Of a DNA stretch of 64,000 nucleotides, positions 1-64,000 are shown piece after piece; position 1 is the first letter of the stretch, and every line of letters starts with the position of its first letter. The translations under genes and the position numbers were made by a program. The notes beneath the pieces are model-generated. The model searched no databases. It saw only the letters and a program-made list of their open reading frames with translations, and had not been told where the DNA came from. The stretch spans positions 1 to 64,000 of IMG/VR virus record IMGVR_UViG_3300046007_002820. The stretch is one strand, 5' to 3'. The stretch comes from a virus.

Positions 1-1
1 T

Positions 2-430
2 GAAGAAGGCGTAGCTTTCGCGAACTCTGATCTGTATGCCGATGGTGGTAAGCTGCTACTTGCTCGCGTTCGTGAACGAGTTGCGCCGAAGTTTGCTGCA
101 GACGGTATCATGATTCGTGATATCATGTCGATTGGGCCGCCGCAGCTACCCAGCGACGTCGTTGCCCAAATCAAGGATGGTGTGAAGGCTGTGGAAATCG
201 CTCGGAAGAAAGAAGCTGAACTTGCGGCGACTATTGCCGAAGGTAAGAAGACTGTCGCCGAAGCTGAAGCCATGGGTGAAGCTCGTCGAATCGCAGGCGA
301 ATCTATTCGAGCCAATCCGGAAGTCGTCGTTCTCGAAGAAATTCGAGCTCGGGGTCGTTCGCTTTGTCCAGTAGGCGTCAAGACCTGCATCATCGGAGCT
401 TCCGCAGGAAGTCTGATCGCCAACGAATAG
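2..430 (+). CDS. SPFH/band 7 (prohibitin-like) protein, C-terminal part
   Basis: The reading frame is open from the window edge, so the N-terminus is missing. The visible 142 residues fit the end of an SPFH domain followed by its helical tail: an R-V-R-E-R segment, a GI turn, PPQLPSDVVAQI, then a charged Ala/Glu/Lys-rich helix and a short closing region ending SLIANE. SPFH proteins oligomerise as membrane-associated rings and phage copies are known, but their role in infection is unclear. A strong terminator follows at 459-490, so this gene closes its transcription unit. Stomatin-like versus prohibitin-like cannot be decided without the N-terminus. Confidence 0.75.
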   Translation, partial: EEGVAFANSDLYADGGKLLLARVRERVAPKFAADGIMIRDIMSIGPPQLPSDVVAQIKDGVKAVEIARKKEAELAATIAEGKKTVAEAEAMGEARRIAGESIRANPEVVVLEEIRARGRSLCPVGVKTCIIGASAGSLIANE

Positions 431-458
431 ACTCCTCATCACCGTTACGTAATACAGA

Positions 459-490
459 ACAGCCTTCGGAGAAATTCGGAGGCTGTTTTT
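459..490 (+). terminator. Rho-independent terminator with GAAA tetraloop
   Basis: ACAGCCTTCGGA (459-470) pairs with TTCGGAGGCTGT (475-486), giving a 12-bp stem with two G-U pairs closed by a GAAA tetraloop and followed by a T run (486-490). It ends the SPFH transcript. The next late promoter begins inside the T run, so one transcript ends where the next starts. Confidence 0.9.
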
Positions 491-516
491 CTAAATATGA
501 CTGAGCTATAGAAAGA
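486..516 (+). promoter_or_regulatory. Late promoter CTAAATA with possible RBS-covering inverted repeat
   Basis: CTAAATA is at 491-497, 25 bp before the ATG of the next gene. The stretch 486-493 can pair with 509-516 (8 bp, one G-U), which contains the weak ribosome site AGAAAGA. The pairing is AT-rich and marginal alone; it gains weight because the same layout recurs at other late genes in this window. Confidence 0.6.
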
Positions 517-521
517 TAACA

Positions 522-3290
522 ATGCCTGATACTTCTCTTCTAGATCAAGTCAAACAAATTCTTTACGGATCTGGAGCAAATCCTCCACTCATCGATCAAA
601 TCACGAAGATGATGTTCGGCTACGATTCTACAACTACGGCGACGGGTAAATCTCCGGACGAAGTCAATCTGAATCCGAAACTCGACGATATGATGGGATA
701 TACTGCCGAGCAAATCGAATTGATGGAAATCTTCGACAGTCGGCCGGATTATAAGCATGTTGGTACGCGTGAACTTCTATCCAGCACGCAACACAATTAT
801 CAGTTTAATCATGGTGAACATAGATACGGTGTAACGATTAGTCACCACGAGGCTACGCCTAATCATGCCGAAGTAACTTTTTATAAGCACACACAACGTG
901 GCCCGACAATGGCGATGCAACATGACGACGACGGGCAGGCGCATAAGATTGTTGGTAAAGTCATACATATCGTTCGCGATCATGTCAAGAAACATAAACT
1001 GAAATCTATAGGATTTGGTAGCGATACGAGAGATAAAGGTCGCACAAAACTCTATAAAAGTCTAGCTAGAAAGCATGGTGGATCTTCTTGGTTTGGTGGA
1101 TCGTCACATCGTATTCCAGTAAACGAATCCTACGAGATTCAACAACTCAACGAACTGTTCGACACTCCTGTGAAATATACTACGGGTGAACACCACCATC
1201 CAGAAAATGGGGATCATCATTATGTATTTCATCATAAAAGTAAATCAGTTCATGTGAATATTGAACATTCCGAAGAGGACGAAGATACCGCGAAAGTAGA
1301 ATTTTATAAAAAAACGCATTCTGGAAAGCATATATATTCTCAAACTGGCGATCATCCACAAGACGCTCACAAAATTCTGAGTGGTGTCCATCATATCGTA
1401 AAAGATCACGTTGCGAAATATCCAGAAATCAAACATATTAGATTTACTGGATCAGGACACTCCAGAGAAAAACTTTACGATAGAATTTCTCGAAAGCATA
1501 AAGGACGATCATCCAGAGATGTGTTAGATACAAACTACGAAATACCTGTTAATCAACATCACGAGCATGTAGCATTCACATTTGGACGATTCTCAGTTCC
1601 GTCAAAAGGTCATTCGAAACTCTTTGAGAAACTCAAGGAAGAAGCGGGAACTGGTCCTCACTACGTCTTCGCAAGTCATACGCAGGATTCTGAACGCAAT
1701 CCGCTTTCGTGGAATACGAAGGTTTCCATCATGGAGCAATGCTGGCCAGATCTAAACATCTGTCAGGAGACGAATGTCAAGACGCTTTTCCAAGCTATCA
1801 GCCTACTAGAATCTGAAGGCTTCAAGAGCGCTACGCTCGTAGTTGGTCAAGACCGCTACGCAGAGTTCTCGAAGCTTCTAGAGACCTATCAAAAAGACTA
1901 CTCGATGACTATTGGAATTGTCGCAGTTCCCAGAACGAGCGATGACGAATCGGCGACCAAAATGCGCGAAGCGGTCATCAACGAGGATTTCGAGACTTTC
2001 GCAGAAATGTTCCCAGAAGATACCGAGGAAGGTCTTGCTGAATTCGTCTACGATGTCGTCGGCGAGAATTTGAACGAACTGTTCGATAAACCTCACGAAT
2101 ATAAGAAAGACACTGAAAACAGCACTGATTATAGACATATCTATAATTTTCACCATGGCGACGATCATTTCGAAACCAGCATTCATCATCATGCCGGGCC
2201 GAAAAAGGGAACAGCAACAGTAGTATTCAATGATCAACACGGAGAGACTGGTGTGACTGGGAGACACAAAGGTTCTGCACATAAAGTCATCAGCACCGTT
2301 CATCACATTGTGAAAGACCATATTGCGAAACATCCTGAAATCAAACACGTTCGATTCACAGGCGACGGTGATCATGAGAAACTTTACAGTAAAATCACAA
2401 AGAAACGCGGGGGTGTTGAAGGTCCATATACTTGGGGTAAAGAATTCAAAATCCCAGTGAATGAATCGCTTGATGTTCAACAGCTCAACGAACTGTTCGA
2501 CACTCCTGTGGAATACGAGACTGGCAACGAGCATAGAACCCAATATGGCGCGCATCATTACGTGTTTCACCATAAAGGTCGGCCTATTCATGTCAAAATA
2601 GATCATGGTAGTCTCAAAAAACCTACACATGCATCCGTGAGGTTTCATGCAGTAGATGTTAATGGATGGTCGGAATACGAACAAACTCACGATCATCCAA
2701 AAGACGCTCACAAAATTCTGAGCGGAGTTCACCACATTGTGAAAGATCACATCAAAAATCATCCTACTGTGAAACACGTCACATTCTCTGGCGAAGGTGA
2801 ATCTAGAACGAAACTCTACGATAGATTAGCTCGTAAGAATAAAGGTAGATCTAAAAAGCATCCTATCTTCTCCGACGTTAAAAAGTATAGTGTTCCAGTA
2901 AACCGCAATTTGAAAGAAGAAGTTCTGGACATCATGAATGAATCTAAAATAATTCATGAACCGGGTAAGATGACTATTGGGCATGTTTCGGCAACTTTCC
3001 ATCCAAAGTCTCGAGGTGGTGGAGGTGGATGGATCGTTAAAAATCATAGAACGCACGACTGGCACGGCGAGCTTTGGAACAAGAAAGACGCTCGTGATTC
3101 AATGGTAAAAATGTATCATGCTACAAAAAACGACGATTTTATGGAATCTGCCAGGATTCCATCTCCGACTGGACAAAAGCCTGAAGATGAACGCCTCGGT
3201 CTAGACTCTAATCTAGGATCGAAGGACGATGTTCAACTGAGACGTCGGAAGACTATGAAAAGATTCAAGCAAATCATCGATGAAACCTGA
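522..3290 (+). CDS. Giant modular His/Lys-rich protein with embedded nucleotidyltransferase-like domain
   Basis: A 922-residue protein. After about 75 N-terminal residues come four diverged copies of a ~130-residue module (roughly residues 75-205, 207-345, 515-645, 652-800), each with a histidine-rich beta part, a conserved AHKI(L/V)..VHHIVKDH helix and a K-L-Y basic end. Between copies 2 and 3, residues ~346-515 look like a nucleotidyltransferase fold: FTFGRFSVPSKGH matches the GRFxPxxxGH signature of cytidylyl/adenylyltransferases and SATKMREA matches the later S-x-T-K-M-R motif. Modules open with LNELFD(T/K)P, an (L/I)xE-type sequence. The C-terminus (~805-922) is basic. It follows a late promoter and precedes a related giant gene, so it is probably packaged in or attached to the virion. 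Nucleotidyltransferase activity is not proven; the first His of (H/T)xGH is Ser here. Confidence 0.65.
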   Translation: MPDTSLLDQVKQILYGSGANPPLIDQITKMMFGYDSTTTATGKSPDEVNLNPKLDDMMGYTAEQIELMEIFDSRPDYKHVGTRELLSSTQHNYQFNHGEHRYGVTISHHEATPNHAEVTFYKHTQRGPTMAMQHDDDGQAHKIVGKVIHIVRDHVKKHKLKSIGFGSDTRDKGRTKLYKSLARKHGGSSWFGGSSHRIPVNESYEIQQLNELFDTPVKYTTGEHHHPENGDHHYVFHHKSKSVHVNIEHSEEDEDTAKVEFYKKTHSGKHIYSQTGDHPQDAHKILSGVHHIVKDHVAKYPEIKHIRFTGSGHSREKLYDRISRKHKGRSSRDVLDTNYEIPVNQHHEHVAFTFGRFSVPSKGHSKLFEKLKEEAGTGPHYVFASHTQDSERNPLSWNTKVSIMEQCWPDLNICQETNVKTLFQAISLLESEGFKSATLVVGQDRYAEFSKLLETYQKDYSMTIGIVAVPRTSDDESATKMREAVINEDFETFAEMFPEDTEEGLAEFVYDVVGENLNELFDKPHEYKKDTENSTDYRHIYNFHHGDDHFETSIHHHAGPKKGTATVVFNDQHGETGVTGRHKGSAHKVISTVHHIVKDHIAKHPEIKHVRFTGDGDHEKLYSKITKKRGGVEGPYTWGKEFKIPVNESLDVQQLNELFDTPVEYETGNEHRTQYGAHHYVFHHKGRPIHVKIDHGSLKKPTHASVRFHAVDVNGWSEYEQTHDHPKDAHKILSGVHHIVKDHIKNHPTVKHVTFSGEGESRTKLYDRLARKNKGRSKKHPIFSDVKKYSVPVNRNLKEEVLDIMNESKIIHEPGKMTIGHVSATFHPKSRGGGGGWIVKNHRTHDWHGELWNKKDARDSMVKMYHATKNDDFMESARIPSPTGQKPEDERLGLDSNLGSKDDVQLRRRKTMKRFKQIIDET
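750..2920 (+). repeat. Four dispersed ~130-codon module copies in the giant gene
   Basis: The four modules remain similar at DNA level in places: a ~27-bp identical stretch encoding LNELFDTPV occurs near 1147 and 2487, and near-identical stretches encoding HPxDAHKILSG occur near 1354 and 2695. This points to internal duplication, with the nucleotidyltransferase-like segment (about 1560-2070) lying between copies 2 and 3. Confidence 0.75.
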
Positions 3291-3312
3291 GCTCACAACG
3301 GACCAATTTTTA

Positions 3313-3340
3313 TTCTAAATATATTTGAATTTGTTTAGGA
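3313..3340 (+). promoter_or_regulatory. Late promoter CTAAATA with RBS-covering inverted repeat
   Basis: CTAAATA lies at 3315-3321. TTCTAAA (3313-3319) can pair with TTTAGGA (3334-3340), which carries the Shine-Dalgarno AGGA of the next gene. The 7-bp pairing has one G-U. A transcript starting about 6 nt after the box would lack the 5' arm and leave the site open. Confidence 0.6.
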
Positions 3341-3350
3341 TTTGATTGGA

Positions 3351-6128
3351 ATGGATCTTTCGGAAGCGTTTATCTCGAATTTGAGAAATGTCGCTAATCT
3401 GAAAGATGTTCGCCCGGTCAGATTCGCCGATGGTCACGCGACGACTGTTCCAGCATCAGTTGCTCTCAAGGCTGTTAATCGTTATGATGCAATAAGAAAC
3501 CCTGGGCAGAAAAGAGTAGCTGCCGAGCAAATGAGGTCGTCGTTGTCAAATTTTAAGAAGTCTATTTCGGAAGATAAACAACTCGATGAAATTTCCGACG
3601 AGCTCAAGTTCCGGTATCTTGGAAAGCACAGCGATAAATACGAAAGACATTACGCGTTCAAGCGACATGGTTGGAACGACGACGGCAAACATCCGGTTCC
3701 GAAAGCGTCCAGTGAAAAAGCCGCGCAAAAGACCGGCGAGCATTTCAATCGTAAATGGACGGCACAAGCCGCCGAACACAAACGCCAAGAAGAAGAGCGT
3801 GATCGCAAACCACTAGAGCATGAACCAAAAGTTCACGATCTTCGCCATCTGTCTCATGGTGAAGCCTATAACAGATCTCAGACCGACGATAAAATCAAAG
3901 ACGGCGACGTTCTGCATCTAAAAGGCGGGCATCATGCAATCATGTACAAAGCATGGCCGACCAATGGTCCAGGATCGAATGCAAAAGAACATCACCATCT
4001 CGCAGCTGGCAATTCTTGGCATCACGAGAATATGACCCGTTACCACAAATCCGCGAAGATCGCCGAAGAGGGAGCTAAGAAGCACTTGAAAGAATCCGAA
4101 GAAATCAACGAAATTTCCAAAAATACGCTTGGGCGATATATTTCGCATGCGTCTATGGATAAGTCTCATTCGGCTGAAACGATCGGTTTCGACAACGGGG
4201 AAGGTGTAACTACGGGTAAAAGAACTTACTACAGCCGTAACGAAATCGAAAAAGACCATAAGAAACATGCTCGCCGCTCTGCAGGAATTCAGCATGCGAC
4301 TATGAAACTCATCGGACACGACCCACACAATCCCAAATGGAAAATGAAGCGTCCGGCCACGAACGAAGAACTAGAGATTACTGAAAAGACTAAATTCGAC
4401 GACGATGCTGACGAAAGAGCAGAAGCTGCTCGTCGTAAGAAGCAAGAAAAGTCGAAAGTCCAGAATGCCAATTACCGTCGTAAAGAGAAGTATACGATGG
4501 AAGACTTCGATGCGATGGACGATGACGAGTTCGATTTCGTCGTGGAAAATCTAGAACAACTCGACGAGCTCAGCAAGGCTACGCTTGGTCGGTATGTGAA
4601 TCGTAGTTTGAACGATGTTAGAAACGCTAATCAGTCGAAGATTCGTTGGGAATCGAAACCAAAAGATGATTATTTTGGTCTTGATCCAAAAGGAAATCGC
4701 GTGACTAAAACTTCAGCGGAAATGCAAAAAATTCATTCTAAAAACGCGACAAAAAGAGAAAAAGGTATTAGAACAGCTGTGGCAAAACTTACCAAAGAAT
4801 CTGAAGAAATCAACGAGCTCAGCAAGGCTACGCTCGGTCGATATCTTGATAAATCCGTTCGCCAATCTGTAGAAAAAGCCGAAACTTCCGGGTATCATTC
4901 GGCTCTTAACGATTACAGCCATCAAGTGAAGGCTGATAAAGCCGCAAGAAAAGCAGAAAAAAGGTATGCTGGATCAATGACCGCAATTCAAAAACTCACC
5001 AAAGAAGATTTCGACATCGATGAAATCAACGAGATCATGGATCGCGTAAATGCTGGACTTCAGCTCGACGAGCTCAGCAAGGCTACGCTTTCCAGATACA
5101 TGGATAATGCTAGTGGCGATGCTTGGTCATCTGAAAACAAAGCTGATGCTAAAAAGAATGGTAGTGTCTCACAGCATTACTACCAGAAGCGTGCCGATAA
5201 GAGATATCGCGGATTGGAAAAGGCGGATCGTAAAATGAATGAAGACTTCGACGATAGAGTAGTTCTAGAGCTCATCGAACAATTTATGGCCGAAAATGAT
5301 CTAACGATCAACGAACTTTCGGACGATACTCTGAAATCTTACGTCGGTAAAAGTAATGCTCAACTAACTGCGATGAAATCTAAGCGCGGGCGTAAATCAG
5401 CTGCTGATCTGAAGACTGCAGCAAAGAGAACTGCTGGAGGAACGAAAGCTTCTAAGACTCTCTATGATAGACGCGCTAAAGAATGGGCTAAAGGCGAGAT
5501 CACTTCTCGATCGGCTTATTCCAAAGCTCTGCATGATACTGCCAAAGAGCATGGATATAATCTCGCCCATTCCGGCCGGCATTCGGATATCTATACGAAG
5601 CATGAAGAGCACGATACACATGCAGTGCATCCCGACCGCGAAGGCCAGCTTCAACACAGTATGAAACATTTCCATGATTTGCATGTTCTCAAGATTCATC
5701 ACGGTGGAACCGAAAATCATCCTGAACCAGCGTTCACTCTGTCCAGCGCGAGCGGAACAAGAAGTGACGGTAAACATTATCGGAACTGGAGCAGCACGGG
5801 ATCAGAATCCGAACATTACACAAAGCATAAAAATGAAATCGGTAAGACTTTCGAGCGTCATCACGAGCATGTTAATTCTGCTTGGCATGGTCTTCATGAA
5901 TCCGAAGATATTAACGAAAAGACCAAATTCGATGATGAAGCCGATGATCGTAACGACGCCTACGTGAAAAACCGCGTCGCGCGTAAGTACGCTCAGATGA
6001 GGAAAGCTCGTCGGAAGGAAAAATATGCTACCGAAGAGACCGTGCTTTCTGATGATGCTGTCGCTCAGTTCGGATTCACTCAATCGTTTGCGGATGCTCT
6101 TCTAAAGATCAGTAAACCAAAATCGTAA
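3351..6128 (+). CDS. Second giant modular protein with repeated NELSKATLGRY-type motifs
   Basis: 925 residues from the ATG at 3351, which has AGGA at 3337-3340 at good spacing; an in-frame TTG at 3342 is too close to that site. The protein is highly charged. At least five times it carries a segment of the form (I/L)(N/D)E(L/I)S..TL.(R/S)Y followed by a helix (near nt 4108, 4560, 4810, 5065, 5310), with a looser first copy near 3580. Two further blocks begin (I/N)(T/E)EKTKFDD.AD.R and end in RRKEKY.(M/T)E (near 4380 and 5915). Two His-rich stretches (nt 3600-4080 and 5500-5880) resemble the modules of the previous gene. No enzyme fold is recognised. A packaged, possibly protease-processed internal head protein is the working inference. 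Confidence 0.6.
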   Translation: MDLSEAFISNLRNVANLKDVRPVRFADGHATTVPASVALKAVNRYDAIRNPGQKRVAAEQMRSSLSNFKKSISEDKQLDEISDELKFRYLGKHSDKYERHYAFKRHGWNDDGKHPVPKASSEKAAQKTGEHFNRKWTAQAAEHKRQEEERDRKPLEHEPKVHDLRHLSHGEAYNRSQTDDKIKDGDVLHLKGGHHAIMYKAWPTNGPGSNAKEHHHLAAGNSWHHENMTRYHKSAKIAEEGAKKHLKESEEINEISKNTLGRYISHASMDKSHSAETIGFDNGEGVTTGKRTYYSRNEIEKDHKKHARRSAGIQHATMKLIGHDPHNPKWKMKRPATNEELEITEKTKFDDDADERAEAARRKKQEKSKVQNANYRRKEKYTMEDFDAMDDDEFDFVVENLEQLDELSKATLGRYVNRSLNDVRNANQSKIRWESKPKDDYFGLDPKGNRVTKTSAEMQKIHSKNATKREKGIRTAVAKLTKESEEINELSKATLGRYLDKSVRQSVEKAETSGYHSALNDYSHQVKADKAARKAEKRYAGSMTAIQKLTKEDFDIDEINEIMDRVNAGLQLDELSKATLSRYMDNASGDAWSSENKADAKKNGSVSQHYYQKRADKRYRGLEKADRKMNEDFDDRVVLELIEQFMAENDLTINELSDDTLKSYVGKSNAQLTAMKSKRGRKSAADLKTAAKRTAGGTKASKTLYDRRAKEWAKGEITSRSAYSKALHDTAKEHGYNLAHSGRHSDIYTKHEEHDTHAVHPDREGQLQHSMKHFHDLHVLKIHHGGTENHPEPAFTLSSASGTRSDGKHYRNWSSTGSESEHYTKHKNEIGKTFERHHEHVNSAWHGLHESEDINEKTKFDDEADDRNDAYVKNRVARKYAQMRKARRKEKYATEETVLSDDAVAQFGFTQSFADALLKISKPKS
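3580..5960 (+). repeat. Dispersed LDELSKATLGRY-type coding repeats
   Basis: The DNA gagctcagcaaggctacgct, encoding ELSKATL, recurs exactly or nearly so at about 4567, 4815 and 5070, with more diverged copies near 4110 and 5313. Spacing is irregular (about 170-450 bp), so this is a dispersed module family, not a tandem array. Confidence 0.75.
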
Positions 6129-6134
6129 GAGCCA

Positions 6135-6464
6135 ATGCCCGGTACGCATGACATCACGATTGTTCAGGGAGCTACGTTCAAGATCACAGTGTCTGCCAAA
6201 GATGCTGCGAATAACAACGTACTCGCACTAGCGACTTCAGCTGCTGCGCAGCTACGAGAGCTTCCTGAATCTTCTACTGTTCTTGCGGACTTCGATTGCG
6301 ATCTGACTGCGAACAATGCTGGGATCACCGTATCTCTTACGCCTGCTCAGACTGCGAATCTTTCGATTCGTCGAATGTATTGGGACCTGAAGGTTGTGTG
6401 GCCGGACCGTGAAGAATATTTACTAGAAGGTAAAGCGATTCTCAATACCACAGTTACGAGGTAG
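6135..6464 (+). CDS. Ig-like beta-sandwich virion protein
   Basis: 109 residues. The opening DITIVQGATFKITVSAKD, a mid LTPAQTANL segment and the end LLEGKAILNTTVTR fit a phage family of small beta-sandwich proteins (DITIxQGxTF ... GITxxLTxAQT ... EGxVxxxxxVTR) usually found near tail or adhesin genes. It follows the second giant gene by 6 bp and heads a run of beta-rich proteins, so a structural role is likely. The exact role is unknown. Confidence 0.55.
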   Translation: MPGTHDITIVQGATFKITVSAKDAANNNVLALATSAAAQLRELPESSTVLADFDCDLTANNAGITVSLTPAQTANLSIRRMYWDLKVVWPDREEYLLEGKAILNTTVTR

Positions 6465-6470
6465 ACTGAA

Positions 6471-6965
6471 ATGTCGAATACGACAGTAACTGTTCTTTAC
6501 GAAAATCTAGCTGCGACTGTTTCAGAAGAGTTGAATGCTGTCGCTGTTACAGTATCTAATACCATTTACAATGTGAACGTTTCTTCTACTACCACATCTG
6601 TCGTAGAAATTGAAGTTCCTGGATACCTTTCTCCGCCTCCTCCGATTGAATTGTTTGTGTCGGGACTTGTAGGTCCATCAGAATTACTGATGAGATACAT
6701 TGTTTTACGCGATAATCTTCAGATTGTATCAAATCTTACACAGGCTTCCTGTGAAACACCAGCGACATCTAATGCTGTATTTCTTATCGTTAAGAACGCG
6801 AATACAACAATAGGTAATGTGAGTTTCACTGCAAACTCGACAATAGGTAATGTCCAATTCTCAAATAACAGTTTTCAGAGTAATGATGTCATCAAAGTAA
6901 TCGGTCCAGTATCGCAAGATCCAACATTAGCGAACATTACCATAGCTTTTAATCTAAGCTATTGA
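6471..6965 (+). CDS. Beta-rich hypothetical virion protein
   Basis: 164 residues rich in Val, Thr, Asn and Ser, with no cysteine pair, membrane segment or known motif. An alternating pattern of hydrophobic and Thr/Asn residues suggests beta strands. The ATG is 6 bp after the previous stop, with no clear ribosome site, suggesting coupled translation. The central SPPPPIEL segment (around residue 45) may link two domains. Function not recognised. Confidence 0.5.
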   Translation: MSNTTVTVLYENLAATVSEELNAVAVTVSNTIYNVNVSSTTTSVVEIEVPGYLSPPPPIELFVSGLVGPSELLMRYIVLRDNLQIVSNLTQASCETPATSNAVFLIVKNANTTIGNVSFTANSTIGNVQFSNNSFQSNDVIKVIGPVSQDPTLANITIAFNLSY

Positions 6966-6969
6966 ATGA

Positions 6970-6996
6970 CTAAATATCCTTGAAATACTGCAAGGA
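6970..6996 (+). promoter_or_regulatory. Late promoter CTAAATA leading into RBS-covering hairpin
   Basis: CTAAATA is at 6970-6976. TCCTTG (6977-6982) pairs with CAAGGA (6991-6996) across an 8-nt loop; the 3' arm contains the ribosome site AAGGA of the gene starting at 7007. A late start near 6982 would remove the 5' arm. Confidence 0.7.
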
Positions 6997-7006
6997 ATAA
7001 TAAGAA

Positions 7007-7459
7007 ATGGCAGCTGGCAACTTTACCGTCTTCAACATCGCAAAGTTGAAACTTGTGAACGGTACTCACGATCTAGATACTCATACGTTCAAGATGGTTC
7101 TATGTGCAAACTCTCAAGCGATTGATGCAACGTTCGCCGGATCATCTGCCAACGCCCGCTACGCTGATTTGACTGGTGAAGTCGCTGCGAACGGAACCAA
7201 CGGGTATACGACTGGTGGTAAAACTTTGACTATGTCGGTATCCAGATCTGGAGCGAACGTCGCTGTAGATTGTGATGACCAGTCTTGGACTGGTGCGACT
7301 ATCACTGCCAAATACGCGGTAATTTTCAATGATACTGCTGCTAACGATGATCTGCTTGGATTCTGCGATTTGGAAACCGGTAATGCGACTGGAATTTCTG
7401 CAACTTCGGGAACCATCGCTGTAAACATCAACGCATCAGGTCTATTTACGCTATCATAG
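7007..7459 (+). CDS. Beta-rich phage structural protein (tail/adhesin associated)
   Basis: 150 residues, opening AAGNFTVFNIAKLKLVNGTH and containing a D.HTFKMVL segment, a TTGGKTLT strand pair and a YAVIFND segment. This arrangement is common in phage proteins encoded beside tail-fibre or receptor-binding genes. It has its own late promoter with an RBS-masking hairpin. Two Cys occur late in the protein but are not in a metal-binding arrangement. Structural role likely, exact position in the virion unknown. Confidence 0.55.
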   Translation: MAAGNFTVFNIAKLKLVNGTHDLDTHTFKMVLCANSQAIDATFAGSSANARYADLTGEVAANGTNGYTTGGKTLTMSVSRSGANVAVDCDDQSWTGATITAKYAVIFNDTAANDDLLGFCDLETGNATGISATSGTIAVNINASGLFTLS

Positions 7460-7471
7460 GATCGAGTGTGA

Positions 7472-7927
7472 ATGGCTGATAATTTAGGATATACGCCCGG
7501 TGCTGGAGCGAACGTCGCTACCGACGAAGTTGGCGGCCAGCATTATCAAAGAATCAAACCTGCATTCGGTGACGACGGTTCCGCTACTGACGTAAGTATC
7601 GCTAATCCGCTACCAGTTGCAGCGTACGGAGAACTGATTGAAGTTCTCGAAGCTCAACGGACTGTTCTTCAATCCCTGACTAGAACAATTGGTATGGCCA
7701 TGCCCGATGTCGCAGGAAGACTTCGTATCGCGATCGATGCAATCTCAGCATCACTCACATTGGCGACCATTACGAATGTTGGTACTGTAACTACAGTGAC
7801 GGGTGTCACGACCGTATCCACACTGACGAACCAAGCTAACATTGGTGGTTTACCGGCGATCGAACAAATTCCAGCATTAATGCGCCTTGGCGCGGACTCT
7901 CTTAGACGCAACATATCGGTGACATAA
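7472..7927 (+). CDS. Conserved phage structural protein
   Basis: 151 residues. The N-terminal YTPGAGANVATDEVGGQHYQ followed by a VSIANPLPV segment is a recurring opening of phage proteins in tail-adhesin gene clusters. The middle (about residues 50-85) is predicted helical, followed by a Thr/Val-rich tract (TITNVGTVTTVTGVTTVST) that may form a fibre-like strand region. It is 12 bp after the previous gene and 3 bp before the next, so the three are probably co-translated. Confidence 0.5.
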   Translation: MADNLGYTPGAGANVATDEVGGQHYQRIKPAFGDDGSATDVSIANPLPVAAYGELIEVLEAQRTVLQSLTRTIGMAMPDVAGRLRIAIDAISASLTLATITNVGTVTTVTGVTTVSTLTNQANIGGLPAIEQIPALMRLGADSLRRNISVT

Positions 7928-7930
7928 GCA

Positions 7931-9373
7931 ATGACGACAACAATCGGCAATAGAAAAATTCTTGATCTGAAGCGCTGGGAGTTTTGTACTCCTTCGCCTG
8001 TAGCAACCGCTGCGGCCATGTGTGTCATTTCGTCTAGGCACGCCCGCCGCCGCCAGCTGTTCATGACTTCTGCCACAGTTCATTATCTATATGATCCAAA
8101 TGAAGACGGATGGATTCAAATTCCTTCCGGGGCATTTGGTGGTACATTCGGTGCAGGAACCTGTGGCGTAGCCACTGCTGTCGGGCCGAGCGGAACTGCG
8201 ACTGCAGGAACGACTACGACTCTAACAACGAACTTGACCATTCAGCGAGATTTGCGCGGATATTCAATTCATATCACATCTGGACCAGGTGCTGGTGATA
8301 CCCGAACAATCGCATCGAACACTATCGGAGCGAACGCCGTAATCACTGTGACTTCGGCATTCAGCGGAACGATCACATCGTCAAGCACTTATAGATTGCT
8401 GACGCCTCGTTGGTATGTGCTGAACGCAGTTGGTGCCTCTGGTACGACCACGACGGCTCTTTTCAGATTTTACGATTTTGCTCTAAACACTTGGACAAAC
8501 GCTGAAACTGGCGCTACGGACGGTGTTGCTCCTGCTGCTGTTATCGGAACCGATGGACGATTGATTTCTACACCATCTTGGTTGGACAGTGGATATAAAG
8601 CATTCGGCGGAGGAACAGCAACGTCGGCCACTGGAACCACATTATCCGATTCCGGGAAATCTTGGACTGCTTCACAATGGATCAACTATCAAGTCCGAAT
8701 CGTCAGTGGAACTGGTGCTGGGCAAATTAGAACTATTACTGCCAATACCGGAACGCAGTTGACTGTTGCGACGTGGACTATCAACCCAGATGCGACGTCA
8801 GTCTACACTATCGAAGGTAACGACGATTTCATTTACTACATGGGATCTAACGCAGTTACATTGTATCGTTATTCGATAAGTGGTGGAACTTGGACTACTC
8901 TATCTCCTGGTGTAGCTCGTGCAGCGGCTCCGTCTACCGGAATGTCCGCGCATTGGGTTTGGGATGCTGAAGACCCTGCCTGGACTAACGAATCGGCTAT
9001 TCTAAATGGTCGTTACATTTACAGTTTCCGAGGTGGTGGTTCAACCGTTCTGGATCGTTACGATATTGCTGCGAATACTTGGACGAACGCCATTCCATAC
9101 GCGCCCGCGACGGAAACATTCACGACCGGAACATCGTATTGCTATCATGGAAGTTATCTTTATATTCAAAAAGAAGCCACAGGAAGATGGTTTAGATACA
9201 ATTTCGTGACTTCTGAAATGGATCCATGGAATACCATGATGTATACTCAGGGTGCTGCGGTCTTAGGAGACAAAGCCTGGGATGTGCTGTATACAGACGG
9301 AGCTACTGAAATAGTATATATCTATTGTCTACTGAATACTTCCACGGTTCTGCTCCGTCAAATGGTAATCTAG
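7931..9373 (+). CDS. Kelch/propeller-like putative adhesin
   Basis: 480 residues. Repeated units of the form (W/Y).Y(D/N)...NTWTN(A/L)..., with Gly/Thr-rich loops, fit a beta-propeller or Kelch-like fold; examples fall near residues 175, 295 and 385. GAGxxRTI elements near residues 120 and 265 look like an inserted beta domain repeated twice. Such proteins in this context usually bind surface sugars. No catalytic residues are apparent. The ATG is 3 bp after the previous stop. Confidence 0.5.
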   Translation: MTTTIGNRKILDLKRWEFCTPSPVATAAAMCVISSRHARRRQLFMTSATVHYLYDPNEDGWIQIPSGAFGGTFGAGTCGVATAVGPSGTATAGTTTTLTTNLTIQRDLRGYSIHITSGPGAGDTRTIASNTIGANAVITVTSAFSGTITSSSTYRLLTPRWYVLNAVGASGTTTTALFRFYDFALNTWTNAETGATDGVAPAAVIGTDGRLISTPSWLDSGYKAFGGGTATSATGTTLSDSGKSWTASQWINYQVRIVSGTGAGQIRTITANTGTQLTVATWTINPDATSVYTIEGNDDFIYYMGSNAVTLYRYSISGGTWTTLSPGVARAAAPSTGMSAHWVWDAEDPAWTNESAILNGRYIYSFRGGGSTVLDRYDIAANTWTNAIPYAPATETFTTGTSYCYHGSYLYIQKEATGRWFRYNFVTSEMDPWNTMMYTQGAAVLGDKAWDVLYTDGATEIVYIYCLLNTSTVLLRQMVI

Positions 9374-9377
9374 TCCA

Positions 9378-10379
9378 ATGTTACTAACACTTCTACAGTC
9401 CGCAGCGGGCGGTGGGAGTGATGCGACCGCAAATCTTGATTTCGGTACGCTCTCGATTACCGGAAATCCGTTTACGACATCTGCGACTGCCAATTCTGAT
9501 CTTGGCGTCTCAGCATTATCGTTAGTCGGATTTGGACCTAGCGTAAATGCATCTTCTAATTCCGATCTTGGATCATCGGCGTTAAGTCTTACGCCACTCG
9601 CACCATCGGTAAATGCGTCTTCAAATTCCAATCTCGGAACTTCGACTCTATCTATCACACCACTCGCGCCAGCTGCGAATGCGAGTTCCAATTCCGATCT
9701 AGGATCGACTGCGTTAAGTGTTACGTCATTTGCGCCGTCTGTAAATGCATCTTCTAATTCAGATCTAGGAACTTCGACACTCATCATCGATGGTTCGCAA
9801 ATTTCTTCGAACGCAGGATCAAATTCGGTTCTGGGTTCGTCTACTCTGTCTATTACTGGTTTCGCAGCAAATACGTCGGCGAGTTCTAACTCGAATCTAG
9901 GAAATTCTGCTCTTACCATAGATGGTCTTGCAGCAAATACCTCAGCCAGTTCTAATTCCGATCTAGGATCGTCTGCTCTATCTATTACAGGATTTGCGCT
10001 TTCAGCGAACAGCAGTTCTAACTCTGATCTTGGCTCATCAGCTCTAGTAATATCTGGATTCCCAGTAAATACTGCAGCAAGCTCTAACTCTGATATTGGA
10101 TTCAGTAACCTATCGATGACTGGATACGCTCCGACCATCGTCGCTTCTTCAAACAGCAGCTTTGGTATCGGATCTATTCTGATCGATGGTAAAATTGTGA
10201 CTGCGGGAGTTTCAGTCAGTAGTGATCTTGGACTGGGTAATCTAATCATTTCCGGATATGCTCCAGAAGTTACTGATGGCACTATTTTTGTTCGACTTGG
10301 ATTAGGTTCGTTGTCTCTATCCGGTAAAGAAATGCATCCTGGAGCATACAAGTCTCGTAGATTCGTAATGGTAGGCTAA
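9378..10379 (+). CDS. Fibre-like protein of 14 x 22-residue repeats
   Basis: 333 residues. After about 18 residues the protein is 14 copies of a 22-residue unit, consensus ASSNSDLGSSALSITGFAPS. The constant Leu-Gly and alternating hydrophobics (A-L-x-I) fit one coil of a beta-solenoid. The last three units diverge and the C-terminus becomes basic (YKSRRFVMVG), perhaps an anchor. No homologue is recognised. A rod or fibre displayed on the virion is the simplest reading from its neighbours. Confidence 0.6.
   Translation: MLLTLLQSAAGGGSDATANLDFGTLSITGNPFTTSATANSDLGVSALSLVGFGPSVNASSNSDLGSSALSLTPLAPSVNASSNSNLGTSTLSITPLAPAANASSNSDLGSTALSVTSFAPSVNASSNSDLGTSTLIIDGSQISSNAGSNSVLGSSTLSITGFAANTSASSNSNLGNSALTIDGLAANTSASSNSDLGSSALSITGFALSANSSSNSDLGSSALVISGFPVNTAASSNSDIGFSNLSMTGYAPTIVASSNSSFGIGSILIDGKIVTAGVSVSSDLGLGNLIISGYAPEVTDGTIFVRLGLGSLSLSGKEMHPGAYKSRRFVMVG
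9432..10329 (+). repeat. 66-bp tandem coding repeat, about 14 copies
   Basis: The period is 66 bp (22 codons). The most constant DNA is around tctaattccgatctaggatc. Third-base differences are frequent, so copies are old enough to have drifted or are kept apart to limit recombination. Copy number could vary between isolates. Confidence 0.85.
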
Positions 10380-10387
10380 ATTACTTT

Positions 10388-10394
10388 CTAAATA
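10388..10394 (+). promoter_or_regulatory. Late promoter CTAAATA
   Basis: CTAAATAT lies in the only non-coding gap in this stretch, 39 bp before the ATG at 10433. A weak inverted repeat (TTACT/AGTAA) flanks it, but the ribosome site AAGAAGA further downstream does not appear masked here. Confidence 0.65.
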
Positions 10395-10432
10395 TATCAG
10401 TAATAAGCAACTAGAATAAGAAGAACCAAACA

Positions 10433-11302
10433 ATGGCACAAACTCTATGGGGTCGGGCAAACCTTTCAACGAATGCTCCAAAATTTGTTGTTCAAGGATC
10501 GACTTCCTCGTCGAATAATACGAACATTCCAACCGGAACTAAGACATTCGTCAACACGACTCCAAACATCTTCGTAAACAATCAGATTGTTACGACCTTC
10601 GGCGTCAATACTGCTTCAGCAACTTCCTTCGGTAAAGGTGTGTCTCCTGGATGGGTTTCGCGTAAACTCGGAACAGGTCCGGTAGCTTCTGTATCACTAG
10701 CTGCTGCGACTGCAACTGCGCCGAATCCTGCTGGCCTCGGGTTCTCGAATGGTAATATCATCACGTTCTCGAACGGAACGACTAACGCTGTTGCGACGAT
10801 TACTACAAATACTGTTGGTGCAATTACGTCATTCTCGCTCGTTGGTGGACGCGGATTCGTGAACGTTGCGACGACTGTGGTTGCTGTGACCAACTCGACT
10901 GGTGGAGCTGCTGCAGGTAACACTGCAATTGCTGCTGTATTCTTCGGCGCTGGTGCAACTCCTGGCGGAACGGGATATTCGAATACGAACCTCGTTCGCG
11001 TATCTAACGGAACGTCTAACGCCTCGGCGACTATTACGACTAATACGACTGGTGGAATTACTGCGTTCGCGATTACGACTCCTGGAACTGGATTCATCAA
11101 CGTAGCTGCTTCGGTTGTTGCAATCACGAACGCGACTGGTGGAGGTACTGGAGTCGGAACTGGTGCGAACGTCACGATTCAGATCGGTCCTCGTTACTCT
11201 TGGAGTCTTGGTGGCCGTGCTGGTCGAGTTGAACTCGAGAACCTGGTCGTGTTCCGCGGAAGTGGAACAAATATCACCGGCGCAAATACTCCGCTGACGT
11301 AA
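10433..11302 (+). CDS. Putative virion protein with duplicated beta module
   Basis: 289 residues. Two ~65-residue copies of a G(L/T)GYSN..(I/L)(I/V).(F/V)SNGT(T/S)NA.ATITTNT.G.IT(S/A)F module (around residues 95-160 and 180-245) are followed by a G-FV/IN-VA tail. The same Gly-Tyr-Ser-Asn element appears in the large minus-strand baseplate proteins. The N-terminus (AQTLWGRANLSTNAPKF) may be the attachment end. It has its own late promoter. Role not recognised beyond probable structural protein. Confidence 0.5.
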   Translation: MAQTLWGRANLSTNAPKFVVQGSTSSSNNTNIPTGTKTFVNTTPNIFVNNQIVTTFGVNTASATSFGKGVSPGWVSRKLGTGPVASVSLAAATATAPNPAGLGFSNGNIITFSNGTTNAVATITTNTVGAITSFSLVGGRGFVNVATTVVAVTNSTGGAAAGNTAIAAVFFGAGATPGGTGYSNTNLVRVSNGTSNASATITTNTTGGITAFAITTPGTGFINVAASVVAITNATGGGTGVGTGANVTIQIGPRYSWSLGGRAGRVELENLVVFRGSGTNITGANTPLT

Positions 11303-11602
11303 ATGAAATTCACTGAAATCAGAGACAGGGGCGATACAGCAAACTCTATAGCTGCTGATACGCTTCTGTCTGTTTGTGTGACTCCAAATACGAACCCGAC
11401 GTCAAAAGTCATCACAGGCGAGAACTTCGCGAATTCTTTCAACAAACCTGGAACGACTAATACACTTGTTCTGATGACTTCGTCGACTCCAGCGAATGCT
11501 GCGATTGTATGTCGCGGAGGAACAATCTTCTTCGACAACAACTACATTTATGTCGCGATCGCAAACAACGTCGTAAAACGCGCTGCTCTGAGCAGCTTCT
11601 AG
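11303..11602 (+). CDS. Hypothetical late protein
   Basis: 99 residues, ATG immediately after the preceding stop, suggesting coupled translation. Composition is mixed beta with Thr/Asn/Ser, resembling its neighbours; it ends NNVVKRAALSSF. No motif recognised. Its place between two virion-type genes suggests a structural accessory role. Confidence 0.5.
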   Translation: MKFTEIRDRGDTANSIAADTLLSVCVTPNTNPTSKVITGENFANSFNKPGTTNTLVLMTSSTPANAAIVCRGGTIFFDNNYIYVAIANNVVKRAALSSF

Positions 11603-11611
11603 GAGTAAATC

Positions 11612-12004
11612 ATGACCTTCTATTTTCCGAAAACATACGATCCTCGTGGTCAGAAGATTCTGAATGAATCAAATGCACACGGCGGACATTACAGTGTACC
11701 AGCTAACTATTCCGTAGAATATGACATGGATGATATGAGAAACAATCCAGGAAATCATGATGCCGTCAAACGACACGTATTCCAAAAAACTGGTGAATCT
11801 AAAGAAAAAGTAGTTCAAGGTGGTATAGGCGCGCATAGAAAAGCGTTCGCTTCGACAAGAAAAAAGGTCGGTACAGTTAGTAAACGCGGATGGAACAATT
11901 ACGTTGCTACACATCATCCGTCTAAAGAGAAACAAAAAGTTTCATCTCATTCAGACGGATTAAAATGGATTATAGATAAACACAATTCTCATTCTGATAC
12001 CTGA
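11612..12004 (+). CDS. Basic hypothetical protein
   Basis: 130 residues, strongly basic and His-rich (AFASTRKKVGTVSKRGWNNY; ATHHPSKEKQKVSSHSDG). It starts with a good ribosome site (AGGAG) overlapping the previous stop. The composition and an early ILNES segment recall the giant proteins at the start of the window, so it may belong to the same class of packaged, DNA-contacting proteins. No fold recognised. Confidence 0.5.
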   Translation: MTFYFPKTYDPRGQKILNESNAHGGHYSVPANYSVEYDMDDMRNNPGNHDAVKRHVFQKTGESKEKVVQGGIGAHRKAFASTRKKVGTVSKRGWNNYVATHHPSKEKQKVSSHSDGLKWIIDKHNSHSDT

Positions 12005-12028
12005 ATCTAGAATCTTCTAAATCATTGT

Positions 12029-12430
12029 ATGAGTTCAAAAGATAGTCTTCATTCAGATTCGTTCATAGTATATGCAGCGAAAAATTACACGAATCCTGAT
12101 TCTATATCAGATGAAGAATTCTTTGATGATCTAAAGCGTATCAAATATATCAAGCGTCTATTCAGACTCTATGAAGAAACCGGAGAGCTCAAAGAGCGTC
12201 TCATTCTGAATCATCTTCTAGTGTTCTATAACGTGTTCGGTCTAGTTCCGGCGAATCGTATGTTGTTCTTCAGACTCGATTCCAAATACTATCCATATCT
12301 CAAAACCTTTCTGGATTTTCTTGGATATCTACCAAATCGTATAGAAAACATTGGTTTGCCTCCGAAATCTCTAAATATGTGTGAAATAGAACCAGATATC
12401 ACGATTATGCAAAGGCTCAAGAGTATATGA
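12029..12430 (+). CDS. Conserved T4-superfamily late protein (DUF7207-like)
   Basis: 133 residues, mostly helical. The core KYIKRLFRLYEETGELKERL followed by LNHLL.FYNVFG and R.LFF resembles a small protein widely conserved among marine and alphaproteobacterial T4-like phages. Its function is not established. The stop overlaps the ATG of the next gene by 4 bp. The match is from memory of the family pattern; the DUF number should be treated as tentative. Confidence 0.5.
   Translation: MSSKDSLHSDSFIVYAAKNYTNPDSISDEEFFDDLKRIKYIKRLFRLYEETGELKERLILNHLLVFYNVFGLVPANRMLFFRLDSKYYPYLKTFLDFLGYLPNRIENIGLPPKSLNMCEIEPDITIMQRLKSI
12371..12377 (+). promoter_or_regulatory. Possible internal late promoter CTAAATA
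   Basis: CTAAATATG inside the end of the preceding gene, 49 bp before the ATG at 12427. The spacing suits a late promoter for the KOW gene and lysis cassette, but it overlaps coding sequence and could be chance. Confidence 0.35.
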
Positions 12431-12891
12431 AATCATTCAAGAAAATCTCTAATGAACCTTATACTCCGAAGGTCGGCGACCGTGTTCGCATTCGGCGCGG
12501 CGATTACAAAGGTACGCGCGGGAAAGTCACCGAAGTTCATCCGGGTAGGCATGCGACAGTGGATAATGGATTCGGTGGAATTCGTTACCATCACGACGAT
12601 TTGAAACGAATCGACGAAGACCTTCACGAAATGTCTCACGAGAAGCTTCGCCAATACCGTGATGCTGCTCATAAAGATTACATCGACAAGATGAATACCA
12701 ATCGTTCGAAATCTATCAAGAGAGCGGTGTTCAAGCAGAAGGCTGATATCCGTCTGGTTGGTGAAGACGCAGCAGTTCCTACGAACGCTGTCGGATCAGG
12801 GAATATCGCTGGAGCAAATCAAGATCCTCCGGGTAAGAAATTCACTAAATTAAAGGTAGTGAGGCGTCAGCTTCCTAAATCTGGAGTTTAG
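12427..12891 (+). CDS. KOW-domain protein
   Basis: 154 residues. Residues ~14-60 (YTPKVGDRVRIRRGDYKGTR, then GKV..V, later V..GFGG) form a KOW element like those that bind nucleic acid or ribosomal partners. A following segment, DLHEMSHEKLRQYRDAA, is a diverged copy of the NELSKATLGRY motif of the giant protein at 3351-6128. The C-terminus PTNAVGSGNIAGANQDPPG is a recurrent tail in T4-like phage head-region proteins. It overlaps the previous stop by 4 bp. Confidence 0.6.
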   Translation: MKSFKKISNEPYTPKVGDRVRIRRGDYKGTRGKVTEVHPGRHATVDNGFGGIRYHHDDLKRIDEDLHEMSHEKLRQYRDAAHKDYIDKMNTNRSKSIKRAVFKQKADIRLVGEDAAVPTNAVGSGNIAGANQDPPGKKFTKLKVVRRQLPKSGV

Positions 12892-12895
12892 TTAA

Positions 12896-13435
12896 TTGCC
12901 CGTCCTAATGTTTCTAAGGAATCTTCCCTGGTTGAATATTCTCCCATGGGTTCTTGGTGTAGTTGCCGTAGTCGGATCTTATTGGTATGCGTACGATAAA
13001 GGATTCGACAAGGGTGATGATCGAGCGACTCAAAGAATCGCTGCCTACGAAAAGCAGATCAAAGATAAAGGCGCGAAGATCGAGAATGGAGTATTCAAGA
13101 TCAACGAAACAGTTCGCACCGAATACAAAACCAAGACTCAGAAAATCTACGTCGAGCGCGATGTCAATCGTGGGCTTGCTCAGAATGTCGTAAAGAGTAA
13201 CGGCAACCTCGCCGCTGGTTGGGTATATGTTCACAATCTAGCGGCTCAAGGTGGAGTCGGCGACGTGAAGAAAGCTGCCGATGCGACCGATTCTCAAGTC
13301 TCCACAAAGAAGGCTCTGGAAGCTATCACTGAAAATTACGCTGTTTGCAAAGCCGAAGTTGCGAAACTTCAGCAGTGGCAATCTTGGTATCAACAGGCTG
13401 AAATCACAGTCAAAGCAGTGAATGGAACGAAATAA
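12896..13435 (+). CDS. Rz: i-spanin (Rz-like)
   Basis: 179 residues. One N-terminal transmembrane helix (about residues 9-27, ILPWVLGVVAVVGSYWYAY) is followed by a long charged, coiled-coil-prone periplasmic part, the form of an Rz inner-membrane spanin that joins an outer-membrane lipoprotein to fuse the envelope membranes at lysis. The start is TTG, supported by GGAG at 12883-12886; the in-frame ATG at 12908 has no ribosome site. The next gene, overlapping by one base, is the matching Rz1 lipoprotein. Confidence 0.8.
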   Translation: MPVLMFLRNLPWLNILPWVLGVVAVVGSYWYAYDKGFDKGDDRATQRIAAYEKQIKDKGAKIENGVFKINETVRTEYKTKTQKIYVERDVNRGLAQNVVKSNGNLAAGWVYVHNLAAQGGVGDVKKAADATDSQVSTKKALEAITENYAVCKAEVAKLQQWQSWYQQAEITVKAVNGTK

Positions 13436-13644
13436 TGAGAAACTTCATTATCGCCGTAGTTGTTCTAATCGTTTGTATTTTCCTTCTTGCGGGTTGCGGA
13501 ACTCTAGGCAAACGCGACCCTAAGATCGTTTATATGCTTCCGGAGATTCCTGCGGAGTTGAAAGTTCCACCTCAACCACTCAAGCCAATTCTACCTTACA
13601 CGACCGAATTGGGAGTAGTTCCAGACGTTCCGGAGACGAAATAA
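13435..13644 (+). CDS. Rz1: o-spanin (Rz1-like lipoprotein)
   Basis: 69 residues. A lipoprotein signal (hydrophobic residues 4-18 ending LLAGC, the lipobox with Cys at position 21) precedes a proline-rich mature part, as expected of Rz1. Start overlaps the Rz stop (TAATG). Together the pair should span the periplasm. Here Rz1 follows Rz end to end and is not nested inside it as in lambda. Confidence 0.85.
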   Translation: MRNFIIAVVVLIVCIFLLAGCGTLGKRDPKIVYMLPEIPAELKVPPQPLKPILPYTTELGVVPDVPETK

Positions 13645-14127
13645 ATGCCTACAGACAGCCCTGCTGGCCATGAACGCCGCATCGCAGTTTTAGAAAGTCA
13701 ATCGGGAACTCATGAAAAGCATCTTGATCGTCATGATACCGCGATCGAGAAATTGGCTGAAATATCTACACAGTTGAAAGAAATCGTGAAACATCAGGCT
13801 GATGAGACTGATAAACTTCATCAGGAAAAGATCAATTTGTGGGAAGAACTGGAAAAGCGTCGAGAAATTATCGATGCTCACAGGCAAACTGCTCAACAAG
13901 AAATATCGACGTTGAATACCGCATTCACAACTTCCATCACGAATTTACAAACGACTTTCAACAATTCCATTACTGACATCAAGAAGGAATTCAATGATTC
14001 AGTCGGATCGCTCCAGAAAAAGATTATGGACTTAGACCGCTACAAATGGATCATCATCGGCGCAGGTGTTGTGCTTCTATGGCTGTCAGACCATTGGGAA
14101 GTAGTTCAGACATTATTCACGCGGTGA
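13645..14127 (+). CDS. Coiled-coil protein with C-terminal membrane anchor; holin candidate
   Basis: 160 residues. A long coiled coil (about residues 10-130) ends in one transmembrane helix (about 135-155, KWIIIGAGVVLLWLSDHW). This topology resembles XhlA-like membrane-lysis proteins and fits the position directly after Rz/Rz1. Alternatives are an antiholin or a membrane-tethered regulator. No endolysin gene adjoins the cassette in this window. Confidence 0.5.
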   Translation: MPTDSPAGHERRIAVLESQSGTHEKHLDRHDTAIEKLAEISTQLKEIVKHQADETDKLHQEKINLWEELEKRREIIDAHRQTAQQEISTLNTAFTTSITNLQTTFNNSITDIKKEFNDSVGSLQKKIMDLDRYKWIIIGAGVVLLWLSDHWEVVQTLFTR

Positions 14128-14133
14128 TTTCGA

Positions 14134-14379
14134 ATGTCATTCCGAGATTGGATGATCAACATACTGATCGCGATAGATCAGTTCTTCAACGCATTATTTC
14201 GCGGTGATCCTGACGAGACATTGTCGTCTCGTGGTGGTAAAGCTCTCCTGAGAATTCAGAACGGTAATCGTCAACCAGGCGATTGGAAATGGGAGATCAT
14301 GTGCGCAGCACTGCACATCTTCGACAAACACCACTGCATCAAAGAGAACATATTAGAACGCGACGAAGGAAAATTTTGA
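14134..14379 (+). CDS. Conserved small phage protein near lysis genes
   Basis: 81 residues. An N-terminal amphipathic/hydrophobic helix (MINILIAIDQFFNALF) is followed by the signature GDPDETLSSRGGKA and a His/Cys-rich end (HIFDKHHCIKENI). The GxPDETLSxR pattern is familiar from many phages, often beside lysis genes, but without assigned function. Start 6 bp after the previous stop. Confidence 0.55.
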   Translation: MSFRDWMINILIAIDQFFNALFRGDPDETLSSRGGKALLRIQNGNRQPGDWKWEIMCAALHIFDKHHCIKENILERDEGKF

Positions 14380-14407
14380 TTTTCATTTGATGAAATTGAG
14401 GTATAAT
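14380..14407 (+). promoter_or_regulatory. Early sigma70-like promoter
   Basis: TTTTCA (14380-14385), 16-nt spacer, TATAAT (14402-14407). It begins the early region right after the lysis genes and drives the gene at 14441. Confidence 0.75.
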
Positions 14408-14440
14408 GAAATTCTAAGGTAATCAACCGGAAGTTTCATA

Positions 14441-14677
14441 ATGTCTCAAATTCATATGCTGATGGGTCGCAAGTCTTCGGACGAGGGATATTGGGAATGG
14501 AATGTTCGTCCATATTTCAGCAAACATGCTGCCCAAGATGCTGCCGATTATCTCAACCATGTTCTCGAAGACTCCGATTTCGTGAAAGTGATGAAAAGGA
14601 TAAAGGACGAAAAGCTGGATGACAACTGCGACTATCTTCCGGATTCATACTATGTCGAGACCTACGACGTCGTTTAA
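14441..14677 (+). CDS. Small early protein, unknown
   Basis: 78 residues, acidic, with W-E-W-N and several aromatic residues; likely a small globular alpha/beta protein. It sits between two early promoters, so it is probably expressed alone soon after infection. No family recognised. Confidence 0.55.
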   Translation: MSQIHMLMGRKSSDEGYWEWNVRPYFSKHAAQDAADYLNHVLEDSDFVKVMKRIKDEKLDDNCDYLPDSYYVETYDVV

Positions 14678-14685
14678 CTAATCGC

Positions 14686-14717
14686 TTTACTTCTTCGGTA
14701 ATTTGACGTAATATAAT
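14686..14717 (+). promoter_or_regulatory. Early sigma70-like promoter
   Basis: TTTACT (14686-14691) with either TAATAT at 17-nt spacing (14709-14714) or the better TATAAT at 20-nt (14712-14717). A strong ribosome site (AAGGAGG) follows. Confidence 0.7.
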
Positions 14718-14746
14718 CATATCAGGTGATCAAGGAGGTTTTTATC

Positions 14747-15136
14747 ATGGCTATTGTGCTCGAACCTAATCATCGCGCTAACGTCGATGCGGTTCTGAAT
14801 AAGACCGAGCATTTCGTCGCTTATGACCCGCTGATCGTTCCTCATGCCATTACTCGTCATCAGCCGAAGTTCATGACGGCTGCTCTCGAATGGGTTATCT
14901 TTACCAATAACGAAATTCAGCGCGATATGGTTCACTGGACCAAGGTCACCGAATATCGTCATAAGAACGCCTACCGTTCAATCCAGCCTCGTGTTGTTGG
15001 TGTGATGGCTGCGGATTATACCTACTATAAGGCTAATCAATATGCGTATGGGAATTTCATGGGGGCCATCGTTGCTTTCGATCCTGGCAATGATTCTCGT
15101 GGATATCACACTGTTCTAACTGTGGATTCGAACTAG
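14747..15136 (+). CDS. Early protein, unknown
   Basis: 129 residues from the ATG at 14747, which has AAGGAGG upstream at ideal distance; an in-frame GTG at 14726 lies before that site and is not used. The protein has several Tyr/His-rich stretches (VVGVMAADYTYYKANQYAYG) and no membrane segment. No family recognised. The strong promoter and ribosome site imply high early expression, typical of host-takeover proteins, though that is inference. Confidence 0.6.
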   Translation: MAIVLEPNHRANVDAVLNKTEHFVAYDPLIVPHAITRHQPKFMTAALEWVIFTNNEIQRDMVHWTKVTEYRHKNAYRSIQPRVVGVMAADYTYYKANQYAYGNFMGAIVAFDPGNDSRGYHTVLTVDSN

Positions 15137-15147
15137 GACGTAGAAAG

Positions 15148-15375
15148 ATTCGATATCTAACCGACGGAAAACGTCATCTGATTTGTGTTCCCTATTCAGT
15201 GGCGAACCTTCATCGGATGGCCGAGGATCTAAATATCTCTAGAGTGTGGTTTGATTCTAATCCGAAACATCCTCACTACGACATTCCTGTTCGTCGAAAG
15301 GTCGAGATAGAGTCTCAATGTGGATTGATTTCGAGCAAAGAACTCGTGAAAATAATTCACGAAAGTCTAAAATAG
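15148..15375 (+). CDS. DUF4031-type small protein with non-standard start
   Basis: A 75-codon frame beginning RYLTDGKRHLICVPYSV, then LHRMAEDL.I...WF, HPHYDIP.RR and a KEL..II end, closely matching the phage DUF4031 family. No ATG, GTG or TTG occurs between the upstream in-frame stop at 15091-15093 and the conserved region. ATT at 15148, preceded by TAGGA at 15134, gives a start matching the family N-terminus. Alternatives are re-initiation after the gene ending at 15136, or a frameshift from it. Family function is unknown. Coding is certain from conservation; the start is not. Confidence 0.65.
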   Translation: MRYLTDGKRHLICVPYSVANLHRMAEDLNISRVWFDSNPKHPHYDIPVRRKVEIESQCGLISSKELVKIIHESLK

Positions 15376-15378
15376 TGC

Positions 15379-15407
15379 TTTACTTCATTCTAGAAGTAAG
15401 GTATAAT
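15379..15407 (+). promoter_or_regulatory. Early/middle sigma70-like promoter for primase operon
   Basis: TTTACT (15379-15384), exact 17-nt spacer, TATAAT (15402-15407), overlapping the region just after the DUF4031-type gene. Confidence 0.8.
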
Positions 15408-15512
15408 TCGAACTTGTTCGTTCAAGGCTCTCCTTGAACCTGTTCAGATTTCATGTGATACTCTGTTCTGAATGATGTTCAGTTCAGTTTCTCACTACGT
15501 TCGAAACGAAAA
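15408..15512 (+). other. Structured mRNA leader of the primase gene
   Basis: About 100 nt separate the -10 box from the primase ATG. It contains a perfect 8-bp hairpin, GTTCAAGG (15420-15427) / CCTTGAAC (15432-15439), with a 4-nt loop, then GTTCAG/CTGAAT-type complementary segments. No Shine-Dalgarno is evident before the ATG at 15513. A control role in translation or RNA stability is possible. Confidence 0.45.
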
Positions 15513-16574
15513 ATGGCTGTTGCTGCTAAAACTATCTTTGAACAGAACCTGATTGATGTTCAATACGCAAATAGAGTAGGTCTCTACCTATCACAATTTA
15601 GAGTCCTGAAAACACGTCCGTATTTGGCTAGATTCAGATGTCCCGTGTGTGGTGACTCTCAAAAGAATAAGACCAAAGCCAGAGGATTCTTTTACGCCGA
15701 TACCGCAGCCGGAAACAAGCTCAGATTCAAATGTCACAACGGCTGCCCATCAAGCACGTTCCGAAATTTCCTGAAGACTCAGAATCCAGCACTATTCAAG
15801 GAGTATGTATTTGACTTATATACCAAACCAGTCCAGCCCGATCATGGATCTGATATTCGATCAAGCGATGAACCGGAAACCGAAAAAGCAAAACTTCAGA
15901 TTGGAACAGGTCTCCGACAAATCAATGATCTTGAAGAAGATCATCCCGCAAGAGCCTACTGTATTCAACGACGAATACCAAATTCGGGATTGGAACTTTT
16001 ACTATACACTCCGAACTTTACCAAATTCGTTAATTCGCAAATACCGGGTAAGCTGAAAGATACATTCAAGGAACCACGTCTAATTATTCCTTTCACGAAT
16101 GAAGCTGGTGAATGTTACGGTTTTCAAGGAAGGTCATTCGATCCTGATGCAACTATGCGTTATGTATCTATCATGTTGAATACCGACGAAGTCAAATGCT
16201 TCGGTCGACATCGGATCAATACAAACAAGATGATCTATGTATTGGAAGGCGCGATAGACTCGTTGTTCGTAGATAATGCTATTGCGTCGACGCAAGGCGA
16301 TTTGTTGAATGTCGATGGACTGTTTCCAGGAGCTCGTAAATGCTACATACCAGACAAGGATCGGAGAAATCCTCAGATTCTAAAGATCATCGAGAAGTTG
16401 ATTGCGAGAAAGAAGAGTGTTTGTTTGTTGCCAACGGACTTACCCGGAAAGGATATCAACGAGATCGTGATCAATACTGGAATGTCACAACCCCAACTGA
16501 TGTCTATGATTAAGGCCAATACCTACGAAGGATTACGATTGAAACTTGAATTTGCGAAATGGAGAAAGATGTGA
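15513..16574 (+). CDS. gp61: DNA primase (T4 gp61 type)
   Basis: 353 residues, close to T4 gp61 (342). An N-terminal zinc finger (CPVCGD near residue 43 and CHNGC near 74) is followed by a TOPRIM-like catalytic region: VLEGAIDSLF carries the acidic EG motif near residue 247 and CYIPDKDRRN the DxD motif near 280. It makes RNA primers for lagging-strand synthesis, working with a helicase encoded elsewhere. It heads an operon running into thymidylate synthase, coupling priming with precursor supply. The start lacks a clear ribosome site, unlike most genes here. Confidence 0.85.
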   Translation: MAVAAKTIFEQNLIDVQYANRVGLYLSQFRVLKTRPYLARFRCPVCGDSQKNKTKARGFFYADTAAGNKLRFKCHNGCPSSTFRNFLKTQNPALFKEYVFDLYTKPVQPDHGSDIRSSDEPETEKAKLQIGTGLRQINDLEEDHPARAYCIQRRIPNSGLELLLYTPNFTKFVNSQIPGKLKDTFKEPRLIIPFTNEAGECYGFQGRSFDPDATMRYVSIMLNTDEVKCFGRHRINTNKMIYVLEGAIDSLFVDNAIASTQGDLLNVDGLFPGARKCYIPDKDRRNPQILKIIEKLIARKKSVCLLPTDLPGKDINEIVINTGMSQPQLMSMIKANTYEGLRLKLEFAKWRKM

Positions 16575-16801
16575 AACGTATCGTGTTAGAAGTCGGCGAC
16601 AAAGCTTGGATTTATGTTCGCGGCCATAAAGGAAATTTGACGAAGGGTCGCGTAGTTCACAAATTTTGTCTGAATAGAAGTTCAGAAGAAATGTATGTGA
16701 TTGAGATTGATACTCCTATGGATCCGATATATGAAGTTCGAGATGGATTAACTATTTCTGATACTAAGAAGGGTCCTATTGGGATGCATAGAATATCATG
16801 A
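16571..16801 (+). CDS. Hypothetical protein in primase-thyA operon
   Basis: 76 residues from GTG 16571, which overlaps the primase stop (ATGTGA) and has GGAG six bases upstream; an ATG at 16559 lies before that site. The small beta-rich sequence KRIVLEVGDKAWIYVRGHKG suggests an SH3/KOW-like barrel. Its stop overlaps the next ATG by 4 bp. Function unknown. Confidence 0.6.
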   Translation: MKRIVLEVGDKAWIYVRGHKGNLTKGRVVHKFCLNRSSEEMYVIEIDTPMDPIYEVRDGLTISDTKKGPIGMHRIS

Positions 16802-17004
16802 CTTCGAAAGAATGTATTGATCCTGCAGTATTCATTCCGTTTTCGGAAGAGAATCCGAGAAGAAGTTGGGATCCTCCAGGTGCAACCGGCACGTGGAGAC
16901 AATGTCGCAATCTCTATACTTCGTATGACGGCTTTGACGGCGAACGGTGGAAATGTGATATTTGCGGAAAATCCTACTTTCTAGATTACGAGGACATGAA
17001 ATGA
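16798..17004 (+). CDS. Small putative zinc-binding protein
   Basis: 68 residues. CDICGKSY near the C-terminus and single upstream cysteines could form a zinc site. It is coupled to both neighbours by 4-bp ATGA overlaps, so it is translated with primase and thymidylate synthase. No family recognised. Confidence 0.55.
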
Positions 17005-17861
17005 ATCAGAACACAAACTTCGAAGAGCTCCAGTATCTTCAACTCATGGCGAATCTTCTGAATGATTCTGAAGATCCTCGCAATCTGATTCCAGACCGAA
17101 CTGGAACTGGTCGATATGGTCGCTTCGGTGCGCAGATGCGGTTCAATCTTCGGAACGATAGATTCCCTCTCCTGACGACCAAGAAGGTCTTCATGAAAGG
17201 TATCGTTCACGAACTTCTATGGTTGATCTCAGGCTCGACGAACATCAAGTATCTTGTCGATAACGGTGTTCATATCTGGGATGAATGGGCCGATACGAAT
17301 GGCGATTTGGGTCCGGTGTATGGTAAACAGTGGCGTGCTTGGGATGGTATTGTTTATTCTGAATTTGGTGACGCAGTTGCATTCGGGGAAATTGATCAGC
17401 TCGCGAACGTCATCGAAGAACTAAAGAAAAACAAATTCAGCACTCGTCATATTGTGACTGCGTGGAATCCTGCCGATGTTCCGGATCAGGCTCTTCCGCC
17501 ATGTCACTGTTTCTTCCAATTCGATGTGAATACCAAAAACGAGTTGTCCTGCCAACTATACCAAAGATCCGCCGATATGTTCCTCGGAGTTCCATTCAAT
17601 ATTGCCAGCTACGCTTTGCTGACTCGAATGATCGCGGATGTTTGTGGATATACTCCTGGAGATTTTGTTCATACTCTCGGCAACTATCATCTGTATGCAA
17701 ACCATCTAGATCAAGCTCGCGAACAATGCTCTAGACTTCCGAAGAATTTCCCGTTACTGAAACTAAACCATAGAGACTCAATTGATGCCTTTACTTTTGA
17801 CGACGTAAAGGTTATCAATTATGAATCACATCCAACAATCAAAGCAGAAGTAAGTGTATAG
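17001..17861 (+). CDS. thyA: Thymidylate synthase (ThyA type)
   Basis: 286 residues from ATG 17001, overlapping the previous stop; an upstream in-frame TTG at 16962 would extend into the preceding gene and is rejected. It methylates dUMP to dTMP using methylene-tetrahydrofolate. Signatures: DRTGTG near residue 33, [17 protein letters not shown], catalytic PPCHC (Cys168) and [20 protein letters not shown], ending in the usual hydrophobic SV. T4 has the equivalent td gene. It is followed by nrdA, so deoxynucleotide enzymes form one block. Confidence 0.95.
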
Positions 17862-17879
17862 ACTAAGGAGCACTACCAA

Positions 17880-20135
17880 TTGAAAGTAACAAAGAGAGAT
17901 GGAACAAGAGTCGATCTAGATATCGAAAAGATTCACGAAGCGTGTAGATGGGCGTGTGAAGGTATTGAAGATGTTTCCGTCTCAAGTCTACAGTTGGCAT
18001 CCGGACTAAAGCTCTATAACAATATCAAGAGCTCAGATATTCAAGAGACGCTCATCCGTTCTGCTGCTGATCTGATCACTGAAGACTCCCCGAACTATCA
18101 GTATGTTGCATCGAAACTTCTGCTTTGGTCTCTCTATAAAGAGGTTTACGGATCGCTCGAAAAGTATAGTCTGACTAAACTAATTGAACAAAATGTAAAC
18201 CTTGGGTTCTATACATCCGAACTTCTAGAATGGTATTCTCCCGACGAACTCGATTGGTTCGATGGGCATATCATTCATGATCGAGACTACGACATTCCTT
18301 ATGCTGGAATGGAACTCATGCGGACAAAGTATCTAATCAGAAACCGAATGACCAGCCGTATTCTCGAGACGCCGCAAATGGCTTTCATGCTCATCGCAAT
18401 GACGTTCTTCCACAAATACGAGAAGAAGCGTCGTCTAGAATATGTCGTGAATTTCTATAATGCTCTGTCTCAATTTGAGCTGTCACTACCGACGCCGATT
18501 ATGGCGGGTATGCGAACTCCCGAGAAGCAATTCTCATCCTGTACTTTGATCGAAGCCGATGATAATCTGAATTCTATTTTCTCGACTGCGACTGCGATCG
18601 GTCTCTATGTTGCAAAGAAGGCCGGAATTGGCATCGGCGGCGGAGCTTTGCGCGGCTTTGGTTCACCAATTCGCGGCGGCCAATCTACACATACTGGCGT
18701 GTTCTCATTCTATCGTTTGTGGGAAGCAGCTGTTCAGTCTTGTAATCAAGGTGGAGTTCGTAAAGGCTCTGGTAATCTGAACTACGTCGGCTGGCATCAG
18801 GAATTCAAAGATCTGATCGTCCTGAAAAACAATAAAGGAACTCCAGAAAACCGTATCAACAATCTAGATTATACTGTTCAGCTTTCCAGACTCTTCTACG
18901 AGCGTCTGATTGAAGGTGGTGATATTACCTTCTTCTCACCATCGGACGTGCCAGGACTGTACGAAGCCTTCTTCGAGAATGAAGATAAGTTCCAGGACTT
19001 GTACAAAAAGTATGAGAATAACAAGAAAATCCGAAAAACTTCCATGAAGGCTCTGGAGTTCTTCACGACTCTGATGACGGAGCGTAAGGAAACCGGCCGA
19101 ATCTATATCATGAACGTCGATCATGTGAATTCTCACGGCTCGTTCATTCCTGAACTTGCTCCGATTAGAATGACCAATCTTTGCACGGAAGTTACACTTC
19201 CAACCAAACCATTCGAGAATCCGTTCGATGGGTCCGGAGAAATCGCGCTTTGCGTATTGGCTGCTATTAATGCGGGGAAACTGAATGACCAGAATAAAGA
19301 TCTTATCCGTCTTGCTGATTTGCTTGTGCGCGCTCTTGATGAGCTCTTGGATTATCAGGAATATCCTGTTGCTGCTGGGGCTCATGGTGCTCTTCGGAGG
19401 CGTAGCCTTGGTATTGGGATTACTGGATTTTCGCACTGGAAAGCCAAGAATAACATTCGATACAATTCTATCACTTCTGAAGATTACGAAAAAATCGACG
19501 ACTTTGCACAAGCCTGGTCTTATGCACTCATTAGAGCGTCGGTCGAGGTCGCAAAAGAAAAAGGACCATGTGATCTAATCAGTCATACAAAGTATGCTGG
19601 TGGAGTGCTACCGATTGATACATACAAGAAAGAAGTCGACGAGATTGTTCCTCATAAAGATAAACAGGATTGGGGATCACTTCGAGATGATCTAAGCAAC
19701 TACGGCATTCGAAACTCTACGCTCATGGCTTTCATGCCAGCCGAAACTTCGAGTCTCATTTCCAATTCTACGAATGGTATCGAAGATCCGCGTGGTCCGA
19801 TCTCAATCAAGATCAACAAAGATCAGGTATCAAAGCAAGTCGTTCCGGAAATCAAGAAATATGGACGACGCTACGATTACCTGTGGAATCAGAATTCACC
19901 TATTCCTTATCTGAAGACTATGGCGATTTTCCAAAAATATATGGATCAGTCGATCTCGGTCAATACATCTTACAATCCGAAAAACTTCCCGGGCGATGAG
20001 ATTTCTATGAATACTCTTCTGCAGGATCTATTGACCTTTTATAAATACGGTGGGAAATGCCTCTATTACTTCAACACCAACGATAATGCTGGGGAGGAAG
20101 AAACCGAAGAAGGTTGTGACACTTGTGTCATTTGA
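17880..20135 (+). CDS. nrdA: Ribonucleoside-diphosphate reductase alpha subunit, class Ia
   Basis: 751 residues. It begins at TTG 17880 with AAGGAG nine bases upstream; no ATG fits. An N-terminal ATP-cone-like region (KVTKRDGTRVDLDIEKIHEA) precedes the catalytic barrel with EKQFSSCTLIE, the active-site NLCTEV and FMPAETSSLISNSTNGIE. The tail GCDTCVI supplies the C-terminal redox cysteine pair used by thioredoxin or glutaredoxin. It reduces ribonucleotides with NrdB, encoded next but one; a glutaredoxin gene lies at 31123. Confidence 0.95.
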   Translation: MKVTKRDGTRVDLDIEKIHEACRWACEGIEDVSVSSLQLASGLKLYNNIKSSDIQETLIRSAADLITEDSPNYQYVASKLLLWSLYKEVYGSLEKYSLTKLIEQNVNLGFYTSELLEWYSPDELDWFDGHIIHDRDYDIPYAGMELMRTKYLIRNRMTSRILETPQMAFMLIAMTFFHKYEKKRRLEYVVNFYNALSQFELSLPTPIMAGMRTPEKQFSSCTLIEADDNLNSIFSTATAIGLYVAKKAGIGIGGGALRGFGSPIRGGQSTHTGVFSFYRLWEAAVQSCNQGGVRKGSGNLNYVGWHQEFKDLIVLKNNKGTPENRINNLDYTVQLSRLFYERLIEGGDITFFSPSDVPGLYEAFFENEDKFQDLYKKYENNKKIRKTSMKALEFFTTLMTERKETGRIYIMNVDHVNSHGSFIPELAPIRMTNLCTEVTLPTKPFENPFDGSGEIALCVLAAINAGKLNDQNKDLIRLADLLVRALDELLDYQEYPVAAGAHGALRRRSLGIGITGFSHWKAKNNIRYNSITSEDYEKIDDFAQAWSYALIRASVEVAKEKGPCDLISHTKYAGGVLPIDTYKKEVDEIVPHKDKQDWGSLRDDLSNYGIRNSTLMAFMPAETSSLISNSTNGIEDPRGPISIKINKDQVSKQVVPEIKKYGRRYDYLWNQNSPIPYLKTMAIFQKYMDQSISVNTSYNPKNFPGDEISMNTLLQDLLTFYKYGGKCLYYFNTNDNAGEEETEEGCDTCVI

Positions 20136-20165
20136 GGCTTTACAAATAGAAAGGAGTGACTTAGA

Positions 20166-20237
20166 ATGGAACTGTTCATTCTCGGTATGATCACGCTGAC
20201 GTTTGCGTTGTTCTACGCGCCAGCGTTTTGTGATTAA
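20166..20237 (+). CDS. Tiny membrane peptide between nrdA and nrdB
   Basis: 23 codons, MELFILGMITLTFALFYAPA then FCD, almost all hydrophobic, preceded by AAGGAG at 20152-20157 about eight bases before the ATG. The ribosome site and exact fit in the nrdA-nrdB gap support translation; size makes it tentative. It could modulate coupling of nrdB translation or insert in the membrane. Confidence 0.4.
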   Translation: MELFILGMITLTFALFYAPAFCD

Positions 20238-20251
20238 CATTAAGGAGTAAG

Positions 20252-21355
20252 ATGTCGTATTCAGTTTTTGATATTTCGGAGCGCAATACGTCGAAAGAAC
20301 CAAGATTATTCTTAGGTCCTACGGCGACTATTGCGCGCTACGACAAGGTTCGGTATCCACAATTCCTGAAACTTGCGCGTAAACAAGAGGGATTCTTCTG
20401 GCAGCCAGAAGAGGTTTCACTCGAGAGGGATATCAAAGACTTCAAGAGTCTGACGAAAGAAGAAGAGCATATCTTCACGTCCAATCTGAAACGGCAAATT
20501 CTACTAGATTCGGTCCAAGGGCGAGCTTTATCTCTTGCCTTTGGACCGGTCACATCTGACCCTGAACTCGAAGGCTGGTGGAAAGTTCAGGAGTATTTCG
20601 AGCGTATTCATAATCGCACATACTCTTATCTGCTGCAGAACGTCTATCCAAATCCGTCGAAAGTGTTCGATGAGATGTTGGAAATTCAAGAAATCGTGGA
20701 CTGCGCTAAGAGTGTTTCGAAAGAATACGATAGACTTATTGATTATAATGCCACGACTAATCTGTCTATGTGGTCACCGTCTCGGGATTACAAATATGCT
20801 GTTAAAGAACAAATCTGGCGGACTATTCACGCAGTTAATGCTTTAGAAGGTATTCGGTTCTATGTATCTTTCATCTGCTCCTGGGCATTTGCTGAACAGG
20901 GTAAAATGGAAGGTAATGCGAAACTCATCAAGTTCATTGCTCGAGATGAAAACATCCATCTTGGAGTGACTCAGCAACTCATCAAGCTTCTTCCCAAAGA
21001 TGATCCAGAATTTGAACGAATTCAGCGATTTGATGCTGAATACATTCAGCAATTGTTCACTGAAGTCGTGAACCAGGAAAAAGCATGGGCCAAATACCTA
21101 TTCTCGACCGGTTCAATGCTTGGACTCAACGAAGAAATCCTGTACGAGTATGTCGATTATATCGCAGCGAAACGTGCTCGCGCCGTGGGCATTCAAGGAT
21201 TCAAGAATGTTCAAAATCCTCTACCTTGGGATGCGAAATGGATCGCAGGCGCTGAAATTCAAGTAGCTCCTCAGGAAACTCAGATCAATTCCTATACTGT
21301 CGGGGATATCAAAAACGACGCATCATCAGATTCATTCAAAGGATTTTCATTGTGA
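20252..21355 (+). CDS. nrdB: Ribonucleoside-diphosphate reductase beta subunit, class Ia
   Basis: 367 residues with AAGGAG before the ATG. The di-iron ligands and radical tyrosine are in place by pattern: LLDSVQGR (Asp), ERIHNRTY (Glu, His and the Tyr), LEGIRFYVSF (Glu) and RDENIHLG (Glu, His). The C-terminus SDSFKGFSL is the NrdA-binding tail. Its last 20 bp overlap, tail to tail, a homing endonuclease gene on the other strand, a common insertion context for phage homing genes. Confidence 0.95.
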   Translation: MSYSVFDISERNTSKEPRLFLGPTATIARYDKVRYPQFLKLARKQEGFFWQPEEVSLERDIKDFKSLTKEEEHIFTSNLKRQILLDSVQGRALSLAFGPVTSDPELEGWWKVQEYFERIHNRTYSYLLQNVYPNPSKVFDEMLEIQEIVDCAKSVSKEYDRLIDYNATTNLSMWSPSRDYKYAVKEQIWRTIHAVNALEGIRFYVSFICSWAFAEQGKMEGNAKLIKFIARDENIHLGVTQQLIKLLPKDDPEFERIQRFDAEYIQQLFTEVVNQEKAWAKYLFSTGSMLGLNEEILYEYVDYIAAKRARAVGIQGFKNVQNPLPWDAKWIAGAEIQVAPQETQINSYTVGDIKNDASSDSFKGFSL

Positions 21356-22049
21356 CAAGAGAAGGATGTTTATGTCTTTTATGGCTAGAAAGTCCACTTG
21401 GTCCTTTTACTTTTAAGTTGCATACATCACAAATCATGTCAATTTGAGAATGATGTCTACCTTCTGACAGTAATTTACTATTACGTTCTTTAGCAAACAA
21501 AGAACCTTTTTCTCCAGAAAATTGATGAACACCTCGTGCGACTCTATCTTGTTGAAATTTTGATCCGAGAAAATGATGAGTGCCATTTTCTACCATAGTC
21601 TTATTTCTTTTAATCGCATTCGCAGTACCGAGTACACCTGCAAAAGGATGGGTTCCTTCTAATATACGCTTTTTATTACTTTCCGAAGAACATTTTGACC
21701 GTTTTAATCTGAATTCTTGGGATTCCCAGCAGGTCGGCACTCTTCCGTCGTTGTTATGTTTATTGAGATAATCTTCTCGTGATCTAACGTCTAGTTTATT
21801 CAATACACGCGTTTCCCAAGAATAACATGCTGTTTGATTCTCGCCAAATATTTTTCGAATTTGTATCACGTCTGGATCACCATTTTGTTCGATGTATTTG
21901 TTAACAATTTTAGATGAGGTGAAATATGTAACCCACAAATCGTCGGGATGGCAATTCCGCGCCCATTTGCCACCATAATATTTCATGTTGGTTTTAAACC
22001 ATTTCAATAGATATGTATAGCAAATCCAAGGTCTGATATAAGTATTCAT
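21336..22049 (-). CDS. Homing endonuclease-like protein with NUMOD-type repeats and C2H2 finger
   Basis: 237 residues from the ATG at 22049, which has AGGAG upstream; longer in-frame extensions run into other sequence. The N-terminal half (YYGGKWARNCHPDDLWVTYF, then EPDVI-like and WETRVLNKLDV) matches a family annotated in phages as putative homing endonucleases. The middle has repeated GTH(P/H)F.G elements typical of NUMOD3 DNA-binding repeats, and the C-terminus has a C-x2-C...H-x4-H finger (CDVCNLKVKGPSGLSSHKRH). It is AT-richer than its neighbours and antisense to nrdB and the deaminase, as expected of a mobile gene. Catalytic class (GIY-YIG relative or other) is uncertain. Confidence 0.75.
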   Translation of the reverse strand: MNTYIRPWICYTYLLKWFKTNMKYYGGKWARNCHPDDLWVTYFTSSKIVNKYIEQNGDPDVIQIRKIFGENQTACYSWETRVLNKLDVRSREDYLNKHNNDGRVPTCWESQEFRLKRSKCSSESNKKRILEGTHPFAGVLGTANAIKRNKTMVENGTHHFLGSKFQQDRVARGVHQFSGEKGSLFAKERNSKLLSEGRHHSQIDMICDVCNLKVKGPSGLSSHKRHKHPSLVTMKIL

Positions 22050-22119
22050 TGCTGGAGTTCTCCTGTTCAAGCAGTTGAGATCTAGTGGTAGTGGATGCGT
22101 CAACATCGCGACTACCAAG

Positions 22120-22126
22120 TATTTAG
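22120..22126 (-). promoter_or_regulatory. Late promoter CTAAATA for homing endonuclease
   Basis: CTAAATA on the minus strand, 71 bp upstream of the endonuclease ATG, overlapping the ribosome site of the opposite-strand deaminase gene. The second homing endonuclease in the window has the same box at a similar distance. Confidence 0.5.
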
Positions 22127-22134
22127 GAGATATG

Positions 22135-22665
22135 ATGTTAACATTGAAAGAAACGAGATATAACGAATTATACATGGATATCGCTAATCGAGTATCCAAA
22201 ATGTCTTATGCTAAAAGATTGCATGTTGGAGCCTTGATTGTGAAAGATGGTAATATTATTTCCATGGGCTGGAACGGTCAACCAGCAGGATTTGATAATA
22301 TATGCGAAGAATTGAATGCAGATGGCAGTTTAACTACACTGCCGACAGTTATGCACGCCGAATTTAATTCTATACGAAAAATAGCTAGAAGCACAGAATC
22401 CGCAGAAAATGCTACCATGTATTGCACTCACGCTGCATGTTTGCAATGTGCTCTTTTGATTTATGGCTCTGGAATCAGCACGTTCATATACGGTCAAGAT
22501 TATCGAGATTCTTCAGGATTGGATTTTCTTCGCCGAGCTGGTGTGACTGTTCTGAAACACAAAGAAGCATATACGCTAGCATCGGTTGATTGGCGAAATG
22601 CTTACAACGAACCAACTCGAATGCATATGTTGGAGGATCATTTCTATGACAACAGCGAAGATTAG
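22135..22665 (+). CDS. cd: Deoxycytidylate deaminase
   Basis: 176 residues from ATG 22135, four bases after AGGAGA; ATG 22132 is too close to it. It deaminates dCMP to dUMP, feeding thymidylate synthase. The zinc site is HAEFNSIRK (His and catalytic Glu) with AACLQCA supplying the cysteine pair; the usual Ser-Pro before the first Cys is Ala-Ala here. GWNGQPAGFDN is the substrate loop. It was probably contiguous with nrdB before the homing gene arrived. Confidence 0.9.
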   Translation: MLTLKETRYNELYMDIANRVSKMSYAKRLHVGALIVKDGNIISMGWNGQPAGFDNICEELNADGSLTTLPTVMHAEFNSIRKIARSTESAENATMYCTHAACLQCALLIYGSGISTFIYGQDYRDSSGLDFLRRAGVTVLKHKEAYTLASVDWRNAYNEPTRMHMLEDHFYDNSED

Positions 22666-22718
22666 ATTCGAGTAATCACTAAGTTCTTTCAATAGTTTCA
22701 ATTAGATAGGAAATATCA

Positions 22719-22865
22719 ATGAGCTCTTGGAAAGAATGTAATTCCTGCAACGAAGAATATCAGGTCATCGGCGGATCGCTAGATACTCCAGCAGTATTCT
22801 GCCCGTTCTGTGGAACAGTCGTAGAAGATGACGAAGATCTCTTCCCAGAAGAAGATGAAGAATGA
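22719..22865 (+). CDS. Small zinc-ribbon protein
   Basis: 48 residues. Two knuckles, CNSC near residue 7 and CPFC near 30, form a rubredoxin-like zinc ribbon, followed by a very acidic tail (EDDEDLFPEEDEE). The stop overlaps the next ATG by 4 bp. Such small ribbons in phages often act as nucleic-acid or transcription-factor adaptors; no specific role is seen. Confidence 0.65.
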   Translation: MSSWKECNSCNEEYQVIGGSLDTPAVFCPFCGTVVEDDEDLFPEEDEE

Positions 22866-23356
22866 TTCGCCGCTTCGCAGAGATTCTCAAAGAGAGCTCT
22901 GAATCTCCCAAATTCAGACGGGATAATCCCGGTGGTGATTGGCTCAAACATAAGCAAGAAGATGCCAATACCAACTATCATCGAAGAAAAGGTCTGAATG
23001 GAGCTACGACTGGGTATTTCAACAAAAATTTGCATCTCCCAGTATCAAAACTTCACAAACTCCCTGGCGCGATGGATGAACATAAGTTCAGACATGAAGG
23101 TCCGAAAGCAGAGCGTCTAGCGAAACAAATTGGCCATCCGAAGAATTTCAATTCCAAAGACCACCCAATCATGATCGGTGTAAACCATCGTGGCGAGCCT
23201 CATGTTATGGAAGGTAACCATCGACTCGCGTATGCACACAAACATGGAATTTCACATATTCACGCAGAAGTGAAATACTATAACGGCGGCGAAGATCATC
23301 CTCATCTCGGCGATTTCCATCCTCACGAGCTTCTAAAACATCACAAAGATGACTAA
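22862..23356 (+). CDS. ParB/sulfiredoxin-fold-like protein
   Basis: 164 residues. The C-terminal half contains PIMIGVNHRGEPHVMEGNHR, then LAYAHKHGI and AEV.YYNGGED, the pattern of ParB-like nuclease-fold domains (a G-N/E-H-R motif that binds nucleotide). The N-terminal half is basic. It is linked to a resolvase gene by an 8-bp overlap, so a role in DNA handling is plausible. Catalysis is not shown. Confidence 0.6.
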   Translation: MIRRFAEILKESSESPKFRRDNPGGDWLKHKQEDANTNYHRRKGLNGATTGYFNKNLHLPVSKLHKLPGAMDEHKFRHEGPKAERLAKQIGHPKNFNSKDHPIMIGVNHRGEPHVMEGNHRLAYAHKHGISHIHAEVKYYNGGEDHPHLGDFHPHELLKHHKDD

Positions 23357-23894
23357 CATCATTACCTCTGGCGTGGATTATTCCATGACCAGTCCCGCGA
23401 TCACATTACATGATTCCAATACCGACGAATTCACGTATCATTTCTATACGACAGATAAGAAACTGGAATGGAAACATCCGTTCTATGGAACTCTGGCAAA
23501 GCCTTTCTCGAACAATCAAGAACGATTCGACCGTCTTAGCGATTGGGCTCTGAGTATCTTATGTAAGTCTGACAAGATTGCGATAGAAGATTACGCGTTC
23601 GCTGCCAAAGGTATGACGTTCACCATGGGTGAAAATACCGGACTGTTGAAACTCAAACTCTGGAAAGCTGGTCTGAATTTTGAATTGGTTTCTCCTCCCA
23701 GCCTGAAGAAATTCGCCGCAGGTAAGGGCAACTCCAACAAAGATCAGATGGAGACGGCGTATTTCCTGGATCAGGGAATCTGGATTCGTTCCGAGATCAA
23801 TCAGAAAGAGACATCCGAGAATCCGTCATCAGACATCATCGACTCCTACTTTCTTTGTCTTTGGGCTTTACAAAGGCCAACATCTAAGGTATAA
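23349..23894 (+). CDS. RuvC-like Holliday-junction resolvase
   Basis: 181 residues. The RNase-H-fold acidic residues fall in order: GVDYSMTSP (Asp near residue 9), IAIEDYAF (Glu near 79), then GKGNSNKDQM and SSDIIDSYFLC (paired Asp near 161-165). It would cut branched replication intermediates before packaging. T4 uses endonuclease VII (gp49) instead, so this phage has replaced it or carries both. Its 3' end contains the next promoter's boxes. Confidence 0.75.
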   Translation: MTNIITSGVDYSMTSPAITLHDSNTDEFTYHFYTTDKKLEWKHPFYGTLAKPFSNNQERFDRLSDWALSILCKSDKIAIEDYAFAAKGMTFTMGENTGLLKLKLWKAGLNFELVSPPSLKKFAAGKGNSNKDQMETAYFLDQGIWIRSEINQKETSENPSSDIIDSYFLCLWALQRPTSKV

Positions 23895-23895
23895 T
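23867..23895 (+). promoter_or_regulatory. Early sigma70-like promoter
   Basis: TTTACA (23867-23872), 17-nt spacer, TATAAT (23890-23895), a near-consensus promoter inside the last codons of the resolvase gene. A strong AGAGGAGG ribosome site follows. Confidence 0.85.
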
Positions 23896-23924
23896 CAAGC
23901 CTTCACTAGAGGAGGTTCATACTT

Positions 23925-24176
23925 ATGCCGAAGGTCATTAAGCAAAAGCCGGAACTTCAGTGGGTTCAGGTTTCCGGCCGCGCGACTATATCGCTCGGGT
24001 TTGACCGGGCCGAGCTGTTGCGTTCGTTCCCCGAAAAGAAGGTTGATAGCCTGTCCGACCGCGAGCTGATTAAGTTAGCTATCGCTCACGGCAGCTTCAC
24101 GGTGTTCCCCGATAAGGACGGCTGGGTGGTGGAAACCGAAGTTAAGCAACCCGCGAAGCTGGTCGATTTATGCTAA
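23925..24176 (+). CDS. Small early protein, unknown
   Basis: 83 residues, alpha/beta, no Cys pair or membrane segment; contains DSLSDRELIKLAIAHGSFTV. Its base composition is more GC-rich than the flanking genes, which may mark recent acquisition or high expression. Strong promoter and ribosome site suggest abundant early synthesis. Confidence 0.6.
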   Translation: MPKVIKQKPELQWVQVSGRATISLGFDRAELLRSFPEKKVDSLSDRELIKLAIAHGSFTVFPDKDGWVVETEVKQPAKLVDLC

Positions 24177-24319
24177 TCTTCGTTGTAATATTCAAAGGTG
24201 TTCCCGTCGGGTATGTCAAAGCCGATTCTGAGCAAGAAGCTCGTATCGTCGCAGCATCATATGGATTCAATGAATACGGTGAACCTCCGGTAGTCTTAGA
24301 GCTTGAAGAGTTAGATTAG
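24170..24319 (+). CDS. Short early protein
   Basis: 49 residues, overlapping the previous gene's end by 7 bp. A beta hairpin start (MLIFVVIFKGVPVGYV) and a helix with EQEARIVAASYG resemble small phage proteins of the same operon type. Very acidic C-terminus. Function unknown. Confidence 0.5.
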   Translation: MLIFVVIFKGVPVGYVKADSEQEARIVAASYGFNEYGEPPVVLELEELD

Positions 24320-24330
24320 GAGATAATGAT

Positions 24331-24567
24331 ATGGATGATGGATACAATCAGTATCGATTCTACAAAATGTTCCGACCGTTCGGGAAGAACGGCATTCTGA
24401 TACTTGTCTCGGTTTTCGATCAATGTGCAGGTGACGATGTAATGCGGCAACGTTGGATCAAGAATGTGGGATTTTTCGAGCCAAGATTCAACTGGAAGTC
24501 ACTCAGAAAGACTCTTGAAGTTGGGTTCGAATGTCGCGGGTATCTTTGTACGGTATTCTTCGAATGA
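24331..24567 (+). CDS. Small early protein, unknown
   Basis: 78 residues with GGAG upstream. Aromatic and basic, with three cysteines that are not in a paired zinc arrangement. The stop overlaps the next start. No family recognised. Confidence 0.5.
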   Translation: MDDGYNQYRFYKMFRPFGKNGILILVSVFDQCAGDDVMRQRWIKNVGFFEPRFNWKSLRKTLEVGFECRGYLCTVFFE

Positions 24568-24992
24568 AAAGAGTCTTATATGAACATAAACACGCTCGCT
24601 GGCTAAAGATTGAATCGACCGAAGAAGGTCCCGACCGGTGGGGAAAAACCCAACACAAATGGTGGATCGAAGGATACTATTCCAAAGATAGAGGGATTGG
24701 GGAATTAGTCTTTGTGAATAACGAAGATCGCGATGCGCCGATTTTTGTAGTCATCGTAGATTATAATACCGCAGATTCTTACACTTCAGATTGTGGTAAG
24801 TATTCGGTGATCGATGCATTCTCAACTCGAGAAAAGGCTGAGGCTCTGGTCGAAATTATGGAAACTTCGGATTCAGAACCGTTTTCATATGTCAACGATT
24901 TTGGTGAGACTATCAAGGTAGGCTGGTCACCGTGGGTCGGTTATTTTGAAACGATCAATCATACGTCGGTTTATAAAGTGAATTCGCTGTAA
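24564..24992 (+). CDS. Early protein, unknown
   Basis: 142 residues from ATG 24564, which overlaps the previous stop (ATGA); a longer frame from 24531 would overlap the preceding gene further without a ribosome site. Contains W-W and several aromatic clusters (KTQHKWWIEGYY) and an acidic central strand. It lies directly before an RNA ligase gene, in the same operon. Function unknown. Confidence 0.55.
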   Translation: MKRVLYEHKHARWLKIESTEEGPDRWGKTQHKWWIEGYYSKDRGIGELVFVNNEDRDAPIFVVIVDYNTADSYTSDCGKYSVIDAFSTREKAEALVEIMETSDSEPFSYVNDFGETIKVGWSPWVGYFETINHTSVYKVNSL

Positions 24993-25000
24993 AGGAGCTT

Positions 25001-26011
25001 ATGATGCACAAGTTTCCATCTATCGAGCAATTTTCGAACTGTATTCGAACCGTAAAAGAACGTGTTCGCTGGCAGGGCAAAGATGCCGACGGTAATCCGA
25101 TTTACGATGATACTGTCACTCTTCCGAAAATTCGATTCCGCGGAACTGTGAAGATTCACGGGACCAATGCTGCGATTCATTTCAATCGTGCAATTGGTGA
25201 AATCAACTACCAGTCCCGCGAACGAGTCCTCACGCTAGAGCAGGACAATTGCGGTTTCATGCTCCACATGAAGCAACACGAAGAACTGCTGTGGGAAATG
25301 ACCGAATATCTTTGGGACGATGGCTTCATCGATGAACTCGTTGTCTACGGAGAATGGTGCGGTAAAGGTATTCAGAAAGGCGTAGCTGTCAACGAACTCG
25401 ATAAGATGTTCGTTGCATTTGCCATCTATCAGGTTGGTTCGGGCTGGGTGAAGATGTCTTCGGAAGAAGCTCGAGATTTTCGATTCGAAGAAGCTCGAAT
25501 CTTCAACATCATGGATTTTCCGACTTGGGAGATTACGGTAGATTTTGCACAACCCGAACTGGTTCAAAACAAACTCATTGCCATCACTGAAGAAGTTGAA
25601 CGCCAATGTCCTGTCGGCAAATTCTTCGGCGTCGAGGGCATCGGTGAAGGTGTAGTCTGGACGCCAATTAAGAATCATACCGGAGCGCCGCCATTCAAAG
25701 TGAAGGGTGAGAAGCATTCTGTATCTAAGGTAAAGTCTCTGGCTCCTGTTGATCTTGAAGCGATTCAGAATGCTCAGAAGTTCGTAGAAGAAGTCGTGAC
25801 CGAAGCTCGTCTGGAACAAGGTCTTTGGTGGCTAGAACATGAGGCTCTCAAGCCTATCGCTCCGACTTCCACTGGCGACTTTATTCGTTGGGTCTATAAC
25901 GATATCATGAAGGAAGAAGAAACTCGAATTGTAGAAGCTCAAATTGATCCAAAGAAGATTGGTGCACTTGTTGCGAATGCTGCTCGACCCTGGTTTCTGA
26001 AAAGGTTGTGA
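25001..26011 (+). CDS. RNA ligase, T4 Rnl2-like
   Basis: 336 residues. Nucleotidyltransferase motifs in order: motif I KIHGTN (adenylated Lys near residue 48), EWCGKGIQ (motif III region near 121), VAFAIY (IIIa), VEGIGEGVVW (IV) and FKVKGEKHS (V). It joins RNA ends or nicks in duplex RNA through an adenylated enzyme. T4 Rnl2 is 334 residues, an excellent length match. A second, different RNA ligase and a polynucleotide kinase lie 3-4 kb downstream, forming a split RNA-repair set. Start ATG 25001 follows AAGGAG. Confidence 0.85.
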   Translation: MMHKFPSIEQFSNCIRTVKERVRWQGKDADGNPIYDDTVTLPKIRFRGTVKIHGTNAAIHFNRAIGEINYQSRERVLTLEQDNCGFMLHMKQHEELLWEMTEYLWDDGFIDELVVYGEWCGKGIQKGVAVNELDKMFVAFAIYQVGSGWVKMSSEEARDFRFEEARIFNIMDFPTWEITVDFAQPELVQNKLIAITEEVERQCPVGKFFGVEGIGEGVVWTPIKNHTGAPPFKVKGEKHSVSKVKSLAPVDLEAIQNAQKFVEEVVTEARLEQGLWWLEHEALKPIAPTSTGDFIRWVYNDIMKEEETRIVEAQIDPKKIGALVANAARPWFLKRL

Positions 26012-26058
26012 GGTTATAGTTTAAGTATAATCTATCCGGTCTAGGAGAAAATTATACC

Positions 26059-26087
26059 TTTACATTATCCTCATCTTGAGGTATAGT
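26059..26087 (+). promoter_or_regulatory. Early promoter with palindrome in the spacer
   Basis: TTTACA (26059-26064), 17-nt spacer, TATAGT (26082-26087). The spacer holds the palindrome CCTCA-TCT-TGAGG (26069-26081), a possible operator. The interval 26012-26111 has no other coding signal. Confidence 0.75.
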
Positions 26088-26111
26088 AGGTCTAAAGATA
26101 GGAGAAATTAG

Positions 26112-26522
26112 ATGGCTGATCTGAGCGATTTTGTTGGCGAATATATCTTCACGCTTATTCCAGATTGTAGCGAAGTTCACCAAACAGATGCGACGGTAGT
26201 TTCGTTTGGGTTGGATAATATGGTCATCTTCGTACATGAAAATCCTTCTGATGGATACAGAAGTCATGTTGGTGATGTTGTCGTTGCCGGTCTGGCAGAC
26301 TGTTCGAAAGTTCATAATCGCATTCTTCCAGTCAATCAATATGTGATTTGTGAATTTTCTGATTCGTGTGACGAAGATATTTTGCGAATTAGATCAGCGA
26401 AAACAGGATTGTTGATTTTCATAATTGGAACTGATAGTGCGGATGATTACTATCCGTGTTTCGTTTGGACCTATTATCCGGAAAATTTAGATGCTAATCA
26501 GGAGATGAATGAAAATGCCTAA
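26112..26522 (+). CDS. Acidic early protein, unknown
   Basis: 136 residues, strongly acidic, mostly beta, with YIFTLIPDCSEVHQTDATVV and five cysteines. AGGAG lies before the ATG. Acidic early phage proteins often bind host nucleic-acid enzymes or mimic DNA; nothing in the sequence shows that here. Confidence 0.55.
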   Translation: MADLSDFVGEYIFTLIPDCSEVHQTDATVVSFGLDNMVIFVHENPSDGYRSHVGDVVVAGLADCSKVHNRILPVNQYVICEFSDSCDEDILRIRSAKTGLLIFIIGTDSADDYYPCFVWTYYPENLDANQEMNENA

Positions 26523-26853
26523 GACTTACGAAGAAATCATGGAATCTGATGAAGATTTTGTTGTCGATGAACTCATGAATTTGGGCTTTGCGAAGCTCTA
26601 TGCGTTATATGATACTGGCAATCCTAAGCCACGTCTAAGCTGGTGGGAACTGGCTAATGGCACCCAAATTTATCTTCACCTGTTTGAAAATGTCGCTAAG
26701 AAAGAGGGCGTATCTAGGTCCGAATGGATTAAAATCATGGGGCCATTTCGAACTCAATTCTGGCAGTATCCATTCGGTGGATTTTGGTTCTCGGTAACCA
26801 TTCTAAGCTGTCAGTTTGCACTCGATTATGATCCAGGGAGGTATTACGGATGA
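26509..26853 (+). CDS. Early protein, unknown
   Basis: 114 residues if started at ATG 26509; ATG 26515 is equally possible, both after AGGAG. A helical N-terminus (YEEIMESDEDFVVDELMNLG) is followed by an aromatic-rich C-terminal half. It overlaps the preceding gene by 14 bp and the next by 4 bp. No family recognised. Confidence 0.5.
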   Translation: MKMPKTYEEIMESDEDFVVDELMNLGFAKLYALYDTGNPKPRLSWWELANGTQIYLHLFENVAKKEGVSRSEWIKIMGPFRTQFWQYPFGGFWFSVTILSCQFALDYDPGRYYG

Positions 26854-27014
26854 TCATCCGTAAAGAATACGAATTTCCAGTTCTTGAAAAAGACGGCATC
26901 AAAGCTGTCGAACAAACTTGGCTAGAACTCAAGCGTAAACGTCGTGAAGAAGAACTGAGCGAGGCGGAGCTCGACTGGTTCGATTATGCAAACAACATCC
27001 TGTTAACAGCATGA
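26850..27014 (+). CDS. Small conserved-type early protein
   Basis: 54 residues, ATGA overlap with both neighbours. The charged helix ends in EAELDWFDYANNILL, a C-terminal pattern recalled from small T4-like phage proteins. Function unknown. Confidence 0.5.
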   Translation: MIIRKEYEFPVLEKDGIKAVEQTWLELKRKRREEELSEAELDWFDYANNILLTA

Positions 27015-27319
27015 CGAAGATAATCGCAGTAGCTCTGAATTTCGACGGTAATGTGATTTCTTTACCACCGCCGAACCGACATCACAATTTGATGTGGCTT
27101 GCTCATATTTTAGGATTGAATCCGAACAGGGCTGAACAAGGTTTCATCGATGAGTGCGGATTGTTTTGGAATCGTAAAGATGCAGCCGAAGAAGTTCTTT
27201 CAACAGGCCAGGTGAAATCTTTGATCGCCCGGCCGAATTTGTATTCTGAAGATTTGTTCGATGGCGGAGCCAATCTTCCTTCGTATGAAGAGTTGAGAAA
27301 GTTTCTATGCGGGAACTAA
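27011..27319 (+). CDS. Conserved small phage protein
   Basis: 102 residues. IIAVALNFDGNVISLPPPNR, GFIDECGLFWNRKDAAEEVL and GQVKSLI follow the pattern of a short phage family (GFIxxxGxFxxRxeAaxxA...GQ) widespread in tailed phages without known role. Ends EDLF. Coupled to the previous gene by 4 bp. Confidence 0.6.
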   Translation: MTKIIAVALNFDGNVISLPPPNRHHNLMWLAHILGLNPNRAEQGFIDECGLFWNRKDAAEEVLSTGQVKSLIARPNLYSEDLFDGGANLPSYEELRKFLCGN

Positions 27320-27573
27320 ATCCGTTCAAATATCATGATCGGATTGGTCTAGATTTTCGGACTGGCCGAAGCAAAATGTTGGAGCCTGTAGAACGTCCGG
27401 GCTGGCCAACATTACATATCATGAAGACCATCGTCGGCGATAAATATCTCAGATTTGTTTTGAGAAATAAACGAAAACCTTACGAAAAATATAGACGAGA
27501 TCGAAGAATCAAGAGATTAAGATGGAATATACTACCAACTTTAACACTGACTATGCGGCGTCATGATGACTGA
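27307..27573 (+). CDS. Basic early protein, unknown
   Basis: 88 residues, very basic in its second half (RNKRKPYEKYRRDRRIKRLR), likely contacting nucleic acid. Overlaps the previous gene by 13 bp and the next by 11 bp. No motif recognised. Confidence 0.5.
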   Translation: MRELNPFKYHDRIGLDFRTGRSKMLEPVERPGWPTLHIMKTIVGDKYLRFVLRNKRKPYEKYRRDRRIKRLRWNILPTLTLTMRRHDD

Positions 27574-27733
27574 CCAATTTCGAGTAATTGTAGAACTCTG
27601 GAAGAAGAACAAGAAAACTGGAGAAGCTCGATTCGCTGATTTCAACGCAGCTCGACGATTCATGCTTTGGTATCGCGACGTCTATAGAGCAGAACCAAAC
27701 ACATACCTGAAAGGTCCGTATCCGCCAATTTAG
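27563..27733 (+). CDS. Small early protein, unknown
   Basis: 56 residues (55 from the second ATG). A helix with RVIVELWKKNKKTGEARFAD and a FMLWYRDVYR segment, ending in a Pro-rich tail. Overlaps the preceding frame. Its last codons overlap, tail to tail, a minus-strand frame. Confidence 0.5.
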   Translation: MMTDQFRVIVELWKKNKKTGEARFADFNAARRFMLWYRDVYRAEPNTYLKGPYPPI

Positions 27734-27927
27734 ACTATTGTCAATCTTGATCCCGAAGAGCAAACTCTATATTTGATCGCTTGAGGTTGACAACCGACTC
27801 TAGGATTCATGTAATTAGATTCCCATTGTGGAATTCTATCAGGAGATACTGTCTTAGATGGTTCACTTGGTTGCGCTAAGTTTATATGCAGTATAGTTGC
27901 GATCAACTTGAAAAATTCAGAAACCAT
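27730..27927 (-). CDS. Possible exported small protein (antisense gene)
   Basis: 65 codons on the minus strand, ATG at 27927 with GGAG nine bases upstream. The N-terminus (FFKLIATILHINLAQ) reads like a weak signal peptide, followed by a polar body with two cysteines (GCQPQ and RVCSSGSR) that could pair in the periplasm. It fills the 27734-27950 interval, which has no plus-strand gene. Frame, ribosome site and composition support coding; no close family is certain. Confidence 0.45.
   Translation of the reverse strand: MVSEFFKLIATILHINLAQPSEPSKTVSPDRIPQWESNYMNPRVGCQPQAIKYRVCSSGSRLTIV
27787..27815 (+). promoter_or_regulatory. Near-consensus sigma70 promoter
   Basis: TTGACA (27787-27792), 17-nt spacer, TGTAAT (27810-27815): the only perfect TTGACA -35 noticed in the window. 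It lies antisense within the minus-strand frame at 27730-27927 and would drive the gene at 27951 with a long leader. Confidence 0.55.
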
Positions 27928-27950
27928 AAGAGGAATCTCCGGTAAAGAAA

Positions 27951-28349
27951 ATGCTTAAGCAATATCTATTTAAGATCTGGTTGTGGATTGGTGAGAAGTA
28001 TTTCGTCGAACAGTATAAGAATACCTCCATGTATTATTTCGTGAGGGATCAGGCGCGCGCCGCAAGAAATTTAGACATTGAAGAAGAGTTCAAAACGGCG
28101 AAACCTATTCTTTCTAAACCGAAGAAGAAATCGATTTCAAATGAACAGCTCATTCAAAAGCCTCGCTTTGGTGTAGGTACAGTCCCGCTCGAGAAATATG
28201 TTCCTACTGCTTTGGGATCAACTGCGCCAACCATTCATCTGTTCGGAGCAGCAAAACAATCGGAACCGCATCCAGACGAACAGGCAATTCAAGCAGAATT
28301 CCAACGTCAACAAATCTATAAAAAGCATGGTGTTCACGTCGATTCCTGA
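27951..28349 (+). CDS. Hypothetical protein
   Basis: 132 residues. An aromatic, amphipathic N-terminus (LKQYLFKIWLWIGEKYFVEQY) may contact the membrane; the middle is Lys-rich and the end Gln-rich. The ATG lacks a strong ribosome site. No family recognised. Confidence 0.5.
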   Translation: MLKQYLFKIWLWIGEKYFVEQYKNTSMYYFVRDQARAARNLDIEEEFKTAKPILSKPKKKSISNEQLIQKPRFGVGTVPLEKYVPTALGSTAPTIHLFGAAKQSEPHPDEQAIQAEFQRQQIYKKHGVHVDS

Positions 28350-28359
28350 TAGATATCGC

Positions 28360-28388
28360 TTTACATTCTCTTAGATTCATATTAGAGT
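28360..28388 (+). promoter_or_regulatory. Early sigma70-like promoter
   Basis: TTTACA (28360-28365), 17-nt spacer, TAGAGT (28383-28388), followed by a GGAGG ribosome site. Drives the ArfA-like gene and the RNA ligase operon. Confidence 0.65.
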
Positions 28389-28414
28389 GAATTTCTGGAA
28401 TGGAGGAAAGCGAA

Positions 28415-28546
28415 ATGAAATCTGGATCTATTCGTAATCCGATCGCGCGAGCTTTACGCTCGCCGCATTTGCGTAAGCAGGTGATCAAGCCGAAGAAGGG
28501 TCCAGGCTCTTATGATCGCCGCAACAAGAAAGATGAATCTGAATGA
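28415..28546 (+). CDS. ArfA-like ribosome-rescue peptide
   Basis: 43 residues. NPIARALRSPHLRKQV followed by KKGPGSYDRR matches the core of alternative ribosome-rescue factor A (bacterial pattern: N.I..AL...P.FR..V...KKGKGSY.RK). ArfA recruits release factor 2 to ribosomes stalled at the end of truncated mRNA. It has its own promoter and a strong ribosome site, and stands upstream of RNA ligase and kinase genes. The gene ends in a normal stop. No transmembrane tail is present. Confidence 0.7.
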   Translation: MKSGSIRNPIARALRSPHLRKQVIKPKKGPGSYDRRNKKDESE

Positions 28547-28935
28547 AAGTTTCAATCGGTCCATATTCTAGGAAGAGTGGAACGCGTCGTGTGAATGTTC
28601 ACATCGATGACTCCGATATCTGGAATCTTGACCATACTCTAGCGTTGATCATTCTTCCCGCTCTTCAGAAGATGAAAGATGCGAAGAAGGGAGCTCCATT
28701 CGTAGATGATGAAGATGTTCCTTTCGAGCTTCGATCCATCAACGCCAAATCGAAAGAAAACGAGTGGGATATCGACGAATTTTGGTTCGATCGTTGGGAT
28801 CATGTGATTCAGGTGATGATTGACGGATTTTCTGAAATTGTCAACGATGGTGTAAATGACCATACTGTCGATGACAAGAAGGTTCGTGATGGTCTTCGTC
28901 TGTTCGGAAAATATTTTCGTGGCCTATGGTGTTAA
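28543..28935 (+). CDS. Conserved phage protein of unknown function
   Basis: 130 residues, overlapping the ArfA-like gene by 4 bp. Patterns WNLDHTLALIILPALQKMKD, GAPFVDDEDVP and a final LRLFGKYFRGLW are typical of a protein conserved in many tailed phages and never assigned a role. Fold likely all-helical. Position in an RNA-repair operon may be coincidental. Confidence 0.7.
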   Translation: MKVSIGPYSRKSGTRRVNVHIDDSDIWNLDHTLALIILPALQKMKDAKKGAPFVDDEDVPFELRSINAKSKENEWDIDEFWFDRWDHVIQVMIDGFSEIVNDGVNDHTVDDKKVRDGLRLFGKYFRGLWC

Positions 28936-28952
28936 TATAGAGGATTGTGGAC

Positions 28953-30149
28953 ATGAAATATGAATTTCCTCTCATCACTGATGTAGAGCAAGTTCGGGCT
29001 GCTGTAAAAGGCAGGCCTGAATTCATCGAAGCAGTTCGAGATCATTACACGATCTTCAACTACGTCGTATCTCTTCCGGATACATTCCCGCCTGTGAACA
29101 GTGAAGAAGAAGCGATTCTTCGTGAATGTCGCGGGATCGCGTTCTGCAACTATACCGGTAAAGTCCTGAACAGGAAATTCCACAAGTTCTTCAATCTCGC
29201 AGAACGAGAAGAAACTCGTCCGGAGAATGTGGATTTCTCGAGGTCGCATAAGATCATCGAGAAGCTTGATGGCTCTATGATTACGCCGATTCTTATCGAC
29301 AACGAGCTTCAGTGGCATACCAAGATGGGCAAGACTGAGATTGCCGATCAGGCTGCGACTTGGGCCGCTGAACATCCTAACTACGAACAATTCGCTCGCG
29401 CTTATCTGGCTCACAAAAGAACACCAATATTTGAATGGTGCTCAAGAGATAATCAGGTTGTCATTGAACACGAAACTCCGAGACTTGTGTTGTTGGCCGC
29501 TCGGTATAATAGATCCGGGGAATATATCCCGAGATGGGAATTGAAACACGATGCTGAGGTTTTTGATATAGATCTAGTCAGAGAGTTCGATTACTCGCAA
29601 ATCGCCAACACGGAAGAAATCTGTGAACTTGTTCGGCAATGGACCGATGCTGAAGGTATCGTGATTTCGTTCGACGACGGTCACAAGATCAAAGTGAAAG
29701 CAGACTGGTATGTTCAGCTTCACCGCACCAAGGAAAAGATCAAGAGTGAGCGTCATATCATTTCGCTGATTTGTGAAAATCTAGTCGACGATCTTCTACC
29801 TGCTCTACAAGAAGTCGATAAGGAAATGGTGCTTCGGTATCAACACGAGTTCAACAAAATGGCTAACGATTGGACTCAGAATCTGACGCGAGTAATCAGC
29901 GCTGCTCAGACGAAACGCCTGACGCGTAAAGAATTCGCGCTGGATGTTGTGTCAGAATTCCCGCCGATTGTTCAATCGGTGCTTTACAAATGCTTCGAAG
30001 TAGGGTATGATGAGCTTCAATTCACTGTGTTCAAGGAACTGGTTGGGCTCATGGCTAGGAATTCTGCTCATACGCGGAACTTCGAAAAGCTCAAGGCTCA
30101 ATTGTTTCCGAGATTGGTTTATGCAAGGAAGGAGATTCTAGATGTCTGA
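28953..30149 (+). CDS. rnlA: RNA ligase, T4 Rnl1-like (tRNA repair)
   Basis: 398 residues from ATG 28953, nine bases after AGAGG; GTG 28947 is too close. Motif I IIEKLDGS (adenylated Lys near residue 107) is preceded by the Rnl1-typical RECRGIAF...KFHKFFNL. Motif IIIa is EWCSRDNQVVI, motif IV DAEGIVISF and motif V HKIKVKADWY. T4 Rnl1 (374 residues) seals tRNA cut by host anticodon nuclease. The kinase that prepares ends overlaps its stop by 8 bp, strongly suggesting the same repair role here. Confidence 0.85.
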   Translation: MKYEFPLITDVEQVRAAVKGRPEFIEAVRDHYTIFNYVVSLPDTFPPVNSEEEAILRECRGIAFCNYTGKVLNRKFHKFFNLAEREETRPENVDFSRSHKIIEKLDGSMITPILIDNELQWHTKMGKTEIADQAATWAAEHPNYEQFARAYLAHKRTPIFEWCSRDNQVVIEHETPRLVLLAARYNRSGEYIPRWELKHDAEVFDIDLVREFDYSQIANTEEICELVRQWTDAEGIVISFDDGHKIKVKADWYVQLHRTKEKIKSERHIISLICENLVDDLLPALQEVDKEMVLRYQHEFNKMANDWTQNLTRVISAAQTKRLTRKEFALDVVSEFPPIVQSVLYKCFEVGYDELQFTVFKELVGLMARNSAHTRNFEKLKAQLFPRLVYARKEILDV

Positions 30150-30669
30150 AGAAAAGCGTCGACCCATCTTTCTCATGATGGTCGGACTTCCGGCCTCGGG
30201 TAAGTCGACTCTGGTCGATATCCTGAAGGGTCCAAACGATGTCGTGCTCTCGACCGACAATTGGCTCGAAAATTATGCTAAGAACATCGGGCGCACGTAT
30301 AACGATGTGTTCACCAAAATGCCTGAAGCTTTCAAGGCTGCAGAAATGCATATGGGTTACGATCTGCAGGATGCCATCGCGCGCGGCTCGGATATCGTTT
30401 GGGATCAGACGAATTTGTATCCGAAGACTCGTAAGGCGAAGCTCGCGAAGATTCCCAAGCACTACGAAAAGATCTGCATCAACGTCGTGACGCCGGATCC
30501 TGATGAGTGGGAGCGCAGACTTCGGTCACGTCCGGGTAAGATCATTCCGCAGCATGTTCTGGACTCCATGTCCAAGAGCCTGGTTTATGCGACTCCCGAA
30601 GAAGGCTTCGATGTCGTCTTTACTGTCGATCCGAGCTCTATGCTGATCGGTTCGAGCGAAGAAACCTAA
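30142..30669 (+). CDS. pnk: Polynucleotide 5'-kinase (kinase domain only)
   Basis: 175 residues. Walker A GLPASGKST near residue 17, STDNWLENY and WDQTN follow the T4 polynucleotide kinase pattern; a basic RRLRSRPGKIIP segment forms the lid. It phosphorylates 5'-OH RNA ends for the adjacent ligase. The T4 enzyme also has a C-terminal 3'-phosphatase; that domain is absent, so 2',3'-cyclic ends must be healed by another protein. Confidence 0.75.
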   Translation: MSEEKRRPIFLMMVGLPASGKSTLVDILKGPNDVVLSTDNWLENYAKNIGRTYNDVFTKMPEAFKAAEMHMGYDLQDAIARGSDIVWDQTNLYPKTRKAKLAKIPKHYEKICINVVTPDPDEWERRLRSRPGKIIPQHVLDSMSKSLVYATPEEGFDVVFTVDPSSMLIGSSEET

Positions 30670-30677
30670 GTTATATC

Positions 30678-30869
30678 ATGGCGAAACAATTTCACGTAGA
30701 TTTTCGGAGAAAGAAACCAGAAGAGTCTGGTCTCGGAACACGATCGAAGATTTCAGGATCGATTGGGCAGGCTCTTCAGGGAGCTCAATCTGAAACAGCT
30801 GTGCAAATGTATCTTGCTCAGAAATATCCTGGGAATGTCATCACAATTATGAAACTGGAGTGGAAATGA
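30678..30869 (+). CDS. Small early protein, unknown
   Basis: 63 residues with a basic N-terminus (KQFHVDFRRKKPEESG) and a helical core. Eight bp after the kinase; overlaps the next start by 4 bp. The final VITIMKLEWK strand resembles small modified-finger phage proteins. Function unknown. Confidence 0.5.
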   Translation: MAKQFHVDFRRKKPEESGLGTRSKISGSIGQALQGAQSETAVQMYLAQKYPGNVITIMKLEWK

Positions 30870-30982
30870 AGAAAGACAATTGGTTGATCATCAACACGAT
30901 CGAATGGATCGGCGCGATTCTAGGATACGCGATCCTTTTGGCAGTCATTCCATACGCAATCTGGAGTTTCTTCTTTGGCTAA
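30866..30982 (+). CDS. Single-helix membrane protein
   Basis: 38 residues; residues ~13-36 form one transmembrane helix (IGAILGYAILLAVIPYAIWS). Coupled to the preceding gene by ATGA. Possible inner-membrane early protein; role unknown. Confidence 0.5.
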   Translation: MKKDNWLIINTIEWIGAILGYAILLAVIPYAIWSFFFG

Positions 30983-31154
30983 GTTCGCGAAAGACATTCG
31001 CCCACTGAATCCGGATCCTATCGGCCCTGCTCACATCTACTGGCCGAATGGAGCTCCAACAAGTCGCGCCCCAAAGAAAGGAATTTACGCAATTGGATAC
31101 AACAACGAACGCCTCTACGAATTTGGTGAATTCTTTAGTCAGCGTATGGGGTAA
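30975..31154 (+). CDS. Small protein starting at TTG
   Basis: 59 residues from TTG 30975, with GGAG eight bases upstream; no ATG is available. Sequence contains HIYWPNGAPTSRAPKKGIYA and ends FFSQRMG. Overlaps the membrane peptide by 8 bp and the glutaredoxin frame by 32 bp. Coding is plausible, function unknown. Confidence 0.4.
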   Translation: MAKFAKDIRPLNPDPIGPAHIYWPNGAPTSRAPKKGIYAIGYNNERLYEFGEFFSQRMG

Positions 31155-31356
31155 AGACAACTGCCCACGTTGCGAGAAAGCTAAACATCTTCTAGCGAAA
31201 CATGATATATCGTACAATTATTACAAACTCGGCAAAGATTTTGAAAGAGAAGAATTGTTGGAGTGCGCTCCTAACGCGAAAGAATTCCCGCAAATTTTTG
31301 TGAATGATTACAATATCGGCGGATATACAGAATTGGAAAAGCTTCTAAATGGGTAG
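31123..31356 (+). CDS. nrdC: Glutaredoxin
   Basis: About 77 residues if started at TTG 31123 (GTG 31126 possible; an ATG at 31048 would add 25 residues overlapping another gene and lacking family similarity). VWGKDNCPRCEKAKHLL holds the CxxC active site; FPQIFVNDYNIGGYTEL contains the cis-proline and glycine pair of glutaredoxins. It would re-reduce the NrdA C-terminal cysteines, as T4 NrdC does. Located far from nrdAB but just before the sugar cassette. Confidence 0.8.
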   Translation: MVNSLVSVWGKDNCPRCEKAKHLLAKHDISYNYYKLGKDFEREELLECAPNAKEFPQIFVNDYNIGGYTELEKLLNG

Positions 31357-32278
31357 AATTTTAGTAACAGGCAGCTCGGGATATATCGGTCGAGTTCTAG
31401 TTCGACGTCTGCAAGAACAGGGATTTACTGTAATCGCTGTCGATAGAAATCCCTTCGATCATAAGGTGATTACGGATGTCGAAACAAGACTGTTAGATTG
31501 CCTTTACATTCCACATGATATTCATCACGATAGCTACGATGCCATCGTGCATCTAGCAGCAGAAGATTTGATTTTACCTGGTCAGGAATATCCTGAACGG
31601 TATTATCTAAACAATGTCGCGAAACTTCAGGCTGTGCTTCACGATCGCATTCGAAATAAACCATTCATCTTCGCATCGTCAGCAGCTGTATATCATCCTA
31701 GATTCCCTGGAGTTGTATCTCCTAGAACTGTATACGGTCGGACGAAACTTCAAGGAGAAGAGTTCCTTCTCGACATGAAGCGCGCGAATCCCGATTTCAA
31801 GTTGGCGATTCTACGATTCTTCAACGTAGTCGGCGGCCATGAAGAACTCGGCCAGCCGGTCGATCAGCCGCATGTTTTGACTTCGATGCTTCGCGCTCGA
31901 GAAAAAAGTCAAGATTTTGTGATTCAAGGTGGAAACTACAGGACTCGAGATGGGACAGTCGTCCGAGATTACATCCATGTTCTAGATGTTTGCGATCACA
32001 TCATCGACAATATGATGTACATGCCTTCGTCTAACGATACTATCATTCAGGATGTTGGAACAGGGAAGGGTACGACTCTTCGTGAACTGTTCGAAGTCTT
32101 TGTTCATACTGTAGGTAAACGTATGCAGTGTGTCGAAGGACCTCGTCGGAGTTTCGAAGATCCTGAAGAGCTCATTGCGAATGCTAAGTTTATGGGTAAT
32201 CTAGAGCATTCATCTTTACAGAATATCATTGTAACAGCGACTAAGGCATATGAAAAAGCAACCACCATCACGAACTGA
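31349..32278 (+). CDS. NAD-dependent sugar epimerase/dehydratase (extended SDR)
   Basis: 309 residues. The Rossmann motif GSSGYIG near residue 7 binds NAD(P); SSAAVYHP gives the catalytic Ser region and YGRTKLQGE the YxxxK pair near residue 129. The C-terminus (RDYIHVLDVCDHI) is the usual sugar-nucleotide epimerase pattern. The substrate cannot be read; with a GmhA-like isomerase and heptose-kinase-like gene downstream, a nucleotide-heptose is a candidate, UDP-hexose the default alternative. Overlaps the glutaredoxin stop by 8 bp. Confidence 0.8.
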   Translation: MGRILVTGSSGYIGRVLVRRLQEQGFTVIAVDRNPFDHKVITDVETRLLDCLYIPHDIHHDSYDAIVHLAAEDLILPGQEYPERYYLNNVAKLQAVLHDRIRNKPFIFASSAAVYHPRFPGVVSPRTVYGRTKLQGEEFLLDMKRANPDFKLAILRFFNVVGGHEELGQPVDQPHVLTSMLRAREKSQDFVIQGGNYRTRDGTVVRDYIHVLDVCDHIIDNMMYMPSSNDTIIQDVGTGKGTTLRELFEVFVHTVGKRMQCVEGPRRSFEDPEELIANAKFMGNLEHSSLQNIIVTATKAYEKATTITN

Positions 32279-32486
32279 AAAAGAAACTCCAGAAGAGATT
32301 GAACATCAGTACTCCGAAGAACTTCAGAAATTCGCAAGAGCCGCTCGAAATTTGAAGCGGTATCATGAAGATTGGATATATGCTTTGGGCATTTATGCAT
32401 ATATGATGAATGATCAGTTCGTTGCCGAACGCTGTTCGGAATCTATCGACGTAATTTTAGAAGTTGTAGAAGCATTCGGAGCATAA
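32250..32486 (+). CDS. Helical hypothetical protein in sugar cassette
   Basis: 78 residues, all-helical and acidic, overlapping the epimerase end by 29 bp. EELQKFARAARNLKRYHEDW and a second helix suggest a helical hairpin. No family recognised. Confidence 0.5.
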   Translation: MKKQPPSRTEKETPEEIEHQYSEELQKFARAARNLKRYHEDWIYALGIYAYMMNDQFVAERCSESIDVILEVVEAFGA

Positions 32487-32490
32487 GAAT

Positions 32491-33492
32491 ATGGGACTCA
32501 TTGCCTGGAATGAATATTCCGAAAAATCCAATGGTGGCACTGAAATGTGTGCGCGATGGCTAGAAGCCGAACTTGGAGATGAATTTGGAAAAACACATCA
32601 AGTCATTCCGTCGAGAGTCCGTGAACTTGATGAATCTCGCTACCGTGTATATTGGCTTCATGATCTCCCCTGGGATCCGGAAACGAGTCATCTGCAGGAT
32701 GTAAAATCCCGCGAAAGATTTCATCAGCTGGTATTTTGCGGCAACTGGCAACGCGCCATGTATCAGGGAGTTCTAGGAGTTCCTGCCGACGATACCGCAC
32801 TGGTTATTGATACACCATCTCCACCGATTTCTGTGACGAAGAAAGATGCTGAAGCGCCGATTCGTCTAGTCTATACCTCGACGCCTCAACGAGGATTGGA
32901 GATTCTGGTTCCAGTTTTTGTTGAACTCTGTAAGAAGTACGACAACATTCAGCTAGATGTTTTCTCCTCATTTGAAATCTATGGTTGGGTGGGCGCTGAC
33001 GAGCGTTTTGCGGAAGTATTCAAGATTTGCCGCGAGCATCCACAGATTGTCTATCATGGAGCTCAGCCCAACGAAGTTGTTCGGAAACATCTAGAATCTG
33101 CGCATATTTTCGCGTATCCATCTACATGGTTGGAATGTAACTCCAGATCACTCATCGAAGCTATGAGTGCGAAACTGATTTGTGTCCATTCCGATTACGG
33201 TGGTCTAGTCGACACGTCTGGATCAATGACTTGTATGTATCCGTATTTTCAGAATCCTAATGCTCACGCAGCTAGATTCTATACAGAACTCGACAACATC
33301 ATCTCGAATTACAAAGATCGATTCGAGGAATATGATAACTATACATCGTTCGTAAAGCAATACGCCGATATGCGATTCAACCCAGCCACGCTTGCTTCGA
33401 AGTGGCGCAGTGTGTTAGAACGCCTTCCGAACAAATACGGATCGATTGGAATTCTTCCTCCGGGTGATACAGTTCTAGAGTTCAAAATCTGA
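32491..33492 (+). CDS. Glycosyltransferase, GT4-like
   Basis: 333 residues. The C-terminal half carries the GT-B pattern: RLVYTSTPQRGLEILV (nucleotide-sugar domain start), VYHGAQPNEVVRKHLESA, then PSTWLECNSRSLIEAMSA with the acidic donor-binding residues and a Gly-Gly turn. The N-terminal acceptor domain is short. It would add a sugar to a surface polymer, protein or DNA. Its place between an epimerase and two heptose-type enzymes suggests that these make its donor. Confidence 0.75.
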   Translation: MGLIAWNEYSEKSNGGTEMCARWLEAELGDEFGKTHQVIPSRVRELDESRYRVYWLHDLPWDPETSHLQDVKSRERFHQLVFCGNWQRAMYQGVLGVPADDTALVIDTPSPPISVTKKDAEAPIRLVYTSTPQRGLEILVPVFVELCKKYDNIQLDVFSSFEIYGWVGADERFAEVFKICREHPQIVYHGAQPNEVVRKHLESAHIFAYPSTWLECNSRSLIEAMSAKLICVHSDYGGLVDTSGSMTCMYPYFQNPNAHAARFYTELDNIISNYKDRFEEYDNYTSFVKQYADMRFNPATLASKWRSVLERLPNKYGSIGILPPGDTVLEFKI

Positions 33493-34457
33493 TGAGCTTC
33501 ACAGTTGCCGAAAGTCCGCTACGTATCAGTCTATTCGGCGGCGGATCAGATCGACCAGAATTTTATGAAGAACATGGTCCGGGCACAGTTCTAGCCTGTG
33601 CGATCGACAAATACATGCGCGTCGCAGTCAATAAAGTCGACAACGATCTAATCAAGCTCATGTATTCTAAGATTGAAATTGTAGACGATATCGAAAAGCT
33701 TCAGCATGATATTGTTCGAAATGTCTGGAAACATTGGGAATTTCCAATGGGATACGAGATCGCATCGTTCGCCGATCTTCCAACAGTCGGAACTGGTCTC
33801 GGATCGAGTTCAGCTTTCACATGTGCATTAGTAGCAGCATTAGGAATAGAAGAGCAGGCACAATATATTGCAGAAGTTGCTTGTTCGATCGAGATTGATT
33901 TATGCAAGTCTCCGATTGGTAAACAAGACCAATTCATGAGTGCATTCGGCGGCTCTGGTCAAATTATGTTTGATTCTATCGGAACTCATGTATCCTATAC
34001 CGCACCCGTTTTAGATATGTCTTGGGCGATGTTAATCTATACAGGAACAAAAAGAAATACAAACTCCGTTCTTACACAACAAACAATGACTCCTGATAAT
34101 GTGGAAATTCTAAAAAGATTGCGCGGCCAAGTATGGGACGCTACCAGCGAATTTTACGAAATTTGGTTGAATCAGACTCTCGAAAGTTATAAAACGATCG
34201 GTAAAATGCTTCACGAATCTTGGGAACTAAAAAGAACACTTCCTGGAGCTACAAATTCAGATATCGATGCTATATATCTAAAGGCTCGTCAAGCCGGAGC
34301 TCTAGGAGGAAAGATTCTAGGTGCTGGCGGTGGTGGATTCATGTTGTTGTGGGCTCATCCAGATGATCATCTGCAGATTCGAGATGCTCTTCATCCGCTT
34401 GTCCATACTCCATTCGAAATTTCAAAAACAGGAACCAGGTTGTTAACCAATGTTTAA
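33492..34457 (+). CDS. GHMP kinase, heptose-7-phosphate kinase-like (HddA)
   Basis: 321 residues. The opening ESPLRISLFGGGSDRPEFYE matches HddA and fucokinase-type GHMP kinases; the ATP loop is PTVGTGLGSSSAF near residue 95, and GAGGGGFMLLW near 280 is the C-terminal motif 3. HddA makes heptose 1,7-bisphosphate on the GDP-heptose route. It overlaps the next gene, an isomerase giving the heptose 7-phosphate substrate. A galactose- or fucose-type kinase is less likely given that partner. Confidence 0.8.
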   Translation: MSFTVAESPLRISLFGGGSDRPEFYEEHGPGTVLACAIDKYMRVAVNKVDNDLIKLMYSKIEIVDDIEKLQHDIVRNVWKHWEFPMGYEIASFADLPTVGTGLGSSSAFTCALVAALGIEEQAQYIAEVACSIEIDLCKSPIGKQDQFMSAFGGSGQIMFDSIGTHVSYTAPVLDMSWAMLIYTGTKRNTNSVLTQQTMTPDNVEILKRLRGQVWDATSEFYEIWLNQTLESYKTIGKMLHESWELKRTLPGATNSDIDAIYLKARQAGALGGKILGAGGGGFMLLWAHPDDHLQIRDALHPLVHTPFEISKTGTRLLTNV

Positions 34458-35058
34458 TCCGTATAATGTTCTATGGCACAGTGCTGATCTGGCCGCCAAC
34501 GTCATAAACTGGAATATCAATGAAGAACAGCTACAAGAAATCTACAATACCCTCTATCATTGTATAGAATGTGAAGCGACTATCTATCTGATGGGTAACG
34601 GTGGTTCGGCTGCAATTGCGAATCATTTCGAAACAGATTTACTAAAAGGTGTTAGAACATCGACTTGGGTCCGACCCAAGGTTAGATCACTATCATCGAA
34701 CCCAACAATTCTAACAGCGATTGGTAACGATATTGGATTCGACGAAATCTATTCATATCAACTTCAATCGTTAGTCAAAGATGATGATGTTATTATTCTA
34801 ATCTCTTCTTCAGGCAATTCTCCGAACATGAAATCTGTTGTGGAAACTCATAGAAAAGGAACCATCGTCGCAATTACTGGATTCGATCCTAACAATTACT
34901 TGAATACTTCTGACAAAGTCAAGCATAAGATTCATATTCCTGTGAATAACTATGGCGTTGTCGAAGATGTTTCCTCGATGGTGATGCACAGCCTATCGCA
35001 GACTCTAAGAAAAGAATTTGCCATGTATCCCGACGAAACAAAGAGCTTTACATTCTGA
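34450..35058 (+). CDS. gmhA: Phosphoheptose isomerase-like SIS protein (GmhA type)
   Basis: 202 residues. SIS-domain signatures: YLMGNGGSAAIANHFETDL (GNGGS substrate loop, His) and LISSSGNSPN near residue 118, with the conserved LTAIGND between them and a late HSLSQTL helix. GmhA converts sedoheptulose 7-phosphate to heptose 7-phosphate, the first step of LPS/capsule heptose synthesis. It overlaps the kinase gene by 8 bp, supporting a shared pathway. Confidence 0.8.
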   Translation: MFNPYNVLWHSADLAANVINWNINEEQLQEIYNTLYHCIECEATIYLMGNGGSAAIANHFETDLLKGVRTSTWVRPKVRSLSSNPTILTAIGNDIGFDEIYSYQLQSLVKDDDVIILISSSGNSPNMKSVVETHRKGTIVAITGFDPNNYLNTSDKVKHKIHIPVNNYGVVEDVSSMVMHSLSQTLRKEFAMYPDETKSFTF

Positions 35059-35075
35059 TTGAAATGACGTATTAT
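35047..35075 (+). promoter_or_regulatory. Early sigma70-like promoter
   Basis: TTTACA (35047-35052), 17-nt spacer, TATTAT (35070-35075), inside the last codons of the isomerase gene; followed by AAAGGAG. Confidence 0.75.
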
Positions 35076-35113
35076 GACTTTATTGGAAACTTCCACGAAA
35101 GGAGTTCGTCATA

Positions 35114-36235
35114 ATGGCTGGTCGTCCTAAAGCCCCGAAAATCTCGGGAACTCAGAAAATGGCCGAAGTGAAGCTTCGGGGTTCTGAGCCTCAGAATGTC
35201 AAGATCGATACCGACCTCGACTATATGAACGCGATGAACTGGTACGCCGCTTACGGCGACAAGGAGTCGGCGCTCGGTTACCTCAAGGCTTATATGTCGA
35301 AGGGTGTGTTCACGAAGGATCAGATCGATGTGATCGAACTTGGTCGAGTCGACCCTCTTCGCCTCATGAGCCTTGGTCATCGGGCTCGGATGATGAGTCG
35401 CGGCTGTGTCTTTGGCGAAAAGTTCCAAGGCTGGTTCGACGAGGGTCTTCAGAAGCTCATCGAAAGCGCGCAAACGAAGCGTCTTCAGGAAGTCAAGCCT
35501 ACGACTGCTCAGCGTCTGCCAGGCGTAACTCAGTCAGATAAAATCTACGAAGAAGTTGGCTATGTCGAGGAAGCGCTCGACCAGTTCCTGCTTTCTGGGA
35601 CTTCCGACTTCAGCGCCTACCAGTTCTTCAAGAATCGAAACTCGCGCCCCGATGCGGCGAAGATCGTGATCGATCGCTATACGCGGATCATCGAAGAACT
35701 CAATGCGGGTCTGGAAGAAGCTCGACCAATGCCGACTCGTCAGAAGCGTGCGTATATCGTCTTCCTTCAGAAGATCATCGACGAATGCAATCTGTTCCTC
35801 GGTGCGAAGCAGGCCGAGAAGTCCGCAAAGAAGATTCAGCGCAAGCCGCGTCAGGTCAAGGCGAAGCCAGCCGAGGTGCTGGTCAAGAACGTCCGGTATC
35901 AGGCCGAGTCGAGCGAGTTCAAGATTTCCTCGATTCAGCCAGCAGCCATCATTGGCGCGAAAGCTCTCGTAATCTTCAACACGAAGAACCGCAATCTTCA
36001 GCTCTATATTGCAGCCGATGATACCGGTCTCGCCGTGAAGGGCACGAAGCTCATGAACGTCGACGAAGCAGCCTCGTTTGGATATAAGCTTCGCAAACCT
36101 GAGGTCTTCCTGCCGGCCACGGCCAGCCTGAACCTAAAGGCTCTCCAAGTCCAGATGCGGAAGCTTACCACAATGGAGCATAAGGGTAACGGTCGGCTCA
36201 CCGAGGATACGATTCTTCTCAAGGTGTTCAAATAA
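35114..36235 (+). CDS. Conserved T4-superfamily protein of unknown function
   Basis: 373 residues. The N-terminal half is helical (DYMNAMNWYAAYGDKESALG; YVEEALDQFLL); the C-terminal half has IIGAKALVIFNTKNRNLQLY, LAVKGTKL and a closing NGRLTEDTILLKVFK, a pattern conserved in many T4-like phages of marine and soil bacteria. It is GC-richer than its neighbours and under a strong promoter, so it is probably abundant early. No enzyme motif is seen. Confidence 0.7.
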   Translation: MAGRPKAPKISGTQKMAEVKLRGSEPQNVKIDTDLDYMNAMNWYAAYGDKESALGYLKAYMSKGVFTKDQIDVIELGRVDPLRLMSLGHRARMMSRGCVFGEKFQGWFDEGLQKLIESAQTKRLQEVKPTTAQRLPGVTQSDKIYEEVGYVEEALDQFLLSGTSDFSAYQFFKNRNSRPDAAKIVIDRYTRIIEELNAGLEEARPMPTRQKRAYIVFLQKIIDECNLFLGAKQAEKSAKKIQRKPRQVKAKPAEVLVKNVRYQAESSEFKISSIQPAAIIGAKALVIFNTKNRNLQLYIAADDTGLAVKGTKLMNVDEAASFGYKLRKPEVFLPATASLNLKALQVQMRKLTTMEHKGNGRLTEDTILLKVFK

Positions 36236-36239
36236 ACAC

Positions 36240-36287
36240 TTTTCATTCTTATACGAATGAGGTATATTGAACTCATAGGAATTAGCT
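36240..36287 (+). promoter_or_regulatory. Early promoter, conserved family
   Basis: TTTTCA (36240-36245), 17-nt spacer, TATATT (36263-36268), then the conserved block GAACTCATAGGAATTAGC. One of seven promoters in this window sharing that downstream block. Confidence 0.85.
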
Positions 36288-36304
36288 CTTAGGAGGTACG
36301 GTAA

Positions 36305-36532
36305 ATGGCTTGGCAATTGATAGATACTGCACCGAAAGATGGGACAGTGTTCCTTGGCTGGCGGGAGGTCCCCACCTATGATGAGGACCTGCGGAAAACC
36401 GTCATCACGCGTGAGCCGTGTATTGCCCAGGTGGTCTTTGGTTCATTGTCCTCCATTCCGTTCTACGCCCGACCGGGTGGAGAACGGATTACCCACTGGC
36501 AGCCAATATCCCCACCGGAGGTGCCTAAGTGA
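36305..36532 (+). CDS. DUF551-like small protein
   Basis: 75 residues. WQLIDTAPKDGTVFLGWREV and the end THWQPISPP match a widespread phage/prophage small-protein pattern (W..I..APKDGT ... THW.P.P.PP). AGGAGG precedes the ATG. Function unknown. Confidence 0.7.
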   Translation: MAWQLIDTAPKDGTVFLGWREVPTYDEDLRKTVITREPCIAQVVFGSLSSIPFYARPGGERITHWQPISPPEVPK

Positions 36533-36780
36533 AAACTTTCACGTCCGAAGAACTGCAGGAGCATGAGGATCGAGAAGAAGCTATCCGAGTTTTTCTGCGG
36601 GAGAAGGCTAAAACCCATTCCGCTCTACAAAAGGACCATATGCCTTGGTTCTGGGAGCATGCCTATTTGAATAGCTGGGATATGCTAGCGGATGGTCGAA
36701 TCGCGGTACACTTGGACTGTGGTACTCAGACCTACGTGTGTATCACGGTAGTACTTCCTGCTCAGGTCGCGGAGTCGTAG
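36529..36780 (+). CDS. Small early protein, unknown
   Basis: 83 residues from GTG 36529, overlapping the previous stop by 4 bp. A charged N-terminal helix is followed by PWFWEHAYLNSWDMLADGRI. No family recognised. Confidence 0.5.
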   Translation: MKTFTSEELQEHEDREEAIRVFLREKAKTHSALQKDHMPWFWEHAYLNSWDMLADGRIAVHLDCGTQTYVCITVVLPAQVAES

Positions 36781-36781
36781 A

Positions 36782-37093
36782 ATGACTCAAGGAGTCAACA
36801 CGATGGATGATGAAGGTGTGAAATTACTACTTCTCCAAGCAAAATATGTGCTGCGCGATCTGCATGTTAAAGATGATAAGTGCGGCTACGGAAAAATGGC
36901 CGACGGTGTTCTAGCTGCTTATGATCGACTCGAAGCATATGCAGAACGTGAGCATGAATTAGAACAGGCTTTGGCCGGAGCCATCCAGGAGCTTATTACG
37001 ATGGCGCACACGCAATGGTCCGAGATTGAATGCACCGAAGAAGAATTGGTCGGAGATTACCGCAGAATTCTAGACAAAGAACAAACAAAATAA
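36782..37093 (+). CDS. Helical early protein, unknown
   Basis: 103 residues from ATG 36782; ATG 36803 (96 residues) also has GGAG nine bases upstream and may be the true start. Mostly helical and acidic (EREHELEQALAGAIQELI). No family recognised. Confidence 0.5.
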   Translation: MTQGVNTMDDEGVKLLLLQAKYVLRDLHVKDDKCGYGKMADGVLAAYDRLEAYAEREHELEQALAGAIQELITMAHTQWSEIECTEEELVGDYRRILDKEQTK

Positions 37094-37097
37094 TCGC

Positions 37098-37144
37098 TTT
37101 ACAAACGAAAAAATCTGACGTATATTGAACTCATAGGAATTAGC
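37098..37144 (+). promoter_or_regulatory. Early promoter, conserved family
   Basis: TTTACA (37098-37103), 17-nt spacer, TATATT (37121-37126), followed by GAACTCATAGGAATTAGC. Confidence 0.85.
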
Positions 37145-37164
37145 TACTCAGGAGGTTCATTCGA

Positions 37165-37536
37165 ATGTCACTTTCTAAGGCTCAAGCGAACGAAATTCAT
37201 CGCGAAGTTCATGCTGCTCTGAAGGCTATCGCTGAAAAGCATGGGATGGCTGTCATTCAGGCGCGGGCGAATTTCACCGATACCGATATGAAGTTCACGA
37301 CCATGATGAAGCTCGAAGGCGAGAAGAGCCGGAAGGAAATTCAAGGCGAGAAGAGCCTTGGCTTCTATCTGGCGATGTATAAGCTCAATGAAACGAACGC
37401 TCGGGGCGACCGCCTGATCGCGTATAATTCGCGTCAATATAAGTATCCGTTCATCTATGTGACCAAGGAGGGGAAGCGTTTCAAGTGCGATCTTGATAGC
37501 GCGACGCTGCGTTTCGGTCAGAAGCAGGAAGCGTAA
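37165..37536 (+). CDS. Early protein, unknown
   Basis: 123 residues. N-terminal helix REVHAALKAIAEKHGMAVIQ, then a beta part ending CDLDSATLRFGQK. Strong promoter and AGGAGG. The pattern (a helix followed by a four-strand sheet around a KEGKRFKC turn) recalls other phage early proteins but no family can be named. GC-richer third positions suggest high expression. Confidence 0.6.
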   Translation: MSLSKAQANEIHREVHAALKAIAEKHGMAVIQARANFTDTDMKFTTMMKLEGEKSRKEIQGEKSLGFYLAMYKLNETNARGDRLIAYNSRQYKYPFIYVTKEGKRFKCDLDSATLRFGQKQEA

Positions 37537-37709
37537 TGGCCGCCCCCGAAGAACTACTCATGAAAGCCTACGACGAAGGATATGCGTCGTATTTTGCTGG
37601 CGACCTTCTCGGAGAAAACAATCCGTACGAAATGGGAAGCGCTGAAGCGGATGAATGGGAAGCAGGAAGCGAAGACGCTGGTCTAAACGATTTCATCTTC
37701 AACGGATAA
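37536..37709 (+). CDS. Small acidic protein with RMF-like pattern
   Basis: 57 residues, start overlapping the previous stop (TAATG). KAYDEGYASYFAGDLLGENN then PYEMGSAEADEWEAG resembles the G-(Y)-x-A-x2-G ... NPY ... W-x-x-G pattern of ribosome modulation factor-like phage peptides, but it is acidic where RMF is basic, so ribosome binding is doubtful. Confidence 0.5.
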   Translation: MAAPEELLMKAYDEGYASYFAGDLLGENNPYEMGSAEADEWEAGSEDAGLNDFIFNG

Positions 37710-37715
37710 TTTTGC

Positions 37716-37762
37716 TTTTCATTTGAACGAATTTGAAGTATATTGAATTCATAGGAATTCAA
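37716..37762 (+). promoter_or_regulatory. Early promoter, conserved family (variant)
   Basis: TTTTCA (37716-37721), 17-nt spacer, TATATT (37739-37744), followed by GAATTCATAGGAATTC, a variant of the conserved block. Confidence 0.8.
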
Positions 37763-37774
37763 AGGAGGTCGTTC

Positions 37775-37966
37775 ATGCTCGGCAATCTCGCAATGCTCTT
37801 CTGGTATTCTTACGATGATCGGCTCGCCAGTTTTGTAGGAATTCCAGAAATCGGGCAGCTCCCGACTATTGTTTGGTTTGTTCTGGGAGCTGTTTCGGTT
37901 GGTTCGGAATTCCTGAGCGGGATCATCCAGGAATTGTTCAACACTGTTCGAAATAAGATGAGGTGA
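37775..37966 (+). CDS. Small membrane protein
   Basis: 63 residues from ATG 37775 after AAAGGAGG; the longer frame from 37733 begins before the transcript start. Two hydrophobic stretches (LGNLAMLFWYS; LPTIVWFVLGAVSVGSEFL) suggest membrane association. Role unknown. Confidence 0.55.
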   Translation: MLGNLAMLFWYSYDDRLASFVGIPEIGQLPTIVWFVLGAVSVGSEFLSGIIQELFNTVRNKMR

Positions 37967-37970
37967 TTTA

Positions 37971-38171
37971 ATGAAACGCTTTTTGCTATTTGCAGGATCG
38001 AATTACTATCCGAGCGGCGGCTGGTTTGATTTCCGAGGATCATTCGATTCTATCGCCGAGGGTGTAACTTTTACGGAAGAGATTACGTTCTCTAAACGCT
38101 TTGACTGGTATCACATTATTGACTCCGTGACTGGAGAATTCGTCCGCGAAGAATTCGGACTGGGAGAATGA
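37971..38171 (+). CDS. Conserved small phage protein
   Basis: 66 residues. FLLFAGSNYYPSGGWFDFRG, then DWYHIIDSVTGEFV matches a short phage family (YYP.GG..DF.G.F ... W.HI.D..TG). Function unknown. Overlaps the next gene by 4 bp. Confidence 0.6.
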   Translation: MKRFLLFAGSNYYPSGGWFDFRGSFDSIAEGVTFTEEITFSKRFDWYHIIDSVTGEFVREEFGLGE

Positions 38172-38353
38172 CCGCCACGCCCGAAGATATTTTAGAAAAA
38201 TCACGATGTCCAGGTGTTGAAGATTTGGAAAGAATGCTCTTGAGAGCTCATCAAGAAATCCAAGATCTTCGATACGAGCTCTCTGATGCTCTGGAAGAAT
38301 GCAAAGAGTTGCAACAAGAAGTAAATAGCTACAAATATGATTATCGTGATTAG
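38168..38353 (+). CDS. Coiled-coil early protein
   Basis: 61 residues; from residue 18 a continuous coiled coil (LERMLLRAHQEIQDLRYELS). Could dimerise. No family recognised. Confidence 0.5.
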   Translation: MTATPEDILEKSRCPGVEDLERMLLRAHQEIQDLRYELSDALEECKELQQEVNSYKYDYRD

Positions 38354-38359
38354 GACCCC

Positions 38360-38406
38360 TTTACTTCTTCGTGAGTTTGAGGTATATTGAACTCATAGGA
38401 ATTAGC
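38360..38406 (+). promoter_or_regulatory. Early promoter, conserved family
   Basis: TTTACT (38360-38365), 17-nt spacer, TATATT (38383-38388), then GAACTCATAGGAATTAGC. Confidence 0.85.
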
Positions 38407-38420
38407 GGGAGGTCCGGCAA

Positions 38421-38597
38421 ATGAAAAAGGCTCAGTGCGTCCAGTACTCCAAAGACCGCAAGGTGTTCTTGGATGCTTGTCTGAAGGCGCGCGAGATAAT
38501 CAGCCGGAGCCGTTCTGGTTCAGAAATCAGAACGGCTGAGATCGATCTTCGCTATTCGCAAGATGCGTTAGTTTACCTTCGTGGGAGGAAATCATGA
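38421..38597 (+). CDS. Small basic early protein
   Basis: 58 residues, basic, helical (DACLKAREIISRSRSGSEIR), with GGGAGG before the ATG. Overlaps the metallophosphatase start by 4 bp. Function unknown. Confidence 0.5.
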   Translation: MKKAQCVQYSKDRKVFLDACLKAREIISRSRSGSEIRTAEIDLRYSQDALVYLRGRKS

Positions 38598-39241
38598 GAT
38601 TCATCGGCGACGTTCACGGTAAATGGAACCGCTACGAAAAGCTCGCGAAAGAAGTCCCTGCTTCGATTCAGGTCGGAGATTTCGGGATGGGTTTCGGTCC
38701 GAAGCATCCTTTCACCTGGAAAGATAACAAAGCTCCGTATCGCGATCATAAGTTCATTCGCGGAAATCATGATTCTCCGAGCCATTGTGCGCAGGTTGAA
38801 TGGTGGATTCCCGACGGTACTGTGTGGCACGATTCCATGATGTTCGTTGGTGGAGCTCTTTCCATTGATGCTGCGCATCGTATTGAAGGTGTTTCCTGGT
38901 GGCGGGATGAGGAACTTTCGCTCGCTGCGATGGAGAAGATCATCACGAAATACGAGGCTGTGAAGCCTTCTATCATGGTGACTCACGAATGCCCGAATGT
39001 GATCGCGCGGGTTCTGTTTTCCTGGATGACTAAGCAAGAGTATCCATCCAGGACGCGGCAACTGTTTGATACGCTTTGGGAAATTCACAAACCACTGGTT
39101 CACGTATTTGGTCATTGGCATGAAGACAAAGATCAAATCATCGAAGGAACTAGGTTTATATGTTTGAATGAACTCAGTTATATAGATTTGGATCTAGATA
39201 ATCCGGTTAATTCTGGAAAGATTGTGCCATATTACAATTAG
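38594..39241 (+). CDS. Calcineurin-like metallophosphatase
   Basis: 215 residues. All metal motifs are visible: IGDVHG at residue 4, VGDFG near 37, RGNHD near 56, VTHE near 135 and GHWHED near 175. The protein hydrolyses a phosphoester; the substrate could be nucleotides, RNA 2',3'-cyclic ends or phosphoprotein. It might complement the kinase-only Pnk of this phage, an inference. Its last 35 bp overlap, tail to tail, a homing endonuclease gene, and the final residues (SGKIVPYYN) may have been altered by that insertion. Confidence 0.85.
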   Translation: MRFIGDVHGKWNRYEKLAKEVPASIQVGDFGMGFGPKHPFTWKDNKAPYRDHKFIRGNHDSPSHCAQVEWWIPDGTVWHDSMMFVGGALSIDAAHRIEGVSWWRDEELSLAAMEKIITKYEAVKPSIMVTHECPNVIARVLFSWMTKQEYPSRTRQLFDTLWEIHKPLVHVFGHWHEDKDQIIEGTRFICLNELSYIDLDLDNPVNSGKIVPYYN

Positions 39242-39803
39242 CAAAATGCCATCGTTTCATAGCTCTGTATTGCCCAATTTTGCCACATACGTCGCAAGCG
39301 GCTTTGTTGTTCGGATGATTGCCATCCAAAATTCGTTTGGCATAAATTCTAGATGCATGAGTTTTACTGGCTTTCGATATCTTTTCTAAAGTTTCGTCAG
39401 AATGTTTTCTACCATAGAATGAATTCAAGTTTCCGGTTCTTTTCTTCTGTCTTTCAGAAACAAGTTTTCTATTTTCATCACTCATTGGTTTAGAAGATAA
39501 TCCTTCACGATTTATATAATCCCAACCACCCCCGCCACCTAATTTTAGATTGTATGTATCTTTGTTAAGAACCCACTCTTCATCAACCCAAAATCGCTCT
39601 CGTTCATTGAGTTGTTCAACAGTTTCGCAATATTCTAAAATTTCTTTTGTAAAATTTTCTATGCCATATTTTTGAATAGCACGATTAATCAATTTACCTG
39701 AACCAAAATATTCGTCATCTAGATTCTGCGTGGTATGTTTACCACGATATATTTTACCGTTTACATTATTGGTTATCTGATATATGATATGATAAATAGT
39801 CAT
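39207..39803 (-). CDS. GIY-YIG homing endonuclease
   Basis: 198 residues, AGGAG before the ATG at 39803. The GIY-YIG domain reads YHIIYQITNNVNGKIYRGKH, then FGSGKLINRAIQKYGIENF and E...NERE, with the catalytic Glu in that last helix. The C-terminal region has NUMOD3-like repeats (NSFYGRKHSDETLEKIS) and a C-x2-C plus His/Cys end (CDVCGKIGQYRAMKRWHFANC). AT-rich composition and antisense placement over the end of the metallophosphatase mark it as a mobile insertion. Confidence 0.9.
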   Translation of the reverse strand: MTIYHIIYQITNNVNGKIYRGKHTTQNLDDEYFGSGKLINRAIQKYGIENFTKEILEYCETVEQLNERERFWVDEEWVLNKDTYNLKLGGGGGWDYINREGLSSKPMSDENRKLVSERQKKRTGNLNSFYGRKHSDETLEKISKASKTHASRIYAKRILDGNHPNNKAACDVCGKIGQYRAMKRWHFANCNMAQSFQN

Positions 39804-39858
39804 AGCTGGTCTCCTGTAAGGCTAGAGCTGATGGAGTTGGCGCTCGCGATCAGCATTA

Positions 39859-39865
39859 TATTTAG
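39859..39865 (-). promoter_or_regulatory. Late promoter CTAAATA for GIY-YIG gene
   Basis: CTAAATATAA on the minus strand, 56 bp upstream of the GIY-YIG start, in a gap with no other gene. Same arrangement as the homing gene near nrdB. Confidence 0.6.
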
Positions 39866-39898
39866 TCGAGTATGGATATCCGGAAAGGAGAATATGAA

Positions 39899-40087
39899 AT
39901 GGCTGCCGATATCAACGCGTTCTTCACGGTTCTAGCATTCTCTTCTGGAGTGTGGACAATTTTGAGTACTTTTTGGATGTTGGGTGATACTACGGATGGA
40001 CGCAAGCCTACAGCGACTTTCTGGTCAGCAGCGCTCGGATTCTGGATGACTGCTTTGTGCGCAAGTATCGCAGCAGCTGCATCATGA
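39899..40087 (+). CDS. Two-helix membrane protein
   Basis: 62 residues from ATG 39899, eight bases after AAAGGAG; a longer frame from 39872 precedes that site. Two transmembrane segments (about residues 8-27 and 41-60) around a short polar loop. Could be a small phage inner-membrane protein, even a holin or superinfection factor; nothing decides. Confidence 0.55.
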   Translation: MAADINAFFTVLAFSSGVWTILSTFWMLGDTTDGRKPTATFWSAALGFWMTALCASIAAAAS

Positions 40088-40392
40088 GCACTAATCTAGC
40101 ACATGGCGAACTCCATCCGGATTTCTCGCTTCTTGAAATTGAGACGATGCTGGAAGAACGTATCGAAAAAGAATTCCAATGCGGTAAGAAAAATGCTATC
40201 ACGCATGAAGAATATCATAAGATCGTAATGTTCGCACTAGAAATTTTGGAATTCGAGTTTGATATTTGCCGCCCAGTCTATATCTTTTTCGACGAGGTGC
40301 GGTTGCCGTTTGTGACTATTGATCCTAAAATTCCTTCGATTAAAGCAAGTTCGAGACTGTCGTTCGATCTCTTTTTCAATCTAACTCGTTAG
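40084..40392 (+). CDS. Hypothetical early protein
   Basis: 102 residues from ATG 40084 (ATGA overlap with the previous stop). Helical N-terminal half (LLEIETMLEERIEKEFQCGK) and a beta second half. It meets the minus-strand gp4 gene tail to tail with a 4-bp overlap. Confidence 0.5.
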   Translation: MSTNLAHGELHPDFSLLEIETMLEERIEKEFQCGKKNAITHEEYHKIVMFALEILEFEFDICRPVYIFFDEVRLPFVTIDPKIPSIKASSRLSFDLFFNLTR

Positions 40393-40835
40393 TAGTTTTT
40401 ACCGAGTTCTTTCTCGCTCAGGACTACGAACTGCCAATTCCGTTCTGCGCAGAATGCTCTCGCAGCATTCCATTTGGCATCGTTGATTACACGAGTCGCA
40501 GCCTCGTTCAGGAATCTTCTAGACCCTCTTCCATCTTTCGGTGGTCGAGGGTCTTTTAGTTCCGAGGTATGTTTGATCTCCACCATGATCGTCGATAGAG
40601 TCTGATCAGCATTCCTTTTGCGTATCACGAAATCTGGAAAGTATCGATGAACACGTCCGGTGGTTGGTTTGATATACGGAATCGTAATTTCTTCTGAGGC
40701 CCACTGGACAATGTCCGGATGCGTATCAAAATACTGCATGTATCGCAATTCGATCCGGGACCTGTAGACGATGTTAGCAGATTCACCGAGATATTTCTCT
40801 GGGTTCTTTGGTTTGAACTTTCCACGCCAAGCCAT
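40389..40835 (-). CDS. gp4: Head completion nuclease gp4
   Basis: 148 residues (T4 gp4: 150). AWRGKFKPKNPEKYLGESAN, YRSRIELRYMQYFDTHP, WASEEITIPY and HRYFPDFV match T4 gp4 almost motif for motif; VEIKH completes the TnsA-like nuclease core with an E...D...EIK arrangement. In T4 it finishes the head before tail joining. It is a late gene placed alone on the minus strand amid plus-strand early genes. Confidence 0.9.
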   Translation of the reverse strand: MAWRGKFKPKNPEKYLGESANIVYRSRIELRYMQYFDTHPDIVQWASEEITIPYIKPTTGRVHRYFPDFVIRKRNADQTLSTIMVEIKHTSELKDPRPPKDGRGSRRFLNEAATRVINDAKWNAARAFCAERNWQFVVLSEKELGKNY

Positions 40836-40844
40836 ACTTTTTCC

Positions 40845-40891
40845 TTTTCATTCATATAAATTTAGGGTATATTGAACTCATAGGAATTTGT
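40845..40891 (+). promoter_or_regulatory. Early promoter, conserved family, overlapping a possible minus-strand late box
   Basis: Plus strand: TTTTCA (40845-40850), 17-nt spacer, TATATT (40868-40873), then GAACTCATAGGAATT. Within the spacer the minus strand reads CTAAATT (40866-40860), one base from the late box, about 25 bp before the gp4 start. One 30-bp region may serve opposite genes at different times. Confidence 0.75.
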
Positions 40892-40905
40892 TGGAGGTAA
40901 GTCTC

Positions 40906-41112
40906 ATGCAGAATGCGCTGCATTTCGTTGGATTCAAGGATGATAGGATCCACAACGCGATCAAGACGTTTGGTCAGCCGGATTTCTATCATCGGATTTG
41001 GGATGGTCGTGCGAAGTCCATGATCATCGATGGTGACGTCGCGGTCTTTGCGGATGGAGACGAGAATGATACTCCGCAAATGTTTTCGTTCGACGACTCG
41101 CAAATGTGGTAA
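40906..41112 (+). CDS. Small acidic early protein
   Basis: 68 residues from ATG 40906, after GGAGG. LHFVGFKDDRIHNAIKTFGQ followed by P.FYHRIWDGRA is a small alpha/beta pattern shared by phage proteins; ends in an acidic stretch. Function unknown. Confidence 0.55.
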   Translation: MQNALHFVGFKDDRIHNAIKTFGQPDFYHRIWDGRAKSMIIDGDVAVFADGDENDTPQMFSFDDSQMW

Positions 41113-41130
41113 CAAGAAGGAACTGTAACA

Positions 41131-41688
41131 ATGCCATATGAACTATATCCGAATTTCTTACCGCGCGACGTAGTTACTAGTACGTTCGCGCGGCTTGCCG
41201 ATGATCTGGATTGGGAGCGTCGTGATACTGCTCCGCGATATGAATATTGGGTCGCTTCGAAAGATTACACATATGGTCGAGGTATTGGCGCGCGGACGTA
41301 TTCTCCCAGGCCAACTCATGAAGATATTGAACATATCAATGATTTGGTTTCGGAGTTTCTGGAATTTCCAATTCCATACAATGCGTGTTTCCTGAACATG
41401 TATGAAAATTCCCGAGACTCGTTAGGTTGGCACGCCGATGATGATCCGGGTATTGATCACAGGTTTGGGATTGCAATCGTGACTCTGTATGAATATGCAG
41501 GGAAAGATCGTAATATCTCTTTCAAGAATATTGCAACAGGAGAAACCGAAACGATCGCTGCGGCTTATGGTTCGCTGATTTATATGCCACCCGGAATGCA
41601 GTCGACTCATTTGCATCGTATTCCGAAGGCTGGGTTCGAATGCCCTCGGCGAATTTCATTGACTTACCGTATGTTGAAGGAGGATTGA
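41131..41688 (+). CDS. alkB: AlkB-like 2-oxoglutarate/Fe(II) dioxygenase
   Basis: 185 residues. The iron triad is GWHADDDPG (HxD near residue 96) and STHLHRIPK (distal His), with RRISLTYRML giving the 2-oxoglutarate-binding Arg pair. NACFLNMYENSRDSLGWH is the AlkB nucleotide-recognition approach. It would reverse alkyl lesions in DNA or RNA, or hydroxylate a modified base. Some RNA viruses and phages carry AlkB homologues. Early promoter context fits genome protection. Confidence 0.85.
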   Translation: MPYELYPNFLPRDVVTSTFARLADDLDWERRDTAPRYEYWVASKDYTYGRGIGARTYSPRPTHEDIEHINDLVSEFLEFPIPYNACFLNMYENSRDSLGWHADDDPGIDHRFGIAIVTLYEYAGKDRNISFKNIATGETETIAAAYGSLIYMPPGMQSTHLHRIPKAGFECPRRISLTYRMLKED

Positions 41689-41696
41689 AAAAAAAG

Positions 41697-41963
41697 ATGA
41701 AAGTGTATATTGTATTTGAGGAAGAGTCTGATCACGATTTTCATTGTTACGATGCAATCTATGTCGCATTGTCACAAGAAGATGCCGAAGGTTTTGTAAA
41801 ATCTACGTTCGATGTGAAACTATACGATCCGGAATACGATGATATTTGGGTTGAGACCGATCGTTCGTTCAAGAAACGCCAGAAAGAGCAATTAATCGCC
41901 TCGCAGCGAACCTACAAAATTGAAGAATATGAAGTCGGTGTAAGAAAGGATTACGACGAATGA
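41697..41963 (+). CDS. Acidic early protein, unknown
   Basis: 88 residues from ATG 41697, after AAGGAGGA; longer frames run into the AlkB gene. KVYIVFEEESDHDFHCYDAI suggests a beta-alpha start and the rest is charged. No family recognised. Overlaps the next ATG by 4 bp. Confidence 0.5.
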   Translation: MKVYIVFEEESDHDFHCYDAIYVALSQEDAEGFVKSTFDVKLYDPEYDDIWVETDRSFKKRQKEQLIASQRTYKIEEYEVGVRKDYDE

Positions 41964-42136
41964 TTTACTACGAATTAGCAGGCCAAACTCGAGAAGAAGT
42001 CGAAGAGAAATTCCAAGAACTTTGTCGGTCATATCATCCGGCTGGATACGGAACGTCGTATTCAATGAGACCGTGTTTTGACGATAAGCTATGTGTATGG
42101 AAAGCTAGAGTCTATCGCTACGCTTCTTGCGACTAG
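41960..42136 (+). CDS. Small early protein, unknown
   Basis: 58 residues. Begins MIYYELAGQTREEVEEKFQE, a compact strand-helix unit; ends with aromatic, Cys-containing strands. Tail-to-tail 4-bp overlap with the gp54-like gene. Confidence 0.5.
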   Translation: MIYYELAGQTREEVEEKFQELCRSYHPAGYGTSYSMRPCFDDKLCVWKARVYRYASCD

Positions 42137-42921
42137 AGCAGGCCTTTGAATTTTGACTTGAGCAGTGATCCGGTATTTTTCACACTGGACACTGTTCGGT
42201 TGACTTGCGCGCCGACGTTCTGAACACGTCCTATGACGTCCTGAACTTCATTCATGCGACCGATCACTCCATTAACTCCGCGTGCTACCGTAGTCGTGAA
42301 TCCTGATAGACCAGAACCAGGAAGAAGAGTTCCGAGTTTGAGGTTTGTAGAACCAGAGCGTTGACCAACGTTGGATCTTCTCCAAGTCCGGTATTTCCAG
42401 ATGACTTCAAATTCCATGACCTCATCACGCGAATTCCAACGCAGGCCGACTGGTTGAATATTCACTGGAAACGCATCGACGTATGTGTATTCCAGAATGC
42501 GATTACCTTCTGTATCAAATTGTGTGACTAATACCTGTGATACAAAATAGTCGCGGTATCTGATACGAAATTTCTCTGGATCATCATCAAGCCAGTTGAC
42601 GGTATTCCACGACCAGTCTTGAAAGAATCGAACAATGGAAGAATTCTGATCTGCATAGAAAGAAGTCTGTAGATCGAAGAACGATGCGCCAGTCGGAAAA
42701 TACTCAAGCAGACCAGAGCCAAAAACTCGATTGTCGATGGAGTCGATATTCACGCCAGGAAGCGAAGCCTGATTACAGAAGAAGCGTACGCTCTTACCAT
42801 CGTGCTCGGTCCCATTACTCCATTCTGGCATTCCTGGAATAGAAAGCTCGAATTGCGATGGCCTCATGAATCCGTTCACGCCAGCGATCTCTGCTACGAA
42901 TGTCGAAATGTCGTGGCTCAT
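42133..42921 (-). CDS. gp54: Baseplate tail-tube initiator, gp54-like
   Basis: 262 residues. MRPSQFELSIPGMP, then VRFFCNQASLPG and a LQTSFYADQNSSIVRFFQDW core fit the tail-tube-like fold shared by T4 gp19, gp48 and gp54; a C-terminal Val/Gly helix-like tail extends it. Placing it as gp54 rests on that fold and on a separate gp48-like gene at 45704. Coupled by 4 bp to the gene upstream on the same strand. Confidence 0.7.
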   Translation of the reverse strand: MSHDISTFVAEIAGVNGFMRPSQFELSIPGMPEWSNGTEHDGKSVRFFCNQASLPGVNIDSIDNRVFGSGLLEYFPTGASFFDLQTSFYADQNSSIVRFFQDWSWNTVNWLDDDPEKFRIRYRDYFVSQVLVTQFDTEGNRILEYTYVDAFPVNIQPVGLRWNSRDEVMEFEVIWKYRTWRRSNVGQRSGSTNLKLGTLLPGSGLSGFTTTVARGVNGVIGRMNEVQDVIGRVQNVGAQVNRTVSSVKNTGSLLKSKFKGLL

Positions 42922-43550
42922 TTAGAAGCTCCAATCTTGCGTAGACTGTCTGCCCATACCGTAGATTTGCTGGCTTTCTCGAAGTTTTCAGAATTTAGTA
43001 GAACAGCATACTGCCACTCTTCCGGAGGAACTGGTCTGAACAATGATCTAACATGGGCAGATAAGTATCTTTTCACACATGGTTGAAATTCCGGCATGTT
43101 CTTGATTGCGTTTAACATGGAAGCAGTAAAACGATATTTCTTTTCGTCAGTCATTCCGCGTTTATTCATGATTCCAATGATACGATCCATCAGCGCAGCG
43201 CGCATATATGGCGGGAGGTAGTGCAAATTCAGACCATAGAAACCATCCTCCGTATAATTGAACGGAATGATCAGCGGGAATGTATCGTAGTAGGGTAGCG
43301 TCTTTTTGTGCTTCGGATCATACAGGAAGAAATACATGGAATTGAGACGAAGCTTGTTCGTCGGACCATCGCTGTCTTTGATCGCAATCTTGGAAGTCCG
43401 AGCAGTCTTTAGAGCTAGTCCACCATGTGCAAGTTTCACGACTTGATCTCGCAACCATTCGGTGGACTTGTCGCGTTCCTTTCGCAGTTTCACAACATTG
43501 CGAGCGTTATCGCGCATCTGTTGAGTATGTGGTCCGTATTTCCTAGGCAT
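42918..43550 (-). CDS. Conserved T4-like late protein, unknown role
   Basis: 210 residues, basic N-terminus. MYFFLYDPKHKKTLPYYDTF, PLIIPF and GFYGLNLHYLPPYMRAALMD follow a pattern conserved in many T4-like phages (FPLIIP...GFxGLNLHYLPP). It is co-transcribed with the gp54-like gene from a late promoter, so a baseplate or assembly function is likely. Confidence 0.65.
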   Translation of the reverse strand: MPRKYGPHTQQMRDNARNVVKLRKERDKSTEWLRDQVVKLAHGGLALKTARTSKIAIKDSDGPTNKLRLNSMYFFLYDPKHKKTLPYYDTFPLIIPFNYTEDGFYGLNLHYLPPYMRAALMDRIIGIMNKRGMTDEKKYRFTASMLNAIKNMPEFQPCVKRYLSAHVRSLFRPVPPEEWQYAVLLNSENFEKASKSTVWADSLRKIGASK

Positions 43551-43571
43551 TCATTTCCTTGGGTTTCCTCA

Positions 43572-43578
43572 TATTTAG
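43572..43578 (-). promoter_or_regulatory. Late promoter CTAAATA
   Basis: CTAAATATGAGG on the minus strand, 22 bp upstream of the ATG at 43550. It lies back to back with the plus-strand early promoter at 43581, only 2 bp away. Confidence 0.75.
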
Positions 43579-43580
43579 AC

Positions 43581-43627
43581 TTTACAAGCGAAAGATTTTG
43601 AGGCATATTGAACTCATAGGAATTAGC
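43581..43627 (+). promoter_or_regulatory. Early promoter, conserved family
   Basis: TTTACA (43581-43586), 17-nt spacer, CATATT (43604-43609), followed by GAACTCATAGGAATTAGC and GGAGG. Confidence 0.85.
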
Positions 43628-43643
43628 TGCGGAGGTCATTCAA

Positions 43644-44072
43644 ATGAACGCTACGGAAATTCTTCTCGAAGCCAAGGCTGCGGCGATAGAAGCGGTCCGA
43701 AAGGATATGGTTCGTTTTGATGGAGAAGAGCCTCCGCATATGGAATGCGGCTTTGCTTGGGTCAATCTCTACTACAATCGCAATAAGGCTCCTGCGGCCA
43801 ACGTCGAGTTCATCAAAGCTCTCAAGAAAGAAGCGAAAGCCGCAGGAATTTCTTACGACAGCGCGGGAAATCGAGTCATCTCCAACACCGTCGACCAAGA
43901 TTTGATTCAGGCTTTTGGTCGGCCGGATTATCGCCCCTCGACTTGGCAGTGGTGGAATCCTGGTGAATGTCACTGGCAATATATGCATACCAAGATCGTC
44001 GGCGCTCAGGCTTTCGCCGATGTTCTGAAGTCTCACGGAATTCAGGCGCGCGTTGATTATCGGTACGACTAA
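43644..44072 (+). CDS. Early protein, unknown (conserved pattern)
   Basis: 142 residues. An N-terminal helix is followed by PHMECGFAWVNLYYNRNKAP and a late WQWWNPGECHWQYMHTKIVG segment. The Trp/His-rich pattern recurs in phage proteins of unknown role. Good promoter and ribosome site; probably abundant. Confidence 0.6.
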   Translation: MNATEILLEAKAAAIEAVRKDMVRFDGEEPPHMECGFAWVNLYYNRNKAPAANVEFIKALKKEAKAAGISYDSAGNRVISNTVDQDLIQAFGRPDYRPSTWQWWNPGECHWQYMHTKIVGAQAFADVLKSHGIQARVDYRYD

Positions 44073-44088
44073 GAAGGAGAAAAAGTAA

Positions 44089-44310
44089 ATGCCCTATACA
44101 TTGCGCAAGAGATCTATGGTTTCAAATAAATTTCATTCTATGACCTTCGAGAATATTTCCGAAGAAGAATTTCAGAAATGTTTCAAGTTGTGGATGAACG
44201 ATACTCTAATGCAAGATGCCTTTCCGATGCTTTCCGAAGACGAGCGAGAGTTCATCATGACGGGTATTACTCCCGAAGAATGGAATCAGATGTGTCCCGA
44301 CGACGATTGA
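44089..44310 (+). CDS. Small conserved-type phage protein
   Basis: 73 residues, AAGGAG upstream. NISEEEFQKCFKLWM and LSEDEREFIMTGITPEEWNQ suggest a small helical domain, seen in other phages as a short early protein. The next gene is late, so this closes the early run. Confidence 0.55.
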   Translation: MPYTLRKRSMVSNKFHSMTFENISEEEFQKCFKLWMNDTLMQDAFPMLSEDEREFIMTGITPEEWNQMCPDDD

Positions 44311-44311
44311 T

Positions 44312-44342
44312 CTAAATATTCCTGAGTCCATTTCAGGAATAT
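44312..44342 (+). promoter_or_regulatory. Late promoter CTAAATA inside a perfect RBS-covering hairpin
   Basis: CTAAATA (44312-44318) overlaps the 5' arm ATATTCCTGA (44316-44325), which pairs perfectly over 10 bp with TCAGGAATAT (44333-44342). The 3' arm carries AGGA, the ribosome site for TTG 44347. A late transcript starting near 44324 would lose the 5' arm; early read-through RNA would keep it. This is the strongest case in the window. Confidence 0.8.
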
Positions 44343-44346
44343 ATGT

Positions 44347-45675
44347 TTGACTGTTTCCATCGGCGGTAAGCTGAAATCACTAGAGATATCGCTTACGAAA
44401 TACAGCGGCGAGAAAACCATAGATCTTCGGCCATTTATGGTCGATGTTACTATCTATGAAAACATTTTCAATTCGTCTCTTCATGGTGTAATGACCATTG
44501 TAGATGCAGTCGGATTCCTCTCGGGATATGGATTTCCAATCCTTGGCGAGGAACTGTTGACATTTCGGTATGCAATTACCGATGACGCAGTTCCAGAAAA
44601 GATCTTGACATTCTTGGTCTATAAGATCGACAGCGTCGTCAATGCCGAGAATATGAAACATAAGCGGTATCTTCTACGGTTTTGTTCTATCGAAGATCTT
44701 GCAAATTCCACAATTCTGATTCAAAAAGCGTACGATGCTCCGTGTTCGGAAATTGTCAAGAACATCATGGGAGAGTATCTGGCAACTTCTAAGAGTGTGC
44801 AGACGCTTCCAACCAAAGGCGCGCAGAAACTCATCATTCCACAGCTGCGCCCGTTCGACGCGATCGAATTCCTTCGTAGAAGATCCATCTCCGAAAAGAA
44901 ATTCAAAGCTGCCTCCTACGTTTTCTACGAGAACACCGAAGGCTTCATGTTTACAGATATCGAGCAGCTCATAGAACGAGGCTCTAAGAAGGCTGATGAA
45001 GAACCCGACGTATATACCTACTATGTGACCGATGGCTCTCTGCAACGTTCTAATGAGTCTAACACTAGCGAAAACTACAGCGATCCACGATATTACAACA
45101 TTGCGGAATTCAAGACTCTCTTTTCTTTCTCGCAGAATCATCGAACTGATACAATTGAAAGAATCAAGAAGGGTGTATTCCAATCTGTCGTGACGACGTT
45201 CGATCCGGTCAATGTCGAATACAAAGAAAAGACTTTCAAATACAATCCATTCAGATATACGACTCTTTCGCCACAAATCCAACATTCGGCAGAGTTCCAA
45301 TTCGATTTTGCTGGCGCGGATAGCAAAACATCTATGCATCGTAACTTCTATATCATGCAAGACTCGACCGTTCCTGATACACATCTAGATGATATCATTC
45401 CTAATACTGCATCGTATATGACGAATCTAGCTCAGAACATGTTCTCAGCATCTATCATTGGTGATCCAAGAATTCTAGCTGGCGATGTAATTAACATTCC
45501 ATTCATTCCAGCATTTAGAAATCCAGACCAGCTGGGATTAGATGATAAACTGCTTTCGGGTAAATTCTTAGTCGCTGGTATTCGCCACAAGTTCGGTCAA
45601 GAATCTTACGTCTGTGATGTCGAGCTTTTCAAGAATGGTTTCGCGGAAAAGGTAGACTTTCCGTTAGAGCTCTAA
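44347..45675 (+). CDS. gp27: Baseplate hub protein, gp27-like
   Basis: 442 residues (T4 gp27: 391). It begins at TTG 44347, eight bases after AGGA; no in-frame ATG precedes the conserved start. A TVYENIFNSSLHG-like opening (IDLRPFMVDVTIYENIFNSS), SIEDLANSTILIQKAYD and LIIPQLRPFDAIEFLRRRS fit the hub proteins of T4-like marine phages, which form the trimer under the tail tube that holds the spike. Neighbours gp48-like, gp53 and gp5 support this. Confidence 0.75.
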   Translation: MTVSIGGKLKSLEISLTKYSGEKTIDLRPFMVDVTIYENIFNSSLHGVMTIVDAVGFLSGYGFPILGEELLTFRYAITDDAVPEKILTFLVYKIDSVVNAENMKHKRYLLRFCSIEDLANSTILIQKAYDAPCSEIVKNIMGEYLATSKSVQTLPTKGAQKLIIPQLRPFDAIEFLRRRSISEKKFKAASYVFYENTEGFMFTDIEQLIERGSKKADEEPDVYTYYVTDGSLQRSNESNTSENYSDPRYYNIAEFKTLFSFSQNHRTDTIERIKKGVFQSVVTTFDPVNVEYKEKTFKYNPFRYTTLSPQIQHSAEFQFDFAGADSKTSMHRNFYIMQDSTVPDTHLDDIIPNTASYMTNLAQNMFSASIIGDPRILAGDVINIPFIPAFRNPDQLGLDDKLLSGKFLVAGIRHKFGQESYVCDVELFKNGFAEKVDFPLEL

Positions 45676-45702
45676 ATATGTTCAGCATTGTATAGGAACA
45701 TA
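45672..45702 (+). promoter_or_regulatory. Late promoter CTAAATA with RBS-covering inverted repeat
   Basis: CTAAATA (45672-45678) begins over the stop of the hub gene. TATGTTC (45677-45683) pairs with GAACATA (45696-45702); the ribosome site AGGA (45694-45697) is at the edge of the 3' arm, before ATG 45704. Confidence 0.7.
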
Positions 45703-45703
45703 A

Positions 45704-46591
45704 ATGGCTCTTCCAGACCCTCGACAGTTTATCGGCCGGACCGAACTGAAAGGCGCGAAAGCTCAGTCCTTTCCACCAACGATCGACAACGAGATTCAGA
45801 ATTTCTTCGAATTGAAATTCGTCAACTACGATAGAAACGCATCACTCGCAAAAGCCAATGAATCTCCGAACTCTCATACGATCTTCCTTCCGGTTCCGGT
45901 GAATCTTGAAGATACGACGCGTCTAGATTACGGTGAATATCAATCGTTCGGCGGGATCGATAATCTCCTACAACAGGGAACTTCATCCGATATGGCGGCG
46001 ATGGGTGTTGAATCGGCTAAAGGATTCATGCAAGCTATGGCTCTGGCTGGTGCGAAATACGCTCCAGAATTACTATCTTCGGTCATCAAAGATAGAGCAA
46101 GATTAGATGTTTCTGGATTGGCTGGTCGAGCTTCTGCTGTGATCGGAACTTCTGTTGGAGCACTTGCCAACCCAGCTCTGGCTGTCGAGTTTCGAGGAAT
46201 TCAACGCAAAACTTATAATTTCAGCTGGCGTTTCACGCCTCGATCGAAAGCCGAATCCGAAACACTCGCGGCGATCATAGATGCGATTCGATGGAATACA
46301 CTTCCAGAGAAAGTCGCCGGAGACTGGATTCTGACCTACCCGAATATTGCATTCATGCATCTTCACGGTAATCTAGAATATGGTTCTGAAAATGCGAAAC
46401 GACGACTCATTCAGTTTGCGCCACAAGGTGCTGTTTGCGAAGCGATGAATGTTTCCTATAACAATAGTAGCGGTCAACAGAGTTTCTATGAAATTACCGG
46501 CGAACCGATTGAGGTGATTCTAAATTTGGTGTTTGCTGATCGCGGGATCATCTCGAGAAACGAGATTCCGACTGAGAAGTGGAAATCATGA
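45704..46591 (+). CDS. gp48: Baseplate tail-tube cap, gp48-like
   Basis: 295 residues. The C-terminal half NPALAVEFRGIQRKTYNFSW followed by RF.PRSKAESE and an I..IRWNTLPE helix is the tail-tube-like core of gp48; the N-terminal half has an Ala/Gly-rich helical insert. In T4, gp48 caps the hub and gp54 starts the tube. Its stop overlaps gp53 by 4 bp. Confidence 0.75.
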   Translation: MALPDPRQFIGRTELKGAKAQSFPPTIDNEIQNFFELKFVNYDRNASLAKANESPNSHTIFLPVPVNLEDTTRLDYGEYQSFGGIDNLLQQGTSSDMAAMGVESAKGFMQAMALAGAKYAPELLSSVIKDRARLDVSGLAGRASAVIGTSVGALANPALAVEFRGIQRKTYNFSWRFTPRSKAESETLAAIIDAIRWNTLPEKVAGDWILTYPNIAFMHLHGNLEYGSENAKRRLIQFAPQGAVCEAMNVSYNNSSGQQSFYEITGEPIEVILNLVFADRGIISRNEIPTEKWKS

Positions 46592-47193
46592 GATACTTCG
46601 GCACGTTTCCAGTCATAGACTATAACGATCAGCGCGTAGTCAATCTTATCGCGCGCGTGAAAGTCCTAGAGAGCGCAAAGAATGACAGAAGCGTATATCA
46701 TCCGTTTGTTATTCTAGACGGCGAGACGCCTCAGAAAATAGCCTACGATTATTACGGTTCAACCGAATACATTTGGATCATCTTTCTGATGAATAACATC
46801 ATTGATCCGTATTATGAATGGCCTTTATCAACGATTGAGTTTGAAGAATACATCAAGAAGAAATATGGATCATTAGCTGCTGCTCAGAGTGAAATTCTAT
46901 ATTACAAGAAAAAGTCCGACAAATTCTATCTGGATATTTTCGATCCACAAAACTACGTTGCGGAAGCTTCATTTTCAGGGGACGCATCTCGATATACATT
47001 AGTCGAAATCAACAAAGAACTGAAGAAATCAAAAGAGTCTTACGATAGAAATCCAGATGTTTCATATCTTCCAGTTTACGCATACGATGAAGAGCAAATA
47101 CTAAACAATAATAGAAGACACATCAAACTGTTGGATCAGTCTTTCAAGAAAGAAATAGATAGAGAGCTCAAAGCTCTATTGAATGGAAAATAG
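46588..47193 (+). CDS. gp53: Baseplate wedge protein gp53
   Basis: 201 residues from ATG 46588 (ATGA overlap); a GTG at 46579 would add three residues. MRYFGTFPVIDYNDQRVVNL, YHPFVILDGETPQKIAYDYY, then GSTEYIWIIFLMNNIIDPYY-type LysM-like core match gp53, which links wedges around the hub. T4 gp53 is 196 residues. Confidence 0.85.
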   Translation: MRYFGTFPVIDYNDQRVVNLIARVKVLESAKNDRSVYHPFVILDGETPQKIAYDYYGSTEYIWIIFLMNNIIDPYYEWPLSTIEFEEYIKKKYGSLAAAQSEILYYKKKSDKFYLDIFDPQNYVAEASFSGDASRYTLVEINKELKKSKESYDRNPDVSYLPVYAYDEEQILNNNRRHIKLLDQSFKKEIDRELKALLNGK

Positions 47194-47197
47194 ATAA

Positions 47198-49297
47198 ATG
47201 TTCAATCCGACTTGGTTCTTCGGAACTGTTGTTGATAGAGATGATCCGCTCAAACTCGGACGTTGTAGAGTTCGTGTCGACAACATTCATCCTCTAGATA
47301 CGACACTCGTTCCAGACGATTCATTACCATGGGCTATGCCTATTCAATGGATTCAGAGTGCGGCGACGCAAGGTATTGGACATGCTCCAGTAGGACCATT
47401 GCCTGGAACTAGAGTGTTTGGATTCTTCATCGACGGATCAGATTCTCAGATTCCTGTGATGATGGGAACAATCGGCGGTAATATCGGACATTTGACCTTC
47501 CCGTCGGTGACCGAAGAATCTGCTCCAGCGAAAGCTGAAACTCCAACCAAAGAAGCCGAACAGATCGCACCTCTCGGTAATCTGCCGACTGCTGAGAATC
47601 AGAAAGCGGTCGCGCTTGCGAAACGATTGAAAGCTGATCTTGGCTTGACCGATGTTCAGGCTGCTGGAATCGTCGGAAACTTTTTAGTAGAATGTCCTGG
47701 TCTAATCCCGAATCTGAATCAAGGTGGTCGCAAAGGATTGCCAGCGAGCGGAACATCCTCGGGTAAAGGTTATGGATGGGCTCAGTGGGATAATGTACGT
47801 CGTAAAGCCTTCGTTGATTTTTGTGCTCAGCGCAATCTGAATGTTCAGACCGATGAGGCCAATTATCAGTATCTGTTACACGAAGCTCGAACGACTGAAC
47901 GTTCTGCAATTGCTCAATTGAAAACTCAAACGACTATCTCTGGTGCAACCAAAACATTCACAGACAAATTCGAGCGCGCAGGAGTTCCTCATTACGAGAG
48001 ACGCATCGAAGCTGCGACAACTATCTACAAATCATTGACTGGAGCGAACGTCCCTGTTCGTGTAGTTGGTGCATCCGAATCTGCGGACGGAACTAAGACT
48101 GAGCCCGAAAACGTTCCTAACGATATTCCTCCGTCGACTCCAATTGGTCCGGAACCAATCCAACAGTTCCGAGGTGTCTATCCTTTCAACAAATCATATC
48201 GTTCAGAGTCCGGTCATATCATTGAAATAGACGATACACCGAATGAAGAGAGACTGTTTGATTATCATACATCTGGGACTTACACAGAAATCAATGCGCA
48301 GGGTCGTAGAGTCGTCAAGGTTGTCGGTGAAAATTATACGGTAATTGCTCAAGACGATAACCTCTATGTCGAAGGTAGCGTGAACATCTTCGTGAAAGGT
48401 AATATGTCGGCGAAGGTCAATGGTAACCTCGCTGCTGATGTTGGTGGAGATGTGTCGACACGCGCTGCTGGCGCGATACGAATGCAAGGTGCTGAAGTGT
48501 TCATCGAGTCTTTAGGCGAAATGAATATCAAGGCTGGTGGAAATCTATACATCGATTCTCCTGAAACAGATTTTGCTGATGCTGCCGGAGCAGGTATCTC
48601 GATCGCAATGAATCCTGATGATTTAGCCTTCTTGATTGACGACGATGAAACAGGAGTCGCTCTGAAAGAAGCTCAAGATGCAGGCCTCATTCCGACTGAT
48701 CTAGCAACTGTCATGGAAGATGAAGTTCCGGTCGAAGAAGCGACGGCTGAAGAAAAAGTCGAACCAGAGAAAATCTCGGGCGATTGTGGTGGATTAGATC
48801 AAGAAGAGGATCCTGATCCAAATACCAAGATCTCGAAATACTACAGACTTGCGAGTCTCACAACGCTTCCTCCTGCATCTAGAACAGCGCTGGCTGCTCA
48901 GAAGGGATTGACGAAAGGTCAAATTGCTTGCAATCTTTCCCTACTTGCGAAGAACTGTCTCGATAAGATCAAAGAGAAATACCCGAATATGATAGTCACT
49001 TCTGGATTCAGAGCTGCTCCTGGAAAGAATCCTGGCTCTGATCATCTACTCGGTAAGGCTGTTGATATACAATTCTCCGGAGTTTCCAACGAAGGCTATA
49101 CTGAGATTGCGAAATGGATTCGAGATTATTCTGGAATTCCATATGATCAGATGCTGTTAGAGCATAAGGATACTCAATCGAAAAAATCCTGGATTCACAT
49201 TTCATATCGTAAAGAAGGTAATCGTCAGCAGACGAAGACGTTCTTCAACCATAGACCTTACCGAGATGGACTCGTCGGGAGATCAGCTGTTGTCTGA
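47198..49297 (+). CDS. gp5: Tail spike gp5 with lysozyme domain and added M15-type peptidase domain
   Basis: 699 residues (T4 gp5: 575). Order: OB-fold (about 1-105, WFFGTVVDRDDPLKLGRCRV), tail-lysozyme domain (about 130-280; GIVGNFLVECPGLIPNLNQG with likely catalytic Glu165), linker, triple-beta-helix spike (about 325-465; VVGENYTVIAQDDNLYVEGS), an acidic linker, and a C-terminal domain (about 545-699) with SGFRAAPGKNPGSDH, GKAVDI and WIHISY. The last three give His616, Asp623 and His667, the zinc pattern of M15/DD-peptidase-fold enzymes. The spike would therefore carry two wall-cutting activities. Only the first is known from T4. Confidence 0.85.
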   Translation: MFNPTWFFGTVVDRDDPLKLGRCRVRVDNIHPLDTTLVPDDSLPWAMPIQWIQSAATQGIGHAPVGPLPGTRVFGFFIDGSDSQIPVMMGTIGGNIGHLTFPSVTEESAPAKAETPTKEAEQIAPLGNLPTAENQKAVALAKRLKADLGLTDVQAAGIVGNFLVECPGLIPNLNQGGRKGLPASGTSSGKGYGWAQWDNVRRKAFVDFCAQRNLNVQTDEANYQYLLHEARTTERSAIAQLKTQTTISGATKTFTDKFERAGVPHYERRIEAATTIYKSLTGANVPVRVVGASESADGTKTEPENVPNDIPPSTPIGPEPIQQFRGVYPFNKSYRSESGHIIEIDDTPNEERLFDYHTSGTYTEINAQGRRVVKVVGENYTVIAQDDNLYVEGSVNIFVKGNMSAKVNGNLAADVGGDVSTRAAGAIRMQGAEVFIESLGEMNIKAGGNLYIDSPETDFADAAGAGISIAMNPDDLAFLIDDDETGVALKEAQDAGLIPTDLATVMEDEVPVEEATAEEKVEPEKISGDCGGLDQEEDPDPNTKISKYYRLASLTTLPPASRTALAAQKGLTKGQIACNLSLLAKNCLDKIKEKYPNMIVTSGFRAAPGKNPGSDHLLGKAVDIQFSGVSNEGYTEIAKWIRDYSGIPYDQMLLEHKDTQSKKSWIHISYRKEGNRQQTKTFFNHRPYRDGLVGRSAVV

Positions 49298-49553
49298 AGT
49301 CGCTAGAGTTGGTCTGGACCTCGTCGGCTCTTCTGGATTGATTCAGACCAAAGGTAATACCGTGAAAATCGCTGGGATTGAAATCGCTGTGAAAACTGCG
49401 ACGATCTCGACTCATGATGGTCACGTCGGTGCAACGGTCACTTCTGGATCAGATCGTGTGAAGATCGCGGGTGATGAAATTGCACGAAAAGATGATACAG
49501 CATCCTGTGGTCATACGATTGTATCTGGATCGAGTCGCGTCAAAATTTCCTGA
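49266..49553 (+). CDS. gp5.4: PAAR-motif spike tip protein (gp5.4-like)
   Basis: 95 residues (T4 gp5.4: 97). STHDGHVGATVTSGSDRVKI, AGDEIARKDDTASCGHTIVS and SSRVKIS are PAAR-type repeats; Cys and His residues bind the metal at the needle point. The annotated ATG overlaps gp5 by 32 bp; TTG 49290, with GGGAG seven bases upstream, is an alternative giving 87 residues. Confidence 0.85.
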   Translation: MDSSGDQLLSEVARVGLDLVGSSGLIQTKGNTVKIAGIEIAVKTATISTHDGHVGATVTSGSDRVKIAGDEIARKDDTASCGHTIVSGSSRVKIS

Positions 49554-49562
49554 TCGTTTCAC

Positions 49563-49609
49563 TTTACTTCTTTGTGAGTTTGACGTATATTGAACTCGTA
49601 GGAATTAGC
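49563..49609 (+). promoter_or_regulatory. Early promoter, conserved family
   Basis: TTTACT (49563-49568), 17-nt spacer, TATATT (49586-49591), then GAACTCGTAGGAATTAGC. It drives two small genes and the tRNA. Confidence 0.85.
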
Positions 49610-49627
49610 TCTTAGGAGGTTCATTCA

Positions 49628-49786
49628 ATGGATACTACTGTCGTTTTCATTTTCACGGCGACTACGATTTTTTGGTTCCTGAGTTTGATTTGGACTCGCA
49701 AGAATCTCTTTAATCTTCTGATGAAATGTGTGTTCGTCGCAAATGCGATTCTTGGGACCTTCATCATTTTCCGGATGTTTGCATAG
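49628..49786 (+). CDS. Small membrane protein
   Basis: 52 residues, two hydrophobic helices (TVVFIFTATTIFWFLSLIW; CVFVANAILGTFIIF) separated by a short basic loop. AGGAGG precedes the ATG at ideal spacing, and the next gene's AGGAGG overlaps its stop. Early inner-membrane protein of unknown role. Confidence 0.6.
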   Translation: MDTTVVFIFTATTIFWFLSLIWTRKNLFNLLMKCVFVANAILGTFIIFRMFA

Positions 49787-49798
49787 GAGGTTCGTTAA

Positions 49799-49939
49799 AT
49801 GAAAAACGCGAATTACCGGAAGCTCAACGATGGTTCTCATAACAGCTCGACCTATCACAAGAAGGACGGGACTCCTGTTCGTCAGATCCTGAAGCGCGAG
49901 CTGCAGAAGCTCGTGAAGTCTGAGAAGCCCACAGAATAA
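49799..49939 (+). CDS. Small basic early protein
   Basis: 46 residues, basic; NANYRKLNDGSHNSSTYHKK then a helix RQILKRELQKLVKSEK. Strong AGGAGG. It is followed within 10 bp by the tRNA, so both share a transcript. Function unknown. Confidence 0.55.
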   Translation: MKNANYRKLNDGSHNSSTYHKKDGTPVRQILKRELQKLVKSEKPTE

Positions 49940-49948
49940 TCACTTCAA

Positions 49949-50024
49949 GTCCACATAGCTCAGGGGATAGAGCTGCGTTCTTCTAAAGCGCCGGTCGGGA
50001 GTTCGAATCTCTCTGTGGACGCCA
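49949..50024 (+). tRNA. tRNA-Arg (anticodon TCT, reads AGA)
   Basis: Full cloverleaf: acceptor GTCCACA/TGTGGAC; D-stem GCTC/GAGC with loop AGGGGATA; anticodon stem GCGTT/AGCGC with loop CTTCTAA and anticodon TCT; T-stem GGGAG/CTCTC with loop TTCGAAT; discriminator G and an encoded CCA (50022-50024). It lies between an early operon and the convergent gp15 gene. AGA is frequent in this phage's genes and usually rare in GC-rich hosts, so the tRNA probably supports phage translation. Confidence 0.95.
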
Positions 50025-50030
50025 ATTCAC

Positions 50031-50957
50031 TTACAGATATCCCAATCCGTAAGTAAACTGCGTATAGCCCGATCCATTCATGATCAACTGAGCTTGATAC
50101 TCGTTGACGGTTGGATCGGGCCAAGGTGGCTCTTCTGCAGTTCCTACTGGAGTAGCTCCGCCTGTAAAGGAAACGATGAATCCGTAGTCGTCGTCTTCGC
50201 TGATCTGACTGAGATCGATAGAATTGTTCGCGGATGAAGTCGGATTGCCATTCGCCGTAAGTCCGGGAATGATTCGAATTGTTTCGATGATTTTCGCGAG
50301 CGAAGTCGTATCGTCGAATAGATTGAGACGGATATCCTTGATGATCTCTGAACGACTGAACGGTCCATACAGCGAAACTTTCATCACGAAATCTAGATTC
50401 CAAATTACGATACGATTGCCAACACGCATATCATCTTCGTAGTTATCGTCGAGTTCCACGTTACCGAGATAGATAGGAACGTCGATAGTCGTATCCATAT
50501 CCGGAACAACATTCAGAGTCAATGTGATTTCGGGTGTAAACGACGGGATGATTTGCTCGACAATTCGAGTTCCATCATCGGCATTTCTGGTAATGACACT
50601 CAGACGAATGTGTAAATTGTAAGGAACTGGACCTGGCATTCTAGTCATCGTTCCCAGGAATTCGTTAGTCTTACGAATTTCGTTCGTCGTATTGAGTTTA
50701 CGAGATGCGTCGTATTGCATCGAGACAATCTCGAAAGCCATACGCGGTAGCACTCTATTGATTGGCCGCTCTAGATCAGTGTTATTGTAGTATTGCGCGA
50801 GATACCATTCCTTCGGCCCATACGACAGTGGGACCTTTACGTTCTGCTGTACATCTCCCTCGGCATCAGTCCTCTCGATATAGATATCGGTGAAGAGCGA
50901 TCCGAAGAGAACAATATACTTTCGAATAAGACCGTGATAGAATGGATCTTGAGCCAT
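50031..50957 (-). CDS. gp15: Tail sheath stabilizer/completion protein gp15
   Basis: 308 residues (T4 gp15: 272). HGLIRKYIVLFGSLFTDIYI, KVPLSYGPKEWYLAQY, INRVLPRMAFEIVSMQYDAS and IVEQIIPSFTPEITLTLN match gp15, the hexameric ring that closes the tail and joins the neck. A Ser/Pro-rich C-terminus extends beyond T4. Start directly follows the gp14 stop. Confidence 0.85.
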   Translation of the reverse strand: MAQDPFYHGLIRKYIVLFGSLFTDIYIERTDAEGDVQQNVKVPLSYGPKEWYLAQYYNNTDLERPINRVLPRMAFEIVSMQYDASRKLNTTNEIRKTNEFLGTMTRMPGPVPYNLHIRLSVITRNADDGTRIVEQIIPSFTPEITLTLNVVPDMDTTIDVPIYLGNVELDDNYEDDMRVGNRIVIWNLDFVMKVSLYGPFSRSEIIKDIRLNLFDDTTSLAKIIETIRIIPGLTANGNPTSSANNSIDLSQISEDDDYGFIVSFTGGATPVGTAEEPPWPDPTVNEYQAQLIMNGSGYTQFTYGLGYL

Positions 50958-51698
50958 CTACGACAGCTTTCCGAATGGATTGGATTCTGAGAAATCCATG
51001 ATGACTTGACTTTCATCTTCAATGTATTCATTCTGAGTATCAGGTGAAGAGAACGGATCGGCTGGAGTTGTGTTTGCGGTAACTCCAAAGATTTGCTCTG
51101 TATTCAATTCGACGCCACTCTCGAGTTCCATGATTTCACCATCCTCGGTCTCGAAGGTATCCAATTCTGAAGTTGCGAATGAATACTCGCTCTCGATGGC
51201 ATCAATCGAAGATACACCAGTATCCAGACGTTCCGAGCTGTAATTGAAGCGTTCCACCTTCAGATCGAAATAGAGCAGCGTTCCGTGCTGGTAGAAGTTA
51301 TCTTCATGCTCGACGTATTTGACTTCGAACAAAGACTTAGTCATTGGAACGTAGATTAGATCGCCTGCGAATGGTCTAATCATCTCAGGGAATACAGTAA
51401 GGAACCGATGTTTCATGACACAAAGAGTCAACGTATCATTCATCATAGGACCGAACTTACTCATGATGTCTGACATCATGCCGTATCCCATGTAGTCTTT
51501 GATGTACATCTCGATCAATCGAGCAGTCTCGAACTTTGATAGAGGATCTTCTAGAAACAATTCATCAATCTGAACATGTTCGCGCCGAATATAATATAAT
51601 TCTAGCCCATAGATCTGAATCATCTCTGTGCTCAAATCTCGTAAAAGATTTTGTTCTTCTGTATAAGCGTAATTGTTAAAATAAGGATTTAGAGTCAT
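50958..51698 (-). CDS. gp14: Neck protein gp14
   Basis: 246 residues (T4 gp14: 256). LNPYFNNYAYTEEQNLLRDL, IYGLELYYIRRE and an acidic C-terminal stretch fit gp14 of T4-like phages, part of the head-tail connector. Between gp13 and gp15 as in T4. Confidence 0.85.
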   Translation of the reverse strand: MTLNPYFNNYAYTEEQNLLRDLSTEMIQIYGLELYYIRREHVQIDELFLEDPLSKFETARLIEMYIKDYMGYGMMSDIMSKFGPMMNDTLTLCVMKHRFLTVFPEMIRPFAGDLIYVPMTKSLFEVKYVEHEDNFYQHGTLLYFDLKVERFNYSSERLDTGVSSIDAIESEYSFATSELDTFETEDGEIMELESGVELNTEQIFGVTANTTPADPFSSPDTQNEYIEDESQVIMDFSESNPFGKLS

Positions 51699-51705
51699 CT
51701 AGTCT

Positions 51706-52446
51706 CTACCCACTGAATATTTCGAGGACTCCGCCCCATTTTTCAATGACGGTTTCTTGAATTTCCTTGATTTCTTGTTCAGCATCTTTTAGAATTTGAG
51801 TACCGTTGAATTTCATTCCGCCTGGCAATTGTTGATCTTGGAATTTACTGAGATTTGATCCCCACTGATACTTAATCAGCGCAGTCGCATACTGTTTCAA
51901 CCAGTAGTCATTCCACATCTCGGTATATTCATCTGGATCGATTACTTGATAACATTCAATCATGATATGAAAATCGGGCTGAACACGAGTCCAAGTCATG
52001 TCGATGTACAGTCGGCCTTGATTTTTATTGAATCGAACTGGTTGAACTCCTACGAGAATCTGTTCGATGAGCTGAATATACTGCATATTCATGTAGTATG
52101 GTGCAAGCTGAGTTGAAGTCAGATCGAAGATATTGTTCAAAGCCCACTGATATTGGAATGAGAAAATAGAGTTCATCGCGATACTCGTTCCCAATGGGAA
52201 AATTCGAGTAACTCCCAAAATGTTTTCTGGGAGCGTGATGTATTTGTTGGCAATATCATTCGCAGTTAGTTTGTATTTGTAGAATGATTTCTGCGTCCCA
52301 TCGTAGTGATGATGATAGTATAGCTGGATCGCCTCGTCGACGCGATCATCGACTTGGTCATCGGAAACTTCTATGTTCAATACCGGCTTGCCGAGTTTGC
52401 GCAAACAAAATTCTTTGAAAGACGCTCTGTTTGTAGGAACGCTCAT
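51706..52446 (-). CDS. gp13: Neck protein gp13
   Basis: 246 residues (T4 gp13: 309). RASFKEFCLRKLGKPVLNIE, then VDDRVDEAIQLYYHHHYDG and KYITLPENILGVTRIFPLG are the gp13 pattern; WDMTW-like and YQWGSNLSKFQ.Q.LPGG complete it. It seals the filled head with gp14. Overlaps the small gene upstream by 4 bp. Confidence 0.85.
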   Translation of the reverse strand: MSVPTNRASFKEFCLRKLGKPVLNIEVSDDQVDDRVDEAIQLYYHHHYDGTQKSFYKYKLTANDIANKYITLPENILGVTRIFPLGTSIAMNSIFSFQYQWALNNIFDLTSTQLAPYYMNMQYIQLIEQILVGVQPVRFNKNQGRLYIDMTWTRVQPDFHIMIECYQVIDPDEYTEMWNDYWLKQYATALIKYQWGSNLSKFQDQQLPGGMKFNGTQILKDAEQEIKEIQETVIEKWGGVLEIFSG

Positions 52447-52664
52447 TGTCTATCACCTTTCACGATTGTTTCTAATTCTAGTAATCTATGTTCTAGTTCG
52501 TATAACAGAGCTCTATCTTTCAGTCTTTGAGCTTGCTCTTGTTTATCACGCAATCTCTTATTCCTGGCTTCGACATCTATCGACAGAATCGCGCCAGAGA
52601 TCGGATCTTTTTCTAGAACATCAGACTCGCGAAGTTTGATTTTAGGAATTCCGACTGGCATCAT
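52443..52664 (-). CDS. Small coiled-coil late protein
   Basis: 73 residues; residues ~30-65 form a charged coiled coil (RNKRLRDKQEQAQRLKDRAL). AGG precedes the ATG. A small gene upstream of gp13 recurs in T4-like marine phages; no role is established. Confidence 0.55.
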   Translation of the reverse strand: MMPVGIPKIKLRESDVLEKDPISGAILSIDVEARNKRLRDKQEQAQRLKDRALLYELEHRLLELETIVKGDRQ

Positions 52665-52671
52665 ACTCTAC

Positions 52672-55107
52672 CTAGATTGAAGAAATGACGCGGATATTGT
52701 CGACTGCTGGCGAAAGATAAGCATCGTTCGCAAGGAATACAATCTTGACAGCGAAGGTTTTGAACGAAAGATATGCGACACCATTCTTTCCGAAGTATTT
52801 GACACTGTCGGTGATAGAATCTTTGAACGCAGCATTCTGCGGAGAGAGAGTCGAATAGACAGCAGCTGTCGAAGTGAACCCGCAGTTCGAAACCAAAGTC
52901 AGTGTAGTATTGCTTGTGACAGCATTTACCTTATGAACCTGGGAAGTTCCGCCAGAAGTTAAAAGGATGATATCACCGTTGCTGATGTTTGACTGGAAGG
53001 TCGTTCCTACACCAGTTACCGAAGTCGTAGTCGTAGATACTGACATTGATCCCGAACGTAGCGTAGCTCTTGGAGAAGAAGGAACGATATATTCCATTTC
53101 AATGAAATCGTTCTTATTCACTGCATCAGAGAATCCGTTGTTCGCGATATTCTGCATACGAGTCCAGTCTTTGGAATCGAATGATTCTTGATCGGTAGAA
53201 TTGAGCAATTTCACATAGACGTCTAGCTCAGTCCCTGGCGGACGATATCCGGTGAGAAGAACTTTGATATCTTCAGCGTCGTTACCGTCTTTTAGAATTA
53301 CCGTCTTAGATACGTAACGCGAGAACGCGCTACCCGACTTCGTATGCTCATTCTGATTATTTGCATTGATACGATTCGCGTATACCATCACAGTCGGAAT
53401 AGATAGATCTACGACTGGTGACAATGTATTTGCTGCAGACGCAAACTGAACATTCATGGTGAATGACTTTCCACCAGCGTAATACAGAATTTCGTTTGAT
53501 TTCGATGCAACGATAGCATCGCGGCGATCAATCAGATTCGTCGCAATTGCATATTCTTCTTGAGCAGGAGCAGCATAATCATTACCGATTACTGTTCCAA
53601 ACAACTTGAAACTTGTATCGGCGACAGCCGTAGTTGAGAGTAGAGGCTGGAACAGATTTACGTCTTTATTGATAACAGCTACTACGTTGGCGTAGGCTCC
53701 ACTATCGGCTCCGATTACGTTACGTCCAGTTCCGAATAGGAATGACGTATTAGTCGCTGTGGAATCAATGATCGAAAGCTCGGATTTATTTGAATTGAAT
53801 GTATCGACCTTTCCAATTGGAGTCTTCCAAGTCAGTGCCGAAGTATTCGAGAAAGATGGCTTCTTTCTGAGCGTCATGAAAGTGCTGTTCGTGACCGATT
53901 GAATACGAATAATGTCGATATCAGTATTTGAGTTCACGAGGGTGATATAAGCATTGGCGCTGAAATCACTGGTAAAGTTAGTCCCAGATCCTGTGATTTC
54001 ATAAGAAGATGTGTTGGTCGAAACAGTTCCCGACAGAGCAGAGACTGGTTCTTGAGTTACGAATTCACCAGTCAGGAACGTTCCTGAAGTATTCGCAATC
54101 GTGAAGAATTCGTAGTCTTTATTGACAATACGCCCAAACCCAGATGATGCGTTGAAGGCTGCGTAGTTGAGTTTGAATTTAGGATACTCATCAGTAATCG
54201 GCGTCCAATCATTACCGTTCGTCGGTAGATAGAGCTTCCCTTCCCATTCCTTTGAAATAGTCGAGTTCGTAGTTGCATCGGTTTCACCAACTCGGCCAGT
54301 CTTGATAGAATAGTTGCTTCCGCCACCATCGGGAATGGGCGAGATCGCATACTCTTTACCAGAGGCTAGGAATACAATTCCAGGGAATGTTACTGTCGTC
54401 GGGCCGGATGTGCTGATATCATCAGGAATGAGACGTACTCTGGAGAGTGGTAGATTCGTAGTCTTAGGAATACCGTTCTCGACTTCACGAATTTCCACAA
54501 CACAGCCGAAGGTTGTATCTTTAGTTGCGAAATACAGGTCTACAGAAGATACGTAAATACCTTCTTTGTTTCGAGCAATTGCCGAATTGATCAGGAAAGT
54601 CCACGACAGTGGATTTCTGAATCCACCAGCGATTTGAGATTTATTCGCGAGTTGACGATCTTTCTTTGTACCTTCAACCTGAACAAGTCGAGTGTTATAG
54701 AAGTCTTCGGATGTCTGCGGGTAATTGAAGCTGTTGTAAGTGACTTCGGCTCTAGTCGTATAAGAATCGTTAGTCGCATCTTTAACGACTAGAATTCCCG
54801 AGCCTACCAGAAAGGTTTTAGCAGGAACATAGAACGCAAATACTGCATCACCGGATGAAGAAGAAACAAGTTGATCACCGATATTTCCCGTAGTTCTCCA
54901 AGAACCTTCTTGGTCTAGAGTCGAATTTTCATCTAATTCTAGCTGGCGGCAATGAGCCGATACGTTCACGTCGTTGAAGAATACGTATAAATTCGCGTTC
55001 GGGCGCAGTCCTGAGACCTTCACCAAAAGACGGCGAGGTTTCATATAAGGACGCAAATTTGTAGGAGTTGTAAATCCTCCAGCCAGTAGTGCTTCAGTCG
55101 CTTGCAA
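52672..55107 (-). CDS. Large baseplate/tail-associated structural protein
   Basis: 811 residues from TTG 55107 with AGGAG about 11 bases upstream; no in-frame ATG exists after the upstream stop. LRPYMKPRRLLVKVSGLRPN followed by LYVFFNDVNV resembles a segment that in some T4-like phages lies at the end of the DUF4815-type protein encoded just upstream, so the pair may be one ancestral gene divided. Repeated beta modules, G(S/T)..GT.F.S......I.L, near residues 380 and 690 are also present in that neighbour. Probably a baseplate-attached fibre or wedge accessory. Confidence 0.55.
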   Translation of the reverse strand: MQATEALLAGGFTTPTNLRPYMKPRRLLVKVSGLRPNANLYVFFNDVNVSAHCRQLELDENSTLDQEGSWRTTGNIGDQLVSSSSGDAVFAFYVPAKTFLVGSGILVVKDATNDSYTTRAEVTYNSFNYPQTSEDFYNTRLVQVEGTKKDRQLANKSQIAGGFRNPLSWTFLINSAIARNKEGIYVSSVDLYFATKDTTFGCVVEIREVENGIPKTTNLPLSRVRLIPDDISTSGPTTVTFPGIVFLASGKEYAISPIPDGGGSNYSIKTGRVGETDATTNSTISKEWEGKLYLPTNGNDWTPITDEYPKFKLNYAAFNASSGFGRIVNKDYEFFTIANTSGTFLTGEFVTQEPVSALSGTVSTNTSSYEITGSGTNFTSDFSANAYITLVNSNTDIDIIRIQSVTNSTFMTLRKKPSFSNTSALTWKTPIGKVDTFNSNKSELSIIDSTATNTSFLFGTGRNVIGADSGAYANVVAVINKDVNLFQPLLSTTAVADTSFKLFGTVIGNDYAAPAQEEYAIATNLIDRRDAIVASKSNEILYYAGGKSFTMNVQFASAANTLSPVVDLSIPTVMVYANRINANNQNEHTKSGSAFSRYVSKTVILKDGNDAEDIKVLLTGYRPPGTELDVYVKLLNSTDQESFDSKDWTRMQNIANNGFSDAVNKNDFIEMEYIVPSSPRATLRSGSMSVSTTTTSVTGVGTTFQSNISNGDIILLTSGGTSQVHKVNAVTSNTTLTLVSNCGFTSTAAVYSTLSPQNAAFKDSITDSVKYFGKNGVAYLSFKTFAVKIVFLANDAYLSPAVDNIRVISSI

Positions 55108-55134
55108 CGCTCTTAGTCTCCTGCATTCACGTTA

Positions 55135-55141
55135 TATTTAA
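55135..55141 (-). promoter_or_regulatory. Possible late promoter TTAAATA
   Basis: Minus strand TTAAATATAA, differing at the first base from CTAAATA, 28 bp upstream of TTG 55107 and overlapping the stop of the upstream gene. Confidence 0.4.
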
Positions 55142-58100
55142 GCAGTAAATGGTAGAGCATCAACCAGCGGATATTCTCTGTAAAGATCAGGCCTCGGATA
55201 GAAAGTTCCACCAGCGATCAGCAATTCGATAGTCGTCGTGAATCCAGCACGTCTTGCAATTTCTTCGACAGTGAACTTCTGAGTGTTATCTTCATTCGTA
55301 TAGTAGTCGACATATCCCTGCGCATTCCAATGTGTGGAATAGTATGGTCCGGTATATTGTCTGACTGGTGGAACGGTCTCGTCATAGACTGGATCATATG
55401 GCGGCCAAATTTCTGGAGTCGGCGGCATTTCATCCCACGATGGTCCACCGAGACTTCTGGTTCTCGAACTCTTCTTTTGCTCGAATAGAGTTTCATCGGT
55501 ATAAGACAACGACAGAATTTGCCCAGACGAATAGGTATTCGATCCTGAATCGTATTCTAACTCAATCGCATGAGAATCCAGAGCTGGTCGAACCAACGAA
55601 TTCTTAGTATCCAGAATGGCAGTGAACTCGAAGTCTGAGATATTGGCGATATTTGAATCGTCGAAACCATCGACGAAAATACCGTTCTTGAATCGCTCTA
55701 GACCAGAAGCGTCTTTGATTGTGAGTTCAGTCGATTTCTTTTCTAGTAAACTCAGTGACGCGTAGTATTCCAGATTCTCAACACGCTTCGCAACTTCACG
55801 AAGATCTTTCATTGTGAATCGTGGAACCTGATTATCACGCGTCGAAACCATCATCGCTTCGCGATTGTAATCAGCAGCTTCGATCTGAGATAGAGATGGA
55901 TACGGTTTGACGTATACGGTCGCTATCGTCATTGCACCATTGATATCTAAAGGCGGCGACGGATTGCTGGTCGGAGCACCTTCAATGACTTGGAAATTAC
56001 CAGTCGTATCCAGAATGAGTTTGTCGATTCTAGGATAGTAAAATTCCAGAGCAGTATCGAACGTCTCGTTCGGAGATGCAACATAGTTCTGAGAGGCTGA
56101 CGAGATCGAGGCTGTATTGACCGGATTGATCGTCGCAGCACCTTCGGTAGTCGCATAGATCGCAGTGTTCGAAACCAGCGGTCTGAAATCGACACAATCG
56201 CGAAGATTGTATTTGCCACCATTGATATCCGAGAAGAAGTACGGAATTTCCTGAGTCGTGACAGCGGTCGTATTGGCAGTATTCGCATCGTCGATCGGAT
56301 AGGAATCAATCGAGAAGAATCCTGTCCCGCCATTTGCAACAAATACGTCGCATTTGATTAACAGCTTATCGGTATTCGCCAGAGACAGAGAAGTTCCAGG
56401 AATTCTAGAGATAGATGCCAGATTATAGAATCCGTCGCGCTGACCATCATCTAGAACGAACTCGTCGGCCTTATCAAGTCCAGCAGATTCCGTATACGCA
56501 TTCGAGACATATACAGACTTGATGTTGAATACATCGGGCAGACCTAATGACCATGGTCCAACAGTATTACCAGCGTTGTTTGAACAGTCAACTTTCACAT
56601 AGACGTTTTCGATTACAGTCTTTCCGCGCTGCAGAGCTTGGAAATCTCGAACATCGTAAGTGATCGCCAGATCTAGGTTCGCTGAAAGCGTCTCGATTTG
56701 ACCGTTAGAAGAATTGAGAGTCAGCGACAGGGTTGTCGAGTTTGATGCGACAATAGAAGAATTTCTGTTATTGAATGGAATCGGAACGTTCGCAGGATAT
56801 CGTTTCGCGTGAGACTGCGCAGAAACAGTCGACATGATGTTTGGTTCGACTTCCATCCAAGTATTGTTAGAAATACCAACGATACGAACTGGAGTTGCGA
56901 CGGTGTTGATAGCGATATAATCGCCGATTTGATATTCGCTCACGAATGCGGTAGAAGTACCGTTGATGAAAGCAGTGTTAGAGTTCGCCGTCGCGACGCT
57001 TCCGCTTTTCGTAAGTGTGACGTTCGCGGAAGTCGATGGAACAGCTAGAATCTTGAGTTCTTGTGTCTCATTCAGAGTTCCGATACCGTATGGAAACTCC
57101 TGAGTTCCAGAAAGCGTAATCGCGCCAGTTGTTCCGGTATTCGCAATGCTATGAGCGGTCGTAGTCGTTCTGAATACAAACGAGGTATCGTTATTCGCTC
57201 CGTCGCGAAGCGTCTTGATTGCTCCTTGACCGAACGGATATACTAGAGTCGCGAAATTGGATTCTTTAAGAACTGCTTTACCAGACTCTAAGACTAGGTC
57301 GCCGAGGCCTGTTGATACTCTAGCGCATTTGACATCCTGGAAATTCTTTCCAGAACTCATGACAATATCAGTCAGATAGAGCTTATACTGTGTAGAATCA
57401 ACGCCAGGAACTCCAGAATGTAGAGCTACCGAAAGTAGTTTCGCAGTTCCAATTTCTGATCCTGGAGCAGTCAGTACAAATGATCCGCCTGAACTGATTC
57501 TAGTTCCAGCAGTATCACGAAGAGATACAGTAGATACTTTGTTCGGCTCGAAATATCCAACAACTTCGTTGATTAGAACGTAGTTGCCGTAGTTGGCTAC
57601 GATTTGTTGACTGTTGATGATGCTCGTATTGGTTGCTTTACGAACTGGTGTGCTCAGATTGTTGAGCTTCTGGACTCGGTAACCATTGACATACGCAAGA
57701 CCTTGAGTCGTATTCAGATTGAGGTGAGTTGTATTACCAGCGACCGCAGAGGTCGTGACGATGAATGGAGAAACAACGTAGTCGCCAGACTCTTCAGCTG
57801 TTCGACGAGCGAACTCTTGACCGAGCGTGGAATAGACGCTGTTCCTGTTTTCGCGAACAACTTCGCCATTTTTCCATTCTGCGAGAATGACGAAGTTGTT
57901 GTCCGGAACGCTGTTCGCAGTATAGACTTCTAGTTTGGCTTCGAGCTTAATTCTATGAGCACCAGGAGCTTTCTCATTCGAGAAGCCTTTACTGTTATCG
58001 TAGAGGGACGTATCAGAAAACTCAGTGACAATCGTTTCTTTGGTCGTTAGACCCACGACGACATTGTTCGGCGAGTTGTTATATTTTGAAACGACTACGG

Positions 58101-58713
58101 AAATATCATCAGGAACGCGAATGAAGAATCCGTTCTGATAGACGATACCGTCGCCGATAGAAAAGCCATATCCGGTTCCGATGGGATTGACTGCGACGGC
58201 ATCTAGCGTCGTTGGAAGAACCTTTACGGTATAATCAGCCTGAAGCACTCCTGCTGCAGTATAAAAGGTGATCTCATCATCGGCAGCAAACGTCTTTTTC
58301 TGGCTCGTACCAGTGTTCATGTATTTGACGTAAATGGTTTTGGTATCAGGATTCTGAGTCTCGAAACCATCCTTGTAATCTACAACGACTCCGAACAGTC
58401 CGGAAACTTCATCCTTGACTGTGAGTCCGACTAGATCAGAAAGCGTATTCTTGTCTAGATTTACTCGAAGATCGCGAAGCTTGACGTAGTCGTAGGCAGT
58501 ATCATACTTGAATGCGCAACCTTTGATTACCGATCCGCTTAGATATACTGAGTCGCCGAATCTCTCAATTTGGTTCTGTAGAATAGTCTGGAGTTGTGTG
58601 AGTTCGCGCGCCTGAATTGCTTGTTCTGGCACGAATAGAACTCGGTGAAAGTTCTTGCTTTCATCGAAATCGTCAAAATAAGGAGAAACATTCAGATCAG
58701 TTTTGAGGGACAT
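55138..58713 (-). CDS. DUF4815-type large virion structural protein
   Basis: 1191 residues. The N-terminus NVSPYFDDFDESKNFHRVLF, then QAIQARELTQLQTILQNQIE and RFGD, is the hallmark of DUF4815 proteins encoded after gp8 in T4-like marine phages. The C-terminal ~120 residues are Pro/Tyr-rich (EMPPTPEIWPPYDPVYDETV). Internal beta modules near residues 560-640 resemble those of the next protein. In this place T4 has gp9-gp12, so it likely serves as a wedge periphery or fibre anchor; that is inference. Confidence 0.75.
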   Translation of the reverse strand: MSLKTDLNVSPYFDDFDESKNFHRVLFVPEQAIQARELTQLQTILQNQIERFGDSVYLSGSVIKGCAFKYDTAYDYVKLRDLRVNLDKNTLSDLVGLTVKDEVSGLFGVVVDYKDGFETQNPDTKTIYVKYMNTGTSQKKTFAADDEITFYTAAGVLQADYTVKVLPTTLDAVAVNPIGTGYGFSIGDGIVYQNGFFIRVPDDISVVVSKYNNSPNNVVVGLTTKETIVTEFSDTSLYDNSKGFSNEKAPGAHRIKLEAKLEVYTANSVPDNNFVILAEWKNGEVVRENRNSVYSTLGQEFARRTAEESGDYVVSPFIVTTSAVAGNTTHLNLNTTQGLAYVNGYRVQKLNNLSTPVRKATNTSIINSQQIVANYGNYVLINEVVGYFEPNKVSTVSLRDTAGTRISSGGSFVLTAPGSEIGTAKLLSVALHSGVPGVDSTQYKLYLTDIVMSSGKNFQDVKCARVSTGLGDLVLESGKAVLKESNFATLVYPFGQGAIKTLRDGANNDTSFVFRTTTTAHSIANTGTTGAITLSGTQEFPYGIGTLNETQELKILAVPSTSANVTLTKSGSVATANSNTAFINGTSTAFVSEYQIGDYIAINTVATPVRIVGISNNTWMEVEPNIMSTVSAQSHAKRYPANVPIPFNNRNSSIVASNSTTLSLTLNSSNGQIETLSANLDLAITYDVRDFQALQRGKTVIENVYVKVDCSNNAGNTVGPWSLGLPDVFNIKSVYVSNAYTESAGLDKADEFVLDDGQRDGFYNLASISRIPGTSLSLANTDKLLIKCDVFVANGGTGFFSIDSYPIDDANTANTTAVTTQEIPYFFSDINGGKYNLRDCVDFRPLVSNTAIYATTEGAATINPVNTASISSASQNYVASPNETFDTALEFYYPRIDKLILDTTGNFQVIEGAPTSNPSPPLDINGAMTIATVYVKPYPSLSQIEAADYNREAMMVSTRDNQVPRFTMKDLREVAKRVENLEYYASLSLLEKKSTELTIKDASGLERFKNGIFVDGFDDSNIANISDFEFTAILDTKNSLVRPALDSHAIELEYDSGSNTYSSGQILSLSYTDETLFEQKKSSRTRSLGGPSWDEMPPTPEIWPPYDPVYDETVPPVRQYTGPYYSTHWNAQGYVDYYTNEDNTQKFTVEEIARRAGFTTTIELLIAGGTFYPRPDLYREYPLVDALPFTA

Positions 58714-58721
58714 TTACTTTC

Positions 58722-61019
58722 CTAATAGAATTGAAGAACTAATCTAATCTTTTCGCTCTGAGAACTATCCTTGACTACTGGTAGAATATTCTCAACATAT
58801 AACAGTTTACCGCTATATCTTTGAATATGAGGATATTCTACAGCATTCACGATAATCTTTTTCGCTCCATTAGTACTCTGAATATATTTAGACCCAGAAT
58901 TAGAAGTAATCTCGAAATTGCCTTTGACATTGGTCAAATAGACGGATTGAGTATTTCCGCTTGCAGAGATGGTATGAATGATACCCGAGGCGATTACGTT
59001 GTTTGCAGCGTCGTATTGGAACACAGTATTTGGTGATGCGAACGCAGTTGAGCCTACATCGTATTCTCCAGTAATCAGCGTTCTATTATCGAATGAATCC
59101 TCTTGACCCGTAATACTCACGATATTTGCGCCGACTGAAGACGATAGTCCCTCGATTTGTGTATTGGTTGTGAATACACCAGTAACTTCGTTTAGGACTA
59201 AATGAGTTGAATTTGATGTATTCGCCATAACACCAGTCACGAACAATGATGTATTCGACGAAATACTTTCTTGAACACTGTTCGTGAAGTATTTGTCGAA
59301 ATACACAATAGAACTATTCGACAGCGTTGGCGCAGAGATATCTATAGAAGTCGCATTTATTGTATAATTGGAATTACTGACTTGAGTATTACCAACGAAT
59401 ACGTTGTATTTGTCGGTCGCGAGCGCATATGCGAACATCGTGTTAGAACCGTCGCGACCATAGATGGTTCCGTTAGAATATCCTTGAGTGATAGACGAGA
59501 TGAATCCGTTCACAGATGAGTTACCAGATACTTCAATCGAGGTCGAATTGACCCAGACGCCAGCGTCAGTTCTGATCAGAATAGAGTTCGTTGCAAGTTT
59601 ATCGATGACGACGCCAGAAACTGAACCGTTGCTCGATTGAACAAGAACCTGATCATTCGCGAAAGACACTGGTCCAGAGAACTGTAGAACTTTGTATTTT
59701 CCAATGTCGTAAGTCAATGAATATTGATATTCGTCACTGTTGGTTACCGTTAGTGTAAATGTATCTTTCACAGCTTGCGAAATCTTTTCACCAACAATGA
59801 ATGAGCCCGAGGCGTTCGCGAATTCAATGATCACGTTGCTGTATTTTGGCTGGGCCAACAGCCCGAGTCGACGATATGATTCTGTATCTGGAACAAATGC
59901 GTCAGAATTGTCGAACTCTATAGAAATGCCGATCTTGTTCCCAAACAGTTCCGAAAGAATGTCCGAAGCATGCCCACCTTTTGGAGAAATGAGTGCAGTC
60001 GCATTTGCGCTATTTGCAACGACGATCGTCCCAGTGTTACCTACTACTCGTACCGTCGCATTAGTATATCCGGAACCTTCATTGATCATTGTGATAGAAT
60101 CTACAGAGAGAGTGCTCGTATTGACCTTTGCGATCGCGGTCGCTCCAGTTCCATCACCCTCGAAAATGACGCGCGGTGTGATCTCCCAAGTCGATGACAA
60201 ATCGGGGATTGTATTGAATGCAGAGTTTACGGCGACGAGCTTACTGTTGCCGGAAATAGTGTATCCCGAGATGGTTTTCAACTCGCCAGCGCCAGGTCCC
60301 GATCTGATATAAATGGTCGAGTCGGTATAGAAGTTCGTGTTCGTCGAGAGGTTGTTCGCTGAAATAGCGAAGACGCGCGTATTACCCGAAACAGCGATTT
60401 GGTCGAAAACCCCATTGGCGAATGACAAATACGTCGCCCCGCCTGAATTGACTTCCACAGCAGAAATGATACCAGACGAAGGAACTACGTTACTGTTCGC
60501 AAAGACTGGAATATGTGTGCTAGTTGTGAATTTGGTCCACGAAGTCTCGTCGATTGAATACATGTATTTCCACTGATAACCATCCGATGTGAAATACTGA
60601 GTATCGTTGTAAGTGGTTTCAGAGAATTTCGGCGGGAATGTAGAAGCGATTCCGCCCGCATTGTTCAGACATTTGAAAACATGGTAGATGCCAAGTTCAG
60701 GATGCACAACAAAGAAGTCTTTGGATTCTAGATTTGCATCTTCGGGATTATACGGATCGTATACGGTGTTATAAGTCCAGTCATTTCTATTGATCATGTA
60801 CGCGGTATCACCCGAAACGATTTTCTTACCGAAGATCATTTCATCGTAAAAGCCGTATGACAGAAATTGAGGTGTAGCCGAAAGACTCGGAATTACTAAA
60901 TCATCGTCCCATGCGGTATGTTTCGCTGCGACTACGTAATGAGGCGTCGTTTGAATTCCAGCCAGTGGCGTGAAATAATCGGTCGCATCTTTAGAATTGA
61001 AAACCGTTGTATTTGCCAT
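58722..61019 (-). CDS. gp8: Baseplate wedge protein gp8 with long extension
   Basis: 765 residues (T4 gp8: 334). The first ~180 residues carry gp8 features: HYVVAAKHTAWDDDLVIPSL, YGFYDEMIFGKKI, MINRNDWTYNTVYDPYNPED, IYHVFKCLNNAGG and SDGYQWKYMYSID. The remainder is a chain of Asn/Thr/Ser-rich beta modules (GY.N.TV.V..N), absent from T4 gp8. Order gp6, gp7-position, gp8 is retained. The extension may take over gp7 or gp10 contacts. Confidence 0.8.
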   Translation of the reverse strand: MANTTVFNSKDATDYFTPLAGIQTTPHYVVAAKHTAWDDDLVIPSLSATPQFLSYGFYDEMIFGKKIVSGDTAYMINRNDWTYNTVYDPYNPEDANLESKDFFVVHPELGIYHVFKCLNNAGGIASTFPPKFSETTYNDTQYFTSDGYQWKYMYSIDETSWTKFTTSTHIPVFANSNVVPSSGIISAVEVNSGGATYLSFANGVFDQIAVSGNTRVFAISANNLSTNTNFYTDSTIYIRSGPGAGELKTISGYTISGNSKLVAVNSAFNTIPDLSSTWEITPRVIFEGDGTGATAIAKVNTSTLSVDSITMINEGSGYTNATVRVVGNTGTIVVANSANATALISPKGGHASDILSELFGNKIGISIEFDNSDAFVPDTESYRRLGLLAQPKYSNVIIEFANASGSFIVGEKISQAVKDTFTLTVTNSDEYQYSLTYDIGKYKVLQFSGPVSFANDQVLVQSSNGSVSGVVIDKLATNSILIRTDAGVWVNSTSIEVSGNSSVNGFISSITQGYSNGTIYGRDGSNTMFAYALATDKYNVFVGNTQVSNSNYTINATSIDISAPTLSNSSIVYFDKYFTNSVQESISSNTSLFVTGVMANTSNSTHLVLNEVTGVFTTNTQIEGLSSSVGANIVSITGQEDSFDNRTLITGEYDVGSTAFASPNTVFQYDAANNVIASGIIHTISASGNTQSVYLTNVKGNFEITSNSGSKYIQSTNGAKKIIVNAVEYPHIQRYSGKLLYVENILPVVKDSSQSEKIRLVLQFY
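58885..58891 (-). promoter_or_regulatory. Possible internal late promoter CTAAATA
   Basis: CTAAATATATTC on the minus strand inside the gp8-type gene, 172 bp upstream of the DUF4815-type start. It could boost the downstream gene or be chance in an AT-rich stretch. Confidence 0.3.
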
Positions 61020-61029
61020 TATTTCGTTT

Positions 61030-63174
61030 TTACATCCAACCGATTAAGTATGTGAACTGCGTTGCCTCATCATTATTTAACACCAGCATGGCATCGCCGC
61101 CAGCGCCAATGACTATTTCTATATCCGACGAGCCAATCAATCTAGTAATCTCAGTCGAGTTCTTGACAACACTACCGAACATCTTCGTACCAGAAATATG
61201 CATCAACTTTTTCAGAGCATCCGCATACTTATCTATGCTGAATTTTGTCTGAATTTCGTAGCTATATTCTTGATAGTAATCGTTGTCGTGAATGTATTTG
61301 TTAGAATTCAATTTTGAGTTATTGTATTCCCAATGACCATTAGCCTTACCTTGACGAATAAGATTTCCGGTTCCAGTAAATGTGACTTCGGTATTAGTCT
61401 TAGATGTGAAGGTAAGAGTCTCATTTTGAACATACCCGAATCCAGAATCCAGAATCTCAGCTTCGGCGACAACTCCAGAAAGCGAAGTCGCATTCGCCGT
61501 CACGATTGCATTGTTACCCATCGTATAGAGGGTATTGTTTACAACAGATACAATGTTACCAATACCCGAAATTTCACCGTTCGAGAAATACGAAACGAGT
61601 TGCTGGTTGTTGGCCATGGTATCTGCGAACAACACTCGAATGAGTTCTAGATGAGTTGCATTCGCGCTTCGGACAACAGCCTTCGCTCCAGAAGCAGCCG
61701 TCGCATTTTGACCATCGATGAAAGTCCCCGAAACGTTCGCAATCCCAACAGTCCAGTCATATTTACCGGCTCCAGAGATGTTCGGATTGTCGATGGAAAT
61801 CATTGGCGGCGTATCGTAGTTTTGTCCAGGAAATACGCGAATAGAAAGAATAGATCCAATGTACTGAGAGTTGGCGAGTTCGGTGTTGGAAATTTCGCGG
61901 ATCGTGAAATTCGCGTTGCTGCCGAGACTTACGCGAGTAGATACCGAAATGACGTTCGACGTTGTTCCGCGAAGATTAGTTCCGCGAATGAACGTTCCGT
62001 TAACATTTTTTAATCCAATCGCGTTCGCGTTGACTGCCATAACGATGGCGTTCGCTGTATTCGAGACTGCGCCGCTCACTAAGACGTTCGATATTGCATT
62101 AGAACTCACGACGATTTTATCAGCAGTGCTTAGATTTCCACTATCGACAGCGATAGAAATATTCGTCGAGTTCGTCGCATAGACTATCGCATTACCGAGA
62201 AGCGTATTTGCAATATCGTAAACTTCTACGATTGCCGTATTTGGAATTGAGTTGTTACTAGTAGAAAACGAGAACACATTCTGAACAATCGTCTCGCCGA
62301 CTGTATAGTTGTTGCCGTTAATCGTATTACCGTGGAATACTACAGTGTTTGAAACAGTTACGACAGTGCTGTTTGAATTGTAGCCTGATCCGCCGTTCAT
62401 TAACACGAAATCAACTTGGCCGTTACCGTCTACCGTCGACGCGATCCTGAGCGTGCCGTACTTGCCTGAAGAACCTGATATATCAAATAGATCACCATTG
62501 CTGATACCAAAACCACCGTCAACAATGCTAATTGAAGAAAGACTTCCCAGTACTTTCGGAGCGTCGACAAGACTGTTGTCTTTGGTAATATATTCTTCAA
62601 CACTGAAATTGCCTCTTAAATCGGATAGAAAAATTACATCGATGAGTCGCCCATTAACATTCTTTCTCACAACCGATTCTACAATCGCCGTAGCTCCAGA
62701 CGTCGCTCCAGTAATCTCTTGCCCAACAAGGGCTCTGTTTCTGTCGTCTGCAGACACCTCTAGGTATTGCGGAATATGCCATTTACCCGAAGACGCTTTG
62801 ATTACGTCTTTACCGGGTTTGTAGATTTCAGCTTCTTGGCCATACAGTAATTCAAAGAACAGCTTGACACCTTCAGAAGTTCCTTTGCTTCTGTAGAGGT
62901 CTTGAATATTCTTGATTTGAAATGCTTGTTGAGTTTTACTGGTTTGTGGTAAGTGTTCTAGATACGCCGACTTGTAATATTGAACAAACGTATTGACCGA
63001 CGAATCAATGTCTAAATCGCTCAGCAGCGTTCTTGAATACCCGAGAATATTGTTGCTCTGTTCTAACCACTCATAGTAAGTCTTGACGAACTTGACAAAG
63101 TTTGGACCTTCTGAATGGTAGTACTCTGGAAATTGCTGAACGACTACCGAACTGATTGGGCGTTCTATAGTCAT
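61030..63174 (-). CDS. Baseplate wedge protein at the gp7 position
   Basis: 714 residues, overlapping the gp6 stop by 4 bp. ISSVVVQQFPEYYHSEGPNF followed by VKFVKTYYEWLEQ and DLYRSKGTSEGVKLFFELLY form an N-terminal domain found in wedge-region proteins of T4-like marine phages. After residue ~150 it is beta-rich with repeated GGSGY.NS.TVV.VSN modules like those of the gp8-type protein. T4 gp7 (1032 residues) is not clearly similar, so this is named by position. Confidence 0.65.
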   Translation of the reverse strand: MTIERPISSVVVQQFPEYYHSEGPNFVKFVKTYYEWLEQSNNILGYSRTLLSDLDIDSSVNTFVQYYKSAYLEHLPQTSKTQQAFQIKNIQDLYRSKGTSEGVKLFFELLYGQEAEIYKPGKDVIKASSGKWHIPQYLEVSADDRNRALVGQEITGATSGATAIVESVVRKNVNGRLIDVIFLSDLRGNFSVEEYITKDNSLVDAPKVLGSLSSISIVDGGFGISNGDLFDISGSSGKYGTLRIASTVDGNGQVDFVLMNGGSGYNSNSTVVTVSNTVVFHGNTINGNNYTVGETIVQNVFSFSTSNNSIPNTAIVEVYDIANTLLGNAIVYATNSTNISIAVDSGNLSTADKIVVSSNAISNVLVSGAVSNTANAIVMAVNANAIGLKNVNGTFIRGTNLRGTTSNVISVSTRVSLGSNANFTIREISNTELANSQYIGSILSIRVFPGQNYDTPPMISIDNPNISGAGKYDWTVGIANVSGTFIDGQNATAASGAKAVVRSANATHLELIRVLFADTMANNQQLVSYFSNGEISGIGNIVSVVNNTLYTMGNNAIVTANATSLSGVVAEAEILDSGFGYVQNETLTFTSKTNTEVTFTGTGNLIRQGKANGHWEYNNSKLNSNKYIHDNDYYQEYSYEIQTKFSIDKYADALKKLMHISGTKMFGSVVKNSTEITRLIGSSDIEIVIGAGGDAMLVLNNDEATQFTYLIGWM
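61074..61080 (-). promoter_or_regulatory. Possible late promoter TTAAATA
   Basis: Minus strand TTAAATAATG, 55 bp upstream of the gp8-type start, inside the end of the gp7-position gene. Same one-base variant as at 55135-55141. Confidence 0.3.
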
Positions 63175-64000
63175 GATACGACAGCGCTCACGTCAATATG
63201 CATGTAATCTAGGCCGACGCCTAGAATTGTATTCAAGTCGACCGAAATATCCTGTTTCACTGTTGCGGCGAAGATTCTGATTTCACTGCCAGTATATTCA
63301 GAGATGTTAAGATTACTGATCTTGATCTCGCCTGTAGTATAGTCGACCGAGCCTACGTTCTTTGCGAGGATAGTATTGTTGGACGCGGTATCAGATACGA
63401 TATTCAGATTACCTTCTCCATCGTCTTGAAGAAGTCCTGAGATGTCGTTATAAACGAAAGCTGAAGAATAGATCGAAGATTTCTCTAAAGCATTCTGGAA
63501 TTGCATCGTAGCTTTATATGCGGTATTCAGATCAGGCAGAACAATTTTGTACAACCCTACAGTAAGATCGGTTCCTACAATAGATTCATCAGCTTCATTG
63601 ATAGTCGTACCGAGCTCAGCATATCTGAATTTCACATGGAAGTCTTGAAGATTTTCAGAATTGAATTCTGTGATCGCATCAGTTATTAGCGTCTTGATAT
63701 CTTCGGCAGATTTTTGAGTTTTCGTCGTGCTGTATTCTGCATCCAATTCGATATGAAGATACAGATATTCTGGTTCTACAACTTGAGGAATGAATGTTGC
63801 AACCATTTTCGGCCGAATGAAATTTTCGATCGCAGTCTTTTGAGCCGACGAAATTCCATCGAAATTCTCGATGTCTACGGAAATGAGAATTCTGCCATAT
63901 TTCGGCGGGGAGACTTCTTCACCACCATAAACATGAAGAGTGCGAATTTCCGGGAATGCTTGACTGATGAGCGTCTCGTAATCTAGATATGTTACAGCCG
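63171..64000 (-). CDS. gp6: Baseplate wedge protein gp6, C-terminal part
   Basis: The frame is open to the window edge (about 275 residues visible); an internal ATG at 63806 is not the start, because codons upstream read SPPKYGRILISVDIENFDGI and SSAQKTAIENFI, conserved in gp6. Then VEPEYLYLHIELDAEYS. The end region contains beta segments GEIKISNLNI and a short HIDVSAVVS tail. gp6 dimers form the wedge ring in T4 (660 residues). The gene continues upstream outside this window. Confidence 0.85.
   Translation of the reverse strand, partial: AVTYLDYETLISQAFPEIRTLHVYGGEEVSPPKYGRILISVDIENFDGISSAQKTAIENFIRPKMVATFIPQVVEPEYLYLHIELDAEYSTTKTQKSAEDIKTLITDAITEFNSENLQDFHVKFRYAELGTTINEADESIVGTDLTVGLYKIVLPDLNTAYKATMQFQNALEKSSIYSSAFVYNDISGLLQDDGEGNLNIVSDTASNNTILAKNVGSVDYTTGEIKISNLNISEYTGSEIRIFAATVKQDISVDLNTILGVGLDYMHIDVSAVVS

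Follow-up and report, generated by a model that had tools for sequence, protein, structure and literature searches.

Two giant modular proteins of an uncultured T4-like phage with prohead-protease-type sites at their module starts

Introduction

The T4 prohead protease gp21 cleaves proteins after L/I-x-E and divides those of the core into multiple fragments (PMC9026906). Its substrates gp22, gp67 and gp68 occupy the prohead core, carry many L/I-x-E sites and yield several fragments. IPI–IPIII and Alt are internal head cargo with a propeptide that gp21 can remove. IPII and IPIII open with MKTYQEFIAE/A (T4 record; a slash marks the end of a protease-type site throughout), and residues 4 and 7 of the capsid-targeting sequence serve targeting, residues 8 and 10 processing (PMC9026906). 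In phiKZ and SPN3US, a protease related to gp21 cleaves many internal head proteins after x-x-E; the motif is S/A-x-E and the processing mainly propeptide removal, and the published text consulted describes no site-preceded string of similar modules.

Two further systems bear on the locus. The polyvalent proteins (Iyer et al. 2017) are large phage proteins of several domains for which packaging and delivery have been proposed. A cytidylyltransferase homologous to one of the proteins studied here (T4-GC190) has been detected by mass spectrometry in virions of the cyanophages S-SM1 (PMC3037559), S-CREM2 (PMC10665884) and S-SZBM1 (PMC9146016), in the last together with what the adjoining downstream gene, 139, encodes (PMC9146016). 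The detections of the cytidylyltransferase consist of few peptides (2-3), and the S-CREM2 authors consider carry-over possible.

Here we describe two genes, P0001 and P0002, in a stretch of 64,000 nucleotides (the window), positions 1 to 64,000 of the 64,324-base record IMGVR_UViG_3300046007_002820 of an uncultured T4-like phage. The sequence pattern that they show, protease-type sites at module starts, is real and well supported, and an explanation of the T4 type, in an unusual beads-on-a-string form, is probable. It is likely that P0001 and P0002 are late internal-head or prohead-core polyproteins of a Cr30/cyanophage-like T4-type phage, cut at the module starts by a gp21-type protease.

Results

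Both giant proteins that an earlier note had described (922 and 925 residues, 522-6128) are present. P0002 has 928 aa when read from TTG at 3342 and 925 aa from ATG at 3351; its site residues are given in the 928-aa numbering.

522-3290, plus strand: P0001, 922 aa, predicted internal-head protein, cytidylyltransferase-like, into which four DUF6934 modules are inserted (matches to phrog_3041/395 cytidyltransferase and PF22028 DUF6934)
729-1124, plus strand: DUF6934 module 1, directly after LME (residue 69) of P0001 (alignment and site list)
1155-1544, plus strand: DUF6934 module 2, directly after LNE (residue 211); best PF22028 stretch 231-325 (alignment)
1548-2126, plus strand: cytidylyltransferase-like domain, phrog_3041 E=1.1e-37 (PHROG match over residues 343-535); module 3 starts before this domain ends
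2079-2465, plus strand: DUF6934 module 3, directly after LNE (residue 519; alignment and site list)
2493-2906, plus strand: DUF6934 module 4, directly after LNE (residue 657; alignment and site list)
3342-6128, plus strand: P0002, giant modular protein, phrog_5709 E=5.4e-47; Cr30 homologue P0005
3366-3572, plus strand: RFADG-type N-terminal module of P0002, after LSE (residue 8); relatives in Cr30 and other loci
3591-3743, plus strand: degenerate TLxxY module, after LDE (residue 83); profile match E=0.006
4113-4325, plus strand: TLxxY module, after INE (residue 257); profile match E=4.9e-32
4386-4493, plus strand: FDD module, after ITE (residue 348); repeat of the C-terminal FDD module
4569-4808, plus strand: TLxxY module, after LDE (residue 409); profile match E=6.6e-29; structure model m609212be4963
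4818-5009, plus strand: TLxxY module, after INE (residue 492); profile match E=8.5e-26
5073-5246, plus strand: TLxxY module, after LDE (residue 577); profile match E=3.2e-23
5316-5477, plus strand: TLxxY module, after INE (residue 658); profile match E=8.7e-16
5919-6125, plus strand: C-terminal FDD module, after INE (residue 859; site list and sequence)

In P0001, two DUF6934 modules precede the cytidylyltransferase domain and two follow it. P0002 consists of the N-terminal RFADG module, five clear copies and one degenerate copy of the TLxxY module ([LI]SKxTLGRY ... KRxxGIxxAxxKL), and two FDD modules, which had no further copy in the related loci searched. Among sequenced phages, Caulobacter phage Cr30 is the nearest relative, and the gene order around P0001 and P0002 is conserved in it; its P0001 homologue has 268 aa and no DUF6934 modules, and its cytidylyltransferase domain is 46% identical. 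The proteins had been called basic and His/Lys-rich, and this holds for the basicity of P0002 (pI 9.1) and the His-richness of P0001 (82 His in 922 residues), but P0001 is neutral (pI 7.1). The suggestion that their pieces associate with DNA found no support.

The claim that modules open at (I/L)-x-E-type sites was borne out: all four DUF6934 modules of P0001, and six of six TLxxY and two of two FDD modules of P0002, stand directly after [IL]xE. The DUF6934 modules start at LME/IFD (69) and LNE/LFD (211, 519, 657); the P0002 sites are LDE/IS (83), INE/IS (257), ITE/KT (348), LDE/LS (409), INE/LS (492), LDE/LS (577), INE/LS (658) and INE/KT (859). The excess of [IL][NDE]E over composition-shuffled sequence is strong for P0002 (9 against 1.5 expected; reached by 0 of 1000 shuffles) and moderate for P0001 (5 against 1.3; 8 of 1000). 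The two proteins rank first and second in this excess among about 60 CDSs of the window, and the remaining CDSs, pooled, hold 32 such sites against 25.3 expected in 16,190 aa.

The earlier note had also seen a weaker copy of the motif in a further protein:

12427-12891, plus strand: KOW-domain protein (PF00467 KOW) with one weak module-like stretch, IDEDLHE/MSHEKLRQY; membership uncertain

The stretch, RIDEDLHE/MSHEKLRQY, is visible, but a single site is not significant (p ~0.07) and the module profile did not recover it at E<=1. We considered this protein as a third polyprotein and regard it as an uncertain candidate, with one site and no profile support.

DUF6934 modules also occur in relatives, where the boundary count is partly seed-biased. 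A second, unselected copy at locus L003 lies directly after an LNE/LME-type site, and several copies at L004 have no [IL]xE ahead of them. The L004 copies, the weaker site excess of P0001 and its lack of TLxxY modules would all fit a reading in which only P0002 is a core polyprotein and P0001 stays uncut as an enzyme of the virion or of infection, with LNE/LFD as incidental linkers of recently duplicated DUF6934 modules. We consider this rather unlikely, since all four DUF6934 copies in the window and the unselected L003 copy follow LNE or LME, and other phages have the cytidylyltransferase part in their virions. The structure model of the DUF6934 module (pLDDT 66) had GNAT-fold acyltransferases as its top 50 PDB matches with low confidence (TM 0.35-0.49), and its viral matches were often very large phage proteins. 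Among related loci with DUF6934 proteins, such as L003:5911-10041 and L004:1522-3660, L003 also carries a true GNAT domain. A GNAT-like fold is thus a lead given by the model. Among solved structures, a search by sequence turned up no convincing relative of DUF6934 or of the cyanophage cytidylyltransferase.

A search of related loci with the whole of P0002 as query gave no matches. TLxxY patterns were taken from a four-row alignment, the nine-row module alignment being too diverse. Every TLxxY copy in relatives (153/153, a total that takes in modules picked by a pattern containing the motif) lies directly after [ILV]xE, compared with 1.9% of the remaining positions in these proteins. A motif-free profile found 61 copies that were not pattern-selected; in 60 of these, position -1 is E, and the site is [IL]xE in 44 and VxE in almost all others. 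Across TLxxY modules, V replaces I/L at the third position (-3) in about 10%, which is outside the stated T4 motif. The same [IL]xE boundary stands before unrelated kinds of module, namely DUF6934, FDD and the modules of the Cr30 polyprotein, and an x-x-E lies a few residues ahead of the block in 10/10 KSDAPQF modules. The iterated CWPGY, GRPRK and RFADG profiles trimmed module starts or had variable linkers and were not counted as strong evidence. Further small modules, CWKGYxxxGxKKKxGKxVPNC and DACYxKVKSRYxVWPSAYASGALVxCR, recur in large proteins of L002:4819-7272, L113:3838-6858 and other loci.

In the AF2 model, the TLxxY module is a two-helix hairpin whose first helix passes through the site (pLDDT ~59-77). 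We had expected the model to place the site beyond the module fold, but it did not, and the site residues could therefore be structural. On such an account, [ILV]xE would be part of the first helix, or an adapter contact, that travels with the duplicating module, and core or scaffold adapters would stay uncut there. Besides the helix, the joint movement of site and module and the V at -3 agree with it; it is nevertheless unlikely, because the same boundary precedes the unrelated DUF6934, FDD, KSDAPQF and Cr30 modules and the site is of the kind cut by the protease whose substrates come from the neighbouring core genes.

The window encodes T4-type tail and baseplate genes, gp61, nrdA and nrdB; no head gene and no gp21 protease gene lie in this 64-kb fragment, the head cluster being outside it. 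Peptidase_S77 gp21 is encoded in 6/6 relatives' records >100 kb that were tested, and 14 of 15 major capsid proteins from relatives carry LxE where the maturation site is expected. Among 80 loci with TLxxY modules (counted by hand, some loci being near-identical), 40 have the module within the head cluster, either in the interval from portal to gp21 or inside gp22 or adjacent to it, and 37 in the cytidylyltransferase-DUF7207-gp61-nrdA locus, with 3 unplaced. At L014 the module forms one protein with a genuine scaffold (T4_CASP, E=1.3e-60); L047 has two TLxxY proteins at the gp67/68 position; and in the records of L047 and L028 the module occurs elsewhere as well as in the core cluster. The homology of P0002 to known core and scaffold proteins (gp22 and the core proteins between portal and gp21) is at module level only. 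As the same TLxxY module occurs in relatives' gp22 and portal-to-gp21 core proteins, P0002 probably joins the prohead core via its TLxxY modules.

The cyanophage homologues of P0001 open with a sequence like the capsid-targeting one of T4. The N-terminus MKxFxAFLxE/A is found in 80/80 close relatives of the S-SM1 cytidylyltransferase (L117:23757-24920 and L119-L198), which are not independent of each other, and the capsid-targeting pattern fits 1 of 134 S-SM1 CDSs, the cytidylyltransferase itself. Judged by sequence, this IPIII-like N-terminus could explain the published presence of these enzymes in virions; the literature searched gave no paper that ties the capsid-targeting sequence to these cyanophage proteins. 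The pattern MxxFxxF[IL]xE/A is absent from P0001, P0002 and the Cr30 homologue of P0001. The product of S-SZBM1 gene 139 is 45% identical to that of S-SM1 gene 191 over 91 residues.

A late-promoter-like element precedes each of the two genes.

490-497, plus strand: late-promoter-like TCTAAATA, 24 nt 5' of P0001
3314-3321, plus strand: late-promoter-like TCTAAATA, 20 nt 5' of P0002

CTAAATA is the putative late promoter of the T4-like phage Aeh1 (PMC1524935). It occurs 12 times in the window (for example at 491, 3315, 6970, 10388, 12371, 44312 and 45672), and 9 of the 12 lie 20-55 nt 5' of a CDS, two tail genes among them, compared with 4.9% for permuted 7-mers. It is the 7-mer of the window most concentrated just 5' of CDSs and is probably the late promoter of this phage. 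In Cr30, CTAAATA stands ahead of gp22, gp23 and the sheath gene; it is missing directly upstream of the cytidylyltransferase and polyprotein genes of Cr30, and the late-promoter argument is therefore local to the window.

That P0001 and P0002 are unpackaged cytoplasmic infection proteins, metabolic or host-takeover enzymes with repeats, and that the virion detections are carry-over is very improbable: the locus does adjoin the DNA-metabolism genes gp61, nrdA and nrdB, the S-CREM2 authors do allow carry-over and the virion data do come from homologues rather than from the window phage, but such homologues were detected in virions of three cyanophages and have capsid-targeting N-termini, late-promoter-like elements lie 5' of both genes, and the TLxxY module is common to head-core genes.

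Discussion

Packaging in the prohead and processing by a gp21-type protease, as the earlier note had proposed, are partly supported by independent but indirect lines: the TLxxY modules of gp22 and core proteins, the gp21 of relatives, the LxE of their capsid proteins, the cyanophage homologues in virions with their T4-like N-termini, and the late-promoter-like elements. By analogy with T4 we infer core association, cleavage and the fate of the pieces as follows. P0001 and P0002 would be expressed late. P0002 would enter the assembling prohead core via its TLxxY modules, helical hairpins common to scaffold and core proteins, and P0001 would be a cytidylyltransferase-like internal head protein that gained its four DUF6934 modules, possibly GNAT-like, as cassettes. 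A gp21-type protease would then cut after [IL]-x-E at the module starts and release small pieces. Core-type fragments would mostly leave the head, for which T4 is a precedent, and the cargo, that is, the cytidylyltransferase and the DUF6934 modules, may stay in the head and be injected.

P0002 would resemble T4 gp22, gp67 and gp68 in its place in the prohead core and in being cut at many L/I-x-E sites into several fragments, and the TLxxY module is physically part of relatives' gp22 or of proteins at the gp67/68 position. However, P0002 is much larger and basic, is a chain of repeated modules that each have a single site at the start, and is encoded away from the head cluster. IPI–IPIII and Alt are comparable as internal head cargo, and the cyanophage cytidylyltransferases share with them the N-terminus MKxFxxF[IL]xE/A; they are single-domain or single-enzyme proteins with terminal propeptides only, whereas P0001 and P0002 have internal sites and lack that N-terminus. 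The T4-GC190 locus has the homologous enzyme in the same gene order up to gp61-nrdA-nrdB. P0001 differs from that enzyme by its four DUF6934 modules and the missing capsid-targeting N-terminus, and the downstream neighbours share little sequence beyond some modules. With its cytidylyltransferase and DUF6934 modules (modelled as GNAT-like, with low confidence), P0001 may resemble the polyvalent proteins, and at the related locus L003 a GNAT domain lies beside DUF6934, but the chains of P0001 and P0002 have protease-type sites at module starts and most of their modules have no known enzymatic activity.

We tentatively suggest a wider scheme for T4-like phages of water bacteria, although we hold it with more doubt than belief. 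Portable modules, each with its own prohead-protease site, may load swappable cargo into the prohead core, to be freed as many injected polypeptides, and the TLxxY hairpin may be a core-loading tag that replaces the short N-terminal targeting sequence of T4. If the internal-head reading of P0001 and P0002 is true, many a large protein now listed as "hypothetical" in T4-like phages of sea and fresh water would be identified as an internal-head polyprotein, the puzzling virion cytidylyltransferase would have a route into cyanophage heads, and many head or injected peptides could be predicted from sequence alone, giving proteomics groups exact cleavage sites to seek in existing virion spectra.

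Two other places in the window deserve mention. At 110-430, the translation shows by eye the apparent end of an SPFH/band-7-like protein at the window edge. A 164-aa protein at 22862-23356, with relatives in Dolichospermum phage Dfl-JY45 and Bacillus phage G, starts with MIRRFAEILKE/S, which resembles the T4 capsid-targeting N-terminus, and is possibly a further head cargo.

Follow-up and report, generated by a model that had tools for sequence, protein, structure and literature searches.

The lysis gene of phage T4 is controlled by a trick in which RNA structure hides the ribosome site on the wrong transcript, and in T4 this control is known mainly from lysis, recombination and homing genes. 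In T4 e, soc and 49, the RNA structure has a late promoter encoded by its 5' strand and the Shine-Dalgarno (SD) sequence on its 3' strand, which is also the arrangement described here. The homing endonuclease genes I-TevI, segB and Aeh1 mobE share the same geometry. The T4 baseplate genes 25 and 26 are named among the genes with a sequestered ribosome site in an excerpt of one review (PMC2988022). Early promoters between genes of T4-like phages, as at the locus studied here, are carried by PeSL (promoter-early stem-loop) cassettes. Here we describe a locus of this general type before the baseplate hub gene of a T4-like phage related to Caulobacter phage Cr30.

Results

A hairpin over the ribosome site of the hub gene

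The window, the 64,000-nucleotide stretch of DNA that was analysed, belongs to a virus record of 64,324 bases from a T4-like phage. The product of its hub gene is 47% identical to the hub of Cr30, its nearest named relative. A first-pass annotation had described a perfect 10-bp stem before this gene with AGGA in its 3' arm, and this inverted repeat is present at 44316-44325/44333-44342 with a loop of 7 nt (Table 1). The AGGA, at 44335-44338, lies 8 nt 5' of the TTG start at 44347. The annotation had also placed CTAAATA over the 5' arm; the two do overlap, but the promoter (44312-44318) shares just the first 3 nt of the arm. Both hub orthologs (window 44347, Cr30 123496) appear to begin with TTG, a weak start codon, and because of this codon the exact hub start is less certain.

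Table 1 Features of the hub locus and of other late-promoter sites in the window
Feature	Position	Strand	Basis or remark
CTAAATA behind intrinsic-type terminator (491)	486..516	+	hairpin within chance
CTAAATA at 3315 with weaker stem	3313..3340	+	
CTAAATA (6970-6976) with 6-bp stem TCCTTG/CAAGGA over SD of gene at 7007	6970..6996	+	
Early-promoter family copies	36267, 37125, 37743, 38387, 40872, 43608, 49590	+	
Early-type (sigma-70-like) promoter TTTACA-17-CATATT, member of 7-copy family	43581..43609	+	runs on into conserved TTGAACTCATAGGAATTA
142-aa ORF (phrog_22149, unknown function), first gene of presumed early unit	43644..44072	+	
73-aa ORF (phrog_20898, unknown function)	44089..44310	+	stop codon ends 1 nt 5' of late promoter
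Late-type promoter CTAAATA (-12 to -6)	44312..44318	+	sequence, 7-mer enrichment; spacing from an excerpt of PMC1524935
Hairpin 5' arm ATATTCCTGA	44316..44325	+	inverted repeat; predicted late +1 G44324 inside
Hairpin 3' arm TCAGGAATAT	44333..44342	+	inverted repeat; contains SD AGGA
Baseplate hub gene (gp27-like, phrog_350), TTG start	44347..45675	+	Cr30 ortholog 47% identical
Late-type promoter CTAAATA overlapping hub stop codon TAA	45672..45678	+	
7-bp hairpin (45677-45683/45696-45702) partly burying AGGA of next gene	45677..45702	+	
Baseplate tail-tube cap (gp48/54-like, phrog_230)	45704..46591	+	Cr30 ortholog 49.5% identical
Baseplate wedge gp53-like gene, overlaps preceding gene	46579..47193	+	without promoter or hairpin
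Baseplate hub/tail lysozyme gp5-like gene	47198..49297	+	without promoter or hairpin here; both in Cr30 and L015

All ten pairs of the hub stem have a predicted probability of 0.87-1.00, even within an 834-nt RNA that reads through from the presumed early start, in which the hub SD is predicted to be at most 1% unpaired. If transcription begins at the predicted late start, the cost of opening the SD falls from 8.8 to 1.1 kcal/mol. When the spacer was shuffled 500 times with promoter and SD held fixed, this effect was matched by none of the shuffles (0/500). The e/soc-type reading that the annotation gave the site receives good support from our results: a late-type promoter, a predicted late start in the 5' arm and a buried ribosome site are all found, with further support from an early-promoter copy 704 nt upstream and from the same arrangement at the Cr30 hub ortholog.

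CTAAATA as a late promoter

CTAAATA occurs 12 times in the whole window against 7.3 expected, so its count is unremarkable. Nine of the 12 copies precede a called gene by 18-62 nt, an enrichment of about 14-fold that makes it the top 7-mer in a search with no prior motif. The top upstream 7-mer is likewise CTAAATA in Aeh1 (26/43) and phiM12 (13/26); it is ATAAGTA in Cr30 (10/16) and ATAAATA in T4 (24/65). The Cr30 late promoter appears to have diverged to ATAAGTA/CTAAGTA, with CTAAATA kept before genes 18, 22 and 23.

The Aeh1 late promoter is CTAAATA beginning at -12, according to an excerpt of its description (PMC1524935). Assuming this spacing, T-G-A stands at exactly -1 to +2 in five of the 12 window sites (491, 3315, 6970, 12371 and 44312). 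The -12 spacing and the T-G-A together therefore make G44324, the ninth base of the 5' arm, the predicted +1. Among the genomes compared, T-G-A at +1 was found in the window and Cr30 only and was absent from the other six.

Other CTAAATA sites in the window

The first-pass annotation had proposed the same geometry at four more sites and a scan of all CTAAATA sites for paired ribosome sites. In spacer shuffles at these and two further sites, we find the hairpins at 44312 and 6970 solid, the latter with 4/500 shuffles reaching the observed value. Those at 45672 (51/500 with a fixed SD window, 6/200 with an explicit SD position) and 3315 (53/500 and 23/200, respectively) are modest. The fourth, at 486-516, is unsupported: its 6-bp hairpin of -1.3 kcal/mol at CTAAATA 491 is reached by 185/500 shuffles and lies within chance. 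Two sites that the annotation had not listed, 10388 (58/500) and 43578 on the minus strand (265/500), are also without a supported hairpin. The summed effect of the window sites without 44312 was matched by 2/500 shuffles. At 453-490, a terminator-like hairpin and T run lie immediately 5' of CTAAATA 491.

A scan of T4-like genomes

To every qualifying late-type site we assigned two SD opening costs, one in RNA from the promoter and one in RNA from +1, and took the excess of the first over the second as the gain. Sites qualified if an SD-bearing start lay 26-65 nt downstream, 200 shuffles gave the expected numbers, and a gain of at least 3 kcal/mol was counted as a hit. The requirement for an SD-bearing start removed 5/12 sites in the window, 11/26 in Cr30, 44/65 in T4, 10/26 in phiM12, 18/43 in Aeh1, 12/26 in pf16, 31/51 in RHph_I1_18 (RHph) and 35/59 in Melnitz. 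The window sites left out include 491 and 10388, which the 500-shuffle test covers.

Hits were found at 4/7 sites in the window (0.33 expected), 4/15 in Cr30 (0.34), 9/16 in phiM12 (2.35), 5/21 in T4 (1.77) and 3/20 in RHph (1.08), and in each of these genomes the summed gain was reached by 0/200 shuffles. Melnitz was marginal (1/24 sites, 0.38 expected; sum reached by 5/200). There was no excess in pf16 (1/14, 0.51 expected; 35/200) or Aeh1 (1/25, 0.71 expected; 89/200), where the single match is a hypothetical gene amid tRNA genes.

T4 served as the positive control. The four best T4 sites of the scan are e, I-TevI, 49 and segB, which excerpts of two reviews describe as cases of this control (PMC2988022, PMC3014915); the fifth is gene 4, and soc is missing from the listed T4 hits. 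Seven hairpin genes of phiM12 were looked up: five carry endonuclease or DNase annotations (HNH, GIY-YIG or mobE), one is a tail sheath gene and one hypothetical. RHph has three: one for an endonuclease, one lysozyme-like and one hypothetical. The endonuclease-gene hairpins in these Rhizobiales T4-like phages are at 192232 (-), 20807 (+), 66055 (-), 78716 (+) and 95591 (-) in phiM12 and at 154332 (+) in RHph.

Hairpins in relatives

Behind an ATAAGTA promoter, the Cr30 hub shares the 8-bp core of the window stem, ATTCCTGA/TCAGGAAT, but its loop differs. The stems at the tail-tube cap have unrelated arms (AATCCTGA/TCAGGATT in Cr30 versus TATGTTC/GAACATA in the window). Further Cr30 stems are found at 114220 and at gene 5 (121814), and the Cr30 hairpins at 127601 and 123534 are near-copies of one another.

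In a third relative, the metagenomic contig L015, the hub overlaps gp53, directly behind late genes, and has neither promoter nor hairpin. Gene 5 of L015, the product of which is 52% identical to that of the window over 97 aa, comes after a small ORF that has a promoter-like sequence, and it carries ATAAGTA and a stem, ATTCTCAC/GTGAGAAT. The L015 tail-tube cap (2533) has TTAAATA, no ribosome-site hairpin and a terminator upstream. In phiM12, the inverted repeat made by the facing late promoters of gp48 and a plus-strand gene (72701-72717) pairs with the ribosome regions of both genes; the gp48 hairpin exists only because these two promoters face each other.

Across six hairpins set in one alignment, the paired share of cells is 79%, a value reached by 1/500 shuffles, and slid registers give at most 52%; since the six were picked for having hairpins, their changed letters with kept pairing give no unbiased rate. 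Hairpin pairing is conserved at the Cr30 hub and tail-tube cap and at L015 gene 5, with compensating changes among the aligned hairpins. When viral contigs were searched for exact matches to the hub stem, 57 stretches were returned, among which Cr30 alone joined it to a late-type promoter and a gene start. A single-protein search for hub relatives gave no match, and a query with the wedge protein matched only a short contig, at 100% identity.

Early promoters and early/late junctions

Because a loose early-promoter pattern hardly exceeded its reversed-sequence control (26 to 19 in Cr30, 7 to 5 in the window), we relied on conserved promoter families. The window family comprises seven near-identical copies of CTTT(A/T)C-N-GTATATTGAACTCATAGGAATTA, each before the SD of a small ORF; the copies at 37743 and 49590 have one core change each, and 43608 has CATATT. 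The conserved initially transcribed stretch of the family, TTGAACTCATAGGAATTA, sits just 5' of the small-ORF ribosome sites. The copy at 43608, 704 nt upstream of the hub site, heads a predicted unit that runs into the hub, and the only plus-strand terminator-like site between it and the hub hairpin is a weak one at 43734. The Cr30 family has the form TTTACTT-N-TATAGTTCATTAT and variants, with 13 members retained for the linkage test. Its members at 128080, 124691 and 122125 stand before the small genes that precede the tail-tube cap, the hub and gene 5, respectively.

The first-pass annotation had taken the hairpins for a general switch that silences late genes located downstream of early ones. 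The baseplate block favours this: for hub, 54, 53 and 5 in the window, Cr30, L015 and phiM12, a late promoter with hairpin is present at 5/5 early-cassette junctions versus 2/11 other genes (Fisher p = 0.005, in a post hoc test in which only L015 gene 5 was inspected after the junction idea arose). The two exceptions are window 45672 and, through its facing promoters, phiM12 gp48. These counts take L015 2533 as the tail-tube cap; with the L015 tail-tube cap scored as a junction they become 5/6 versus 2/10 (p = 0.024).

The wider picture lends the generalization less support. Across all tested late sites of the window and Cr30, a hairpin is present at 4/6 early-linked versus 4/16 unlinked sites (Fisher p = 0.096; 0.046 to 0.167 at other cut-offs, uncorrected), and hairpins also occur within late runs. 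A coarser test, on the strand of the upstream gene, gave a null result (p = 0.48); its gene calls were crude and included opposite-strand ORFs that the Cr30 annotation lacks. Upstream of 6970, 3315 and Cr30 114220, no member of these promoter families was found within the range tested, and the Cr30 late sites 118747 and 31730 are directly behind early promoters yet have no strong hairpin. That the hairpin accompanies every late gene below an early one is only suggested by these data.

Discussion

We consider it probable that a T4-like (gp55-type) late promoter is built into the 5' arm of a hairpin that hides the hub ribosome site, forming a switch of the e/soc kind. This reading is based on the sequence arrangement, its statistics and its recurrence in related phages. 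From these we infer which ends the transcripts have, how they fold in vivo and how translation is affected; the upstream early promoter, read-through from it and the late +1 are predicted. Early RNA from about 43,600 would run through two small genes, carry both arms and fold, leaving the hub untranslated. Late RNA from about G44324 would retain 2 nt of the 10-nt 5' arm, leaving the ribosome site open. The 5' arm would be triple-coded, as promoter -10 element, as initiator T-G-A and as the TCCT that pairs with the SD.

The weaker copy at 45672 may act alike on the tail-tube-cap gene. Its 5' arm directly follows the hub stop, so ribosomes finishing the hub could open it, and the hub hairpin would then gate both genes. 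Genes 53 and 5 either overlap the gene before them or lie close behind it, so a single closed hairpin could shut off the entire module early. More tentatively, and with rather less than even confidence, we propose that in Cr30-like phages the hairpin is a standard insulator: whenever a cassette of small genes led by an early promoter enters the late baseplate operon, the late gene that follows would gain this device or a terminator. The device may also be duplicated and travel with the cassettes, as the Cr30 near-copies at 127601 and 123534 suggest.

A somewhat unlikely alternative is that the hairpin silences any longer transcript, late ones included, or couples translation to the upstream gene, with no specific early/late switch. 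In the coupling form, ribosomes ending on the upstream gene would open the hairpin, and the gene's own promoter would yield free mRNA. The sites 45672, 6970, 3315 and Cr30 114220 do sit behind late or apparently late genes, and stop codons fall 1-25 nt before, or within, these promoters. At the three that have no upstream early unit (6970, 3315 and Cr30 114220), either coupling or insulation against longer late transcripts is as likely as the switch. However, the strongest cases in the baseplate block are at early-cassette junctions (5/5), and the known T4 cases are on early or middle transcripts, judging from our scan and from excerpts of the reviews (PMC2988022, PMC3014915).

That the stem is instead an intrinsic terminator, ending early transcripts before the hub, is improbable. 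Terminators do precede other late promoters (window 491; L015 at 2152), and T-rich stretches follow the stems of some relatives (phiM12 192232, Cr30 121814). The hub stem, however, is A+T-rich, its 3' arm sits on the ribosome site, and 44316-44342 is followed by ATGTTTG and absent from the list of the terminator scan; with no G+C-rich stem and T run there, we rejected this reading.

We also rejected, as very unlikely, the reading of the inverted repeat as a DNA operator, bound by a protein that shuts off the late promoter. I-TevI binds over its own late promoter in this way (PMC2988022, in excerpt), and TCCTGA-N7-TCAGGA recurs at the window hub, the Cr30 hub and the Cr30 tail-tube cap. The shared core is nevertheless explained by TCCT and the initiator TGA, and pairing is kept with different arm sequences at window 45672, Cr30 114220 and 121814, and L015. 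Chance, through short A+T-rich spacers that pair readily with the ATAT of CTAAATAT, is scarcely credible, for although 491, 10388 and 43578 fail to beat shuffles and Aeh1 (89/200) and pf16 (35/200), with the same late-promoter type, show no excess, 44312 and 6970 beat them individually, the set without 44312 is reached by 2/500, and the sums of the window, Cr30, phiM12, RHph and T4 by 0/200 each.

The e/soc-type switch is our preferred reading of the hub site. Its mechanism is known from T4; what is new is its use on core baseplate targets in the Cr30-like lineage, with a changed promoter. A possible link of the hairpin to early-cassette insertion is new as well. No title or abstract listed in the literature searched, which includes few subscription journals, described such a hairpin for Cr30-like phages. 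In this distant branch, where the promoter has diverged, the hairpin stands on central genes of the baseplate, and its position follows that of early gene cassettes. This suggests a testable explanation of how early genes can be tolerated in the late operons of T4-like phages. If the insulator proposal is true, early cassettes could enter late operons with no disturbance to the timing of virion assembly. The scan is a simple route to such switches in any phage genome.

The locus differs from T4 e, soc and 49 in its promoter, CTAAATA instead of TATAAATA, and in acting on a core baseplate gene that starts at TTG. The T4 baseplate genes 25 and 26 we take not to be orthologs of the hub or the tail-tube cap. 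The PeSL cassettes are described as composite promoter-terminator motifs, whereas the present stem would cover a ribosome site and shares sequence with a late promoter. Among the hairpin genes looked up in phiM12 and RHph, 6/10 have an endonuclease annotation; in contrast, none of the four scanned hairpin genes of the window is an endonuclease.
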